Position numbers and translations under genes: made by a program
Shown: positions 1 to 64,000 of the stretch, piece by piece
Layout: each line of letters starts with the position of its first letter
Position numbering within the stretch: position 1 is the stretch's first letter
From: Pseudolysinimonas kribbensis
GTDB lineage: Bacteria; Actinomycetota; Actinomycetes; Actinomycetales; Microbacteriaceae
Length of the DNA stretch: 64,000 bases
Assembly: GCF_030161895.1 (NCBI RefSeq)
Contig: NZ_BSVB01000001.1
Span: 3,410,001-3,474,000 of the forward strand
Reading direction: 5' to 3'
The notes under the pieces: generated by a model
The model's database searches: none
Told to the model about the DNA's origin: nothing
Seen by the model: the letters and a program-made list of their open reading frames with translations, nothing else

Positions 1-708
1 CAGACCCTTGCGGTCGACTCCGCGATCAAGGAGGGTGGCGACGAGGTCAAGAACGGGTTCGAGAACCTGACCAAGGACTGCTGGTCGCACCCTGCTGTCC
101 AGAGCGTGCTCAAGGCGCTGGGCGAGATCGTGGCCGCCGGGTACTTCGTGCCGGGCGGTGCGGGCACGCAGTTCACGGCCGCACAGGCGAAGTGGAGCAA
201 CGACCAGCAGGCCCTGCTCTACCCGTCGGGCTCGTGGATCGAGAACGAGATGAAGAAGGCGACCAAGGACGGCTTCAAGATGACCGGCATCCCGGAGCTC
301 GTCGTGAGCGACAGCCCCAAGATGCCCTACGAGTCGCTGCGCAGTGCCGCGGGCGAGCCGTTCATCGTGCCGAAGACGAGCAAGAACCCCGCCGGTGGCA
401 AGGAGCTGCTGCGGGCCATGCTCTCCAAGGAGGCGGCCACGAACTTCGCCAAGACGCGTCTCGCGCCGACGATCGTCAAGGGGCTCGTGCCCGCCGACGG
501 CTTCGGCTCGACCGCGCTCGTCTCGCAGACGAAGATGCTGGATGCCGCGGGCTCCAACACCTTCAACTACCAGTTCGTCGACCTGTACGGCCTCAACACC
601 GACCAGCTCGTGCCGTGGAACTCGTTCCTCTCGGGCAGCCTGGACGCCGCGGGTCTCACGGCGGCACTGCAGCAGATCACCGACAAAGCGGCGGCCGACA
701 AGAAGTGA
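1..708 (+). CDS. Sugar ABC transporter substrate-binding protein, 3' part (NgcE/DasA-like)
   Basis: This is the C-terminal part, about 235 residues, of an extracellular solute-binding protein of the MalE-type family 1; the 5' end and signal peptide lie outside the window. The frame is open from base 1. The segment 'LLYPSGSWIENEMKK' and the closing stretch with 'LVPWNSFLSGSLDAAG' resemble the N-acetylglucosamine/chitobiose binding proteins of actinobacteria. It delivers sugar to the two permeases encoded directly downstream; its TGA stop overlaps the GTG start of the first permease (GTGA), which indicates translational coupling. The family is secure from the sequence and context. The exact substrate is inferred from overall resemblance and is not certain. 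No ATPase gene is visible here, which fits the usual shared MsiK-type ATPase encoded elsewhere. Confidence 0.85.
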   Translation, partial: QTLAVDSAIKEGGDEVKNGFENLTKDCWSHPAVQSVLKALGEIVAAGYFVPGGAGTQFTAAQAKWSNDQQALLYPSGSWIENEMKKATKDGFKMTGIPELVVSDSPKMPYESLRSAAGEPFIVPKTSKNPAGGKELLRAMLSKEAATNFAKTRLAPTIVKGLVPADGFGSTALVSQTKMLDAAGSNTFNYQFVDLYGLNTDQLVPWNSFLSGSLDAAGLTAALQQITDKAAADKK

Positions 709-1677
709 CCGTCCCCTCGGAACCGCCGTCGGCGGTCGACCCACCCGGGTCGGCCGCCGGCGGCGCCGGCTGACCTTCGACCGGGTCAGCTTCATGCTGG
801 TGTTCCTCGCACTGCCGGTCGCGATCTTCCTGATCTTCGTCATCTACCCGTTCATCCTCGCGGGGTACTACTCGCTCACCGACTGGAGCGGGTTCTCGAG
901 CGACATCCCGTTCATCGGGATCGCCAACTACGTCAAGCTCGCGCAGGACGACATCTTCCAGCACGCGCTCGTGAACAACATCATCATCGCGGTCGTCGTG
1001 CCGCTCGTGACGATCGTGCTCGCGCTTGCTTTCGCGAGCCTCATTACCGTCGCCGGCCGCAGCCACGGCAACGTCCAGGGCATCCGAGCGTCCGCGCTGT
1101 ACCGCACCCTGTCCTTCTTCCCCTACTGCGTGCCGGCCATCGTGATCGGCATCATCTGGGGTTTCGTGTACGACCCGTCCGCCGGCCTCCTGAACGGCGT
1201 GCTCAACGGCATCGGCATCCCGATCGGCGACTTCGCCTGGCTCGGCGACGTGCGCACGGCGCTGCCCGCGTCGATGTTCGTCATCATCTGGAGCTTCGTC
1301 GGCTTCTACACGGTGCTGTTCGTCGCCGCGATCAAGGGCATCCCCGCCGAGACGTACGAGGCCGTGCGCCTGGACGGCGCCGGCCGGTTCCGTACCGCCT
1401 TCTCGATCACGGTCCCGCTGATCCGCGACACGGTGCAGACCGGCTACATCTATCTCGGCATCGCGGCGCTCGACGCGTTCGTCTACATGACGGCGTTGTT
1501 CCCTAACGCCGGGGGACCGAACAACACGACGCTCGTGATGTCGCAGGAGCTGTTCATCACGGCGTTCCGCAAGGGGCACTTCGGCTACGCCACCGCGATG
1601 GGCGTCGTGCTCGCCGTTGTGACGCTGCTGTTCGCGGCGATCGTGTTCGGCGTGAACCGCCTCCTCGCCGGCAGTGA
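705..1677 (+). CDS. Sugar ABC transporter permease 1 (NgcF/MalF-like)
   Basis: This is a membrane permease of a carbohydrate ABC importer with about six membrane segments. The EAA loop is visible as 'AETYEAVRLDGAGRFRTAF' near 1350-1400, the site that contacts the ATPase. I place the start at GTG 705, overlapping the stop of the binding protein. That start reads into the body of the protein only if one base is added in the CCCGGG run at 744-749, which gives an Arg-rich head before 'LTFDRVSFMLV'. The stop is also unresolved: the frame runs without a stop into the second permease. One further missing base near 1668-1690 would end it at TGA 1675-1677 or TGA 1693-1695. An AAGGAG at 1679-1684 then serves the next gene. 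The function is secure; the two ends are inferred. Confidence 0.8.
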
Positions 1678-1691
1678 CAAGGAGACCGCCG

Positions 1692-2587
1692 ATGACCGCC
1701 ACGATCGATCGCGTCGATCCGCGCATCGCCGCGCCGACGACCGGCCGCGGCCGCCTCACCCCGGGGACGCGGTCGCCGGCGTGCTCTCGCACCTCGTGAT
1801 GATCCTCTGGACCGTCATCATCGTGCTGCCGTTCCTGTGGGTGCTCATGTCGTCGTTCAAGACGACGAAGGAGATCCTGCACTCGCCGTTCGCGCTGCCG
1901 GCGCAATGGAAGTTCGACAACTACGCCAACGCGTGGACGACCTCCGGCGTCGGCAGCTACTTCGCCAACACCCTGATCGTGGTCGGCAGCGCCCTCGTGC
2001 TGGTCATGCTGCTCGGCGCGATGTGCGCGTACGTGCTCGCCCGGTTCCGCTTCATCGGCAACCGCGCGATCTACTACCTCATGCTCGCCGGCCTGACCTT
2101 CCCGATCTTCCTGGCGATCGTGCCGCTGTTCTTCGTGCTGCGCAGCATCGGGCTGCTCGGCACGCTGCCCGGGTTGATCCTGACCTACGTCGCCTTCGCG
2201 CTGCCCTTCACCGTGTTCTTCCTGCACTCGTTCTTCCGGGCCCTTCCGGACGAGATCTACGAGGCCGCGCAGATCGACGGGGCGAGCGAGTGGCGCACGT
2301 TCTTCCAGGTGATGCTGCCGATGGCGCGCCCTGGCATGGCGACCGTCGCGATCTTCAACTTCCTGGGGCTCTGGAACCAGTTCCTGCTGCCCGTGGCATT
2401 GAATCCGGACCAGAACAACTACGTCCTGACCCAGGGGATGGCGTCGTTCGCCTCCCAGGCCGGCTACTCGGTCGACTTCGGGGCGCTCATGGCGGCCGTG
2501 GTCATCACGGTGGCGCCGGTGCTGGTGGTGTACGTCATCTTCCAGCGGCAGCTGCAGGGATCCGTGTCGCAGGGCACGATGAAGTAG
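1692..2587 (+). CDS. Sugar ABC transporter permease 2 (NgcG/MalG-like)
   Basis: Second inner-membrane subunit of the same importer. ATG 1692 is preceded by AAGGAG (1679-1684) at good spacing. The body contains the EAA-type loop 'LPDEIYEAAQIDGASEW' near 2250-2290 and several hydrophobic spans. The start frame joins the body only if one G is restored in the GGGG run at 1763-1766; the corrected length is 298 residues, normal for MalG-type permeases. As written, the two permeases form one continuous frame, which I regard as an artefact of lost bases rather than a real fusion. The gene ends two bases before the convergent tRNA-Leu. The substrate is shared with the binding protein and probably an amino sugar or oligosaccharide. 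Confidence 0.82.
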
Positions 2588-2588
2588 G

Positions 2589-2671
2589 TGCCGGATGAGG
2601 GACTCGAACCCTCACGTCCTCTCGGACAACCGATTTTGAGTCGGTCGCGTCTGCCATTCCGCCAATCCGGC
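2589..2671 (-). tRNA. tRNA-Leu (anticodon CAA)
   Basis: The minus strand folds as a class II tRNA. The acceptor stem is GCCGGAT (2671-2665) paired with ATCCGGC (2596-2590), followed by an A discriminator at 2589. The anticodon stem is ACCGA/TCGGT with loop CTCAAAA, giving anticodon CAA, which reads the leucine codon UUG. A long variable arm (TGTCCGAGAGGACGTG) and a T-arm with GGTTCGAGTCC are present. The 3' CCA is not encoded. The gene is convergent with, and 1 base from, the upstream permease stop. Confidence 0.93.
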
Positions 2672-2707
2672 GCGCACGTCATCACGCGGCGCGCTGCGAC
2701 CATATCG

Positions 2708-2713
2708 TAGGCT
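2708..2713 (+). promoter_or_regulatory. -10 element for leaderless pdtaR transcript
   Basis: TAGGCT fits the actinobacterial TANNNT -10 pattern and ends 6 bases before the GTG start at 2720, so transcription would begin at or next to the start codon. No Shine-Dalgarno sequence is present. The -35 is not recognisable. Confidence 0.5.
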
Positions 2714-2719
2714 CGACGG

Positions 2720-3325
2720 GTGAGCGATGAGCCGGAGACCCCTGCCGCCCCGCGACGCGTCGTCGTCGCCGAGGACGAGTCGCTGATCCGGCTGGACATC
2801 GTCGAGATCCTGCGCGACAACGGGTTCGACGTGGTCGGGGAGGCGGGCGACGGCGAGACGGCCGTGCAGCTCGCGACCGACCTGCGGCCCGACCTGGTCG
2901 TGATGGATGTCAAGATGCCGCAGCTGGACGGCATCAGCGCCGCCGAGAAGCTGGCCAAGAACCACATCGCCCCCGTCGTGCTGCTGACCGCGTTCAGCCA
3001 GAAGGAGCTCGTCGAGCGGGCGTCGGAGGCGGGCGCGCTCGCCTACGTCGTCAAGCCGTTCACGCCGAACGACCTGCTGCCGGCGATCGAGATCGCCCTC
3101 AGCCGCTACCAGCAGATCGTCACGCTCGAGAACGAGGTGGCGGACCTCGTCGAGCGCTTCGAGACGCGCAAGCTCGTCGACCGGGCCAAGGGCCTGCTCA
3201 ACGAGAAGATGGGACTCTCGGAGCCCGAGGCGTTCCGCTGGATCCAGAAGGCGTCCATGGACCGTCGGCTCACGATGCACGACGTGTCGAAGGCGATCAT
3301 CGAGCAGCTCTCGCCCAAGAAGTAG
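2720..3325 (+). CDS. pdtaR: ANTAR-domain response regulator PdtaR (Rv1626-like)
   Basis: This is a two-domain response regulator of 201 residues. The receiver domain (about residues 12-130) has the acidic pair in 'VVVAEDESLIRLD', the phospho-acceptor Asp63 in 'VVMDVKMPQ' and the Lys in 'YVVKPF'. The C-terminal part (about 135-198) is a coiled-coil ANTAR domain ('LVDRAKGLLNEKMGLSEPEAF'), which binds RNA and acts by transcription antitermination. The close homologue in mycobacteria is PdtaR, phosphorylated by the sensor PdtaS; no PdtaS gene is visible here. Location upstream of polA is common in actinobacteria. The GTG start is favoured because a -10 element lies at leaderless distance and no upstream in-frame start with a ribosome site exists. 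Confidence 0.93.
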   Translation: MSDEPETPAAPRRVVVAEDESLIRLDIVEILRDNGFDVVGEAGDGETAVQLATDLRPDLVVMDVKMPQLDGISAAEKLAKNHIAPVVLLTAFSQKELVERASEAGALAYVVKPFTPNDLLPAIEIALSRYQQIVTLENEVADLVERFETRKLVDRAKGLLNEKMGLSEPEAFRWIQKASMDRRLTMHDVSKAIIEQLSPKK

Positions 3326-3340
3326 GGCGCTGGCGGCGGG

Positions 3341-3772
3341 TCAGTCCTTGATCGGCCTGATCAGGTTCGTGATGCGCACCGTCGAGAGCAGCCGGTCGCG
3401 CTCGTCGGTGACGACGATCTCGTGCGTGCAGAGCGTGCGGCCGAGCGTGATCGCGCGGCAGGTGCCCGTCACGATGCCCTCGCGCGCCGAGCCGCTGTGG
3501 GTCGCGTTGATCTCGATGCCCACGACGTAGTTGGTCGGTCCGGCGTGGATGGCGGAGGACAGCGATCCGAGCGACTCGCCGAGCACGAGGTGCGCTCCGC
3601 CGTGCAGGATGCCGACCACCTGGCGATTGCCCACGACCGGCATGGTCGCGACCGAGTAGTCGGCGGACAGTTCGATCAGGTCGATGCCCATGCGCTGCGT
3701 CAGCTCGCCCCCGCCACCTCCGACGAGCCGCTCGGCGAGCAACGGGTCCAGATCCGGCGGCAGCTTGGTCAC
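3341..3772 (-). CDS. PaaI-type hotdog thioesterase
   Basis: A 143-residue single-domain hotdog-fold protein of the PaaI/YdiI thioesterase family, which hydrolyses acyl-CoA or aryl-CoA thioesters in the cytoplasm. The central helix motif 'ILHGGAHLVLGESLGS' carries the HGG signature, with the catalytic acidic residue in the following helix. 'INATHSGSAREG' is the usual strand after the helix. The GTG start at 3772 has an AGGAG on the minus strand a few bases upstream. The gene converges with pdtaR and is divergent from polA. The physiological substrate cannot be deduced; actinobacterial paralogues near polA are generally uncharacterised. Confidence 0.85.
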   Translation of the reverse strand: MTKLPPDLDPLLAERLVGGGGGELTQRMGIDLIELSADYSVATMPVVGNRQVVGILHGGAHLVLGESLGSLSSAIHAGPTNYVVGIEINATHSGSAREGIVTGTCRAITLGRTLCTHEIVVTDERDRLLSTVRITNLIRPIKD

Positions 3773-3813
3773 GGGGCTCCTGCATCATCGAAAGGGGTGT
3801 CGGGGCCGGCGGT

Positions 3814-3819
3814 TAGGGT
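3814..3819 (+). promoter_or_regulatory. -10 element for polA
   Basis: TAGGGT lies 7 bases before the GTG start of polA at 3827, again at leaderless spacing and without a Shine-Dalgarno sequence between them. Confidence 0.45.
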
Positions 3820-3826
3820 GGAGCGC

Positions 3827-6501
3827 GTGCCGGACTCTGCCGTCAAAGGCTCCGAAAAGCCTACTTTGCTGCTCGTCGACGGGCACTCGCTCGCCTTCCG
3901 GGCGTTCTACGCGCTGCCCATCGACAGCTTCGTGACCCGAGATGGGCAGCACACCAACGCCATTCACGGCTTCCTCAGCATGCTCATCCTGCTGCTGCAG
4001 AAGGAGAAGCCGACTCACCTCGCGGTGGCGTTCGACATCTCGCGCTACTCGTTCCGCAACCGGGACTACGAGGACTACAAGGCGACCCGGGGCGAGACGC
4101 CGCCGGAGTTCAAGGGCCAGGTGCCGCTTCTCGAGGAGGCGCTGCACGCCATGAACATCACGACGATCACGAAGGAGGACTTCGAGGCCGACGACATCCT
4201 TGCCACGCTCTCGCTGCGCGGCAAGGAGCAGGGCTTCGACGTGCTCGTCGTCTCGGGGGACCGCGACACGATCCAGCTCGTCGACGACGACGTGACGCTG
4301 CTGTACCCGAACGCCCGCGGCGTCTCCGAGCTCAAGCGCTACGACCACGACGCCGTCGTCGAGCGCTACGGCATCGAGCCGCAGCAGTACCCGGAGATCG
4401 CGGCGCTCGTCGGGGAGACCAGCGACAACCTCCCGGGCGTCGACAAGGTCGGCGAGAAGACCGCGGTCAAGTGGATCCAGCAGTACGGCACCGTCGAGGA
4501 GCTGCTCGCGCACGCGGAGGAGATCGGCGGCGTCGTGGGCAACAATCTGCGTGAGCAGCAGGACCGCGTGGTCCGCAACCGCCGGCTCAACCGGCTGGTG
4601 CGCGACGTCGAGCTGCCGGTCGGCCCCGCGGACCTGGCGCGGCGCCCGTTCGACGTGCCCGCGGTCCGTGCGGTGTACGACCGGCTGCAGTTCCGCACGC
4701 TGCTGGAGCGCGTGCTGAAGCTCGAGGAGGCGGCGGGCGACGCCGGGCCCGACGAGTCCCGCGCGCCCGTGGTGAAGCTTCCGCCGGTGCGCACGCTCAT
4801 CGACGAGGAGCTCGCGCTGTGGCTCGAGAGGCAGTCGGCGGGCGGCACCCGGGAGCTCGGCCTGCGCATCGTCACGATCGACGGCCGCGTCGACGGCTTC
4901 GGCATCGCGGGCCCGGACGACACCGCCTGGGTGCCCTGGGCGGCGGGCCGGCAGGACTATGACGCCCTGGAGGCGTGGCTGGCCGGACCCGCGCCGAAGG
5001 TGCTGCACGACGGCAAGCGGCAGTTCAAGGCGCTGGCCGGCACCGGGCTGACGCTCGACGGCATCGTGTTCGACACCTCGCTCGGCGCGTGGCTGCTGCG
5101 ACCGAGCACCAAGACCGACACCCTCGCCGGACTCAGCTACTACTACCTCGGCGAGGCGCTCCCGGAGCCCGACCCGAGCCAGCTGGTGCCCGAGACCGAG
5201 CCGCTCAGCCCGGCGACCGAGGCCTGGTACATCCTCCGGCTGGCCGACGAGCTGCGCCTCCGGCTCGACGACGGCTCGCGCGGTGTCATGACCGGCATCG
5301 AGGCGCCCCTCCTGCCCGTGCTGGGCCGCATGGAGCTGCAGGGCGTCACGGTCGATCGCGATCGGCTGGCCGGGCTGAACAGCCGCTTGGGTACGCAGGC
5401 CGACGAGATCGCCCGCGCCGCGTTCGCCGAGATCGGGCGGGAGGTCAATCTCGGCTCGCCGAAGCAGCTGCAGGAGGTGCTCTTCGACCAGCTCGGGATG
5501 CCGAAGACGCGCCAGAACAAGACGGGCTACTCGACCGACGCGGCGGCGCTGGCCGACCTGCAGGAGGCGCACCCGCATCCGTTCCTCGAGATGCTGCTGC
5601 GGCATCGCGACGCGACGAAGATCAAGCAGATCGTCGAGACGCTCGAGGCGGCGATCGGCGACGACGGTCGCATCCACACGACCTATGAGCAGACCGGAGC
5701 CGCGACCGGACGACTGAGCTCCAACGACCCCAACCTGCAGAACATCCCGATCAAGACCGAGGTCGGCCGCGAGGTGCGCGCCGCCTTCCGGTGCGGCGAG
5801 GGTTTCGAGACGCTGCTCACGGCCGACTACTCGCAGATCGAGATGCGCATCATGGCGCATCTCTCGGGCGACGCGGGGTTGATCGAGGCGTTCCGTTCGG
5901 GGAGGACCTGCACCGCTTCGTCGGGGCCCGGATCTTCCACGTCGACCCCTCGGAGGTGACGCCGCTGCAGCGCACCAAGGTGAAGGCGATGTCGTACGGC
6001 CTGGCCTACGGCCTCAGTGCGTTCGGCCTCAGCAAGCAGTTGCGGATCGAGGTGAGCGAGGCCAAGGAGCTCATGGCCGACTACTTCGCGCGGTTCGGCG
6101 CGGTGCGCGACTACCTGCGCGGCGTGGTCGAGCAGGCGCGGGTCGACGGCTACACCACGACCATCTTCGGACGCCGCCGGCCCTTCAGCGACCTCACGAG
6201 CACGAACCGGGTGCTGCGGGAGAACGCCGAGCGTCAGGCGCTCAACTCGCCGATCCAGGGCTCTGCGGCCGACATCATCAAGCGGGCGATGATCACGATC
6301 GACACGCGCCTGCGGGAGCAGGGGCTGGCCAGCCGCATGCTGCTCCAGGTGCACGACGAACTGGTCCTCGAGGTCGCGCCGGGCGAGATCGACCAGCTCA
6401 CGACGATCGTGCGCGACGGGATGGCGGGGGCCGCCGATCTGACCGTGCCGCTCGACGTGCAGCTGGGCCACGGTCCCGACTGGGACGCCGCCGCGCACTG
6501 A
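3827..6501 (+). CDS. polA: DNA polymerase I
   Basis: Repair and Okazaki-fragment polymerase, 891 residues after correction. The order is the 5'-3' exonuclease/flap domain (about 10-300; 'LLLVDGHSLAFRAFYALP', 'VVSGDRDTIQLVDD', 'GETSDNLPGVDKVGEKTA'), a 3'-5' exonuclease-like domain (about 320-500) in which I see no DxE motif so proofreading is probably absent, and the polymerase domain with 'TGRLSSNDPNLQNIP', motif A 'TADYSQIEMRIMAHLSGD' and motif C 'LLQVHDELVLEV'. The frame breaks at the GGGG run 5899-5902; one added G gives 'FRSGEDLHRFVGARIF' and a continuous protein. The GTG start follows a leaderless-type -10. The stop overlaps the next start (TGATG). A real knockout is unlikely, so I read this as a sequence error. 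Confidence 0.95.
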
Positions 6502-6773
6502 TGGCGTCGCGTCCGATCGAGCGCCGGGTCCGGGTCGCCGCGACCAGCGGCCTCCATGCGCGCCCGGCGGCCCTGTTCAGCGAGGCGGCTGCGGCGCTCG
6601 GAGTGCCGGTGAGCGTCACCAACGCCGCCGGGACGACGGTCGACGCGGCGAGCATCCTCGGCATCCTGACGCTCGGCGTCGCCCATGGCGAGGCGGTCAC
6701 CCTGCGCTCCGAGTCCGCGGGGGCGGTGGAGACACTTGCCGCGATGCTGGAACGCGACCTCGACGACGAATAG
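6501..6773 (+). CDS. ptsH: HPr-family phosphocarrier protein
   Basis: A 90-residue protein of the HPr fold. The active-site histidine is His19 in 'ATSGLHARPAA', the residue phosphorylated by enzyme I of the sugar phosphotransferase system. The regulatory serine region is also present as 'DAASILGILTLG'. The ATG overlaps the polA stop by one base (TGATG), so it is probably translated with polA. No enzyme I or IIA gene is nearby, so it is open whether this is the general HPr or an extra copy (Crh- or NPr-like). The length and motif make the family assignment strong. Confidence 0.87.
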   Translation: MASRPIERRVRVAATSGLHARPAALFSEAAAALGVPVSVTNAAGTTVDAASILGILTLGVAHGEAVTLRSESAGAVETLAAMLERDLDDE

Positions 6774-6782
6774 CGTGAAGAC

Positions 6783-8497
6783 ATGACGGATGAACAGCCG
6801 CACCGCACGCCCACCTCGATCGACACGATCGCCGAGGACTGGGTGACCACCCTCATCGATCTCGAGCCCTCCATGGCGGTCTGGCTCGGCCTGCCGGGCC
6901 GGCTCGGCGAATACGGCGACCAGTCGCCGGCCGGGCACGAGGCGCACCTCGCCGCGGCCAAGGACGTGATCGGACGCCTCGAGGACGCCACCGTCGCGGA
7001 TGACATCGACCGGGTGACCAAGACCGACCTGCTCGCCGAGTTGCGCCTCGAGGTCGAGCGCAGCGATGCGCGCCTGCAGGAGCGCGATCTCAATGTGATC
7101 GCGTCGCCGTCGCAGGAGATCCGCGACGTCTTCGACCTCATGTCGCACGAGACGGCGGACGACTGGGCCACGATCGCCGAGCGCATGGGCAACGTGCCGG
7201 GCGCGATCGCGGGCTACATCGAGACGCTGCGCTCGGGGATCGGTCACGGCGTCGTGCCCGCCCGGCGCCAGGTGGCCGAGGTGGCCGCCCAGGCCCGCAA
7301 GCACGCCGACGCGCAGAACGGCTTCTTCGCCGGATTCGCCGCGTCGGCCGAGCTCGAGGGGGCGCGGCGGCGCCGGATGCCGTCGCCTCCGACCTCGCTC
7401 GAGGCGCCCAGGCGGCCGCGCAGGCGTACGGCGAGCTCGCGGAGTTCCTCGAGAACGAACTCGCCCCGAAGGCCGGCGAGCAGGACGGCGTCGGCCGCGA
7501 GATCTACGCGCTGCAGTCGCGGCAGTTCCTCGGTGCGGCGATCGACCTCGACGAGACCTACGAGTGGGGCCTCGCCGAACTGCAGCGCATGGTCGACGAG
7601 CAGACCCGCATCGCCGGCGAGATCCAGTCCGGGGCGAGCGTCGAGGAGGCGATCGCCGTCCTCGACAGGGATGCGAGCCGCAAGCTGCACGGCACGAAGG
7701 CCCTGCAGGAGTGGATGCAGCGCACGGCCGACCACGCGGTCGCCGAGCTGTCGAAGACGCACTTCGACATCCCGGAGCCGGTCAAGGCCCTCGAGTGCAT
7801 GATCGCGCCGACCCAGGAGGGCGGGATCTACTACACGGGCCCGAGCGACGACTTCTCGCGCGCCGGCCGGATGTGGTGGAGCGTGCCCGAGGGCGTCACG
7901 GAGTTCGACACCTGGCGTGAGCTCACGACCGTGTACCACGAGGGCGTTCCGGGTCATCATCTGCAGATCGGCCAGGCCGTCTACAACCGCGCGCAGCTCA
8001 ACACCTGGCGGCGTCAGCTCGCCGGCACGAGCGGTCACGCGGAGGGCTGGGCCCTCTACGCGGAGCGGCTCATGGAGGAGCTGGGCTACCTCGACGACCC
8101 GGCCGATCGGCTCGGCATGCTCGACGGGCAGCGCATGCGCGCCGCCCGCGTGGTGCTCGACATCGGCGTGCACCTGGGAAAGCCGCGCCCGGACGGGAAC
8201 GGCACCTGGGATGCGGACTACGCGCTCGAGTTCATGCGCAAGAACGTCAACATGGACGACGCGTTCGTGCGCTTCGAGGTGAACCGCTACCTCGGCTGGC
8301 CCGGTCAGGCACCGGCGTACAAGGTGGGGCAGCGGATCTGGGAGCAGATCCGCGCGGCCGCGCAGAGCAGGCAGGGCGCCGACTTCTCGTTCAAGCAGTT
8401 CCACAAAGACGCCCTCGACCTCGGCGGCGTCGGACTCGACACCCTCCAGGCGGAGCTGCTGCGGGGTGAGCTCGCCCTGGCAGCGGGTGCTCGGTGA
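6783..8497 (+). CDS. DUF885 family putative metallohydrolase
   Basis: A 571-residue protein, after correction, of the DUF885 family, generally regarded as zinc-dependent carboxypeptidase-like proteins. The signature 'YHEGVPGHHLQIGQAVYN' near 7935-7990 contains the HExxxHH-type metal site, and 'GHAEGWALYAERLMEELGY' supplies the next conserved acidic residue. No signal peptide is seen, so it is probably cytoplasmic. The frame is broken at the G run 7358-7362; one more G gives a Gly-Gly-Ala-rich turn and restores the frame. The ATG start lies 9 bases after the HPr stop. The substrate is unknown; family members are often described as peptidases from sequence only. Confidence 0.87.
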
Positions 8498-9047
8498 CGG
8501 CACCGCGGCGCTGCATCCGCGCCTGCGCACCTACGTCGGGCAGATCCCGGAGGGGTGCGTGGGCCGCGGAGCGGGCGTGTTCGAGCGGGTGGGAACGCCG
8601 CGGCGGTGGCTGTGGCCGATGCTGGCCGTACTCGGTCGTTCCGGGATCGCCTTCCCGGTCTGGGCGCACGACGTGCCGTTCGCGATCGAGAACCGTCCCG
8701 ACGGCGCGGTGCTGCGAGCGCGGCGGACCTTCTCGCTGCCCGGCGGCGATCGCGTCATGGTCGACGCGATCGAGGCGAGCGGCGGCGTGATCGTCGACCG
8801 CCTCGGGGGCTCGGGTTCGTGGCGTGCCGTGCTGACGGCGTCGATCGTCGACGGGGCGCTGCTGCTGCGCTCGATCCGGACCTCGTGGCGCGGCATCCCG
8901 GTGCCGTTCGCGCCGCGGGTCCACCTCACCGAGCGCTGGGACGACGCCGTCGAGCGCCAGCACGTCGCCCTGACGCTGGATGCCCCGCTCGTGGGGCGCC
9001 TGTACGAATACGCGGGGCATTTCGACTACGTGGTGGAGGACGCATGA
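8466..9047 (+). CDS. DUF4166 domain protein
   Basis: A 193-residue protein matching the DUF4166 pattern: an N-terminal 'LHPRLRTYVGQIPEG', then beta-rich segments with repeated basic/acidic pairs. The function of the family is unknown; it is frequently found next to or fused with NAD-dependent epimerase-like proteins, as here. It starts with GTG inside the end of the DUF885 gene (32-base overlap) and its stop overlaps the ATG of the epimerase gene (ATGA), so the three are likely co-translated. No membrane segment or signal peptide is evident. Confidence 0.8.
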   Translation: MSSPWQRVLGDGTAALHPRLRTYVGQIPEGCVGRGAGVFERVGTPRRWLWPMLAVLGRSGIAFPVWAHDVPFAIENRPDGAVLRARRTFSLPGGDRVMVDAIEASGGVIVDRLGGSGSWRAVLTASIVDGALLLRSIRTSWRGIPVPFAPRVHLTERWDDAVERQHVALTLDAPLVGRLYEYAGHFDYVVEDA

Positions 9048-10032
9048 GTGTCGTCATCGCCGGGGCATCCGGCTTCATGGGGCGTCGGCTGCGCGCGTCG
9101 ATCGAGGCGGCGGGGGAGACCGTGCGCACCGTCGGACGCGCCGGCGACGCCGTGTGGGGCGACACCGACGGGATCGCGCGGCTCGTCGACGGTGCCGAGC
9201 TCGTCGTGAACCTGGCCGGCAAGAGCGTCGACTGCCGGTACGGCCCGGCGAACCGCGCGGAGATCCTGCGCTCACGCGTCGCGACGACGACCGAGCTGGC
9301 CGAGGCGATCCACCGGTCCGACGCGCCGCCGCCGCTCTGGGTCAACTCGTCCACCGCGACGATCTACCGGCACGCCGACGACCGCCCGATGACGGAGGAG
9401 GCGGGGAGCTCGGCGAGGGCTTCTCGGTCGGCGTGGCGCGGGCGTGGGAGGACGCCTTCCTCGCCCCCGAGCTGCCGGGCGTGCGGCGGGTCGCCTTGCG
9501 GACGGCCATCACCCTCGGCAACGGGAGCGCGCTCATCCCGCTGCTGCGCCTGGCCCGGTTCGGCGCCGGCGGGGCCCAGCTCGACGGGCGCTGGCCCGCG
9601 TCGCGCACCCGCCTCACGGCCGGGACCTACCACCGCTTCGGCACGCCGCACGGTCGCCAGCGGTTCAGCTGGGTGCACATCGACGACGTGGTGGGGATCG
9701 TGGCGTTCCTGCGGGCGCATCCGGAGCTCGCCGGCGTCGTCAACGTCTCGTCGCCGTACCCGGTCGACGGCGTCACGCTCATGCGCACCCTGCGGCGGGT
9801 GCTCGGGGTGCCGTTCGGGATGCCGCTGCCGCGGGCCGCCCTGGAGCTCGGCGCGTTCGTGCTGCGCACCGAGACCGAGCTCGTGCTCAAGAGCAGGTGG
9901 GTGCTGCCGGAACGGCTCGAGAACGCGGGGTACCGGTTCCGGTATCCGGAGCTCGAACCCGCGTTGCGGCAGATCGTCGCCGAGCGGCGCGGGGCGCGTC
10001 GCGCAGCCGGGGCTCAGGTGGGTCCTCAGTAG
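9044..10032 (+). CDS. TIGR01777-type NAD(P)-dependent epimerase/reductase
   Basis: An extended short-chain dehydrogenase-like protein of 329 residues after correction, of the YfcH/SDR39U1 group. The dinucleotide-binding loop is 'VVIAGASGFMGRRL' at the N-terminus. 'VVNLAGKSVDCRYGPANRAEI' and 'WVNSSTATIYRHADDRPMTE' are the characteristic strand and active-site region of this group, and 'FSWVHIDDVVGIVAFL' is also typical. The frame breaks at GGGG 9403-9406; one added G gives 'EEAGELGEGFSVGVARAWE'. It overlaps the DUF4166 stop by 4 bases. The reaction is not established for this group; nucleotide-sugar or lipid-linked substrates are possible. Confidence 0.88.
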
Positions 10033-10044
10033 GATGCCAAGGTC

Positions 10045-10656
10045 ATGAGCCCCTCCGTCTCGCGCCGCCCGCTCCTTCGTGCCGCCGTCGTCGCGCTCTC
10101 CGCGTCGGCGCTCGTCCTGCTCGCCGGCTGCACGGCCGACACACCCGCCGCCTCGGCCTCGCCGAGCTGCGGCGGCCACGTCAAGGAGATCCTGCTCGGC
10201 GACGACTCGGCGACCCGTCAGGTCGCCTTCGATGCCGGCGACTCGCCGAAGGTGTTCAACGTGCCCGCGTCACCGGCGCCGACCTGCGCGTACCGGTCCA
10301 GCACGAGCACCCACGGCAACGCGCCGTCGACGATCACGCATCGCACCTACCTCTACATCGGCATCTCCTCGGCGGACGCCCAGAAGCTCATCGCCGCCGT
10401 CGCCGCCACGGGCGCGACGAAGGGGTTCACGGCGAGCTACACGAACACGCCGGCGCCCTCGGCGACGCCGGTGCCGTACGCGCTGCAGACCCGCACCTGG
10501 AGCTACACGTCGCCCGAGCCCGGCGGCTCGGATCGCGGGTCGATCGGGTACGCGTACAACGCTCCGCTGAACCCCGGCATCGTGAAGCAGGTGGGCCTGG
10601 AGGGCACGCCGAACGTGCTGCGCATCGAGACGGAGCTCATCCGGCGCGCGGATTAG
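10045..10656 (+). CDS. Putative lipoprotein, unknown function
   Basis: A 203-residue exported protein with a Sec signal peptide of about 28 residues ending in the lipobox 'LLAGC', so it is probably a membrane-anchored lipoprotein. The mature part is rich in Thr, Ser, Ala and Pro with several aromatic residues, and has no family I recognise. It follows the epimerase by 12 bases and may belong to the same transcript. Cysteines remain in the mature part ('SCGG', 'TCAY'), so a disulfide is possible. Confidence 0.7.
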   Translation: MSPSVSRRPLLRAAVVALSASALVLLAGCTADTPAASASPSCGGHVKEILLGDDSATRQVAFDAGDSPKVFNVPASPAPTCAYRSSTSTHGNAPSTITHRTYLYIGISSADAQKLIAAVAATGATKGFTASYTNTPAPSATPVPYALQTRTWSYTSPEPGGSDRGSIGYAYNAPLNPGIVKQVGLEGTPNVLRIETELIRRAD

Positions 10657-10676
10657 CCCGGGCGTAGTAGTCTGGA

Positions 10677-10694
10677 ATGTCGCTTTCGCGGCAT
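10677..10694 (+). other. Hairpin in rpsA leader region
   Basis: ATGTCGC and GCGGCAT pair over 7 bp (one G-T) around a TTTC loop, followed by about 105 bases before the rpsA start. The 10657-10799 gap therefore holds a long untranslated leader. A regulatory role is possible because S1 messages are often autoregulated through their leader, but nothing beyond the fold supports it here. TAGTCT at about 10668-10673 could be the -10 element. Confidence 0.3.
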
Positions 10695-10799
10695 CATCCT
10701 TCATATCCGCACCGCCCCGGGAACATCCATGCGCACCGCGTTCCCGGAGCCCGATCCCCGCCCGCATAACTGCGTGCACCATCTCGGAGCACCTACTAC

Positions 10800-12266
10800 A
10801 TGACGAACACCACGACCGCCACGGCCACCAAGCAGGTCGCCATCAACGACATCGGATCTGCTGAGGACTTCCTGGCCGCGGTCGAACTGACTCTCAAGTT
10901 CTTCAACGACGGCGACCTCATCGAGGGCACCGTCGTCAAGATCGACCGCGACGAGGTCCTCCTCGACGTCGGCTACAAGACCGAGGGCGTCATCCCCTCG
11001 CGCGAGCTCTCCATCAAGCACGACGTCGACCCGAGCGAGGTCGTCAACGTCGGCGACAGCGTCGAGGCGCTCGTCCTCCAGAAGGAGGACAAGGAGGGTC
11101 GCCTGATCCTCTCGAAGAAGCGCGCGCAGTACGAGCGCGCGTGGGGCGACGTCGAGAAGATCAAGGAGACCGACGGGGTCGTCACCGGCACCGTCATCGA
11201 GGTCGTCAAGGGCGGCCTGATCGTCGACATCGGCCTCCGCGGCTTCCTCCCGGCGTCGCTGATCGAGCTGCGCCGCGTCCGCGATCTCACGCCGTACCTC
11301 GGCCAGGAGATCGAGGCGAAGATCCTCGAGCTCGACAAGAACCGCAACAACGTCGTGCTGAGCCGCCGTGCGCTGCTCGAGCAGACCCAGTCGGAGTCGC
11401 GCTCGACCTTCCTCAACAACCTGCACAAGGGCCAGGTCCGCAAGGGCATCGTCTCCTCGATCGTCAACTTCGGTGCGTTCGTCGACCTCGGCGGCGTGGA
11501 CGGCCTCGTGCACGTCTCCGAGCTGTCGTGGAAGCACATCGAGCACGCGAGCGAGGTCGTCGAGGTCGGCCAGGAGGTCACGGTCGAGATCCTCGAGGTC
11601 GACCTGGAGCGCGAGCGCGTGTCGCTGTCGCTCAAGGCGACGCAGGAGGACCCGTGGCAGATCTTCGCCCGGACCCACGCCATCGGTCAGATCGCGCCCG
11701 GCAAGGTCACCAAGCTCGTTCCGTTCGGTGCGTTCGTGCGCGTCGCGGACGGCATCGAGGGTCTCGTTCACATCTCGGAGCTGTCGGGCAAGCACGTCGA
11801 GCTCGCCGAGCAGGTCGTGTCGGTCGGTGACGAGGTGTTCGTCAAGATCATCGACATCGACCTCGAGCGTCGCCGCATCTCGCTCTCGCTGAAGCAGGCG
11901 AACGAGGGCATCGATCCCAACAACGCCGAGTTCGACTCCGGCCTGGCCGCCCTGTACGGGATGGTCACCGAGTACGACGAGCAGGGCAACTACAAGTTCC
12001 CGGAGGGCTTCGACGCCACCTCGGGCGAGTGGCTCGAGGGCTTCGACGCCCAGCGCGAGGCGTGGGAGGCCGAGTACGCGGCCGCCCAGGCTCGCTGGGA
12101 GGCGCACAAGAAGCAGATCCTGGCCGCCGAGGAGGCCGGCGCGACCGACTTCGGTCCGGTGGCGTCGCAGGGCAGCTCGTACTCGAGCGACAGCGCCTCG
12201 AGCGGCACCCTTGCCGACGACGCGTCGCTCGCCGCGCTGCGCGAGCGCTTGAGCTCGAACAGCTAG
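10800..12266 (+). CDS. rpsA: 30S ribosomal protein S1
   Basis: Ribosomal protein S1, 488 residues, binds mRNA at the 30S platform and helps initiation. Four S1 RNA-binding repeats are readable: about residues 37-110 ('DGDLIEGTVVKIDRDEVLLDVG'), 125-190, 208-280 ('GIVSSIVNFGAFVDLGGVDGLVHVSELSW') and 293-365 ('GKVTKLVPFGAFVRVADGIEGLVHISEL'). The tail is acidic and Ser-rich, as usual for actinobacterial S1, which have four rather than six repeats. The ATG start is preceded by a long leader. A strong hairpin terminator follows the stop. The frame is intact throughout. Confidence 0.97.
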   Translation: MTNTTTATATKQVAINDIGSAEDFLAAVELTLKFFNDGDLIEGTVVKIDRDEVLLDVGYKTEGVIPSRELSIKHDVDPSEVVNVGDSVEALVLQKEDKEGRLILSKKRAQYERAWGDVEKIKETDGVVTGTVIEVVKGGLIVDIGLRGFLPASLIELRRVRDLTPYLGQEIEAKILELDKNRNNVVLSRRALLEQTQSESRSTFLNNLHKGQVRKGIVSSIVNFGAFVDLGGVDGLVHVSELSWKHIEHASEVVEVGQEVTVEILEVDLERERVSLSLKATQEDPWQIFARTHAIGQIAPGKVTKLVPFGAFVRVADGIEGLVHISELSGKHVELAEQVVSVGDEVFVKIIDIDLERRRISLSLKQANEGIDPNNAEFDSGLAALYGMVTEYDEQGNYKFPEGFDATSGEWLEGFDAQREAWEAEYAAAQARWEAHKKQILAAEEAGATDFGPVASQGSSYSSDSASSGTLADDASLAALRERLSSNS

Positions 12267-12282
12267 CACCCGCACGAACGCG

Positions 12283-12308
12283 AGGCCGGGTCCTTCGGGG
12301 CCCGGCCT
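12283..12308 (+). terminator. Intrinsic terminator after rpsA
   Basis: An 11-bp stem (AGGCCGGGTCC with GGGCCCGGCCT, one G-T pair) closes on a TTCG tetraloop. The downstream T tract is weak, as is common in high-GC actinobacteria. It lies 16 bases after the rpsA stop and just before the coaE promoter. Confidence 0.8.
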
Positions 12309-12315
12309 TCGTCGT

Positions 12316-12321
12316 TAGCAT
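12316..12321 (+). promoter_or_regulatory. -10 element for coaE
   Basis: TAGCAT ends 6 bases before the GTG start of coaE at 12328. There is no ribosome binding site, so a leaderless message is expected. Confidence 0.5.
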
Positions 12322-12327
12322 CGACGG

Positions 12328-12930
12328 GTGCAGCTCATCGCGGTCACCGGAGGAATCGCATCCGGCAAATCGGCGGTCGCCGCGCGGCTCGCGGAGCACG
12401 GGGCGGTGGTCGTCGACGCGGATCGGATCGCCCGTGAGGTGGTCGAGCCGGGAACACCCGCCCTTGCCCGGATCGCCGCGGAGCTCGGTCCGGAGTTCGT
12501 GCGCCCCGACGGTTCGCTCGACCGGGCGCGGCTGGGCGCCGCCGTCTTCGCGGAGCCCGACAAGCGGCACCTGCTGAACGCGATCACGCATCCGGCGGTC
12601 GCGCGGCGCTCGCACGAGCTGTTCGCCGCGGCCGCGGCCGCCGATCCGAAGGCGATCGTGGTCTACGACGTGCCGCTGCTGGTCGACACCGACCGCACGG
12701 CGGAGTTCGACCTCATCGTCGCGGTCGTCGCCGACGCCGAGGAGCGCGTGCGGCGCATGGTGTCGCTGCGCGGGATGAGCGAGGACGACGCGCGGCGCCG
12801 CATCGCCGCGCAGGCCGGCGACGACGAGCGCGTCGCGGCCGCCGACATCGTGATCGACGCGAACGGCACGCTCGACGAGACCCGCGCGCAGACGGATGCG
12901 CTCTGGGAACGGCTCCGGCGCGATTCCTGA
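12328..12930 (+). CDS. coaE: Dephospho-CoA kinase
   Basis: Catalyses the last step of coenzyme A synthesis, phosphorylation of the 3'-hydroxyl of dephospho-CoA. The P-loop is 'AVTGGIASGKSAVAARL' at residues 5-21; 'VVVDADRIAREVVEPG' is the conserved Asp-containing strand, and 'VVYDVPLLVDTD' holds the DVPLL signature. The length is 200 residues, the single-domain form; mycobacterial CoaE has an extra C-terminal domain that is missing here. The GTG start is supported by the leaderless -10 at 12316. Location after rpsA is standard in actinobacteria. Confidence 0.95.
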   Translation: MQLIAVTGGIASGKSAVAARLAEHGAVVVDADRIAREVVEPGTPALARIAAELGPEFVRPDGSLDRARLGAAVFAEPDKRHLLNAITHPAVARRSHELFAAAAAADPKAIVVYDVPLLVDTDRTAEFDLIVAVVADAEERVRRMVSLRGMSEDDARRRIAAQAGDDERVAAADIVIDANGTLDETRAQTDALWERLRRDS

Positions 12931-12975
12931 GCGTTTTCGACGCGTTTGCAGCCACCCCTTGACGCGCGGCTCACC

Positions 12976-12981
12976 TATGCT
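12976..12981 (+). promoter_or_regulatory. -10 element for secreted hydrolase gene
   Basis: TATGCT ends 6 bases before the GTG start at 12988. A TTGACG at 12959-12964 is too close (11-bp spacer) to be an ordinary -35. Confidence 0.5.
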
Positions 12982-12987
12982 CCTTGC

Positions 12988-14015
12988 GTGCGGACCACGG
13001 GACTGATCAGGGCGGGCGCCGTCGTCCTCATGATCGCCGGGGTCGTGAGCGGCACGGCCCTGGGGACGCCGGACGATCCGCCGCTGGCGGTGCCGACCGA
13101 CGCGGCGACGCCGCCGGCCGCATCGCAGCCGGTTGCGGCCGTCCTGGCTCCGCTCGTGCGCGACGTGTTCCGGCTCCGGGCGCACGGCATCCGGTACTCG
13201 CCGAACGCGCGCAACGTCGCGATGCGCTCCGATGCACGCGGACCACTGCTGCTGTTCCTGCCCGCGACCGGCGCCGTGCCGCGGGACTACCGGCAGTTCC
13301 TGAACACCGCCGGCGATCTCGGCTACCACGTGCTCGCGCTGGATTACTGGAACCGCGGCCGTTCCGTCGCACGGACCTGCGAGCGGGACGCGAACTGCTA
13401 CAGCGACCTGCAGGCCAATCGGTTCGACGGCAGCCACCCGACCCGCTTCTCGGCGATCGCCCCGGAGGATTCGATCCTCGACCGGCTGCGGCGGGCCCTG
13501 ACCACGCTCGACCGGCACGATCCGCACGGCGGCTGGGGGCGCTTCGCCCACGGTGACCACGTGCGCTGGGGCCGGATCGTCGTGGCCGGGCACTCGCAGG
13601 GGGTGGCGAGTCCGCGTTCATCGCTCACCACCACGCCGTGCAGGGCGTGCTCATGTTCGGGTCTCCGGTGGAGTCGGTCGACGGTGTCACGGCCGCATGG
13701 ATGGCGCACCCGGGTGTCACCCCCGTGACGCGCTACTACGCCTTCGATTCCCGCCGCGACATGTACGCGGATCGCATCACGGGCTCCTGGCGCGCCCTGC
13801 ACCTGCCCGGGCGGCCCCAGCTGCTCGGGAGCACGCCGCCGCACCGGCTGGCTCATCAGCTGGTCACCGATCGCAGGATCGGCGACCGCCGCCAGTCGCA
13901 CAGCCTCTTCATCACCGATCGGGGTCCGCGTGGGCACCAGGACAGCCCGGTGTTCCAGAAGGTCTGGGCGGCGATGCTGCGTGCCGTCCGGCAGCCCTCC
14001 GGGATCGCGTCCTAG
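12988..14015 (+). CDS. Secreted alpha/beta-hydrolase-like protein
   Basis: A 342-residue protein, after correction, with an N-terminal signal peptide ('LIRAGAVVLMIAGVVSGTAL'). The body looks like an alpha/beta hydrolase: 'LLLFLPATGAVPRDYRQFL' is a typical strand plus oxyanion region, and the nucleophile elbow is 'VVAGHSQGGG' near 13585, with the serine in GHSQG. A histidine-rich segment follows. The frame breaks in the G run 13599-13603 just after the elbow; one added G gives 'GGGESAFIAHHHAVQG'. It precedes an acyl-CoA ligase and an acyltransferase on the same strand. The substrate is unknown; esterase or lipase activity is the natural guess. The leaderless -10 decides the GTG start. Confidence 0.78.
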
Positions 14016-14025
14016 GAGCGCTCGG

Positions 14026-14031
14026 TAGGAT
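14026..14031 (+). promoter_or_regulatory. -10 element for acyl-CoA ligase gene
   Basis: TAGGAT lies 5 bases before ATG 14037 with no Shine-Dalgarno sequence. The intervening GGGG run may itself have lost a base, which would make the gap 6. Confidence 0.4.
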
Positions 14032-14036
14032 CGGGG

Positions 14037-15507
14037 ATGCTCTCGCCGACCCTGTCGTCGCTGATCGCGCGGCGAGCGGCCGAGGACCCGGGTCACGTGC
14101 TGTTCGAGGACGCCCGCTCGGACCGCGTCGTCACGGCCGGTGAGCTGAAGCGCCTCGTCGCCGCCTGGCACGAGCGATTCGCGGGTGCGGGGCTCGGACC
14201 GTCGGCGGCGGTGCTGATCGACACCGACGACGTGCTCGCCACCACGGTGCTGCAGCTGGCCGTCGTCTCGGGCGGATTCCGGGCCATCACGATCGATCAC
14301 GGCGCGAGCCGTGAAGAGCCGGCGCGCATCGCCGGATTGATCCGCGGAGCGGGCATGACGGTCGGCGATCGCGGAGACGATCGTGCCGTCCCCGGCGCCC
14401 CGTGGACCGCCGTCGGCGCCGACCTCGCGCCCGGTGAGGCGGGAGAGGGCACGCCGGCAGCAGCAGCCGAGCCCACCGGCGCGGGCGCGGCGGTGCTGTT
14501 CACCTCGGGTTCGACCGGCACCCCCAAGGGCGTGGAGCTGCCGGAGCCGCAGCTGCTGTACGTCGCCGCGCGCATCGCGACGCACCACGGCCTCGGACCC
14601 GGCGATCGCGGCTTCAACCCGCTTCCGCTGTCCCACGTCAATCCGCAGGTGATCGGTGTGCTGGCGACCCTCGTCGCCGGCTCGACGACGGTGCTCGACG
14701 CGCGTTTCCGCCGCACCGGATTCTGGGAGCTCCTGCACGAGCGCCGCATCACGTGGCTCAACGCCGTCCCGGCGATCCTCGCGGTGCTCGCGCGCACGGG
14801 CGAGCTCGATCCGCCCGAGACGCTGCGCTTCATCCGCTCCGCATCCGCCCCGCTGCCCGACCACGTGCGCGAGGCGTTCGCGGGCATCCCGTTCATCCTC
14901 AGCTGGGGCATGACCGAGGGCGCGAGTCAGATCACGGCGACCGACCCTCAGGACGCCGCCGAGGTGCGCGGAGTCGGACGGCCGCAGGGCGGGGAGGTCG
15001 AGGTCCGGTCACCGGAGGGGAGCGTCTGACCGCGGGGAGACCGGTGAACTCTGGGTGCGCGGTGAGGGCATCATCCGGCACTATCTCTTCGACGCGGCGG
15101 CCGACCGGTTCGACGACGACGGCTGGCTGCGCACCGGCGACGTCGGCGCCATCGACGGCTCCGGCCTCGTGACCCTCGCGGGCCGCAGCGACGACGTCAT
15201 CAACCGCGGCGGTGAGAAGGTGTACCCCATCGACGTCGAGGAGGTGCTGCTCGGCGACCCGCACGTGCTCGAGGCGGTGGTCGTGGGGCGGCCCGACGAC
15301 GTCCTCGGCCAGATCCCGGTCGCCTACGTCATCCCGGTGGACGGGGCGGCCGTCGACGTCGAGGCGCTGCGTGAGCGCTGCGAGGAGCAGCTGGCACGCT
15401 TCAAGCGACCCGTCGAGATCAACCTGGTCGCCGAGCTGCCGCGCGCGCCCGCCGGCAAGATCCGTCGCGCCGAGGTCCGCCGGATGGCGGCGGAGACTCC
15501 GGCGTGA
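14037..15507 (+). CDS. AMP-dependent acyl-CoA synthetase/ligase
   Basis: An ANL-superfamily adenylating enzyme, 490 residues after correction, that activates a carboxylic acid as acyl-AMP and then usually as acyl-CoA. The P-loop-like motif A3 is 'AVLFTSGSTGTPKGVELP'; 'ILSWGMTEGASQIT' is motif A5; 'DGWLRTGDVGAID' is A7; 'GRSDDVINRGGEKVYPIDVE' is A8; and the catalytic Lys lies in 'PRAPAGKIRRAEV' near the C-terminus. Two breaks, at GGGG 15017-15020 and 15034-15037, are each repaired by one G and give 'SPEGERLTAGETGELWVRGEG'. It overlaps the next gene by 4 bases. The acid substrate cannot be read from the sequence; the N-terminal part is shorter than in long-chain fatty acid ligases. Confidence 0.88.
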
Positions 15508-16586
15508 AACGACTGTACGAGGTCGATGTCGTCCGCATCCTGACCTTCGCGTGCGTCATCGGCGTGCACGTGACCAGCCACACCATCGCGTCGGACGACG
15601 TCCCGCTCTACGGCCTCCTGGGCCTGCTGCACATCACCCGGCTGGTCTTCTTCGCGCTCACCGCGTTCGTGCTCATGCTGGGGCAGCTCAACCGGCCGAA
15701 GCCCATGCGGCAGTTCTGGCCGAAGCGGTTCCTGCTCGTCGGCGTGCCGTACGTCGCCTGGTCGGTCATCTATTACGTTGCCTCCAACCTCTACAGCCAG
15801 AGCGACAAGGCTCCCGTGCAGTACGTGGTCGACCTGCTGTACCGGATCGTGACCGGATCCGCCTGGTACCACCTGTACTTCCTGCTCGTGACGATGCAGG
15901 TGTACCTGCTCGTCCCGCTCATCGTGTGGTTCGTGCGCAGGACGCGCGGCCACCACCGGCTCGTGCTCGCGATCTTCTTCGTCATCCAGCTCGCGATCAC
16001 GGCGGTGTACCTCTATCACCCCGGGTCGCTCGGCTGGTACGGCGCCGCCGAGAAGCAGTTCTTCTGGAGTTACCCGTTCTTCATCATCGCCGGCGCGATC
16101 GCCGCCGACCACGCGCCCGCGTTCCTCGCCTGGGTGCGCGCACATCGCGGCGCGATCGGCCTGCTCGTGCTGGGCGGCGCGGTGCTCACCCTCGGCGTGT
16201 TCGCGATCCAGCACTGGGTGGTCGGCATGAGCCTGTACCACGCGGGGACGCCGTTACAGCCCGTGATCATGGTCTGGTCGACCTGTGTGGTTCTCGGCTT
16301 CCTCGCGATCGGCACCTGGTGGGCGGATCGGCGCGTCGACGGGGCGCGTTTCGCCCGGGCCGTCGACCGGATCTCCGACCGATCGTTCGGCATCTTCCTC
16401 GTGCACCCGATGCTGCTGTGGGTGCTGCTCTGGATCGGCGCCGGCTGGGTCCCCGCCCACGTGCCCACGCCGTGGCTCACGCTGGTCGCGTACCTGATCG
16501 TGATCGGGCTGTCGTACCTGATCGCCGATCTCGCGCGCCGTTCGCCGCTGAGCCTGGCGCTGGCCGGGCGGCGCTGGCGCGGCTGA
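15504..16586 (+). CDS. Membrane acyltransferase, acyltransferase-3 family
   Basis: A 360-residue integral membrane protein with about ten hydrophobic spans, of the acyltransferase-3 (OafA/NolL-like) family, which transfers acetyl or other acyl groups to extracytoplasmic sugars, lipids or polymers. The N-terminal segment 'YEVDVVRILTFACVIGVHV' carries the conserved Arg and the catalytic-type His of helix 1. The ATG overlaps the ligase stop (ATGA). Together with the upstream hydrolase and ligase it could form a surface acylation module. It is convergent with the MFS gene with only 6 bases between stops. Confidence 0.82.
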   Translation: MKRLYEVDVVRILTFACVIGVHVTSHTIASDDVPLYGLLGLLHITRLVFFALTAFVLMLGQLNRPKPMRQFWPKRFLLVGVPYVAWSVIYYVASNLYSQSDKAPVQYVVDLLYRIVTGSAWYHLYFLLVTMQVYLLVPLIVWFVRRTRGHHRLVLAIFFVIQLAITAVYLYHPGSLGWYGAAEKQFFWSYPFFIIAGAIAADHAPAFLAWVRAHRGAIGLLVLGGAVLTLGVFAIQHWVVGMSLYHAGTPLQPVIMVWSTCVVLGFLAIGTWWADRRVDGARFARAVDRISDRSFGIFLVHPMLLWVLLWIGAGWVPAHVPTPWLTLVAYLIVIGLSYLIADLARRSPLSLALAGRRWRG

Positions 16587-16592
16587 GCCGCT

Positions 16593-17903
16593 CTACGCCG
16601 TCACGCGCTCCTCGGGCGGGGCGATCGGGTCGACCACCTTGGGCCGCATGACGGCGGCGAGGATCGTGGCGGCCACCAGGATGCCGGCGGACAGCCCGAA
16701 CGGGAAGGCGAAGCTCCCGGTCCAGTCGACGAGCGCGCCGACCACGATCGGCGAGATGATGCCGGCGACGCCGAAGCCGGTGTTCATCATGCCGCTGGCC
16801 GTGCCCGACCAGGTCGGGGCGACATCCATCGGGATCGACCACAGCTGCGCGTTGGTGAGCTCGAGGCAGAAGAACGCGAGGGCGAGCGTCGCGATCGCGA
16901 ACGGGAGCGGTGGCGTGAACACGAGCGGCACCATGAACACGATCGCCCCGATGAACCCGATCAGCAGCAGGGTGCGGCGGGCGTTGCGAGCGTTGCCGGT
17001 GCGACGCAGGATCGCGTCGCTCAGCACGCCGCCCAGCCAGTCGCCGATGACGCCGCCGGCGAGGATCGCGCTCGTCGCGAGACCGTACTTGCTGATGTTC
17101 TGGTGGTAGGTGCTCACCAGCAGCGTCGGGATCCAGGTGAAGAACATCCACGCCGCCCAGCCGTAGCCGAAATCGACGAGCGTGACCGGCAGGATCGACC
17201 GGATGAGCCGCCGCCACGGCACCGGCGGGCGGTCGGCGGCCTTGGGGATGTCGGGGATCTCGGCGAGCTCGACCTTGCTGATGCCCCTCACGTCCCTGGG
17301 GCGGTCGCGGAACATCAGGTACCAGATCAGCGCCCACAGGATGCTCAGGACGCCGACCGAGATGAAGGAGAAGCGCCAGTCGACGAGCTGGATCAACCAC
17401 GCCACCGTGATGGGCGCCGCCGCGTTGCCGAGCCGGGAGGCGGAGTGCACGATGCCCTGGACGAATCCGTTGCGATCGCGCGGCACCCACCGGCTCATCG
17501 CCTGTGTCGCCGTGGGGAACGTCGCCGACTCGCTCAGACCGAGGAGGGCGCGGGCGACGAGCAGCGTCACCAGGCCGACCGCCATGCCCGTGAACAGCGT
17601 CGACAGGCCCCACAGCACCCCGAGGACGAGCAGGCCGAGGCGCGGGCCGAACTTCTCGCCCACCCATCCGCCCGCGATCTGCAAGAGGGCGTAGAACAGC
17701 GAGAACACCGAGATGGCAAGGCCGAACTCGGCGTTGGAGAGGTGCAGGTCGCCCATGATCTGCGGCGCGGCCGTCGCGATGTTGTTGCGATCGAAGTACG
17801 CGATGAAGTACATGACGCAGAGCAGGACGATGACCATGCCACGGCGTCGGTGCAACAGGATCGGCGTGGGGCGGACTCGCGGACGCTCGTCGGTCGTCGA
17901 CAT
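16593..17903 (-). CDS. MFS transporter, anion:cation symporter type
   Basis: A 436-residue major facilitator with 12 predicted spans. 'MYFIAYFDRNNIATAAPQI' at the first helix and 'GWVGEKFGPRLGLLVLGV' in loop 2-3 are typical of the ACS family, which imports sugar acids, phthalate or other organic anions. 'LLGLSESATFPTATQAMSRW' is the helix 4-5 region of that family. I choose ATG 17903 because a TAGGGT -10 lies 7 bases upstream; an earlier in-frame ATG at 17948 would overlap that promoter. The transported compound is unknown. Confidence 0.88.
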   Translation of the reverse strand: MSTTDERPRVRPTPILLHRRRGMVIVLLCVMYFIAYFDRNNIATAAPQIMGDLHLSNAEFGLAISVFSLFYALLQIAGGWVGEKFGPRLGLLVLGVLWGLSTLFTGMAVGLVTLLVARALLGLSESATFPTATQAMSRWVPRDRNGFVQGIVHSASRLGNAAAPITVAWLIQLVDWRFSFISVGVLSILWALIWYLMFRDRPRDVRGISKVELAEIPDIPKAADRPPVPWRRLIRSILPVTLVDFGYGWAAWMFFTWIPTLLVSTYHQNISKYGLATSAILAGGVIGDWLGGVLSDAILRRTGNARNARRTLLLIGFIGAIVFMVPLVFTPPLPFAIATLALAFFCLELTNAQLWSIPMDVAPTWSGTASGMMNTGFGVAGIISPIVVGALVDWTGSFAFPFGLSAGILVAATILAAVMRPKVVDPIAPPEERVTA

Positions 17904-17910
17904 GCTCACA

Positions 17911-17916
17911 ACCCTA
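17911..17916 (-). promoter_or_regulatory. -10 element for MFS gene
   Basis: On the minus strand TAGGGT lies 7 bases upstream of ATG 17903, at leaderless spacing. Confidence 0.4.
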
Positions 17917-17950
17917 GGGAAATGCTCAGACTCGCGGCGGCCCTTCACAG

Positions 17951-17964
17951 CGGATCCTTATCCG
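17951..17964. promoter_or_regulatory. Small inverted repeat between MFS and uvrB genes
   Basis: CGGAT-CCTT-ATCCG is a perfect 5-bp inverted repeat in the divergent region, 21 bases upstream of the uvrB -10. It might be an operator for either gene. It does not resemble an actinobacterial SOS box. Weak evidence. Confidence 0.22.
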
Positions 17965-17985
17965 GCGCTCGTCGGTGGCGCGTCC

Positions 17986-17991
17986 TAGCCT
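17986..17991 (+). promoter_or_regulatory. -10 element for uvrB
   Basis: TAGCCT ends 7 bases before ATG 17999, with no ribosome binding site between them. Confidence 0.42.
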
Positions 17992-17998
17992 GGACACC

Positions 17999-20071
17999 AT
18001 GCAACCCACCCGGTCGGTGCGGCCCTTCGAGGTCGTGAGCGAGTACACGCCGAGCGGCGACCAGCCCCAGGCCATCCAGGAGCTCGCGCACCGGGTGCAG
18101 GCGGGGAGACCGACATCGTGCTGCTCGGGGCGACCGGCACCGGCAAGTCGGCGACGACCGCCTGGCTGATCGAGCAGGTGCAGCGCCCGACCCTCGTGCT
18201 CGCCCATAACAAGACGCTCGCGGCTCAGCTGGCCAACGAGTTCCGCGAGCTCATGCCGAACAACGCGGTCGAGTACTTCGTGAGCTACTACGACTACTAC
18301 CAGCCCGAGGCCTACGTGCCGCAGACGGACACGTTCATCGAGAAGGACTCGTCGATCAACTCCGAGGTGGAGCGGCTGCGGCATTCGACCACCAACTCGC
18401 TGCTGAGCCGGCGCGACGTGGTGGTCGTCTCCACGGTGTCCTGCATCTACGGTCTCGGCGCGGCGGAGGAGTACCTGGGCGCGATGACGGCGTTGCAGGT
18501 CGGCGAGCACATCTCACGCGACCGTCTCGTGCGGCGGTTCCTCAACATGCAGTACGAGCGCAACGACGTCGACTTCTCGCGCGGCAAGTTCCGGGTGCGC
18601 GGCGACACGATCGAGATCATCCCCGTCTACGAGGAGCTCGCCGTGCGCATCGAGATGTTCGGCGACGAGATCGAGGCGCTCTACTCGCTGCACCCGCTCA
18701 CGGGCGACGTCGTCGCCAAGCTCGACGCGGTCTCGGTGTTCCCGGCGACGCACTACGCGGCGAGCCCGGAGTCGATGCACCGGGCGATCGGCACCATCAA
18801 GGAGGAGCTCGCGGAGCGGCTGGCGGAGTTCGAGCGCCAGGGCAAGCTGCTCGAGGCCCAGCGGCTGCGCATGCGCACCACCTTCGATCTGGAGATGATG
18901 GAGCAGATCGGGTTCTGCTCCGGCATCGAGAACTACTCGCGCCACATCGACGGCCGCAACCCGGGCGAGCCGCCGAACACTCTGCTGGACTACTTCCCCG
19001 ACGACTTCCTGGTCGTGATCGACGAGTCGCATGTGACGGTGCCGCAGATCGGCGCAATGTACGAGGGCGACGCGAGCCGCAAGCGCACGCTGGTCGAGCA
19101 CGGCTTCCGGCTGCCGAGCGCGCTCGACAACCGCCCGCTGCGCTGGGAGGAGTTCCTCGAGCGGGTCGGGCAGAAGGTCTACCTGTCGGCGACGCCGGGG
19201 CGGTACGAGCTCGGCATGGGCGACGGGGTCGTCGAGCAGATCATCCGCCCGACGGGGCTCGTCGATCCGCAGATCGTGGTCAAGCCCAGCAAGGGGCAGA
19301 TCGACGACCTCCTCGAGGAGATCCGGGTGCGGGCGGAGCGCGACGAGCGCGTGCTCGTCACGACGCTGACGAAGAAGATGGCGGAGGAGCTGACCGCGTT
19401 CCTCGGCGAGCACGGCGTGCGGGTGCGATATCTGCACTCGGACGTCGACACCCTGCGCCGCGTCGACCTGCTCACCGAGCTCCGCGCCGGGTCTACGACG
19501 TGCTCGTGGGGATCAACCTGCTGCGCGAAGGACTCGACCTGCCCGAGGTCTCGCTGGTCGCGATCCTCGACGCCGACAAGGAGGGCTTCCTGCGGTCCGG
19601 CACGTCGCTCATCCAGACCATCGGCCGTGCCGCGCGCAACGTCAACGGCCAGGTGCACATGTACGCCGACAACATGACCGACTCGATGCGCAACGCGCTG
19701 GAGGAGACCGATCGGCGTCGCGAGAAGCAGATCGCCTACAACACGGAGCGCGGCATCGACCCGCAGCCGCTGCGCAAGCGCATCTCCGACATCACGGCGG
19801 TGCTCGCGCGCGAGGAGGCCGACACGGCCGCGCTGCTCGCCGGGCGGTCCACCTCCGACGGATCGCGCCGGCGCTCGCCCACGCCCAACCTGCGCAGGGA
19901 GGGCATCGGGGCCGGGGAGCGAACGAGCTCGAGGCGATCATCGCCGACCTCAACCAGCAGATGCTGCAGGCCGCGGGGGAGCTCAAGTTCGAGCTCGCGG
20001 CCCGCATCCGCGACGAGCTCCAGGACATGAAGAAGGAGCTGCGGCAGATGGCGACCGCGGGGCACATCTGA
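17999..20071 (+). CDS. uvrB: Excinuclease ABC subunit B
   Basis: The damage-verifying helicase-like subunit of nucleotide excision repair, 691 residues after correction. Walker A is '[16 protein letters not shown]'; '[20 protein letters not shown]' is the beta-hairpin that inserts into DNA; '[20 protein letters not shown]' is the DEAH-type motif II; '[13 protein letters not shown]' and '[12 protein letters not shown]' are motifs V and VI; and the C-terminal UVR helix pair binds UvrC. Three breaks occur: GGGG 18103-18106, GGG 19489-19491 and GGGG 19914-19917. Each is repaired by one G, and the corrected gene is a continuous multiple of three. No SOS box is visible upstream. Three independent real frameshifts in uvrB are very unlikely. 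Confidence 0.94.
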
Positions 20072-20095
20072 GGCACCGTCGCCTTCGCGCTGTTC

Positions 20096-23016
20096 TCATC
20101 GGGTCACTCGGGTGAGCACCGAACGCGCGAGATCAGCCGCCGCCGCCGGATCGATCGCTTCGCCGAGGACCGCGGGCACCGCGAGCGAGTGCGGCGCCGG
20201 ACGATCGCCCTCGGCCCGGATCACCGCCGCGGTCGCGAGCAGGATCCCCGCGGTCTCGTCGTCGCACTGCAGCGCGGCGGTTTCCAGGCCGATCGCGAGC
20301 GGATACCGGTAGGCCAGCCGATCCGCCGTGTCGAGCGCGGCGAGCGTGGGGGCCACGGCATCCGCCGGGCGACCTCGCACGAGCGCGATGCGCGCCCGCA
20401 GCGCATGGGCCAGGGGCAGCTCGCGCTCGACGCCGAGCTCCTCGCCGTCGGCCACCGCCCGCTCCACCAGCCGGGCCGCCTGCTCGAGGCGGGCCTCCGC
20501 CATCGCGACGCCCGCCGCAGCAACCGCGAGCACCACTCGCGCGATGCGCGCCTCCTCGCGCAGGAGGGGCTCGCCCTCGGCGATCCAGCGTCTGGCCGCG
20601 TCGAGGTCGCCGACCTGCCACGCGATCATCGACGCGGTCGCGAGGGTCGCGAGCAGCTGGTCCCGTGACGCCTTTTCCCGGCAGATCGTGAGGGCGCGGT
20701 CGGTGAATCCGATGGCGTCGGCATCGCCGCGTTCGGCGAGGATGCTCGCGACACCCATGGCGGCGGTGACCTGCAGGTTGGCGTCGTCCGTCGTGTCGGC
20801 GAGCTCGATGGCGGCCCGGATGTCGCGCAGCGCCGCCTGCGGGCGGTCCTCGTCGTCGGCGATCCCGGCGGCGAAGACGAGCGCGCGTGCGGCGAAGGAG
20901 TCCTCGACGCCCCGCAGGCGCTCCGCCGCCGTCTCGAGCAGATCGCCGGCCGCCGCGGTGTCGCCGGCCCAGTACGCGAGGTAGCCGGCGGCGAACGTCG
21001 CGAGCGGAGCCCAGCGGTCATCGCCGGCCCCGTCGAGCAGTCGCGCGAGCCAGTAGCGGCCCTCCGCGAGCCCGACGACCGTCCAGTACCGGTGGAGGCG
21101 GAAGGCGAGCTCGAGCCCGACCGAGCGATCGAGCCGACCGCTCGCGGCGGCCTCGAGCACGGTGCGCAGCGCATCGGAGGCATCCGTCACCGACTCGCGG
21201 AAGCCGCCGGGAGGCGTCCTGGCGTCCTCGGGCAGCAGGGCCCGCACGGCCCGGGCGAGCCCCGCGAGTACGTCGCCCGGACCCTCCGTCTCGTCGAGGC
21301 GCTCCCGCGCGAACGCGCGCACCTGGTCATCCTGCCTATAGCGCCAGCGCGGGCCGGAGCGGTCCACTCCGAGCAGGCCGCCGTCCGCGAGCTCGGCGAG
21401 CAGGCGGGCCACGCGACCGGGTGCCGTGCCGTCCGCGACGAGCGCGGTGGCCATTCCGAGCGAGAGCGACCCGTCCACCGCGCCCCAGGCGCGGAACAGG
21501 GCGGATTCACGTTCGTCCAGCGACTGGTAGCTCTGCGCCAGCAGGGAGTGCACGACGTCCTCGGCGCCGCGCGAGACCGTCGGCAGTCCATCGAGCAGGT
21601 CGGCGACCGCCATCGAACCGAGCTGCGCCGCCGCGAGCTCGAGGGCGAGGGCCACCCCGCCGCATCGCTCGCAGAGCGCACGGACCGCCGCCGCGTTGCG
21701 CGTGTCGAGGGCCAGCGCCTGGCCCCGCGCCGCGAGCCGGTCGGCGAGCAGCTGCACGGCCGCACTCCGCGCGAACGCCGCGTCACCGGCCGGCAGCTCG
21801 AACGGAGCCAGCTCGACCTTGCGCTCCGCGGGGAGGTCGAGAGGCCGGCGCGATGTCGCCAGCACCCGGAGCTCGGGGTTGGCCTCCGCGAGGGCGGCGA
21901 CCGTCTCGGCGAGGCCGTCGACCACGTTCTCGCAGCCATCCAGCACCAAGAGCGCGGCACCGGCCGGCGCGAGCACCGCCGTCGCCGCGCCGATCGGGTC
22001 GGGCCCCTCATCGGCACCGACCGCGCGAGCGACGGCCACCGCGACCAGATCCGCGCTCGGCAGGTCGCCGAGCGAGACCCAGTAGCGCCCGCCGGGGACG
22101 GCATCCGCGGCCGCATGCGCCGCGCGGAGCACGAGCCGCGACTTACCGACGCCGCCTAGGCCCAGCACGACGATGAACCCCGGCGCCGCAAGACCAGCCG
22201 CGATGCGGGCGAGCTCGTCCTGCCGGCCGTAGAAGCCGTTGCGCGGGGAGCGGGGAGCGTGCCGCCGCCGGATGCCCCCGATCGCAGGACCTCGAGGTAC
22301 GCCGCGGCGGTCGCCGGGCCCGGATCCACGCCCAGCTGCTCGGCCAGCACCGTCCGGAACTCCTCGAACGCGTGGATGGCGCCGGCCCGGTCACCGGAGA
22401 GGGCGAGCGCCCGCATCAGGGTGCGCTGCGGGCGCTCGTCGAGCGGGTTGCGCTCCAGCAGCTCCCGTGCCGCGGCCGCCGCCGCGGGCCCCCGCCCCAG
22501 TTCCAGGGCGGCGTCGCCCTCGATCGCGAGAAGCCGCTCGGTCACCGCCGCCAGCTGCGCGCGCGGCTCGTCGAGCCACTCGCCGTCCTCGCCGGGCAGC
22601 AGATCGCCGCGCGGCCTGGCCGCCGTCGCGAGCTCGAGCGCGGTCTCGGCGCGACCCGCCGCGAGCTCGGTCTCGGCACGATCGGCGGCGGCGCGCGCCT
22701 CGAGCAGGTCGACCGCGGCATCCGGAGCCAGCGCCCAGCCCTGATCGGTCGTGCGCACGAGCTCCTGACCGCCGAGGCCGATCGGATCGAGGGCGGACCG
22801 CAGGGCGAGGATCGTGCCGCGCAGCGCGGCCGACCAGGTCGACGGCGGTGCGTCCCAGACACGCTCGGCGAGTGCGCGCGAGCCCAGACCGGCGGGGCTG
22901 AGGGCGAGCGCGACGAGCACGACACGCGAGCGGCGGGCGTCGAGCGCACCGGCGGGCAGCGACCGGCCGTCTCGCTGCACGGTCACGGCACCCACCGTCG
23001 AGATCCGCACGCCCAT
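20096..23016 (-). CDS. SARP/AfsR-like regulator with BTAD and NB-ARC ATPase domains
   Basis: A large regulator of 973 residues after correction. The N-terminus (about 1-95) is an OmpR-like winged helix, followed by a BTAD domain (about 100-245, ending 'EEFRTVLAEQLGVDPGPAT'). An AAA/NB-ARC ATPase begins near residue 280 with P-loop 'VLGLGGVGKSRLVLRAA' and 'LLVLDGCENVVDGLAE' as Walker B, and a long Ala-rich helical TPR-like tail follows. The frame breaks near the plus-strand GGGG run 22245-22248; one base restores 'PPRNGFYGRQDEL' before the ATPase. The family activates antibiotic or secondary metabolism genes in Streptomyces. Here the only co-oriented neighbour is the small lipoprotein 8 bases upstream. 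The target is unknown. Confidence 0.85.
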
Positions 23017-23024
23017 GCCGCACG

Positions 23025-23558
23025 CTACCGCGTGAGGCGGTCCCGGAGGGATATCACGAGGCGCTGGGTGATCGCCAGCGGCAGAGCCGTCGTGGCCGGC
23101 TTTTCGACGATCGCCAGCACGTCGTCGCCATAACGCACGACGATGCCGTCCAGGGCCGCCTGCGCCGCATCCCCGAGCCCGGTGACGACGATGGCGCCCC
23201 CGCCGAGGTCGGGCGAGGCGATGAGGGCGGTGAGCGCGGCGTCGTCGCCGCCCGGGGCGGCGAGCAGGCGCAGCGTGCCGTCGACCCCCGAGTACGTGCA
23301 CTGCACGGCCGGGGCCGACCCCGCGGTCGACGTGCCGGCCGTGGCCGAGGAGAGCCGCCATCCGGAGCTCGTCGCGACCGCGGCCACGGGGAACACGGCG
23401 CAGATGTCGGACGTGTCGAGCGGTTGCGCCGTCCCCGTCGCGCCGCCGCCCCCGAGCAGACCGGGGATCGAGACCCGCGGCACGGGCGACGCGCCGCTCG
23501 TGCAGCCGGCGAGCGAGAGCAGCACCGCGGCGGCCGCGATGACCGCCCGGATGCGCAT
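23025..23558 (-). CDS. Putative lipoprotein
   Basis: A 177-residue exported protein with signal peptide and lipobox 'LLSLAGC'. The mature domain begins after a Gly-rich linker and holds two further cysteines ('DICAVFP' and 'VQCTYSG'), a pattern seen in small DUF3558-like actinobacterial lipoproteins, though I do not assign the family firmly. I choose ATG 23558 because it begins the signal peptide and follows a GGCGGG. The SARP-like regulator starts 8 bases after its stop, so the two are probably co-transcribed. Function unknown. Confidence 0.72.
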
Positions 23559-23608
23559 CCCGCCATTCCATCGCGAATCCGCTCCCGGCGCGATGTCGGT
23601 GGTCTTCG

Positions 23609-23614
23609 TAGAAT
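23609..23614 (+). promoter_or_regulatory. -10 element for uvrA
   Basis: TAGAAT, a good TANNNT match, ends 6 bases before GTG 23621. The message should be leaderless. No SOS box is seen upstream. Confidence 0.55.
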
Positions 23615-23620
23615 GGGGGA

Positions 23621-26537
<2,917 letters not shown>

Positions 26538-26538
<1 letters not shown>

Positions 26539-28538
26539 TGGCATCGCTCGGCATCGCCGGGCCCGGGCGCATCGCCATGGGCGAGGGCGATCTCGCGCAC
26601 CGCGCCGCGCGCGACTGGCGACCGAAGCCGTCCGACATCCCGACGCAGCCGGGCGTCTACCGCTTCCGAGGGGCCAACGGGCGCGTCATCTACGTCGGTA
26701 AGGCCATCAATCTGCGGGCGCGCCTCGGCAACTACTTCCAGCCGCTGCGCAGCCTGCACCAGCGCACCCGGCGCATGGTGATGACGGCCACGAGCGTCGA
26801 GTGGACCGTGGTGGCCAGCGACGTCGAGGCGCTGCAGCTCGAATACACCTGGATCAAGGAGTTCGATCCGCCGTTCAACGTCAAGTTCCGCGACGACAAG
26901 AGCTACCCGTACATGGCGGTGACCCTCGCGGACGAGGCGCCGCGGGTCATGGTCACGCGCAACCACCGGATCCCAGGCGCGCGGTACTTCGGGCCGTATC
27001 CGAAGATGTGGGCCGTCCGCGAGACCATCGACCTGATGACGAAGGCGTTCCCGATCCGGACGTGCTCCGACTCGAGCTACCAGCGCGCCATGCAGACCGG
27101 GCGCCCGTGCTTCCCGGGCCAGATCGGGCGCTGCGGCGGCCCATGCTCGCAGACCGTGACGATTCAGGAGCATCGCGAGATCGTCGACCAGTTCGTCGCG
27201 TTCATGGCGAGCCACGACACGAGCGTGATCACGCATCTCAAGCGCGCGATGAACGAGGCCGCCGCCGCCTTCGAGTACGAGGAGGCCGCGCGGCTCCGCG
27301 ACCGCATCCAGGCGCTCGAGAACGTGCTCGAGAAGAGCGCGGTCGTGCTGCCCGAGAGCGCGGAGGCCGACGTGTTCGGCGTCGAGGAGGACGAGCTCGC
27401 GGCGGCGATCCAGCAGTTCGTCGTGCGCGGTGGCCGCATCCGCGGTGTGCGCAGCTGGGTGGTCGACAAGGAGCTCGACCTGACGACCGGCGAACTGGTC
27501 GAGCAGATGCTCGAGACGGCATACGAGACCGACGTGCCGCCGCGCGAGATCATCGTGCCCGCGCTGCCCGAGGATGCGAGCGCGCTGGAGACCTGGCTCT
27601 CCGGGATGCGGCCGCGCGGGGGAGCGGTGACCATCCGCACCGCGCAGCGCGGCGACAAGGCCCGGGTGATGGACAACGCGCGCCTGAACGCCAAGCAGGC
27701 GCTCATCCTCTACAAGAACCGTCGTTCGGCCGACTACGTCGCGCGGACGGAGGCGCTGAACGACATCCAGGTGGCGCTGGGCCTGCCCGAGGCGCCGCTG
27801 CGGATGGAGTGCTACGACGTGTCGCATCTCGGCGGAACGAACATCGTCGCCTCGATGGTGGTGTTCGAGGACGGGCTGCCGAAGAAGAGCGCGTACCGCA
27901 AGTTCGCCATCCCCGGCTACGCCGACGACCTCGAGTCACTGCACCAGGTGCTCGGCCGCCGGCTCGCGCATCTCGAGGACGAGGACATCTCGGGCGTCGA
28001 GGAGGACGTGGCCGCCGGCGATGACGACGACGATGCGCCGCTGGACGAGGACGCCCCGGGGCAGCGTCGGCGCCGGAGATTCGCCTACCGGCCCGGGCTG
28101 ATCCTGGTCGACGGCGGGCAGCCGCAGGTGGAGGCCGCGGCGCGCACGCTCGAAGAGCTCGGCATCCACGACATCCCGGTCGCCGGGATCGCGAAGCGGC
28201 TCGAGGAGATCTGGCTGCCCGGCCAGGACTTCCCGGTCATCCTGCCGCGCAACAGCGAGGCCCTGTTCATGATCCAGCGCATCCGTGACGAGGCGCATCG
28301 GTTCGCGATCACGTTCCAGCGGCAGAAGCGCAAGAACGACATCGGATCGCAGCTCTCCCAGGTGCCGGGCCTCGGCCCCGCCCGGGTCAAGACGCTCCTG
28401 AAGCACTTCGGGTCGGTCAAGCGGCTGCGTGCGGCCGGGCGCGACGAGATCGCCCAGGTCAAGGGCATCGGTCCGGTTCTCGCCGAGTCGATCGTGGCGC
28501 GGCTGGCCCCCGACACGGCCGAGCCTGCGGAAGACTAG
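26538..28538 (+). CDS. uvrC: Excinuclease ABC subunit C
   Basis: The dual-incision nuclease of nucleotide excision repair, 666 residues with an intact frame. The N-terminal GIY-YIG nuclease has '[19 protein letters not shown]'; the UVR motif that binds UvrB is '[20 protein letters not shown]' near residues 240-260; the RNase H-like endonuclease has '[20 protein letters not shown]' and '[15 protein letters not shown]'; and the C-terminal helix-hairpin-helix pair ends the protein. Between two conserved blocks (about residues 485-515) lies a low-complexity stretch of Asp/Glu followed by five Arg, longer than in enterobacterial UvrC. ATG 26538 overlaps the uvrA stop; ATG 26577 is an alternative start nearer the conserved region. 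Confidence 0.95.
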
Positions 28539-28542
28539 AGCC

Positions 28543-29411
28543 ATGCCGACCGACCGTCAGATCCTGATCATGACGGGCATGTCCGGTGCCGGTCGCTCGA
28601 CGGCCGCCGATGCGCTCGAGGACCTCGGCTGGTACGTGGTCGACAACCTGCCGCCGCAGATGCTGCGCCCCTCGTCGAACTCGCCGAGCACACGGGCGAC
28701 ACGATCCCGCGGGTCGCCGCCGTCGTCGACGTGCGGGGTGGACGGCTCTTCGCCGACGTGCAGAGCGCCCTGGAGTCGTTGCGGGGCACGGCGTCGGAGT
28801 TGCGGGTCGTGTTCCTGGATGCGACCGACCAGGCGCTCGTGCGGCGGTTCGAGCAGGTCCGGCGCCCGCATCCGCTGCAGGGCGACGGCACGCTGCTCGA
28901 CGGCATCGCGGCGGAGCGCGCCCGGATGGCCGACCTGCGCAACCAGAGCGACGTCGTGATCGACACGAGCGACCTCAACGTGCATCAGCTCGCCGCCGTC
29001 ATCGCCGAGCAGTTCTCCGAGGCGGCCGATCAGACCACCCGCATCGCGGTCGAGAGCTTCGGCTTCAAGTACGGTCTGCCCTCCGACGCCGACCTCGTGG
29101 CCGACTGCCGGTTCCTGCCCAACCCGTTCTGGGTGCCGGAACTGCGACCCCTCACGGGACTCGACCCCGCCGTCGAGAAATACGTGCTGGATCAAGAGGG
29201 CGCCGCCGAGTTCATCGACGCCTACGTCGCCGCCCTGGCACCTGTACTCGCCGGGTACCGTCGGGAGAACAAGCGGCACGCTACGATCGCTATCGGATGT
29301 ACGGGCGGGAAGCACCGCTCGGTCGCCATCGCCGAGGAGCTCGGGCGCCGGTTGCGCGCCCTTCCGGACGTGACGGTGAGCGTCAAGCATCGAGATCTCG
29401 GGCGCGAGTAG
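28543..29411 (+). CDS. rapZ: RNase adapter protein RapZ (YvcJ) family
   Basis: A P-loop nucleotide-binding protein of the RapZ/YvcJ family, 289 residues after correction. The N-terminal ATP/GTP site is '[17 protein letters not shown]' (an Arg replaces the usual Lys of the P-loop, which is common in actinobacterial members). The C-terminal domain has '[25 protein letters not shown]' without the full run needed here, and '[18 protein letters not shown]'. In Escherichia coli RapZ controls glucosamine-6-phosphate synthase mRNA through small RNA decay; the role in actinobacteria is unclear. The frame breaks in the C run 28668-28671; one C gives '[18 protein letters not shown]'. It lies 4 bases after uvrC and before whiA. 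Confidence 0.92.
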
Positions 29412-29435
29412 GGCGACGAGAGAAGGGCGGAGCGC

Positions 29436-30410
29436 GTGGCATTGACCGCCGACGTCAAGGAAGAGCTGGCGGCCGTTCAAGCGGGTCGCACGTCGGTGCG
29501 GGCCGCGGAGCTCGCGGCGCTGCTGCGTTTCTCCGGCGGCCTGCACATCATCTCCGGCCGCATCGCGGTCGAGTCGGAGCTGGATTCTCCGGACATCGCG
29601 CGGCGGGTGCGCAAGGACCTCGCCGAGCTCTACGGCGTCCGCAGCGAGGTTTCGGTGATCTCCGGCGGCAACCTGCGCCGCAGCAGCACCTATCTCGTGC
29701 GGGTCGTCGAGGGCGGTGAGACCCTCGCCCGGCAGACCGGTCTGCTGGATGCGCGGCGCCGCCCGGTTCGCGGGCTGCCGAACCGGCTCACCACGGGATC
29801 GCGCGAGGAGCTCGCCGCGATCTGGCGTGGCGCGTTCCTCGCCCACGGCTCGCTCACCGATCCCGGACGCTCGGCCGCGCTCGAGGTGAGCGCCCCGGGC
29901 AACGAGTCGGCGATGGCGCTCGTCGGCGCCGCGGGGCGGCTGCACATCGTGGCCAAGGCCCGCGAGGTGCGCGGCGTGCACCGGGTCGTGATCCGCGACG
30001 GCGAGAGCATCGCGGCGATGCTGCGGCTCATGGGAGCGGCGCAGAGCGTCGCCGCGTGGGAGGAGCTGCGCCAGCGCCGGGAGGTGCGCGCGACCGCGAA
30101 CCGCCTCGTCAACTTCGACGACGCCAACCTGCGGCGCAGCGCCCAGGCCGCCGTCGCCGCGTGCTCCCGCGTGGAGAGGGCGCTCGAGATCCTCGGCGAG
30201 GACGTGCCGCGCCACCTGCGCTACGCAGGGGAGCTGCGGTTGAGCCATCGCGATGCGAGCCTCGACGAGCTCGGACACCACGCCGATCCGCCGATGACGA
30301 AGGACGCGGTCGCGGGGCGCATCCGGCGTCTGCTCGCGATGGCCGACAAGAGCGCGAGCGATCGCGGCATCCCGGGCACCGACGCCAACCTTCCCGAAGG
30401 CTTGGAGTAG
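29436..30410 (+). CDS. whiA: Sporulation/cell-division transcription regulator WhiA
   Basis: A DNA-binding protein of 324 residues, universal in actinobacteria. The N-terminal LAGLIDADG-like domain covers about 1-200 ('[16 protein letters not shown]', '[13 protein letters not shown]'), and the C-terminal helix-turn-helix is about 230-310 ('[21 protein letters not shown]'). In Streptomyces it activates, with WhiB, genes for aerial hyphal septation; in non-sporulating relatives it affects division. The GTG start is preceded by AGAAGGGCGGAG at 29421-29432. The genes order uvrC-rapZ-whiA is conserved, but the yvcK/gluP gene that usually sits between rapZ and whiA is missing here. Confidence 0.95.
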
Positions 30411-30446
30411 GGCGTCACACCCCGGCGCGGGCCCCGCTCGGATCAC

Positions 30447-30452
30447 TAGATT
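30447..30452 (+). promoter_or_regulatory. -10 element for sodA
   Basis: TAGATT ends 6 bases before ATG 30459 and no ribosome binding site lies between, so the transcript is expected to be leaderless. Confidence 0.55.
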
Positions 30453-30458
30453 CGAGTC

Positions 30459-32208
<1,750 letters not shown>

Positions 32209-32210
32209 AC

Positions 32211-33446
32211 GTGCCGAGCTCCGAACGGCTGCGCACGATCGAATCGCTCGGCGACCTCGCCGGCACGCGCGTCATCGTCCGCTGCGACCTGAATGTGCCG
32301 TTGCGGGATGGCGAGATCACGGATGACGGTCGCATCCGGGCATCGCTCGGAACGCTGCGCGAGTTGACGGGCGCCGGGGCGCGGGTCGTGGTGATCTCGC
32401 ACCTCGGCCGCCCGGACGGCGAGGAGAACCCGGCGTACTCGCTCGCCCCGGTCGCGACGCGACTCGGCGAACTGCTCGGAGCACCGGTGGCGTTCGCCGC
32501 CGACACGGTCGGGCACGACGCCGAGAAGGCCGTCGCCGCCCTGCAGGACGGCGGCGTCGCGGTCCTGGAGAACCTGCGCTTCCACGCGCATGAGACCTCG
32601 AAGGACGCGTCGCACCGCGAGGAGTTCGCGACGCGGCTCGCCCGGTTCGGCGACGCCGTCGTCGAGGACGGCTTCGGCGCCGCCCACCGCAAGCACGCGA
32701 GCGTCTACGAGCTGCCGAAGCTCCTGCCGAGTGCCGCGGGTCGCCTGGTACAGGCCGAGCTGGAGGTGCTGGAGCGACTCACCAGCGGCGAGCCGGAACG
32801 CCCGTACACGGTCGTGCTCGGCGGCTCGAAGGTCAGCGACAAGCTCGGCGTCATCGATGCGCTCCTGCCGCGGGTGGACCGGTTGCTGATCGGCGGCGGG
32901 ATGCTGTTCACCTTCCTCGCCGCGCAGGGTCACGCGATCGGCAAGAGCATCCTCGACGCGGACGGTCTGGAGGCCGCGCGCGGCTATCTCGACCAGGCGC
33001 ACGAGCGCGGCGTGGAGCTCCTGCTGCCCACGGATGTCGTGGTCGCGGATCGCTTCGCCGCCGACGCGCATTACGAGGTCACGACGATCGACGGGATCGA
33101 GTCGACGTCGGCCGGAGCCGACGGGCTCGGTCTCGACATCGGTCCCGACACCGCCGCGGCGTTCGCCCAGGCGATCTGCGGCTCCGCGACGGTGTTCTGG
33201 AACGGCCCCATGGGAGTGTTCGAGCTCGAGCCGTTCGCCGCCGGCACCCGCGCAGTGGCGCAGGCGCTCACCGAGGTCGACGGGCTCAGCGTCGTCGGGG
33301 GCGGCGACTCGGCCGCGGCCGTGCGGCAGCTCGGCTTCGCCGACGACGACTTCGGTCACATCTCGACGGGCGGCGGGGCCAGCCTCGAGTTCCTCGAGGG
33401 CAAGACGCTGCCCGGGCTCGAAGCCCTGGGCTGGACACGAGAGTGA
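32211..33446 (+). CDS. pgk: Phosphoglycerate kinase
   Basis: Transfers phosphate from 1,3-bisphosphoglycerate to ADP, the first ATP-yielding step of glycolysis. 411 residues. The substrate site is 'VIVRCDLNVPLRDGEITDD' and 'HLGRPDGEENPAYSLAP'; 'YTVVLGGSKVSDKLGVID' and 'VFWNGPMGVFELEPFAAG' are the hinge and nucleotide sites; 'GGGDSAAAVRQLG' is near the C-terminus. The GTG start lies 2 bases after the gap stop, so translation is coupled. The frame is intact. Confidence 0.97.
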   Translation: MPSSERLRTIESLGDLAGTRVIVRCDLNVPLRDGEITDDGRIRASLGTLRELTGAGARVVVISHLGRPDGEENPAYSLAPVATRLGELLGAPVAFAADTVGHDAEKAVAALQDGGVAVLENLRFHAHETSKDASHREEFATRLARFGDAVVEDGFGAAHRKHASVYELPKLLPSAAGRLVQAELEVLERLTSGEPERPYTVVLGGSKVSDKLGVIDALLPRVDRLLIGGGMLFTFLAAQGHAIGKSILDADGLEAARGYLDQAHERGVELLLPTDVVVADRFAADAHYEVTTIDGIESTSAGADGLGLDIGPDTAAAFAQAICGSATVFWNGPMGVFELEPFAAGTRAVAQALTEVDGLSVVGGGDSAAAVRQLGFADDDFGHISTGGGASLEFLEGKTLPGLEALGWTRE

Positions 33447-33453
33447 GGGCACC

Positions 33454-34242
33454 GTGAGCACAGCGCGCACGCCGTTCATCGCCGGCAACTGGAAGATGAA
33501 CCTCGACCATCTGCAGTCGATCGCCTTCGTGCAGAAGCTGGCCTGGACCCTCCGCGACGCGAAGCTCGACACGAAGGCCGTCGAGGTCGCGGTGTTCCCG
33601 CCCTTCACCGACCTGCGGTCGGTGCAAACGCTCGTCGGGTCCGACGACCTGCCGATCGCCTTCGGCGGGCAGGACCTCTCGAGGTTCGACAGCGGTGCGT
33701 ACACGGGCGAGATCTCGGGTGCGTTCCTCAAGGGTCTCGACTGCCGGTACGTTCTCATCGGCCATTCCGAGCGTCGCGAATATCACGGCGAGACCGACGC
33801 CGACTGCGCCGAGAAGGTCGCCGCCGCGATCCGGCACGGTCTGATCCCCGTGCTGTGCGTCGGCGAGACGGCCGAGGACCTGGAGCGGCATGGCGCCAGC
33901 GCCATCCCGGTCAAGCAGCTCCGCGAGGCGCTCGGTCCGGTGCAGCGCGGCCAGGAGCTCGTCGTGGCCTATGAGCCCGTGTGGGCCATCGGATCCGGTC
34001 AGCCCGCGACTCCGCAGCAGGCGCAGGATGTCGCCGTGACCCTGCGCGGCGAGCTCGCCGAGCTGCTCGGCGACGAGACGGGCGCCGCCACGCGCATCCT
34101 CTACGGCGGATCGGTCAAGTCGTCCAATATCGCATCCTTCATGCGCGAACCCGACATCGACGGTGCGCTCGTGGGCGGGGCCAGCCTCCAGCTCGATGAG
34201 TTCGCGAGCATCGTGCAGTTCCAGAAGCACGTCGTCCTGTAG
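33454..34242 (+). CDS. tpiA: Triosephosphate isomerase
   Basis: Interconverts dihydroxyacetone phosphate and glyceraldehyde-3-phosphate. 262 residues. The catalytic Lys is in 'IAGNWKMNLDH', the electrophilic His in 'YVLIGHSERREYHGE' and the catalytic Glu in 'VVAYEPVWAIGSG'. 'ILYGGSVKSSNI' is the phosphate-binding strand. The GTG start follows GAGGGCACC, 7 bases after the pgk stop. Confidence 0.97.
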   Translation: MSTARTPFIAGNWKMNLDHLQSIAFVQKLAWTLRDAKLDTKAVEVAVFPPFTDLRSVQTLVGSDDLPIAFGGQDLSRFDSGAYTGEISGAFLKGLDCRYVLIGHSERREYHGETDADCAEKVAAAIRHGLIPVLCVGETAEDLERHGASAIPVKQLREALGPVQRGQELVVAYEPVWAIGSGQPATPQQAQDVAVTLRGELAELLGDETGAATRILYGGSVKSSNIASFMREPDIDGALVGGASLQLDEFASIVQFQKHVVL

Positions 34243-34282
34243 GTAGAATCATCCGAGCTTCCCGACCGAAGGGCCCGAACCC

Positions 34283-34528
34283 GTGCAGATCCTCCAGGTG
34301 ATCGTCGAGGTGATCCTCGGCATCACGAGCCTGCTGCTGACGCTGCTCATCCTGCTCCACAAGGGGCGCGGTGGCGGCCTGTCGGACATGTTCGGCGGTG
34401 GCGTGACCTCGAACCTCGGCGCGTCCGGCGTCGCGGAGCGCAACCTCAACCGCATCACGGTCGTGCTCGCGCTCGTCTGGCTCGCGTGCATCGTCGTGCT
34501 CGGGCTCACCATCAAATTCGGCGTCTGA
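34283..34528 (+). CDS. secG: Preprotein translocase subunit SecG
   Basis: An 81-residue accessory subunit of the SecYEG channel. Two membrane helices (about residues 5-25 and 55-77) flank the conserved loop 'LHKGRGGGLSDMFGGG'. The start is GTG 34283 with 'GAAGGGCCCGAACCC' upstream. Its place after tpiA is conserved in actinobacteria. Confidence 0.93.
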   Translation: MQILQVIVEVILGITSLLLTLLILLHKGRGGGLSDMFGGGVTSNLGASGVAERNLNRITVVLALVWLACIVVLGLTIKFGV

Positions 34529-34580
34529 TCCATTCAGAAACCCGACGCCGGGTTCACTACAAGACGGACGGAATCTGACC

Positions 34581-34949
34581 ATGGCATCAGGCGGCAGCGC
34601 GATTCGCGGATCGCGGGTGGGCTCCGGCCCGATGGGCGAGCAGGATCGCGGCTATCACGCGGACCGCGTCGCGATCTCCTACTGGGACGCGCACGGCAAC
34701 GAGACCGTGCGGTACTTCGCCGCGAACCTCCCGGTGGAGGAGATCCCGGACACGATCGACAGCCCCACCACCGGTCTGCCGGCCGGACGTGATCGCGAGA
34801 ACCCGCCGCTGCTGGCCAAGGCCGAGCCGTACAAGACGCACCTGGCGTACGTGAAGGAGCGTCGCACCGACGAGGAGGCGGCCCAGCTCCTCGACGAGGC
34901 GCTCGCGCAGCTGCGTCAGCGCCGCGGCACCGCGTCGCCGTCGAAGTAG
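34581..34949 (+). CDS. rbpA: RNA polymerase-binding protein RbpA
   Basis: An actinobacteria-specific transcription activator of 122 residues that binds the principal sigma factor and the promoter spacer. The N-terminal tail 'GGSAIRGSRVGSGPMGE' is characteristic, as is the core 'VAISYWDAHGNETVRYFAAN' that in other members includes the zinc-site region, and the C-terminal sigma-interaction helix 'TDEEAAQLLDEALAQLRQRR'. No cysteine is seen, so this belongs to the zinc-free type. The gene converges with pgl, with 3 bases between stops. Confidence 0.94.
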   Translation: MASGGSAIRGSRVGSGPMGEQDRGYHADRVAISYWDAHGNETVRYFAANLPVEEIPDTIDSPTTGLPAGRDRENPPLLAKAEPYKTHLAYVKERRTDEEAAQLLDEALAQLRQRRGTASPSK

Positions 34950-34952
34950 CGC

Positions 34953-35755
34953 CTACTCCTCGGGCTTGTCGTCCTCACCCGTCCAGTAGTAGCTGGGGGC
35001 GATGAGGTTCGCCGGCACCTCGGCCGCGGCCTCCTGGTCGACGAAGAAGACCGTACGGCGACGCCCCTCGACCCCCGCGACGGGAACCGAGCTCGCGCTC
35101 GCCCCGGCGAGGGCCAGACCCAGGGCGCCGGCCTTGTCGGAGCCGGCCAGCACCATCCACACCCGGTCGGACGCATTGATGATCGGCAGGGTGAGACTCA
35201 GCCGCTCGGGCGGCGGCTTGGGGAGTCGGTCTCGGCGATGACGACGTGCTCCGTGTCGCGGATGCCGGCATGGTCGGGGAACAGCGAGGCGATGTGCCCG
35301 TCCGGTCCGACGCCGAGGAAGGTCACGTCGAATCGCGGTGCCCGCGCCCTCCGGCGCGCCGGCCAGGAGCTCGGCCGCATAGGCGTCCGCCGCGGCGTGG
35401 ATGTCGGGGTGCTCTCCCGGTGCCGGCAGGCTCTTGATCTGCGCGGCGTCGAGGTTCAGGGCATCGAGCAGGGCCGCCTTGGACTGGGTGTCGTTGCGGT
35501 CCGGATCGCCGTGCGGCAGGTAGCGCTCGTCGCCCCACCAGAAGGTGATCGCCTTCCAATCGACCGTGCCGCACGCGGGGAGTCTGCGATCGCCTGCAGG
35601 ACCGCGGAGCCCATCGAGCCGCCGGTCAAGCACACGTCGGCGTGCCCTCGCTCCTCGAGCACGTCGATGATCTTCGTGACGAACCGCGCCGCGACCGCGC
35701 CGGCCAGGGAGGACTTGTCGGGATGCACGAGCACCCGCCGTTCGTTGGTCGCCAT
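34953..35755 (-). CDS. pgl: 6-phosphogluconolactonase
   Basis: Hydrolyses 6-phosphogluconolactone in the oxidative pentose phosphate path; 268 residues after correction. Conserved blocks are 'DVCLTGGSMGSAVLQAIAD' at the N-terminus, 'ITFWWGDERYLPHGDPDRN', 'VTFLGVGPDGHIASLFPDH' and 'PPPERLSLTLPIINASD'. These blocks lie in different frames. Four lost bases explain this: near the plus-strand GGGG 35577-35580, CCC 35347-35349, CCC 35341-35343 and GGGG 35220-35223. All repairs together give one frame from ATG 35755 to the TAG at 34953. Last gene of tkt-tal-pgi-zwf-opcA-pgl. Confidence 0.9.
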
Positions 35756-35759
35756 GTTC

Positions 35760-36737
35760 TCAGCCCTTCTTCGCGCTGCTCTTCCCGGCACGGGCCGCTG
35801 TGGACGGTGCCGGCAGCTTCGGTATCCCCAACTGCACGACCTCGCCGAAGAGGTCGTCGGGGTCGAGTCGGCGCAGCTCTTCCGCCAGGCAGTCCCGGAG
35901 GCTGCGGCGAGGCAGTGCGATGTCGTGGTCGGGCTGACCCGGCTGCACGAGCGTCGCCACGTTCGGCACGAGCCGCTCGAGGCTGACCGCGCCGGAGGGT
36001 CGCTCGAGGCGCACACCGTGGATCCCGCTGGAGCCGTGGGTCGCGGCGCTCGAGATCTCGAGCCGCGCGTCGACCTCCAGCTCGAGCTGCAGCCAGGCGG
36101 CGAGCAACTCGGTCGACGGGGAGTCGCTCGACCCGGCGACCACCACCGCGGTGACCGGCTCGTACGGCGGCTGATCGAGCACGGCCGCCAGCTGGGCACG
36201 CCAGAGCGTCAGCCGCGTCCACGCGAAGTCGGTGTCGCCCGGCCGGTAGTTCTCGCCGAGCGCCTGAAGCGCCTTCACCGGGTTCACCGCCGTCGCGGCG
36301 TCCGTGATGCGCAGCTGCGCGATGCGCCCGAGGGCCGACTCGGCGGGATGTGCCGGGGGATCGCTCGGCCACCACAGCACGACGGGTGCGTCGGGCAGCA
36401 GAAGGCCCATGACCAGGCCCTCCTCGTCGCTCGCGAGCTCGCCGTAGACCCGCAGCACGATGACTTCGCTGGCCCCGGCGTCGCCTCCCACCCGGATCTG
36501 CGCGTCCAGGCGCGGCGCCTCCGAGCGGTCGGTGCCCCGCGAGAGCACGATGACGCGCATCGGGTGCTCGCGCGAGGCGTCGTTGGCCGCCTCGATGGCC
36601 TCCTCCTCCTCGCCGAGCGGGGTCACGATGACGAGCGTGAGCACACGGCCGAGGGCGACGGCGCCGCCCTCCTCGCGGATGCTGACGAGAGCCTTCGACA
36701 CGGCGCTCGTGGTGGTGTCCGGCAGGTCGACGATCAT
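35760..36737 (-). CDS. opcA: Glucose-6-phosphate dehydrogenase assembly protein OpcA
   Basis: A 325-residue partner of G6P dehydrogenase, needed for its activity in cyanobacteria and actinobacteria. The N-terminal 'TTTSAVSKALVSIREEGGAV' and 'VLTLVIVTPLGEEEEAIEAAN' are typical of the family, as is 'LLPDAPVVLWWPSDPPAHP'. I choose ATG 36737, preceded by GGAGGAA at good spacing; an earlier in-frame ATG at 36779 would overlap zwf. It lies between zwf and pgl, as in most actinobacteria. Confidence 0.93.
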   Translation of the reverse strand: MIVDLPDTTTSAVSKALVSIREEGGAVALGRVLTLVIVTPLGEEEEAIEAANDASREHPMRVIVLSRGTDRSEAPRLDAQIRVGGDAGASEVIVLRVYGELASDEEGLVMGLLLPDAPVVLWWPSDPPAHPAESALGRIAQLRITDAATAVNPVKALQALGENYRPGDTDFAWTRLTLWRAQLAAVLDQPPYEPVTAVVVAGSSDSPSTELLAAWLQLELEVDARLEISSAATHGSSGIHGVRLERPSGAVSLERLVPNVATLVQPGQPDHDIALPRRSLRDCLAEELRRLDPDDLFGEVVQLGIPKLPAPSTAARAGKSSAKKG

Positions 36738-36750
36738 GCGTTCCTCCAGC

Positions 36751-38294
36751 TCACGGCCGTCTCCAGACCCGTCCGTCACGAGCCAGGAGCTCGTCCGCGG
36801 ATGTGGGGCCCCAGGTGCCGGGCTTGTACTGCTCGAGCGGCCCGCCGAGCGAGGACCAGTACTCCTCGATCGGGTCGAGGATCTTCCAGCTCAGCTCCAC
36901 CTCCTGGTGGCGCGGGAAGAGGGGCGGATCCCCGAGGAGCACGTCGAGGATCAACCGCTCGTACGCCTCCGGGCTCGCCTCGGTGAACGCATGCCCGTAC
37001 CCGAAGTCCATCGTCACGTCGCGCACCTGCATGCCGGCCCCGGGCACCTTGGAGCCGAAGCGGATCGTGACGCCCTCGTCGGGCTGCACCCGGATGACGA
37101 GCGCGTTCTGGCCGAGCGCCGAGGTCTGCGCCTCGGCGAACAGGTACTGCGGCGCCCGCTTGAAGACGACCGCGATCTCGGTCACCCGACGGCCGAGGCG
37201 CTTGCCGGCCCGCAGGTAGAAGGGCACGCCCGCCCAGCGCCGGGTGTTGACGTTGAGCTTGATGGCCGCATAGGTCTCGGTGACCGACTGCGGGTTCATC
37301 CCGTCCTCGTCGAGGAAGCCGACGACCTTCTCGCCCCCTGCCATCCCGCGGAGTACTGCCCCCGGGCCGTGGCGGTCGAGAGGTCTGCGGGCAGGTGGAC
37401 GGCGGAGAGCACCTTCTCCTTCTCGGCGCGCAGATCGGCGGCGTCGAACGACACCGGCTCCTCCATCGCGGTGAGAGCGAACAGCTGCAGCAGGTGGTTC
37501 TGGATGACGTCGCGCGCCGCCCCGATGCCGTCGTAGTACCCCGCGCGGCCCCCGACGCCGATGTCCTCGGCCATCGTGATCTGCACGTGATCGACGTAGT
37601 TGGCGTTCCAGATCGGTTCGTACAGCTGGTTGGCGAAGCGCAGCGCCAGGATGTTCTGGACCGTCTCCTTGCCGAGGTAGTGGTCGATCCGGAACACCGA
37701 GTCCGGCGGGAACACCGACTCGACGACGTCGTTGAGCTCCCGTGCGGTCGTCAGGTCGGACCCGAACGGCTTCTCGATGACGACGCGCCGCCACTCGCCG
37801 TCCTTCGGATCGGCCAGCCCGGAGCGCTTGAGCTGCTCGGTCACCTGGGGGAACGACTTCGGCGGGATCGAGAGGTAGAACGCGTGGTTGCCCATCGTGC
37901 CCCGCGTCTCGTCGAGTTCGGTGAGCGTCGATTTCAGCCGGTCGAAGGCCGCGTCGTCGTCGAACTCGCCCTGGACGAAGCGCACCCCCTCACGCAGCTG
38001 CTTCCATACGTCCTCGTCGAACGGTGTGCGGGCGTACTGCTTGACGGCCTCGTAGACGACCTTCTCGAAGTCCTGGTCGTCCCATTCGCGACGGGCGAAT
38101 CCCACCAGGGCGAACCCGGGCGGCAGGAGCCCGCGGTTGGCCAGGTCGTAGACCGCCGGCATGAGCTTCTTACGCGACAGGTCGCCCGTCACGCCGAAGA
38201 TCACGAGGCCGCTCGGCCCCGCGATCCGGCTGAGCCGGCGATCGCTGGCCGCGCGCAGCGGGTTGCGGCCGGGCCCGATCTCCACCGGTGGCAT
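36751..38294 (-). CDS. zwf: Glucose-6-phosphate dehydrogenase
   Basis: Oxidises glucose-6-phosphate to the lactone, forming NADPH. 514 residues after correction. The dinucleotide site is 'VIFGVTGDLSRKKLMPAVY'; 'VIEKPFGSDLTTARELN' and the active-site signature 'FRIDHYLGKETVQNILALRF' follow. The frame breaks in the plus-strand C run 37334-37338; one base gives 'GWQGGEKVVGFLDEDG'. ATG 38294 overlaps the pgi stop (ATGA). Part of the minus-strand pentose phosphate operon, upstream of its partner opcA. Confidence 0.95.
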
Positions 38295-39912
38295 CAGCCC
38301 GCCCGGGTCGCGCCGAGCGCCGAGCGGACGGCGTCGAACCCGGCGTCGATGTCGGTCAGCGTCAGGGTGAGCACCGGCCGGCCGTGATCGGCGAGCACGC
38401 TCGCGTCGCCGGCGGCCTGAGCGCGGATCAGCTGCCCGAAAGTGAACGGACGGTCCGGGATCGCGAGATCGTCGGCCGGCGCCGTCACCGAGGTGAGCTG
38501 GAGGAACACGCCGACGGCGGGGCCGCCCTTGTGGAACTGCCCGGTCGAGTGCAGGAATCGCGGCCCCCAGCCGAAGGTGACCGGCCGCTTCGACGCCGCG
38601 GCCGCCAGGTCGCGCAGCTGGGCGAACTCCGGGTGGTCGACGCGATCGAGGTAGGCCTGGATGGCGACGTAGCCGTCCTCGGGGAGCGCTGCGAGCAGGG
38701 CGTCGATCGCCGCCTCGACGCTCGTGCCGTCGATCGTGAGGCCCCCGGCCGTGCGCACCTCGACGGCGCCGTCCGTGAAGACCGGCTCGGTCGGAGCGGG
38801 CTGGGCATCCAGCAGGCCCCGGGCCGCCTTCTTGGCGGACTCGACATCCGGCTGATCGAACGGATTGATGCCGAGCAGCCGTCCCGCGACGGCGACCGCG
38901 TACTCCCAGACCATCAGCTGTCCGCCGAGCGAGCCCGAGATCTCGATCTCGCCGTCGTTGACCTCGTGCGTCGCGCGCTCATCCCGCACGAGACGCACGA
39001 TCTGCAGATCCGGCAGGTTCTCGGACAGCTCCGGCGAGCGGGTGTCAAGCACCACGGGCAGCAGCCCGGTGCCCTGCTTGCCGGTGGACTCCGCGATCAG
39101 CTGCTCGGCCCAGTCCGCGAAGCCGACGATGTGGGTGCCGTCCGCGACGATCCCGAGCTTGTCGCGCAGCGGCTGCGTGCCGCCGATCGCCGCGCCGAGG
39201 ATGAGCCCCGGGTTCTCGGGGCGGTCCAGCGCGAGCTCGAGCAGCACCGCGCCGGCCTCGTCGAGGAGCTCGGCGATGTCGGCCCCGGCGAGGCCACTGG
39301 GCACGAGGCCGAAGGCCGTGAGCGCGGAGTACCGGCCCCCGACGTTCGGGTCGGCGTTGAAGACGCGGTATCCGTCGGCACGAGCGGACTCGTCGAGAGG
39401 GGATCCCGGGTCGGTGACGATGACGATGCGCTCGGTCGGGTCGATGCCCGCCGCACGGAATGCGGCCTCGTAGACGCGCTTCTGACTGTCGGTCTCGACC
39501 GTCGTGCCCGACTTCGACGAGATGACGACCGCGCTCTGGGCGAGCCGGTCGTCGAGCGCGTCCTTCACCTGCTGCGGGTCTGTGCAGTCGAGGACGGTGA
39601 GCTCGACCCCGTAGGTTCGGGTGATGACCTCGGGCGCGAGCGATGATCCGCCCATGCCGCCGAGGACGATGTGGGTGACGCCCTTGCCGTGCAGCTGCTC
39701 GCGCAGCGCGACGATCTCGGCGACGAGCGGCTCGGAGATGGCGACGGCCTCGGTCCAGCCCAGCCGGATGGCGGCCTCGCTCTCGGCATCCGGGCCCCAC
39801 AGGGTCGGGTCGAGGAGGCGATCCCGCCCGCGACGCCGTCGGCGACCAGCTGCGGCACCAGCCGGTCGACCGCTTCCTTCGCGGCCCCGGTGGGGACGAC
39901 CGAGACGGTCAC
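38294..39912 (-). CDS. pgi: Glucose-6-phosphate isomerase
   Basis: Interconverts glucose-6-phosphate and fructose-6-phosphate. 539 residues after correction. It belongs to the actinobacterial short-signature type: '[17 protein letters not shown]', '[18 protein letters not shown]' and '[17 protein letters not shown]' are the sugar-isomerase (SIS) blocks. The start is GTG 39912, overlapping the tal stop (GTGA). One base is missing near 39811-39818, in the codons after 'GGIAS', giving '[19 protein letters not shown]'. Here the run is short, so this site is less typical of a homopolymer error. Confidence 0.92.
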
Positions 39913-41021
39913 TTGGCCGCCTCGAGCGCCGCGGTCACCGTGTCGAGCAACTCGGTCCACGAGACGTCGAACTTCTCGATGCCCTCCTTCTCGAGGAGCG
40001 CGGTGACGTCGTCGTAGTCGATGCCGACGGCCTTCAGGTCGTCGAAGACCTGCTGCGCGGTGGCGTACGACCCGGTGACGGCATCCCCGTGCAGCTGTAC
40101 GTGGTCGGCGACCGCCTCGAGCGTCTTCTCGGGCATCGTGTTGACCACGTCGGCGACGGCGAGCTCCGTCACGTAGAGCGTGTCGGGCAGCGCCGGGTCC
40201 TTGACGCCCGTGGAGGCCCAGAGCGGACGCTGGGTGTGTGCGCCCGCGGCGAGGAGGGCCTTCGCACGATCGGTCGCGAACTCCTCCTCGTAGAGCTTGT
40301 AGGCGAGCTGGGCGTTCGCGATGCCCAGCTTGCTGCGCAGGGCCTTCGCCTCGTCGGTGCCGATGGCGTCGAGCCGCTTGTCGGTCTCGGTGTCGACCCG
40401 CGACACGAAGAACGAGGCGACGGAGCGGATGGTCGAGAGGTCGATACCCGCCTCCTTGGCCTGCTCGAGGCCGTCGAGGTAGGCCTCGATGACCTGACGG
40501 TGCCGCTCCAGGCTGAAGATCAGGGTGACGTTGACGCTGATGCCCGCCGCGGTCGCCGCGGTGATGGCGCCGAGCCCCTCGACGGTGGCCGGGATCTTGA
40601 CCATGACGTTCGGGCGGTCGACGGCCGACCAGAGCTGCTTGGCCTCCGCGATCGTGCCGTCCGTGTCGCGGGCCAGGCCCGGCTCGACCTCGATCGAGAC
40701 CCGGCCGTCCTGGCCGTCGGTCGCGTCGTAGACCGGTCGGAAGACGTCGCACGCGTCGCGGACGTCACCGGTGGTGATGGCGAACACGGCGTCGGTGACC
40801 GAGGTGCCCGCCTTGGCGAGCTCGGCGACCTTGGCGTCGTAGGCGTTGCCCTTGGCGAGTGCCGTGGCGAAGATCGTGGGGTTGGTGGTGACGCCGACGA
40901 CGTTCCGGTCGGCGATGAGCTCCGTGAGCCCGCCCGAGGCGATCCGCTCACGCGAGAGGTCGTCGAGCCAGATGCTGACGCCGAGCGCCGAGAGTGCTGC
41001 GGTGTTGGTGTTGGGGGCCAT
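39909..41021 (-). CDS. tal: Transaldolase
   Basis: Transfers a dihydroxyacetone unit in the non-oxidative pentose phosphate path. 370 residues, the length of the actinobacterial type 2 enzyme. '[18 protein letters not shown]' and '[16 protein letters not shown]' are the N-terminal signatures; the Schiff-base Lys lies in '[18 protein letters not shown]'. The ATG start at 41021 is preceded by AGGAACC on the minus strand. The frame is intact. Confidence 0.96.
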
Positions 41022-41064
41022 GATTCCTGGTTCCTGTCGGAGGTGGTGGCGGGATGGTGACGGC

Positions 41065-43163
41065 TTATGCCGATGCCGCGGCGATGGATTCCTTCGCGGC
41101 GGCGACGGCCGCCTCCGCGGTGAGACCGAACTTCTGGTACAGGGTCTTGTAGTCGGCCGAGGCGCCGTAGTGCTCGATCGAGACGTGGCGACCGGCGTCG
41201 CCGAGCAAGGGTGCCCAGGTCAGGGCGAGCCCGGCCTCGATCGAGACGCGCGCCCTGACCGCCGTCGGCAGCACCGACTCGCGATAGGCCGCATCCTGCT
41301 CGGCGAACCACTCCTGGCTCGGCACGGAGACGACCCGTGCGTGCACGCCGTCGGCCTCGAGCTGCTCGCGGGCAGCGAGGGCGATCTGCACCTCGGACCC
41401 GGTCGAGAGCAGGATCACATCCGGCGCACCGCCCTGCGCCTCGGCGAGCACGTAGGCGCCCTTCGCGACGTTCGACGCGGCCGCCAGCGTGTCGCCGGAT
41501 GCCGCCCCGTCGCCGCGCGCGAAGACCGGCAGGTTCTGTCGGCTGAGCACGATCCCGGCGGGTCCGACCCGGCGCTCGAGCATGGTCTTCCACGCCCAGG
41601 CGACCTCGTTCGCGTCGGCGGGGCGCACGATCTCGAGGTTGGGGATCGCGCGCAGCGCCGTGAGCTGCTCGACCGGCTGGTGGGTGGGGCCGTCCTCGCC
41701 GAGCGCGACCGAGTCGTGCGTCCAGACGTAGATCGAGGGCACCTTCATGAGCGACGCCAGCCGCACCGCGGGCCGCATGTAGTCGCTGAAGATGAGGAAC
41801 GTCGCCCCGAACGGCCGGGTGTTGCCGTGCAGCACGATGCCGCTGAGGATCGACGCCATCGCGTGCTCGCGGATGCCGAAGTGCAGCACGCGCCCGTAGG
41901 GCGAACCGGACCACATCGCCGTGCTCCGCTCGGGCGGCAGGAAGGACTCGGCGTCCTCGATCGTCGTGTTGTTGGACTCGGCGAGGTCGGCCGAGCCGCC
42001 CCACAGCTCCGGCATGACGGCGGCGATCGCGTTGATGACCTTGCCCGACGCCGCACGCGTCGACACGTCCTTGCCCGGCTCGAAGACCGGCAGCACGTCG
42101 GCCACGCCCTCCGGCGCGGCGCCCGACGACAGCCGGTCGAGGAGCTTCTTGCGGTCGGCGTTCGCCACGGCCCACGCATCGAAGCGCTCCTGCCAGGCCG
42201 CCTTGAACTCCTGGATCCGGTCGTGCGACGCCCGGGTGTGCTCGAGCACGGCCGGGTCGACGTCGAACGACTTCTCGGGATCGAAGCCGAGGGCCTTCTT
42301 GAGGCCGGCGACCTCGTCGGCGCCCATCGCCGATCCATGGATCTTGCCGGTGTTCTGCTTGGTCGGCGACGGCCAGCCGATGATCGTCTTGAGCACGATG
42401 AGGGACGGCTGGGTGGTGTTGGCCTTGGCGGTCTCGATCGCGTCCCAGAGCTTGTGCACGTCCTCGACGTAGCCGGCCTTGGTGTTCCAGTCGACCGTCT
42501 GCACCTGCCAGCCGTAGGCGGCGTAGCGGGCGGCGACATCCTCGCTCAGCGCGATGTTGGTGTCGTCCTCGATCGAGATCTGGTTGCTGTCGTAGAAGGC
42601 GATCAGATTGCCGAGCTGCTGCACGCCGGCGAGCGACCCCGCCTCGCTCGTGACGCCCTCCTCGATGTCGCCATCGCTCGCGATGACGTACACGTGGTGG
42701 TCGAAGGGGCTCTCGCCCTGCGCGGCATCCGGGTCGAACAGGCCGCGCTCGTAGCGCTGCGCGTACGCGAAGCCGACCGACGAGGCGAGCCCCTGGCCGA
42801 GCGGGCCGGTGGTGATCTCGACGCCGGGGGTGTGCCCGTACTCGGGATGGCCGGGGTCTTCGACCCCCACGTGCGGAGCGCCTCGAGGTCGTCGAGCTCG
42901 AGCCCGGACCCCTCGAGGAAGAGCTGGATGTACTGCGTCAGCGAGCTGTGGCCGGCGGACAGGATGAACCGGTCGCGCCCGAGCCACTGCAGGTCCTTCG
43001 GGTCGCGGCGCATGACCTTCTGGAAGAGGAGGTAGGCGAGCGGCGCGAGGCTGATCGCGGTGCCCGGATGCCCGTTCCCCACCTTCTCGACGGCGTCGGC
43101 GGCGAGGATCTTGACGGTGTCGACCGCCTTCTGATCGATGGCGTCCCATGTAAGAGCAGTCAC
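41065..43163 (-). CDS. tkt: Transketolase
   Basis: Thiamine diphosphate enzyme moving two-carbon units between sugars. 699 residues after correction. The N-terminal '[19 protein letters not shown]' and '[18 protein letters not shown]' contact the cofactor; '[18 protein letters not shown]' is the ThDP/Mg motif; '[15 protein letters not shown]' and '[19 protein letters not shown]' complete the active site. One base is missing in the plus-strand GGGG 42853-42856; repair gives '[20 protein letters not shown]'. GTG 43163 lies 8 bases after a minus-strand TAGGAT (43177-43172), the likely -10 of the whole tkt-to-pgl operon. Confidence 0.95.
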
Positions 43164-43261
43164 GTTCCTTGATCCTAGTGAGAGGCCGGAACTCGCGCCG
43201 ACCGAGCGTTGCCCCGTCCAGTCGACTCCCGGGGAGTACGGGCCGGGTGCCGCGCGTCGCC

Positions 43262-43267
43262 TAAACT
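43262..43267 (+). promoter_or_regulatory. -10 element for ctaB
   Basis: TAAACT ends 6 bases before ATG 43274, giving a leaderless ctaB message. It is divergent from the tkt promoter across 110 bases. Confidence 0.5.
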
Positions 43268-43273
43268 GGCCGC

Positions 43274-44230
43274 ATGCAGGAGGCCGTGGCGACTCCGGCC
43301 GCGCCGCCGGCCGGGCGTGCCGGCCGACCCCGGATCCCGCTCGGACGCAAGCTCCTGGCCTACGTCGCGCTCACGAAGCCGCGCGTGATCGAGCTGCTGC
43401 TCGTGACGACCGCGCCCGTGATGGTGCTCGCCGCACACGGCATCCCGAATCTGTGGACCGTGCTGGCGACGCTGGTCGGCGGCACGCTCAGCGCGGGCTC
43501 GGCGAACGCCTTCAACTGCTACATCGACCGCGACATCGATCGCGTGATGAAGCGCACCCAGAAGCGCCCGCTCGTGACCGGCGACCTGCGCGACGTCGAG
43601 GCGCTGGCGTTCGCCTGGATCTCGGGCGCGGTGTCGATCGCCTGGCTGTGGTTCTTCACGACGCCGCTCGCGGCGATCCTGTCGTTCGCGGCGATCGCGT
43701 TCTACGTGCTCATCTACACGCTGATCCTCAAGCGGCGCACCCCGCAGAACATCGTCTGGGGCGGCGCGGCGGGCTGCATGCCCGTGCTCATCGGCTGGGC
43801 GGCCGTGACCGGCTCGCTCGACTGGGCCCCCGTCATCCTGTTCGGGATCGTGTTCCTGTGGACGCCGCCGCACTACTGGCCGCTGTCGATGCGCTACAAG
43901 GAGGATTACGCCTCGGTGCACGTGCCGATGCTGGCCGTCGTTCGCACCCGCACCGCGGTTGGGATGCAGGTCGTGCTGTACGCGTGGGCGACGGTGGCGT
44001 GCTCGCTCCTGCTGATCCCGATCGCCGGCATGGGGGTGCTGTACAGCGTGTCCGCGGTCCTGTCCGGAGCGTGGTTCCTGCTCGAGTCGCACCGGCTCTA
44101 CGCCAACGCCATCCGCGACGGCGAGATCAAGCCGATGCGGGTGTTCCACGCGAGCATCACCTACCTCACGATCGTGTTCATCGCGGTCGGTCTCGACCCG
44201 CTGCTGCACCTGGCCATCCCGCTTCCGTGA
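43274..44230 (+). CDS. ctaB: Protoheme IX farnesyltransferase (heme O synthase)
   Basis: A 318-residue UbiA-family membrane prenyltransferase that attaches farnesyl to heme B, making heme O for cytochrome oxidase. About nine hydrophobic spans. The first Asp-rich motif is '[24 protein letters not shown]', shortened here to its key part [12 protein letters not shown]; '[15 protein letters not shown]' is the second conserved loop. ATG 43274 has a leaderless -10. The stop overlaps the ctaA start. Confidence 0.95.
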
Positions 44231-45189
44231 GCCGGATCGTCACGCCGTTCGCCTGGGCGGCCTCCCGCTGGACCCTCGGCCCTCGGGCGCTGCGCTGGGG
44301 GACGACCGCCGCTCTCGTGATGAGCGTGGTCATCGTCCTCGGGGGAGCGATCGTGCGCGTCACGTCGTCGGGCCTCGGATGCTCGACCTGGCCCACGTGC
44401 GACGGCCACGGCGTGCTGGTGGTGCCGGACACGGTGCACCAGCTGATCGAGCAGAGCAACCGCACGCTCACCGGCGTTCTGGTCGTCGCGGTCGGCTGGG
44501 CGATCATCGCGGTGCGGTTGCAGAGGCCGTGGGATCGCGCCCTCACCCGGCTCGCGTGGTCGATGTTCTGGCTCGTCATCGTCAACGCCGTCGCCGGCGG
44601 CATCACCGTGCTCGCCGGCCTGAACCCCTGGGTCGTCGCGCTGCACTTCGTGCTCGCGATGGCGCTGCTGGCCACCGCGACCCTCACCTGGCATCGCGCG
44701 CGCTGGCGCGGGACCCCGGGAGCCGTGGTGACCCCGCGCGCACGCGGCATGGGCTGGGCCGTCGTCGTCGCCTCGGCGGGGCTCGTCATCGTCGGCACGA
44801 TCGTGACCGGGGCGGGGCCGCACTCCGGCGACAGCACCGACCTGCGCCACCTCGTTCCTCGCAACGGGTTCGACTGGGGTTCGGTCGTCTGGGTGCACGG
44901 CCTGCTCGCCGCACTGGTGATCCTGCTCGCGGTCGCGACGCTGCTGCTCGTCCCGGCCGCCCGTCGCCGGGCGATCGTCTTCCTGGTCGTGCTGCTGCTG
45001 CAGGGGGCGGTGGGTCTCGTGCAATCGCTGACCGCACTGCCGGAGCTCCTCGTGGTCATCCACGTGCTGGGCGCGGCGCTCGTGTGGGTGGGCGCGATCC
45101 GGGTGCTGCTGGATGCCGATCCCGCGCTGTTCCCGCTCCGGAGTGCCGCGTCAGCACACGTGGAGGTCCTCGACGGCGGGACTGAGTGA
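44227..45189 (+). CDS. ctaA: Heme A synthase (CtaA/COX15 family)
   Basis: A 320-residue eight-span membrane protein that oxidises heme O to heme A. The first extracellular loop holds the cysteine pair in '[15 protein letters not shown]', followed by conserved His residues in '[14 protein letters not shown]' and, in the second half, '[13 protein letters not shown]' and '[16 protein letters not shown]'. 'TGAGPHSGD' is the matching loop of the second half. GTG 44227 overlaps the ctaB stop (GTGA). The last 39 bases overlap the convergent CWB2 gene. Confidence 0.93.
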
Positions 45190-47341
45190 GGCCGGTCCGC
45201 CGAGCAGCCAAATGAGCTGAGTGTCCGAGTTGACGATCTGACCCGCGTCCACATCCGAGAGGCAGTCGGGCTGCGACAGATAGATCGGCCCCCGACGGCA
45301 CCGGCCAGCGGCGCGCCGGCGAGAGCGTCGGGGAAGTTCGCCCCTGTGGCGAGGAACACCGTCTCCGGGTCGGGGAAGAACTCGGCGCCGATCGCAGCCG
45401 CAGCCTCGTACCGGGTGGCACCGGTGTAGCGATGCACGTGCCTCGAACCGCCCATGAGGTCGTCCAGCGACGCCTCGATTCCCGGGCTGACGCTACCCGG
45501 ACCCCCGGCGATATCGACATCCGTGGTCCCGAGATCGAGCAGAAGACGCCGGGTCTCGGAGTCCAGGGCGGGGAGCAGACCGTTCACGAGGATCACCGGG
45601 GCGCCGATAGATCCGGCGGCGGGACCAGCGCTCAACGCGTCCGGGAAGTTGTTGCCGGTGGCGATGAACACCTCGCGCGCGCCGTCCCCGAGGAAGACGC
45701 TGCGAGTGATCGATCTCGATGCTGCGAAACGATCGGCCCCACTGAGTCGGAAGACGTCCGACGGCTTCTGCACGTATCCCGTCAACTGCGAGAGCACCGC
45801 ATCGCTCACCGACGCCGGGCCACCCGCCACGGCGATCTTCTGAGGCCGGAGACGCTGGAGTTCCCCGCCACTGCTGAGGGGATCTGCGTCGGCGATACCA
45901 GAAGGAGCACCCCTCCCTGCGCGATCGCCGCCGGGCCTGCGGAAAGGGCATCCGGGTAATTCAGGCCGTTGGCGACGTAGACGATGGGCACGCCGTCATT
46001 CGGCACGGACGGATAGGTCTCCTTCGACATCTCAACGGAACCCGTGTATCGATCGCTGCCGGATGTCCTGTACACGTCCAGAGTGCGCGGCATCAGCGCC
46101 ACCTTGCCCAGATCGGTCACCTGGTTCGGCGACAGCGTGATGTCCTCGCCGTCGCTGAAGTAGCGGGCGCCGCTCCACCATTGCGCGTTGTAGGTACCCA
46201 GCGGGTCGATGAACTGGACCCGGTAGGTGCCCGCCGGCAGTCCCTCGTCCTCGACCGTGCCCGTCCCGCCCTCATTCGCAGTGAACTTCTGGAACAGGGT
46301 GTAGTAGCCCGCGCTCTGGTCGAGTCGCCAGACGTCGACTTCGGCCTCGTACCCCACCGAGAATCCGCCCGGTTCCGGCGGCATGTTGACCTGCGCCTTG
46401 AGGATGCCACCGGCGACTTGAGTGATGTCCTTGCCGACGGCGGATCCGCCGCTCGCGATCGACACGTTCGGCGCGTCGAGTTCGCCGCCATCGCCCCAAC
46501 ACGCCTGCGCGAAGTATCCGATCCCGTTGGCGCAGATGCGGTAGTCGCCGGGCGCGACGCCGTTGAATTCGTAGTGTCCCGTCGCGTCGCTTGTCGTCGA
46601 CGCGATCTCGGCGCCCGACGAGATGAGCGAGACCTTGCCCTGTCGGGCGACCGGACCGGAGCCGTCGTCGTACGACAGTTGCCCCGAGATCTGGTTCTCG
46701 CGTGGGAGGACCTCGTCCACACCACTGACGACCTGCCCGAACGTGACCGTGACCGGCGGTGCCGTGACATCCCCGTAGCGCGTGCTGCTGAATCGGATCG
46801 TGTAGGTCTGGGGGTACAGGCGATCGAACCTGTACGTCTGCGTGGCGGGGTCGAATGTCGCCTGGGTGGCTCCGGATGACGCTCCCGAGTCCCATGAGCC
46901 GGTGACGATCGCCGAGCTCAGAGGTCCGTCCGACCCGGTGAGATGCCCGGTGATGACGGCGCCGGCCTCGAACTGCAGGTCCAGCCTGACATCTTGTCCG
47001 TCCGCGACGTCGACGTTCGACGAGTCCACCGACTGGATCACGTCCGGCGAGCTGCCGTCGTACCTGGCGCTCACGTGGTAACTCCCCGGCAGGAGGCCGG
47101 TGATCTGGTACGCCCCCGTAGTGGGGTCGAGGGAGGCGGTTCCGTACCCGCATCCATTCGACTCCGCATTGGCGCCGCAGACGACCAGCGGCTGAATGGC
47201 GTCCGGAACGGTCCCGTCGGGCATCGAAATGACCCCATGGATCATCCCCGTCCCGGTGTCGGCGAACGCGGGCCCGGAAGGAACCACGACGGCAACCGCG
47301 ATGACGAGCGCCGAAGTCAGGGCTGAGAGGGTGCGTGTCAT
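45151..47341 (-). CDS. Secreted protein with beta-sandwich repeats and three CWB2 cell-wall-binding repeats (paralogue 1)
   Basis: A 730-residue secreted protein after correction. A signal peptide ('LVIAVAVVVPSGPAFADTG') is followed by four or five carboxypeptidase-regulatory-like beta-sandwich units ('GTASLDPTTGAYQITGLLPG', 'YEFNGVAPGDYRICANG'). Three CWB2 repeats follow, each with an R-Y or R-F start and an 'NxPDAL' core: 'SGSDRYTGSVE...GLNYPDALSAG', 'SGADRFAAS...GNNFPDALSAG' and 'TGATRYEAA...GANFPDALAGA'. CWB2 trios anchor proteins non-covalently to wall polymers in Firmicutes. Breaks at plus-strand CCCC 45863-45866 and C run 45289-45293 are repaired by one base each. The end overlaps ctaA. 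ATG 47341 has GGAGGA upstream. The ligand is unknown. Confidence 0.85.
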
Positions 47342-47372
47342 GGATCCTCCACGAGGTCAGGTGGTCGCTCGG

Positions 47373-49541
47373 TCACGCGGGACAGGGTGTCATCGCCTCG
47401 ACGCCGGAACCCAGCGAGACCTGCCCTCCGATGAGCCGGATGCTCTGCGCCGCCTGAGCGCGCACCCAGTACTCGACGCTCGCCGGCACACAGTTCGACT
47501 CAACCAGATCGATCGGAGCGCGGTCGTGGCCCGCAAGTGCCGCGGCCGAGAGGGCATCGGCGAAGTTCGTGCCCACCGCGAAGTAGACCAGATCAGTGTG
47601 TCGGAAGAAGGTGGCGCCCAACTGCGCGGCGTTGTCGTAACGCGTGGAGCCGCCGAAGACCGTCACATGGCTCGGGCCGACAATCCCCTCGAGATCCTCT
47701 TGGATCCCGAAGCTCAGGCTGGCCGGCCCGCCGACGATGTCGACGGAGGTCGTGTGCAGGTCATGCAGGAGCGCGGTGGTCGCGCTGTCCAAATGCGAGG
47801 CCAGCCCGTCGACGAGGATCACGGGAGCGCTTACCGATCCCGCTGCCGGCCCGGCGCTCAGGGCGTCCGGATAGTTGTTCCCCGTGGCGATGAAAACGGT
47901 CGGGGCGCCGTCGGTCCCGAAGGCCGAGCGGGCGACGTTGCGGGAGGCGGCGAAGCGGTCGACGCCGGCCAGGCGTGTCGCCTTGCCGCTCGCCCCCGTG
48001 ACATAGGCATCGAGCTGATGGAGGACCGCCTCGTTCACCGACGCGGTCCCCCCGACCACGACGATCCGCTGGGGACGCAGCCGCGCGAGTTCAGCGGCGA
48101 TCGGCGGGGGAATCGCCATCGGCGTCACGAGGAGGATGTCGCCGTCGTCCTTGATCGCGGCCGGGCCGGCAGACAGCGCATCGGGGAAGTTCAGTCCATC
48201 CGCGACGTAGACGACGGGGACGCCCGACGCGGGGATGACCGGGAAGCGCTCGTTCGAGACCGCTGCGGACACGGCGAATCGGTCGGATCCTCCGGTTCTC
48301 TGCATGTCGATGTTCCACGGCTGCGCCGTGATCGTGCCCAGATCCACGGTGTGGCCTGACGTGACCACGATGTCCGTCGCTCCATCGGCGAACTGTGCAC
48401 CATCCCAGTACTGGGCACGGTTGGCATTGGTCTGATCGACCACCTGCAGTCGATACGTGCCCGCCGCGACCGCTGAGAAGCCGAACGCCGCGCTCGTATA
48501 GGAATCGAGCTCGTCGCCGTAGTCTCCGGTATCGGGATCCCGCCGGAGAAGTCTCACCTGCCACTGCGGGTCGCCGGCGCCGTGGACCTCACCGAGGATC
48601 TGCCCCCGCGGACGACGGTCGCATCGATGCCGTCGAGCACCTCGCCCTCGGAGACGGTGACATTGGGCGGGTCGTAGAAGCCTCCGCCTCCGTAGCACGT
48701 GAGATCGACGTAGTTCTGCTCTTGAAAGCAGATCGTGTAGCTGTCGGCCCAAAGCCCGTAGAAGTCGTAGCGCCCGTTGACGATCGGCGCCGAGATCTCT
48801 CCGCCCTTGTGATTCCAGGCCCATGCCACGCCATCCGGCAGGGGGATGCGACCCCGTTCTCGACGTAGGAGACCGTGCCACCGATGTTGGTCGACCGCGC
48901 GAGGGTACGGGACTGGTCGACGAGATCGACGCCTTCCACGACTGTCAGCCCTCCCCATTGCTGCGAGGACCAGCGGTCGGGTGGATCGACCAGGAGGAGT
49001 AGCTGCCGGGCGGCACGTCGCTGACCTGCCAGGTCTGGCTCGCGGCATCGAACGAGGCGGGGATCTTGAACGTGGCCGGCGAGGTGCGCCAGAAGAGCGT
49101 CACCGTCGTCGTCGCGTCGAGGGGGCCGTCGATGCCGGTGACGGCGCCACTGACGGTGGCGCCCCGAACGAGGCGCACGTTGACCTCTCGGGCGGCGCCG
49201 GCGGTGAGGACAACGTCGGGGCCGGTCGGCCCGAACGATCCGTCCCACCTCTCATGACGGACGATCTTCGACGTCCCCCCGTAGTCAAAGGTCAGATCGA
49301 ACGACCCTGCGGCAAGACCCGAGAAGAGATACCTGCCGTGCACGTCCGTCTGCTGACTCGAGACTCGGCCGAGCGTGACGGTCACCGGTCCGTCCAGCGT
49401 CGAACCGTCTGGCGCCGTCACGACACCATAAATCGAACCGGTGCCAGCGTCGGCTGTCGCACTCGCAGCCCCGGACATCGCGCCCGCCATGGCGAGGCAC
49501 AGGACGGCCAGTGCGCTGATGAGAGCCCGGATGCGAGACAC
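47373..49541 (-). CDS. Secreted protein with beta-sandwich repeats and three CWB2 cell-wall-binding repeats (paralogue 2)
   Basis: A paralogue of the adjacent downstream gene with the same plan, 723 residues after correction: signal peptide ('ISALAVLCLAMAGAMSGAA'), several beta-sandwich units starting 'GSIYGVVTAPDGSTLDGPV', then CWB2 repeats ('GGSDRFAVS...GLNFPDALSAG', 'AGVDRFAAS...GNNYPDALSAG', 'GGSTRYDNA...GTNFADALSAA'). GTG 49541 is preferred over GTG 49547 because AGGAG lies 5 bases upstream of it. Three breaks, at plus-strand GGG 48979-48981, CCCC 48852-48855 and C run 48603-48607, are each fixed by one base. It ends 31 bases before the start of paralogue 1, so the pair is probably one transcript. 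Confidence 0.83.
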
Positions 49542-49628
49542 CTTCACTCCTGACGTGGATGAAGAAAAGTTAGCACTCGCACGGCGCGGTGACGGCCGGC
49601 TTCTCGGCGCAGCCGGAGGAGCGCCCTG

Positions 49629-49634
49629 TAGGAT
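49629..49634 (+). promoter_or_regulatory. -10 element for suf operon
   Basis: TAGGAT in the divergent gap 49542-49718. The transcript would have a leader of about 75-80 bases ending in GAGAGAAGG at 49704-49712 before ATG 49719. No sufR gene or clear operator is visible. Confidence 0.4.
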
Positions 49635-49718
49635 CGTGGACAGATCGAACGCAATGGCGCGTGCCACGAATGCCGGTCCGAGCGGAATGGTTCGCAGCGG
49701 CAGAGAGAAGGTAACCCC

Positions 49719-51137
49719 ATGTCCGACGTGCTCATCGATCGTCCCGAGCTGGCCGGTCTCGGCCAGTATGAATTCGGCTGGTCCGACTCCGACGCCGCCG
49801 GCGCCGCCGCGCGGCGAGGCCTGAGCGACGAGGTCGTCCGGAACATCTCCGCGCTCAAGAACGAGCCCGAGTGGATGCTCAAGAACCGCCTCAAGGCGCT
49901 CAAGATCTTCGGCATGAAGCCGATGCCGACCTGGGGAGCCGACCTCACCGGGATCGACTTCGACAACATCAAGTACTTCGTGCGGTCGACCGAGAAGCAG
50001 GCCACCAGCTGGGAAGAGCTGCCCGACGACATCAAGGCCACCTACGAGAAGCTCGGGATCCCGGAGGCCGAGCGGCAGCGCCTCGTCGCCGGCGTCGCGG
50101 CCCAGTACGAGTCCGAGGTCGTGTATCACCAGATCCGTGAGGATCTCGAGAAGCAGGGCGTGATCTTCCTCGACACCGACACGGCCCTGAAGGAGCACCC
50201 GGAGCTCTTCAAGGAGCACTTCGGCACGGTGATCCCGGCCGGCGACAACAAGTTCGCGGCGCTCAACACGTCGGTGTGGTCAGGCGGATCGTTCGTCTAC
50301 GTGCCGCCCGGCGTGCACGTCGAGATCCCGCTGCAGGCCTACTTCCGGATCAACACCGAGAACATGGGCCAGTTCGAGCGGACCCTCATCATCGCCGACG
50401 AGGGCTCGTACGTGCACTACATCGAGGGCTGCACGGCGCCCATCTACAAGTCGGACTCGCTGCACTCGGCCGTCGTCGAGATCGTCGTCAAGAAGAACGC
50501 GCGCGTGCGCTACACGACGATCCAGAACTGGTCGAACAACGTCTACAACCTCGTGACCAAGCGTGCGATCGCACACGAGGGCGCCACCATGGAGTGGATC
50601 GACGGCAACATCGGCTCCAAGGTGACGATGAAGTACCCGTCGATCTATCTGGTGGGGGAGCACGCCAAGGGCGAGACCCTCTCGGTCGCCTTCGCGGGAC
50701 CGGGCCAGCATCAGGACGCGGGCGCGAAGATGATCCACATGGCGCCGTACACGACATCGTCGATCGTCTCGAAGTCGATCGCCCGAGGCGGAGGCCGCGC
50801 CGGTTACCGGGGCGAGGTCCGCGTCACCGAGGGGGCCCATCACGCCGCCAACACGGTGCGGTGCGACGCACTGCTGGTCGACACGATCTCGCGCTCCGAC
50901 ACCTACCCGGCCATCGACATCCGGGTGGATGACGTGCAGCTCGGCCACGAGGCGACCGTCTCGCGGGTGAGCGAGGAGCAGCTGTTCTACCTGCAGTCCC
51001 GCGGCATGCCCGAGGACGAGGCGATGGCGATGATCGTGCGCGGCTTCATCGAGCCGATCGCGCGCGAGCTGCCCATGGAGTACGCGCTCGAGCTCAACAA
51101 GCTCATCGAGATGAGCATGGAAGGCAGCGTCGGCTGA
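49719..51137 (+). CDS. sufB: Fe-S cluster assembly scaffold SufB
   Basis: Core scaffold of the SUF system, 472 residues; with SufC and SufD it builds iron-sulfur clusters. Typical blocks are '[18 protein letters not shown]', '[20 protein letters not shown]', '[21 protein letters not shown]' with the conserved cysteine, and '[20 protein letters not shown]'. ATG 49719 follows a purine-rich ribosome site. It is the first gene of sufB-sufD-Rieske-sufC-DUF59. The frame is intact. Confidence 0.96.
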
Positions 51138-51138
51138 C

Positions 51139-52293
51139 GTGAGCACGTACACCGAGACCGAGCCCACCTTCCTGGCCCCGGTCCAGACCCGTTCGGAGCG
51201 CTTCAAGAGCTTCGAGCATGCCGACTTCGCCGAGGTCACCGGCTTCGAGGCGGAGTGGAAGCTCACCCCGGTCGATCGCGTTCGCACCCTCATCGACGGC
51301 GAGCTCGACGGATCGCCGTACCCCGTGCTGTACCCGGAGGTCGCCGGCACGACCGTCGAGTGGATCGATCGCACCGACACCCGGATCGGCTCCGCCGGCC
51401 AGCCGGAGGAGCGCGCGGCCGCGAACGCCTGGACGGCCTTCGAGAAGGCGCTGCACATCGGGGTCCAGGGGAGGTCGCCGACGCGCTGACCGTCACCCGG
51501 GCGCAGCTCGGCGACACCCCGCGAGCCGCGCACGTGCTGATCACGGCCGCCGCGCAGTCGCGCGCGCTGGTCGTGCTCGACAGCCGCGGGCCGGCCGCCG
51601 TGACCGAGAACGTCGAGATCATCCTCGACGAGGGCGCCGACCTCACGGTCGTCAGCCTGCAGGAATGGGACGACGACGCGCTGCACCTCTCGAGCCAGTT
51701 CGCGCGGGTGGGCAAGGACGCGCGATTGAAGCACATCGTGGTGTCGCTCGGCGGGGCGGTCGTGCGGGTTAACCCTCGACGCACCTCGCGGGCGAGGGCT
51801 CGGAGGCCGAACTGCTCGGGGTCTACTTCGCCGACGCGCATCAGCACCTCGAGCAGCGCGTGTACGTGCATCACGATGCTCCGCACTCGCGCAGCCGGGT
51901 CACCTACAAGGGCGCGCTCAACGGCGACGGCGCACGCACGGTGTGGGTCGGCGACGTGCTCATCGGCCCCCGGGCGACGGGCACCGACAGCTACGAGCAG
52001 AACCGCAACCTCGTGCTGAGCGAAGGCACCCGAGCGGACTCGATCCCCAACCTCGAGATCGAGACCGGCGACATCGTCGGCGCGGGGCACGCGAGTGCCA
52101 CCGGTCGCTTCGACGACGAGCACCTGTTCTACCTGCAGGCACGCGGCATCCCCGAGGACGAGGCGCGCCGCCTCGTCGTGCTCGGCTTTCTCAGCGAGAT
52201 CGTGCAGCGCATCGGCGAACCGGCTCTGGAGGCGCGGTTGCTCGAGGCGCTCGTCGCGGAGCTGGAGGGGCTCGGACGGTGGCGGCGTCGTGA
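51139..52293 (+). CDS. sufD: Fe-S cluster assembly protein SufD
   Basis: SufB paralogue in the SufBCD complex, 385 residues after correction. Recognisable blocks are 'YEQNRNLVLSEGTRADSIPN', 'LEIETGDIVGAGHASATGR' and 'HLFYLQARGIPEDEARRLVV'. The start is GTG 51139, just after sufB. Three breaks are needed: GGGG 51468-51471 (gives 'HIGVQGEVADALTVTRAQ'), CCC 51773-51775 (gives 'RVNPSTHLAGEGSEAELLG') and GGGG 52267-52270 (gives the end 'AELEGARTVAAS'). With all three, the TGA at 52291-52293 overlaps the GTG of the Rieske gene. Confidence 0.9.
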
Positions 52294-52619
52294 GCCGGGA
52301 GCGCGCGTGCTCGGTCGCCGAGCTCGAACCGGACACGGCCAAGCGCGTCGTGCTGGGCGGGGTACCTATCGCCGTCGTCAAGGACTCGGCGGGCGCGATC
52401 CACGCGATCGGCGACACCTGCACCCACGGCGACATCTCGCTGAGCGAGGGATTCGTCGAGGACGACACCCTGGAGTGCTGGGCCCACGGCTCGCAGTTCT
52501 CCCTCCTGAGCGGCAAGCCGCTCAGCCTGCCGGCCTATGAGCCGGTCCCCGTCTTCGTCGTCGAGATCGACGGCGACGACGTGTACATCGACCCGGACGT
52601 GAAGAAGGACATCGCATGA
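52290..52619 (+). CDS. Rieske-type non-heme ferredoxin of the SUF operon
   Basis: A 109-residue small Rieske protein. The [2Fe-2S] ligands are visible as 'DTCTHGDISL' and 'LECWAHGSQFSLLSGKPL', the two Cys-X-His boxes. Such proteins are common members of actinobacterial suf operons, possibly as electron donors or cluster carriers. GTG 52290 overlaps the corrected sufD stop, and the TGA overlaps the sufC ATG, which supports tight coupling. It is too short to be part of an oxygenase. Confidence 0.9.
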   Translation: MSRERACSVAELEPDTAKRVVLGGVPIAVVKDSAGAIHAIGDTCTHGDISLSEGFVEDDTLECWAHGSQFSLLSGKPLSLPAYEPVPVFVVEIDGDDVYIDPDVKKDIA

Positions 52620-53394
52620 GCACCCTCGAGATCAAGGACCTCAAGGTCTCGATCGAGACCGATCAGGGCACCAAGCACATCCTCAAGGGCGTCGACCTGA
52701 CGATCCGGCAGGGCGAGATCCACGCGGTGATGGGCCCCAACGGCTCCGGCAAGTCGACCCTCGCCTACACGATCGCCGGACACCCGCGGTACAAGGTGGA
52801 GGGCGGCTCGATCACGCTGGACGGGCAGGACGTGCTCGCGATGACGGTCGACGCCCGCGCGCGCGCGGGGCTGTTCCTCGCGATGCAGTACCCGGTCGAG
52901 ATCCCCGGGGTCGCGGTGTCGAACTTCCTGCGCACCGCCAAGACCGCGATCGACGGGGAGGCCCCCGCGATCCGCGGGTGGGCAGGCACGGTCACGCAGG
53001 CGATGAAGAACCTGCGGATGGACAGCTCGTTCGCGTCGCGCAACGTCAACGAGGGGTTCTCGGGCGGCGAGAAGAAGCGCCACGAGATCCTGCAGCTCGA
53101 GCTGCTGAAGCCGAGCTTCGCGGTGCTCGACGAGACCGACTCCGGTCTCGACGTCGACGCGCTCAAGATCGTGTCGGAGGGCGTCAACCGGGCGCATGAG
53201 ACCACGAACCTCGGCATCCTGCTCATCACGCACTACACGCGGATCCTGCGCTACATCCACCCGGATTTCGTGCACGTCTTCGTCGACGGTCGCGTCGCCG
53301 AGGAGGGGGCCCCGAGCTCGCCGAGCGGCTCGAGGACGAGGGTTACGACAGGTATCTGAACGACGGGGCCGCGCTGGCCGGGGAGCAGGCGTAG
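52616..53394 (+). CDS. sufC: Fe-S assembly ATPase SufC
   Basis: ABC-type ATPase of SufBCD, 259 residues after correction. Walker A is 'HAVMGPNGSGKSTLAYTIAG'; the signature is 'NEGFSGGEKKRHEILQLEL'; Walker B is 'FAVLDETDSGLDVDALKIV', with the SufC-type Asp-Glu-Thr; and the H-loop His is in 'ILLITHYTRILRYI'. One base is missing in the G run 53305-53309; repair gives 'EEGGPELAERLEDEGYDRYL' at the C-terminus. ATG 52616 overlaps the Rieske stop. Confidence 0.95.
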
Positions 53395-53396
53395 CC

Positions 53397-53726
53397 ATGC
53401 CGACCGCACTGTCGCCCGCGCTCTTCGACCAGGTCGAGGAAGGTCTCAAGGACGTCATCGATCCCGAGCTGGGCGTCAACGTCGTCGACCTCGGCCTCAT
53501 CTACGACCTGGCCTGGGACGACGAGAACGACGCGCTCATCATCTCCATGACCCTCACCTCGGCGGGGTGCCCTCTGACGGACGTCCTCGAGGAGCAGACC
53601 GGCCAGGCGCTGGACGGCATCGTCGAGCGATTCCGGATCAACTGGGTGTGGATGCCGCCGTGGGGCCCCGAGCGGATCACCGACGACGGCCGAGACATGA
53701 TGAGAGCGATCGGCTTCAGCATCTGA
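53397..53726 (+). CDS. Metal-sulfur cluster assembly factor, DUF59/SufT-like
   Basis: A 109-residue MIP18/DUF59 protein, the usual last member of suf operons, involved in Fe-S maturation. Conserved segments are 'VIDPELGVNVVDLGLIYDL' and 'MTLTSAGCPLTDVLEEQ', with the cysteine in TSAGCP, and the tail 'WMPPWGPERITDDGRDMM'. It starts 2 bases after sufC. sufS and sufU, which usually lie between sufC and this gene, are missing. The 18 bases around its stop are repeated downstream. Confidence 0.9.
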   Translation: MPTALSPALFDQVEEGLKDVIDPELGVNVVDLGLIYDLAWDDENDALIISMTLTSAGCPLTDVLEEQTGQALDGIVERFRINWVWMPPWGPERITDDGRDMMRAIGFSI

Positions 53727-53809
53727 CGACGAAGTCGGCAGATGTCGGGCGCCGATGGCGGCCGACCGATCGCTCCTGCGACAGCAGGTAGCGGCTTCAG
53801 CATCTGACG
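53711..53809. repeat. Pair of 18-bp direct repeats at the end of the suf operon
   Basis: CGGCTTCAGCATCTGACG occurs at 53711-53728, where it encodes the last residues and stop of the DUF59 protein, and again at 53792-53809, outside any gene. The copies are identical and 81 bp apart. Most of the 53727-53905 gap lies between or just after them. Confidence 0.85.
53769..53791. terminator. Hairpin after suf operon
   Basis: CCTGC-GACA-GCAGG, extended by CGCT/AGCG with one bulge, forms a stem of about 9 bp. No T tract follows. It is a possible terminator for the suf transcript. Confidence 0.35.
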
Positions 53810-53893
53810 GCGAACGCGGGGAGCTCGGAGTCCGGTCCGCCCCCGTTCTGGCCCCACCCCTTCTGGGACCTCGGATCGCTCCGTCCGCCCCGA

Positions 53894-53899
53894 TAACCT
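53894..53899 (+). promoter_or_regulatory. -10 element for histidine kinase gene
   Basis: TAACCT ends 6 bases before ATG 53906, giving a leaderless message. Confidence 0.5.
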
Positions 53900-53905
53900 G
53901 AGTCC

Positions 53906-55603
53906 ATGTCGGCGGGGAGCGACGCGCCCCGTCGCGGCCGCGATCGCGCGCGGCTGCGACGGCGATCCTGGCGAGCCAGATGCTGGTCTCCGCCGCGGTC
54001 CTCGTCGTGGTCGTCGCGATCGTCGTCTTCGCACCGGAGGCCCTCACCCAGCCCGCGATCTTCGCCGGCATCGGCCTCGTCTTCGTGCTCACCGGCGTCG
54101 CGGCGATGGTGCCGTGGGACCTGATCTCGCGACAGTGGCGGGTGCTGATGCCGGTGCTGAACATCCTGGCGATCGGCGCGATCCGCGCGGCCGAGCCGCA
54201 ACTGGGCTCCGGTCTCATGATGGTCTTCCCGGTGATCTGGCTGGCCAGGTCGTTCGCGCTGGTCGAGGTGGTCGGCGGCACGAGCCTGGCGGTCGCCATG
54301 ATCTGGATCAGTCGCGCTCTCTCGCCGACCCCCTGGTCGTCAACGACTTCGCCTCCGTCGTGCTCCTTCCCATCACGCTCGGTTTCGTCTCGACCACGGT
54401 GTACGTCGCGGCGCGGCGCTCGCGCGCGCAGTCGGTGCTGCTGCGGCAGCATTCGCAGCTCATCGAGAACGCGCTGGAGCGAGCGCGCCAGCAGCAGCGG
54501 CTGCTCGACGAGGTGCTCAACACCGTCGACTTCGGCGTGCTGGCCTTCGACCGGAACGGCCAGGTCACCTTCGTCAACCGCACGCAGCGCCGGTGGCTCG
54601 ATGAGTTCGGCGAGCCCAAGACCGTGTTCGTGCATCGCGTCGTCTATCAGGCGGACCGAGCCACCCCTATCCGCAGCAGAACCGTCCGTTCGCCCGCGCC
54701 CTTGCGGGGCAGGAGTTCGACGGCCTCGTCATCTGGGTGGGCGACCCCGGCGGGCGCCGCGCCGCCTACTCAGTGGGATCGCGGGCGCTGCGTGACGCCC
54801 GCGGCGAATACCGCGGCGGCGTGGTCGTCGTCAAGGACGTCACCCGGGAGCTCGACGCCGTCCGGGCGCGGGACGATCTGGTGGGCTCGGTGACGCACGA
54901 GCTGCGCTCTCCGCTCACCTCGATCCTCGGGTATCTCGACCTCGTCCGCGACGCCGACCTCGACGACGAGACGCTCGAGCAGGTCGACGTGGCCGCGAGC
55001 AACGCCGAGCGACTGCTCGTGCTCGTCAACGACCTGCTGCGCGCCGCGAGCGACGCGGACAAGAACCTGCCGATGTCGTTCGTACGAGCCGACGTGGCGG
55101 AGATCGCCCGGGAGTCCGTCGCGTCGCAGCGCATCTTCGCCGAGGACCGCGAGGTCGAGCTCGAGCTCGATGTCCCGGCGTCCGCGACGGCGACGATCGA
55201 TCCGGTGCGCATCCGGCAGGTGGTCGACAACCTCGTCACGAACGCCATCAAGTACAACCGCGAGTGGGGAACGGTCCAGGTGTCGGTGCGCGAGACCGGC
55301 CCCGCGATCACCCTGGAGGTCCGCGACACCGGCCAGGGCATCCCGGACATCGACCTCGCCCGCATCTTCGACCGCTTCTATCGCACCAAGTCGGCCCGCA
55401 ACTCCACGACCGGCGGCACCGGGCTCGGCCTGGCCATCACGCGCGAGATCGTCCAGCGACATGGCGGCGACCTGTCGGTGGAGAGCGAGCTGGGGCTCGG
55501 CAGCACCTTCCGCGTCCGGATTCCGACCGAGCACGTCGCGCCGGATGCGCCAGATCGAGCCATCTCGGCATCCTCGATCGCCCGCCATGGAAAGGCAGCA
55601 TGA
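53906..55603 (+). CDS. Membrane sensor histidine kinase with PAS domain
   Basis: A 566-residue sensor kinase after correction. The N-terminus has about five or six membrane helices (about 25-165; 'MLVSAAVLVVVVAIVVFAP'), then a coiled coil, a PAS-like domain (about 205-320; 'VDFGVLAFDRNGQVTFVN'), the dimerisation H-box 'VGSVTHELRSPLTSILGYL' with the phospho-His, and a HATPase domain ('NLVTNAIKYNREWG', 'VRDTGQGIPDIDLARIFDRF', 'GGTGLGLAITREIVQRHGG'). Breaks near 53952, 54325 and in CCCC 54664-54667 are each fixed by one base. It overlaps the following GGDEF-like gene (ATGA). It is the likely partner of the OmpR-type regulator at 59440-60296, though the two are not adjacent. Confidence 0.88.
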
Positions 55604-56750
55604 AGCTCGACATCACCACCGTCGCCGCCGTCAGCGGGTTCATCGTGATCCTGTGCGGTGTGACGTTCGTGCTGAATACGACCCTGCGCCGCAACGACGC
55701 CGTGGGCCGGATCTGGAGCGTCGCGTTCGTGGCAGGCATCCTCGAGACGCTCGCGTACACGATCGAGGGGCTGCAGCCGTCGGCCTGGTGGGCGATCGCC
55801 GTCGGCAACGGGGCCTTCGTGCTCGCGATCGGGATGCTGTGGTCGGGCCACCGTGCCGCGAACGGACGTCGGCCGCTCACCGCGGTGCCGCTCGGCGTCG
55901 CGGCACTCGTCGCCGCCGCGGTGCTCGCGCGGGGGCGTCCGCCGGCATGTGGGCCGGCGCGGTCGAGATGTTCGTCGCGGCCGCGGTGCTCGCCGGCCTC
56001 GGATTCATCGAGACCCTCCGCGGGTGGCTCAGACGCAGCCTCAACGCCCGGATCGTCGGCATCGCGAGCCTCGTCATGGCGCTGTACTACGCCGCCCGCG
56101 CGGTGCTGCTGCCGCTGCTGGGCCCCTCGGACGCGGTCTTCTCCACGGGATTCGGACCGGCGGAGGCCACCCTCGTGAACCTCGGCCTGATCGTCCTCGG
56201 GACGGTGAGCCTCTCCATGCTCCAGATGGAACGCTTCCGGCGCCCTGGGCTGAACATCCCATCCGACTCGGAAGCCGACGGACTGCTCGCCGATGACCGA
56301 TTCCGGACCCTGGCGGAGGTCTGGCTGCGCCGGGCGATGCGCGACCAGACGACGATCGCGCTCGTGCTGGTCGAGCTCGCCAACATCGACGAGATCAACC
56401 TGGCCTTCGGGCGCGGGCTGGGGGACCACGCCATCCGGGTCATGGGACGGCTGGCGCTCGGCGACGCTCCCGCCGCGTCGCTGGTCGGACGGCTGAGCCG
56501 CCGGCGGTTCGCCGTGCTGTTCCCGATGGACGACGAGGACGACGCGCGCGTCGTCGCCGAGCGCATCAACGGAGACGCTCTCACCTCGCCGATCGACGAC
56601 GCGGACCGGTTCCGTGTCGCGACCTACATCGGCATCACCTCGACGCGAGCCGCCGGATCGCGCTACGACGAACTGCTCGAGACCGCCGAAGCCGTGCTCG
56701 ACCTCGCGATCGACTCCGGCCGCCCCGGCACGATCGAGTACGCGGCCTAA
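55600..56750 (+). CDS. Membrane protein with degenerate GGDEF domain
   Basis: A 383-residue protein after correction. Six or seven membrane helices occupy about 1-200. A C-terminal GGDEF-like domain (about 225-380) is recognisable from 'VLVELANIDEINLAFGRGLGDHAIRVMG' in shape, but the signature is changed: where G-G-D/E-E-F should be, the sequence reads Ser-Arg-Arg-Arg-Phe in 'LVGRLSRRRFAVLFPMD'. Diguanylate cyclase activity is therefore not expected; a sensory or scaffold role is more likely. One base is missing in the G run 55931-55935. It is coupled to the kinase upstream and ends tail-to-tail over the lipoprotein gene (CTAA). Confidence 0.8.
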
Positions 56751-57352
56751 CGCGCCGGGAAGGTCACGGTGACGCTGTCCGACGCGGTCTCCTTGGCGTA
56801 CGTCGACGAGCTGGCCCCGGTCTGCAGCAGCAGCTCGTAGACGATCGAGAAGGTCGCCGAGGTGGCCGACGGGGCGACGGGTGGCACGACGAAGGTCTGC
56901 GAGTAGCTGAACGGCTGCTTGATGAAGTACCCCGGCGGCACCGTCGACTGGTCGACCTGCGCCGCGGGAGCCGGGAGGGCCCCCTTCGGACCCCGCACCG
57001 TCGTCGTCATGGTCACCTTGCTCAGATACACGCCCTGGCCCACGTCGGTGCCGAGCGAGGCGACCGCGGTGAGGCTCAGCGGCTTGTTCGCGTCGGCGTA
57101 CCACCGGCCGATGTCGAGGGTCGAGAAGTAGGTGACGTCGAGCGTGATGTCGCCCGCCTTGAGGGTCCGCTTCGTGGAACCCGTCTGCAGGTCGTTGTGG
57201 ACGACGACGATCCGGGTCGACGTCGGCGACGGTGTCGCGCCTCCGGTCGCCGCTCCGCTTTGATCCCAGGGCGGTGTTCCGCACGCGGCGAGCGCCAGCA
57301 CGAGCGCCGAGCCAGCGGCGACCACGACGATCCCACGTCCCGTCCGCGTCAT
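56747..57352 (-). CDS. Putative lipoprotein, divergent from GT2 gene
   Basis: A 201-residue exported protein with a signal peptide and lipobox 'LALAAC'. The mature part has a Thr/Ser-rich linker, then beta-rich segments such as 'DITLDVTYFSTLDIGRWYAD' and 'SVTVTFPAR' at the end. I recognise no family. I choose ATG 57352 because it starts the signal peptide; an earlier in-frame ATG at 57487 would run through the intergenic repeats. Its promoter region contains the CTTG repeats shared with the GT2 gene, so it may be co-regulated. Confidence 0.7.
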   Translation of the reverse strand: MTRTGRGIVVVAAGSALVLALAACGTPPWDQSGAATGGATPSPTSTRIVVVHNDLQTGSTKRTLKAGDITLDVTYFSTLDIGRWYADANKPLSLTAVASLGTDVGQGVYLSKVTMTTTVRGPKGALPAPAAQVDQSTVPPGYFIKQPFSYSQTFVVPPVAPSATSATFSIVYELLLQTGASSSTYAKETASDSVTVTFPAR

Positions 57353-57382
57353 CCGGCACCCCCGTCCACGACCCCGCTGCGA

Positions 57383-57435
57383 CTTGATCCGATCTTGAGG
57401 TGATCTTGCCGGGGACCAGGCCCGGTCCTTGAGGT
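57383..57435. promoter_or_regulatory. 11-bp periodic CTTG repeats, candidate OmpR-family operator
   Basis: CTTGATCCGAT (57383), CTTGAGGTGAT (57394) and CTTGCCGGGGA (57405) follow each other with an exact 11-bp period, and a further CTTGAGGT lies at 57428-57435. Head-to-tail sites one helical turn apart are the usual target of OmpR-family dimers. The array lies 31-83 bases upstream of the lipoprotein start and 58-110 bases upstream of the GT2 start. Confidence 0.45.
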
Positions 57436-57492
57436 CGCTGCTGAACACTGACTGTAGCGGCCAGGGACAGACCCGGAACCGCGACACGGGGG

Positions 57493-58937
57493 ATGACAGA
57501 CATGACGGACACCATCGCGGCGCCCAAGGCGTACGTGACGCGGGTCGAGCCCGACGCCGACAACGACTTCATCGCCTCCGTCGAGGCTCTCAGCGTCCAG
57601 CGCGCCACCATCGGCTGCATCATCCCGGCCTACAACGAGGGGGAATCGATCGCCCAGGTGCTGGAGTCGCTGCTCGCGCAGTCACGCGTTCCCGACATGA
57701 TCCACGTGGTCGTGAACAACACCACGGATGACACCGTCGCCATCGCGAGCGCCTACGCCGGCCCGCACCGCGTCGTCAACGCCGCACGCGAGCAGTTCAC
57801 CGAGGTCTTCGTCCACGACATCGGCAAGAACCCCGACAAGAAGGTCGGCGCACTCAACTACGGCTTCGAGCTCGTCGAAGGCTGCGACTACCTGCTCGGC
57901 GTGGACGGCGACACGGTCGCCGACGCCGACGCGGTGCAACGCCTCGAGGAGGAGATCGTCAGCGACACGCGCATCGGCGGCATCTCGGCGATCTACACGA
58001 TCGACGACACCCGGATGTCCGGCATGGCGGGCTTCCTGGTCGCCGGCCAGCGCGCCCAGTTCGCGGCCTTCAACATGCAGAACATGCTGCGCGGACGCAA
58101 CATGGCGGTCCTCGGCGGTCAGTTCTCGATCTTCTCGATGAAGGCCCTGCACCAGGCCATGATCGACAACCACCAGTCCACGCCGTGGGTCAAGGACAGC
58201 GAGGTCGAGGACTCGCTCCTCTCGCTGCAGATCAAGAGCGCCGGATATCTCACCAAGATCAGCGCCCGCGCCCGCGCCGACGTCGGCGGCATGACCACGC
58301 TGCGCGGCCTCGATGCCCAGCAGGTCAAGTGGAACTTCGGAGCGATCGAGCTCATGTGGCCCGGTCAGCGCGGCGACACGAAGGGCCAGCCACTGCATCC
58401 GAACCTCCGCCTGCGCTGGCTCGAGAACCTGTCGATGCTCATCAACGGCGTCACGCGTCTGCTGTTCGTCCTGCTGCTGGTGGGGTCGCTGTCGATCCAC
58501 GCGTTCGTGTTCGAGCCGATCTGGCTGATCGCGCCGGCCGTCGCGATCCTGCTCAACCTGCGCATCGCGCTGTCCATGCACCGGCGCGACGCGAAGGACA
58601 TCCTGTTCGCCGCGCTGTTCGTCCCGTCGGAGATCTACATGTGGATCCGGCTGGGCCACTTCGTGCGGGCGTGGAGCAAGTTCCTCAGTCGCAAGCAGGT
58701 CGACAACTGGGCCGCCCAGGCCAAGGCGGAGCGCGGCTCCGGCAGCGCGTTCATCGCGCCGGCGGTCATCGCCGTGCTCGTCATGGCCGTGCTCGTGCTC
58801 GGGTGGTTCCTGCTGCCGGTGATCATCCAGTCGTCGATCCTCTGGGTCGGCTGGCCGATCCTGGGGTCATCACCGCCGTCCAGACGGTCGGGATGCTGTT
58901 CAAGCTCCTGCGCCGCCAGCGCGGATACCGGGTGTGA
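57493..58937 (+). CDS. Processive-type family 2 glycosyltransferase, membrane-bound
   Basis: A 481-residue GT2 after correction, likely making an exported beta-linked polysaccharide from a nucleotide sugar. The soluble GT-A domain (about 35-280) has 'IIPAYNEGESIAQVLESLL', 'VGVDGDTVADADAV'-like D-G-D written in the sequence as LLGVDGDTVADA, the acceptor/base region 'KDSEVEDSLLSLQIKSAGY' (E-D), and 'DAQQVKWNFGAIEL', a Q-x-x-K-W form of the processive Q-x-x-R-W motif. Four or five membrane helices follow. One G is missing in 58863-58866; repair gives 'ILGVITAVQTVGMLFKLL'. ATG 57493 touches GGGGG; ATG 57502 has better spacing and may be the true start. No N-terminal helices or PilZ domain. Confidence 0.86.
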
Positions 58938-59311
58938 CCGCCATGACCTACATGCACATCGACGAGGCGATCGTCGTGCGACTCCTGCGGGAGCTCGCGG
59001 GCGACGTCCCGGCCGGCGTGCGCTTCCTGACCGACTTCGTTCGGGCGTGGGAGGGCCGGGTCGCCCGGCTCCTCGACGCGGCCGAACGACGTGACCCCGA
59101 GGACGTGACCACCGTGTTGCTGAGCGTTCGCACTGCGAGCGGGATGCTGGGAGCCACGGCTCTGTCTTCGGCCGCGAGCGATCTGGAGCACCGGATCGCC
59201 GCAACCCACCAGGTGGACGGACCCGCCGTCCGGCGACTCGTGGAGGTGGGCACCGCCTCCTGCCACGAACTGGCCGACCTGGCCCACCGACTGGAGGCTG
59301 CGCCCGCCTGA
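58934..59311 (+). CDS. Hpt-like protein lacking the phospho-accepting histidine
   Basis: A 125-residue all-helical protein resembling histidine phosphotransfer (Hpt) domains. The motif that normally reads x-H-x-L-K-[GS]-x-[SA]-x-x-L-G-A appears as 'VLLSVRTASGMLGATAL', with Leu at the histidine position but the L-G-A end kept. It is followed by 'SSAASDLEHRIAATHQV', matching the last Hpt helices. Phosphotransfer is therefore not expected by the classic route; it may bind a receiver domain or the GT2. GTG 58934 overlaps the GT2 stop (GTGTGA), so the two are translationally coupled. Confidence 0.65.
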   Translation: MTAMTYMHIDEAIVVRLLRELAGDVPAGVRFLTDFVRAWEGRVARLLDAAERRDPEDVTTVLLSVRTASGMLGATALSSAASDLEHRIAATHQVDGPAVRRLVEVGTASCHELADLAHRLEAAPA

Positions 59312-59326
59312 GAACCCGATCCGTTC

Positions 59327-59366
59327 GCCGCGACCCCCGACGCGGCCCGCCGAATCTAGACGGCGG
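59327..59366. terminator. Twin hairpins between Hpt-like and response regulator genes
   Basis: GCCGCG/CGCGGC (59327-59346) and CCGCCG/CGGCGG (59347-59366, loop AATCTAGA) lie side by side in the convergent gap 59312-59439. They probably terminate transcription from both sides. No T tract is present. Confidence 0.45.
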
Positions 59367-59439
59367 TGACGACTTCCATCCCCCTGGGTCGTCGGACGGA
59401 GCTCAGGCGGGGCGGCCTCCCGTCAGCGTCCTCCGGACG

Positions 59440-60296
59440 TCAGTCGTCGGCGGCGGTGAGGCGGTATCCGACGCCGCGCACGGTCTCGATCCAGCGTGGC
59501 GTGGCGGAGCTCTCACCGATCTTCTTGCGCAGGTTGCCCATGTGCACCTCGATGCCGCGCTTATCCGCCTCGCTCACGAAGTGGCTCGTCACGTAGCTCT
59601 CGCCGCGCAGCAGGAGCGCCAGATCCGCCTTCGTGCGCACCCGCCGACCCGACTGCATGAGCGCGGCGAGCAGCTCGAACTCCGACCGGGTCAGCGGGAT
59701 CTCCTCGTCGTCCACGCGCACGATATGCATCGGCAGGTTGAGCCGGAGGCCGTTGTGCTCGATCCAGCCCTCTGCATCGTCCCGCACAGCCGATCCCGAC
59801 GCGACGGGCGTCCCGTCGGTCTCGGCGCCCGGCTGCACCGGTTCGGTCGACGCGTCGTCAGCGGGGAGAGCGCGGAGGATCCGGCGACCGAGGCCGGGTC
59901 GTCGGGGGAACCGAGCGTCCGCGGACGCCGCAGCATCGCCTCGATCCGAGCGCGCAGTTCGCGGGGCCGGAACGGCTTGGTGATGTAGTCGTCGGCGCCC
60001 GCCTCCAGCCCCTGCAGGGTGTCGATCTCCTCGTCGAGAGCGGTGAGCATCACGATGTAGGTGGAGCTGAAGGCCCGGATCCGCTTCGCGGTCTCGAAGC
60101 CGTCGATCCCGGGCATGTTGACGTCGAGGGTCGTGACGGTCGGGCTGAACGCGCGCACCGCCTCGATCCCGTCCAGCCCGTTCGACCGGGCGACGACCTC
60201 GAATCCGCCCTGGGTGAGGACGGTCTCGAGCAGGTTGCGGATGTCGTCGTCGTCCTCGATCACCACTGCCACCCGACGTGCGTCGCGTTCGGCCAT
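59440..60296 (-). CDS. OmpR-family response regulator
   Basis: A 285-residue response regulator after correction. The receiver domain (about 8-125) has 'VVIEDDDDIRNLLETVL', the phospho-Asp in 'VTTLDVNMPGIDGFETAK', and 'DYITKPFRPREL'. A linker of about 55 residues precedes a winged-helix DNA-binding domain ('IPLTRSEFELLAALMQSGRR', 'VHMGNLRKKIGE', 'IETVRGVGYRL'). One base is missing in the plus-strand GGGG 59863-59866, in the linker. ATG 60296 has AGGAGGAG at 6-base spacing, located in the end of the GH6 gene. It is probably co-transcribed with GH6, and a candidate binder of the CTTG repeats at 57383-57435. Confidence 0.9.
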
Positions 60297-60297
60297 C

Positions 60298-61266
60298 TCA
60301 GTCTCCTCCTGCGATGAGCGCTCGCGCGCCATCCGGCCACCATCGCCCGGCCGCCGGACCGCCGTTGCAGGCGCCGTCGCTCTCGCCCGGGTTCTTGACC
60401 CACAGCGTCGCATCCAGGTGCGTTCGATCCTCGACGACGCGCGGCGGGTCGCCGAGCCCGCGACCGGGCGGATTGCACCACGCCTGGTCGGGCGCGGGCC
60501 CGTTGCCGTTGCGCGAGGTGTCGATCACGTAGTGCGCGCCGCCCAGCGCGGCGCTGATGGCCTCGTCGTACCTGCGCTCCGCGGCGGTCGTCTCGAAGTT
60601 GGAGACGTTGCTCGCGAACCCGCGCACCCGGTCGACCCCGGCATCCCGGAGCAGGCCAGCCATGAGCGCGGGATCGAGCCAGCCGGAGTGACCCGCGTCC
60701 AGATAGACGACGGCGCCCGTCGGGGCGAGCAGACCGACCGCGTCGCGCAGCTGCGCCACCCGCGCCGACCGATCGTGGCACTCGGCGGTGAGGGCGAGCG
60801 CATCCGGTTCGACGACGACGAGGGTCTGCGCCGTCAGCGAGCGTGCGATGGCCCGGAGCCAATCGCGGTATGCGGCGTCATCCGCCGTTCCGCCGGCGGA
60901 CTCCTGCGCCTGGCAATCGCGGTGCGGGATGCCGTAGACGACGAACACGGGCCACTCGCCTCCGCGCCGGGCGGCATCCACGATCCCACCGACGTATCCG
61001 CCCACCTCGGACGCACCATGCGCCTCCGGGGTCAGCCAGATCGCGGCGGGCTCACGGCCGATCGGGCCGAAGGAGGGATCGCGACGGGCGGCGAGCGCCG
61101 CGCTCGAGGCGGGATCGACGTAGAACCGCGCCTCATGCAGCGGATTGGCGGAGGTCGCGCGCGGCACCGTCGCGGAGAAGACCGCGACGCCGGCGAGCCC
61201 GAGGAGAACGGCCGTCAGCACGCCGATGACGAGGCCGACCGCGACCCGACGGGGCGTCTCGGTCAT
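60298..61266 (-). CDS. Glycoside hydrolase family 6 (beta-1,4-glucanase/cellobiohydrolase type)
   Basis: A 322-residue GH6 enzyme that is expected to cleave beta-1,4-glucan. An N-terminal hydrophobic segment ('VAVGLVIGVLTAVLLGLAGV') makes it secreted or membrane-anchored. The catalytic-acid region is 'TLVVVEPDALALT', and 'YVIDTSRNGNGPAP', 'CNPPGRGLGDPP' and 'LWVKNPGESDGACNGGP' are the classic C-terminal GH6 blocks, including the Asp of the base region. There is no carbohydrate-binding module, so it is a compact form. It lies just upstream of the response regulator (2 bases) and 57 bases after bioY. Its grouping with a GT2 recalls the CslA/CslZ pairs of Streptomyces. Confidence 0.88.
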   Translation of the reverse strand: MTETPRRVAVGLVIGVLTAVLLGLAGVAVFSATVPRATSANPLHEARFYVDPASSAALAARRDPSFGPIGREPAAIWLTPEAHGASEVGGYVGGIVDAARRGGEWPVFVVYGIPHRDCQAQESAGGTADDAAYRDWLRAIARSLTAQTLVVVEPDALALTAECHDRSARVAQLRDAVGLLAPTGAVVYLDAGHSGWLDPALMAGLLRDAGVDRVRGFASNVSNFETTAAERRYDEAISAALGGAHYVIDTSRNGNGPAPDQAWCNPPGRGLGDPPRVVEDRTHLDATLWVKNPGESDGACNGGPAAGRWWPDGARALIAGGD

Positions 61267-61322
61267 GCCGTCGCCCTCGTCACGCCGAAGCGCCCACCGT
61301 GCACCGCCCCCCCGTAGGTCGC

Positions 61323-61930
61323 TCAGGCCGAGCGATGGTTCTCGGCGCGGTCGCTCATCCTCCAGGCGAGGGGCAGGATCACCCCGGCGACCGCGGCCTT
61401 GATGGCGTCGCCGAGCAGGAAGACCAGGAGCCCGTTCTGGAGCGTGAAGCCGACCGGGTCGGCCTGGTGCACGCCGACGGTCAGGTAGAGCCAGGGCAGT
61501 CCGAACAGGTACATGACGGCGGAGCCGGCCAGGAAGGCGACGACGGTGCCGTACCAACGGCGGTCCCAGCGGCGCGCGGCGAGCCAGCCCACCAGTCCGG
61601 CCGCGAACAGGAACCCGACGATGTACCCCCGGAGGCCAGTGCGAACAGACTGCCGTGGGCGCCGCCCGTGAAGATCGGCAGTCCGGCCACACCGAGCACG
61701 AGATACAGCGCCATCGACAGCGCGCCGCGCACCGGCCCGAGGGCCGCACCCACGAACAGGACCGCGAACGTCTGACCCGTGATGGGTACCGGCCACAACG
61801 GAATCGCGACCTGCGCCAGCAGCGCGACGAGGCCGGTTCCGCCGACCACGAAGATCGCGCTCGTGATCCACGACCGAGGGACCACGCGATCGGCGAGGAC
61901 GGGACGGCGGACGGGCGCTGCGATGGTCAT
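61323..61930 (-). CDS. bioY: Biotin transporter substrate-binding subunit BioY
   Basis: The S component of an ECF biotin transporter, 202 residues after correction. About six membrane helices. 'IPLWPVPITGQTFAVLFVGAALG' in its shorter core 'PVPITGQTFAVLFVGAALG' is the conserved biotin-binding region, and 'YLVLGVAGLPIFTGG' follows. One base is missing in the plus-strand C run 61626-61630; repair gives 'LASGGYIVGFLFAAGLVGWL'. BioM/BioN genes are not adjacent, so it may share ECF modules. A TAGCCT -10 lies 6 bases upstream of ATG 61930. Confidence 0.92.
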
Positions 61931-61936
61931 GCGGCT

Positions 61937-61942
61937 AGGCTA
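61937..61942 (-). promoter_or_regulatory. -10 element for bioY
   Basis: On the minus strand TAGCCT ends 6 bases before ATG 61930. No biotin-regulator operator is recognisable nearby. Confidence 0.45.
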
Positions 61943-62000
61943 GCGGGCTGGCCCACGTCGGCCTCATCAACCCTCCCCACCAAAGAACCGGAGTCCTTCT

Positions 62001-63593
<1,593 letters not shown>

Positions 63594-63599
<6 letters not shown>

Positions 63600-63753
63600 C
63601 GCGCCGCCGCTCCTGCGGCGCGCGGCCGCTGCGCGGGACGAGCGCGGTCGCCCCGCTTCGCTGGGTCAGTTAGCGCGCCGCCGCTCCTGCGGCGCGCGGC
63701 CGCTACGCGGGACGAGCGCGGTCGCCCCGCTTCGCTGGGTCAGTTAGCGCGCC
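63594..63753 (+). repeat. 74-bp tandem repeat with palindromes (two full copies plus 12 bp)
   Basis: Copies at 63594-63667 and 63668-63741 differ at one base, and a third start (AGTTAGCGCGCC) lies at 63742-63753. Each unit contains GCGCGCCGC and GCGGCGCGC as a perfect 9-bp stem with a 7-base loop, then a GC-rich tail ending CTTCGCTGGGTC. The first copy includes the ABC-F stop codon. The array fills the convergent gap up to the SURF1-like stop at 63756, and may end transcription from both sides. Confidence 0.9.
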
Positions 63754-63755
63754 AG

Positions 63756-64000
63756 CTAGTCCGGGTTGCGGTCGAGGACCGCGTCCTCGTAGTCGGCGTC
63801 GTGCGAGGGGCGGCGCGACCGCAGGGCGACCGCGCGCTCCTCGGCCGACATGGCGCCGAGGCGCTTCTCGCGGCGGTAGGCCCAGACCAGGCCCACGACG
63901 GCGAGCAGCGCGAACACGATCCACTGGATCGCGTAGGAGAGGAACGGCCCCGGATCGGCCACCGGCTCGGGCTCCGCGACGGGCCGGCTCGTCGCGGGGG
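63756..64000 (-). CDS. SURF1 family protein, C-terminal part
   Basis: The last 81 residues of a minus-strand gene whose start lies beyond the window. The segment 'GPFLSYAIQWIVFALLAVVGLVWAYRREKR' in its key part SYAIQWIVFALLAVVG is the C-terminal membrane helix of SURF1-type proteins, which help assemble cytochrome c oxidase. A short charged tail follows. The role would fit the heme O/A genes (ctaB, ctaA) elsewhere in the window. It ends next to the 74-bp tandem repeat. Only the C-terminus is visible, so the family call rests on one helix. Confidence 0.72.
   Translation of the reverse strand, partial: PATSRPVAEPEPVADPGPFLSYAIQWIVFALLAVVGLVWAYRREKRLGAMSAEERAVALRSRRPSHDADYEDAVLDRNPD

Follow-up and report, generated by a model that had tools for sequence, protein, structure and literature searches.

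Introduction

The bacterial cellulose synthase BcsA has a C-terminal PilZ domain and is accompanied by BcsB and a GH8 partner, BcsZ. Matrix operons of the SipW/TasA type in Bacillus combine a signal peptidase I with SipW-dependent exported proteins. Plant pseudo-HPt proteins such as AHP6 keep the Hpt fold without its phospho-acceptor and are proposed to act as competitors. To our knowledge, the building and control of a biofilm matrix in non-filamentous actinobacteria are poorly understood. The actinobacterial system closest to the locus described here is CslA-GlxA-CslZ of Streptomyces, in which, in the portions of the reports available to us, a GT2 synthase is likewise gene-linked to a membrane-associated GH6 enzyme (PMC11022532, PMC9040799).

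The locus lies in a window of 64,000 nucleotides (the whole stretch of DNA analyzed, in which all positions below are given) from Pseudolysinimonas kribbensis, a member of the Microbacteriaceae. A sequence-only reading had proposed seven genes in which a GT2/GH6 pair is wired to a two-component pair and two pseudo-signaling proteins. All seven are real, recovered by profile or motif evidence within 53.9-61.27 kb, and their neighbors among the genes scanned include suf genes, BioY and ABC-F. Gene starts are approximate throughout the following list.

53902..55603, + strand: membrane histidine kinase (HK), HisKA and HATPase_c; three frames in the assembly, start approximate
55600..56750, + strand: membrane protein with a degenerate GGDEF domain, SRRRF at the GGDEF position; one frame break; PF00990 40.7 bits
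56747..57352, - strand: lipoprotein, lipobox LAAC, mature CGTPPW...; arrestin/ApaG-like beta-sandwich in its model
57383..57410, + strand: predicted regulator box in the gap that separates the divergently oriented lipoprotein and GT2 genes; CTTGAT-N5-CTTGAG-N5-CTTGCC, with a period of 11 bp
57493..58937, + strand: GT2 processive-type synthase with DGD, SEVED, QQVKW and C-terminal helices; 3' end frame-broken at 58863
58934..59311, + strand: pseudo-Hpt, Leu at the phospho-His position; 4-bp overlap with the GT2 stop in the second copy of the region (see below)
59440..60296, - strand: OmpR-type response regulator (RR), receiver and winged helix; frame-broken at 59863, where the second copy is unbroken
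60298..61266, - strand: GH6 glucanase, hydrophobic segment at its N-terminus; RDC and EPD kept without change in 18/18

Assembly state

In the window the HK gene is spread over three frames, and the GGDEF and RR genes and the 3' end of GT2 over two each. The neighboring BioY is also split over two frames. The contig is terminally redundant, its start corresponding to window position 42850, and over 24 kb the second copy differs from the window by 16 indel bases and one cluster of six differences. The breaks at 58863 in GT2 and 59863 in RR are absent from this copy and are therefore most likely assembly errors. Those in HK, GGDEF and BioY are present in both copies; for HK and GGDEF we infer errors solely because relatives have intact genes. 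A copy difference at 61307 is intergenic and outside BioY. The frame breaks in several genes of the locus are consistent with long-read indels. A second match to GT2 and GH6 in the same genome is this terminal redundancy and not a paralogue, and the degeneracy of the signaling proteins was rejected as an assembly artefact, since intact relatives carry the same changes.

Synthase, glucanase and polymer

The GT2 protein matches PF00535 (1.2e-15) and carries DGD, ED and QQVKW motifs; DGD, SEVED and QQVKW are invariant in 20/20 orthologues, whose mean column identity is 78%. The DxD, ED and Q(x)xRW-type motifs of BcsA are thus present, with K in place of R. GT2 reaches the cut-off of no named synthase model, the best being PgaC_IcaA (TIGR03937) at 52.5 bits versus 422.3. 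Its predicted structure, of moderate confidence (pLDDT 78.6), is nearest to hyaluronan, chitin and cellulose synthases, the first two giving the best matches. As the sequence-only reading had it, a PilZ domain is absent: neither GT2 nor the rest of its own genome gave a match, although 5/14 control genomes did.

The GH6 assignment is strong (201 bits versus a Pfam cut-off of 27), and the nearest structures are named CelA1/Cel6 (E 1.8e-95). Its RDC and EPD motifs presumably hold the catalytic Asp. The available part of PMC9040799 describes a catalytic role for one of the GH6 motif Asp residues. The lipoprotein matched no Pfam family; its model (pLDDT 93.6) matches an arrestin/ApaG-like fold at Z about 10, a generic, fold-level likeness only, with about 11% identity.

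The locus probably makes and trims a cellulose-like surface glycan, the GH6 partner being what points to cellulose. It is doubtful, though it keeps an appreciable chance, that the polymer is no glucan; GT2 would then produce an aminoglycan resembling hyaluronan, chitin or PNAG, and GH6 would serve to remove wall material or some other beta-1,4-glycan. The ranking of the structural matches, PgaC_IcaA as best named model (though far below its cut-off) and QxxKW in place of QxxRW would all suit an aminoglycan, and GH6 enzymes, in the text of PMC9040799 available to us, can also act on other beta-1,4-glycans, CslZ of Streptomyces being proposed there to help open peptidoglycan. The constant pairing with GH6 (57 of 62 loci) argues for the cellulose-like product, a PNAG deacetylase was not recognized among the flanking window genes scanned, and the GT2 model behind the structural ranking is itself only moderate.

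Conservation and the two modules

Among 150 genomes of the family, the order HK-GGDEF-lipoprotein(-)-GT2-[Hpt]-RR(-)-GH6(-) was found again, with some losses, in 20 loci and in differing genomic contexts, so it is not due to chance. A wider set, the best 80 of 241 relatives, overlaps the earlier one and is therefore not independent of it. Full flanks are available for 62 GT2 loci. Companions were scored at thresholds of our own choosing, with profiles that excluded three stop-containing lipoproteins as well as HKs that were short and GGDEF ORFs that were over-long. RR and lipoprotein each accompany GT2 in 60 of the 62 loci and GH6 in 57, compared with 41 for HK, 40 for pseudo-GGDEF and 27 for pseudo-Hpt. 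The proposed link of GT2 and GH6 to a two-component pair is borne out, and the locus is conserved; the most constant companions of GT2 are the lipoprotein and RR, on which the earlier reading laid no stress. The genes form two modules, an output of GT2, lipoprotein and GH6 that nearly always travels with RR, and a signaling set of HK, pseudo-GGDEF, pseudo-Hpt and RR. At a greater distance, the GT2 homologues of loci L053 and L054 (55% identity) have no RR, GH6, HK or Hpt nearby. No paper describing the gene set was found among open-licence PMC papers.

The signaling set contains a two-component pair. HK has HisKA (1.9e-14) and HATPase_c (1.6e-32) domains and a weak PAS match (PAS_4, 16.0 bits versus a cut-off of 23.1); in most relatives it is a single open frame of 544-580 aa, and HELR[TS]P is kept in 19/19. 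RR combines a receiver with Trans_reg_C, and the pair has the HK phospho-His, RR phospho-Asp and winged helix of an OmpR-type two-component system. The other two members are degenerate in every orthologue examined, in the wider set as well, as had been read from the single locus. The GGDEF-like protein still scores in Pfam and has lost its signature, GG[DE]EF occurring in 0/19 orthologues. The RxxD inhibitory site is lost too: its Arg position is an invariant Pro in 16 aligned orthologues, and a pattern scan of the 19 gave two matches, both elsewhere in the protein. The Hpt-like protein scores 22.4 bits, just below the cut-off of 24.6, and has Leu at the aligned phospho-His position; the phospho-His is found in 0/13 orthologues, in 0/34 rows of a wider set that overlaps these, and in 0/16 from loci without a close GT2.

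The sequence-only reading had made these dead proteins binding partners of the synthase. GT2 regularly occurs without them, pseudo-Hpt being absent from 35 and pseudo-GGDEF from 22 of the 62 loci, whereas GH6 is seldom missing. Among the 150 family genomes, 17 carry pseudo-Hpt but no GT2 match of at least 55% identity; 16 of these were read (all except G033), and 14 of them have a same-family RR no more than 2.2 kb away. At two loci with signaling genes but no GT2, the insertion point is the suf/ABC-F site used in the window. One locus counted as lacking a close GT2, L148, does contain a short stretch resembling GT2 (74 bits), which lies between its GGDEF gene and a second RR. Pseudo-Hpt and pseudo-GGDEF belong to the regulator set, and their proposed role as GT2 partners is not supported in that form. 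That pseudo-Hpt, perhaps with pseudo-GGDEF, is a physical synthase subunit gating GT2 in place of the absent PilZ domain is unlikely, although the 4-bp overlap of the GT2 and Hpt genes in 12/13 loci is typical of stoichiometric partners and leaves some room for a synthase link. No earlier case of a pseudo-Hpt accompanying a synthase emerges from the available part of a Caulobacter paper (PMC11481889).

A direct repeat at output and pseudo-Hpt genes

A direct repeat with N5 spacing upstream of GT2 is new. CTTG[AC]G-N5-CTTG[AC]G is found in 51 of 65 non-redundant GT2 upstreams (81 minus near-duplicates), against a mean of 3.3 and a maximum of 8 in shuffles, and hexamer spacing peaks at N5. In the P. 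kribbensis genome the exact ATCTTGAGNNGATCTTG occurs solely at the lipoprotein/GT2 promoter, seen twice because of the contig redundancy; two hexamers alone, with one mismatch allowed, show no enrichment in that genome (24 matches versus 105 for the reversed control). Across 1.5 Mb of loci the box is rare elsewhere. In 16 loci outside those that defined it (238 kb), 17/18 boxes lie upstream of pseudo-Hpt or SipW-type substrate genes.

These substrate genes come from six related loci in which a signal peptidase I and exported proteins of the SipW-dependent type take the place of the output. The SipW equivalog model itself scores far below cut-off, and TIGR04089 has no match in the P. kribbensis genome or in any of 14 controls. 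The box stands upstream of the SipW-type substrates in 6/6 loci, three genes having had their start shifted to an MKK methionine once the sites were known, and upstream of pseudo-Hpt in 7/16. With boxes at GT2, pseudo-Hpt and SipW-type genes, RR probably drives matrix genes, polysaccharide here and exported protein in other loci, and in some related bacteria SipW-exported proteins are probably under the control of the same signaling set.

OmpR-type half-sites have an 11-bp period, and the box, with the same period, is a candidate RR site. We think it improbable that the repeat serves as part of a promoter or is bound by another regulator, with RR acting elsewhere. One repeat does resemble a -35-type TTGAGG element, the box is missing, at the thresholds used, from 14/65 GT2 and 9/16 pseudo-Hpt upstreams, and in the window neither RR/GH6 nor HK/GGDEF has one ahead of it, even with a single mismatch allowed; against this stand the 11-bp period, the recurrence of the box at RR-linked SipW-type and Hpt genes, and its rarity elsewhere in the 1.5 Mb of loci.

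In the P. kribbensis genome a box of three repeats also lies upstream of a tad operon. The Tad pilus was rejected as a second general target: 40 genomes were searched, and in the 30 that yielded loci a same-strand box (up to one mismatch) precedes tad in 0/30. One relative has a box there on the other strand.

Proposed mechanism

As a whole, we regard a two-module extracellular-matrix locus as fairly likely to be the right account. As a membrane synthase, GT2 would polymerize a linear beta-glycan and extrude it, a beta-1,4-glucan being the likeliest product; the surface lipoprotein, with its arrestin/ApaG-like beta-sandwich, may dock or handle the chain, and the membrane-anchored GH6 would trim it. 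The membrane kinase would phosphorylate the OmpR-type RR; its putative accessory is the GGDEF membrane protein encoded next to it, which is enzymatically dead and probably co-transcribed. RR would then bind the 11-bp-spaced CTTG(A/C)G repeats in the divergent lipoprotein/GT2 promoter and switch the output on. Pseudo-Hpt, often downstream of a box (with GT2 here, alone elsewhere), has an Hpt fold without a phospho-acceptor, and probably provides feedback by binding the regulator or the kinase as a competitor that performs no transfer itself. That the two degenerate proteins are functionless, decaying relics is very improbable: catalytic residues are lost and several lineages lack Hpt, but pseudo-Hpt keeps an LLSIRSS...LGA-type core, the His-to-Leu change is the same across the family, and dN/dS below 1 (0.06-0.53 for pseudo-Hpt, 0.13-0.42 for pseudo-GGDEF) places both under constraint.

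More tentatively, and at somewhat short of even chances, HK, pseudo-GGDEF, pseudo-Hpt and RR may be a portable Microbacteriaceae matrix-control module that works through one DNA box on either GT2/lipoprotein/GH6 polysaccharide or SipW-exported proteins, with pseudo-Hpt as a box-controlled, non-phosphorylatable feedback competitor.

Comparison with known systems

The locus offers a conserved synthase with constant partners, a regulator with a predicted box, and two dead signaling proteins kept in place of enzymes. Binding of RR to the CTTG[AC]G repeats and effects of deletions on the matrix, whether surface glycan or exported matrix protein, are predictions that lend themselves to direct tests in Herbiconiux, Plantibacter, Agreia or Cryobacterium, all of which can be cultured.

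Compared with BcsA systems, the processive GT2 fold with its DxD, ED and Q..W motifs is shared, and BcsA structures are among the matches to the GT2 model; unlike in those systems, PilZ is absent, GH6 replaces the GH8 enzyme BcsZ, BcsB was not recognized nearby, and control falls to a dedicated two-component set. From the Bacillus SipW/TasA operons, the SipW-type loci differ in being actinobacterial and linked to the RR and box of the GT2-locus family, and from AHP6 the pseudo-Hpt differs in being bacterial, with Leu at the His position and its gene beside an OmpR-type RR and matrix-type genes. BcsE and PelD, as far as the available text of PMC7439463 and PMC7112168 goes, also tie a degenerate GGDEF protein to a polysaccharide locus, but here the RxxD position is lost as well, and it is the kinase, not the synthase, that the gene accompanies. 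Set against CslA-GlxA-CslZ, as described in the parts of the Streptomyces reports cited above, the window has no GlxA among its scanned neighboring genes; its GT2 lacks a PilZ match, carries QxxKW and keeps a constant, unrelated lipoprotein; and the locus has a dedicated RR, HK, pseudo-GGDEF, pseudo-Hpt and box.

Gene content and assembly of the locus

All seven genes that the sequence-only reading had assigned to a GT2/GH6 locus were found in the window: a membrane histidine kinase (HK), a GGDEF-like protein, a lipoprotein, a processive-type synthase (GT2), an Hpt-like protein, an OmpR-type response regulator (RR) and a GH6 glucanase. The source genome is one contig of 3.54 Mb, of which the window covers bases 3,410,001-3,474,000, and in the window the HK, GGDEF-like and RR genes, the 3' end of the GT2 gene and the adjoining BioY are frame-broken. 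The contig ends are redundant, its first bases repeating the window from 42850 on (to 64000), and in a 24-kb comparison the two copies show 16 bases of insertion or deletion and a single cluster of six differences. The second copy is free of the breaks at 58863 (GT2) and 59863 (RR); BioY is broken in both. All frame breaks were treated as assembly errors, in the case of the HK and GGDEF-like genes solely because the relatives' genes are intact.

Conservation of the gene set

The locus is real and conserved. A GT2 search of 150 genomes of the family recovered 20 loci, the window's own included, whose identity was about 70% or higher; a further two had about 55%, and another two 33-37%. Gene calling around the 20 loci gave the order HK, GGDEF-like, lipoprotein (minus strand), GT2, Hpt-like where present, RR (minus strand) and GH6 (minus strand). 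The HK, GGDEF-like, lipoprotein and RR genes were each present in 19 loci, GH6 in 18 and the Hpt-like gene in 13, one locus ending at a contig edge before Hpt, RR and GH6. Six of the seven Hpt-less loci have the RR straight after GT2, with no room for an Hpt gene. In the window and in some of the relatives the cassette has suf genes on one side and an ABC-F gene on the other; other relatives carry it at different sites, so the common order reflects more than neighbourhood inertia.

The best 80 of 241 relatives in a scan of named genomes were chiefly Microbacteriaceae, together with Nocardioidaceae, Propionibacteriaceae and Sanguibacter. Sixty-two loci had 8 kb or more of flanking sequence on either side. 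Among them, at co-occurrence score thresholds of our own choosing, an RR was found in 60, a lipoprotein of either subfamily in 60, GH6 in 57, HK in 41, a GGDEF-like gene in 40 and an Hpt-like gene in 27. No RR, GH6, HK or Hpt was found near two more distant GT2 homologues (loci L053 and L054), which counts against an obligatory set. Around the L053 homologue (55% identity) there is a weak match to the lipoprotein, and another GT2 lies downstream. An actinobacterial-type GT2/HK/RR locus in a record titled Stenotrophomonas maltophilia (JACEFY010000146.1) is probably contamination.

A regulator set separable from its output

When the same 150 genomes were searched with an Hpt profile, 30 had a match. 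Thirteen of these were GT2 genomes, and in the other 17 any GT2 match fell below 55% identity. Regions from 16 of the 17 were analysed. In 14 of them the Hpt-like gene has an RR of the same family no more than 2.2 kb away, and the retrieved stretches held an HK in 10 and a GGDEF-like gene in 7. Two such loci, L149 and L158, occupy the window's SufT...ABC-F position with HK, GGDEF, Hpt and RR present and GT2, lipoprotein and GH6 absent. The two degenerate signalling proteins therefore belong to the regulator set, and GT2, lipoprotein and GH6 form an output that may be present or absent. We consider that a matrix output controlled by a portable regulator set, with two conserved dead signalling proteins in that set, describes the locus better.

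At six of these loci (L148, L150-L153 and L159) SipW-dependent-type exported proteins adjoin the pseudo-Hpt/RR pair. Their first exported-protein genes scored above cut-off for TIGR04089 and TIGR04088. The neighbouring peptidase, checked at three of the six, belongs to signal peptidase I: it passes the TIGR02228 cut-off and falls far short of that of the SipW equivalog model. About 8 kb downstream of Hpt, and close to the SipW-type cluster, L148 also has a short GT2-like fragment (74 bits) flanked by a pseudo-GGDEF gene and a second RR. This fragment may be what is left of the polysaccharide output.

A predicted regulator box

A direct repeat, CTTG[AC]G-N5-CTTG[AC]G, recurs in the GT2 upstreams. 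With up to two mismatches allowed, 51 of the 65 non-redundant upstream regions contain it, whereas 50 dinucleotide shuffles gave 3.3 on average and never more than 8. When spacings from 0 to 20 were compared, 5 dominated (51 loci), followed by 16 (36) and 17 (22), as expected from a third repeat. Because the motif was derived from GT2 upstreams, loci outside that set are the better test. The 16 GT2-less-type loci (238 kb), scanned with up to one mismatch allowed, held 18 sites. Nine lie upstream of the Hpt-like gene, in 7 of the 16 loci; eight lie upstream of the first gene for a SipW-dependent-type exported protein, in all six loci that have one; and one lies elsewhere (L151). Linkage, the 11-bp period and this recurrence suggest that the box is bound by the RR of the same locus.

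In the own genome the lipoprotein/GT2 promoter is the only place with an exact match to the longer form of the site. The two-hexamer pattern at one mismatch gave 24 hits in that genome, fewer than the 105 of a reversed control, so single hits of this kind mean little. No box at up to one mismatch precedes RR/GH6 or HK/GGDEF in the window. Boxes also lie near lipoprotein genes in Microbacterium. The own genome has one further three-repeat CTTG-type box:

G000:C1:1041084-1041111 (about 7085-7112 of own-genome locus L160), minus strand; a tad/Flp pilus operon (T2SSE, T2SSF, DUF4244, TadE) lies downstream

It was rejected as a conserved feature, as none of 30 tad operons of relatives has a box on the operon's strand.

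Signalling and output proteins

The catalytic residues of HK, RR, GH6 and GT2 are conserved. Aligned to a solved Hpt (a weak match, E 0.05), the Hpt-like profile has leucine at the phospho-histidine position, and the histidine was absent from all 13, all 34 (an overlapping set) and a further 16 Hpt-like proteins, which retain an LLSIRSS...LGA-type core. The GG[DE]EF motif is missing from all 19 GGDEF-like proteins, and the inhibitory-site arginine position is an invariant proline in the 16 aligned. Rough pairwise NG86 dN/dS values ranged from 0.06 to 0.53 for Hpt and from 0.13 to 0.42 for GGDEF.

The GT2 structure model (pLDDT 78.6) matched hyaluronan synthases best in the PDB (E 2.5e-14, TMq 0.58), with chitin synthases and BcsA next; its sequence reached none of the named synthase models at cut-off. 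The best matches of the GH6 profile were structures named CelA1/Cel6 (E 1.8e-95), CelA1 being from M. tuberculosis. The putative product is a cellulose-like glucan. The lipoprotein model (pLDDT 93.6) is a beta-sandwich like those of arrestin and ApaG, at a Z of about 10, about 3 A and about 11% identity, a likeness of fold and not of function. A second, divergent lipoprotein subfamily joins or replaces the first at L117, L121, L132, L136 and other Microbacterium/Nocardioides loci.

Cyclic-di-GMP and comparison with known systems

No PilZ domain was found in the own genome, which has one GGDEF protein with an intact signature, away from the locus. Several Herbiconiux, Cryobacterium and Subtercola loci have an intact-GGDEF-motif protein within a few kb of the cassette, which leaves room for cyclic-di-GMP input:

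L064, L065, L070-L074, L080, L127 and others: loci with an intact-GGDEF-motif neighbour

According to the available portion of PMC5567048, the glucan synthase BgsA lacks PilZ yet can bind cyclic-di-GMP. A search of the open-licence literature found no paper on this gene set, and the main text of a survey of synthase-dependent operons (PMC7112194), in the portion available, mentions neither GH6 nor Microbacteriaceae. The nearest described system, going by the available portions of PMC11022532 and PMC9040799, is CslA-GlxA of Streptomyces with its GH6 enzyme CslZ.
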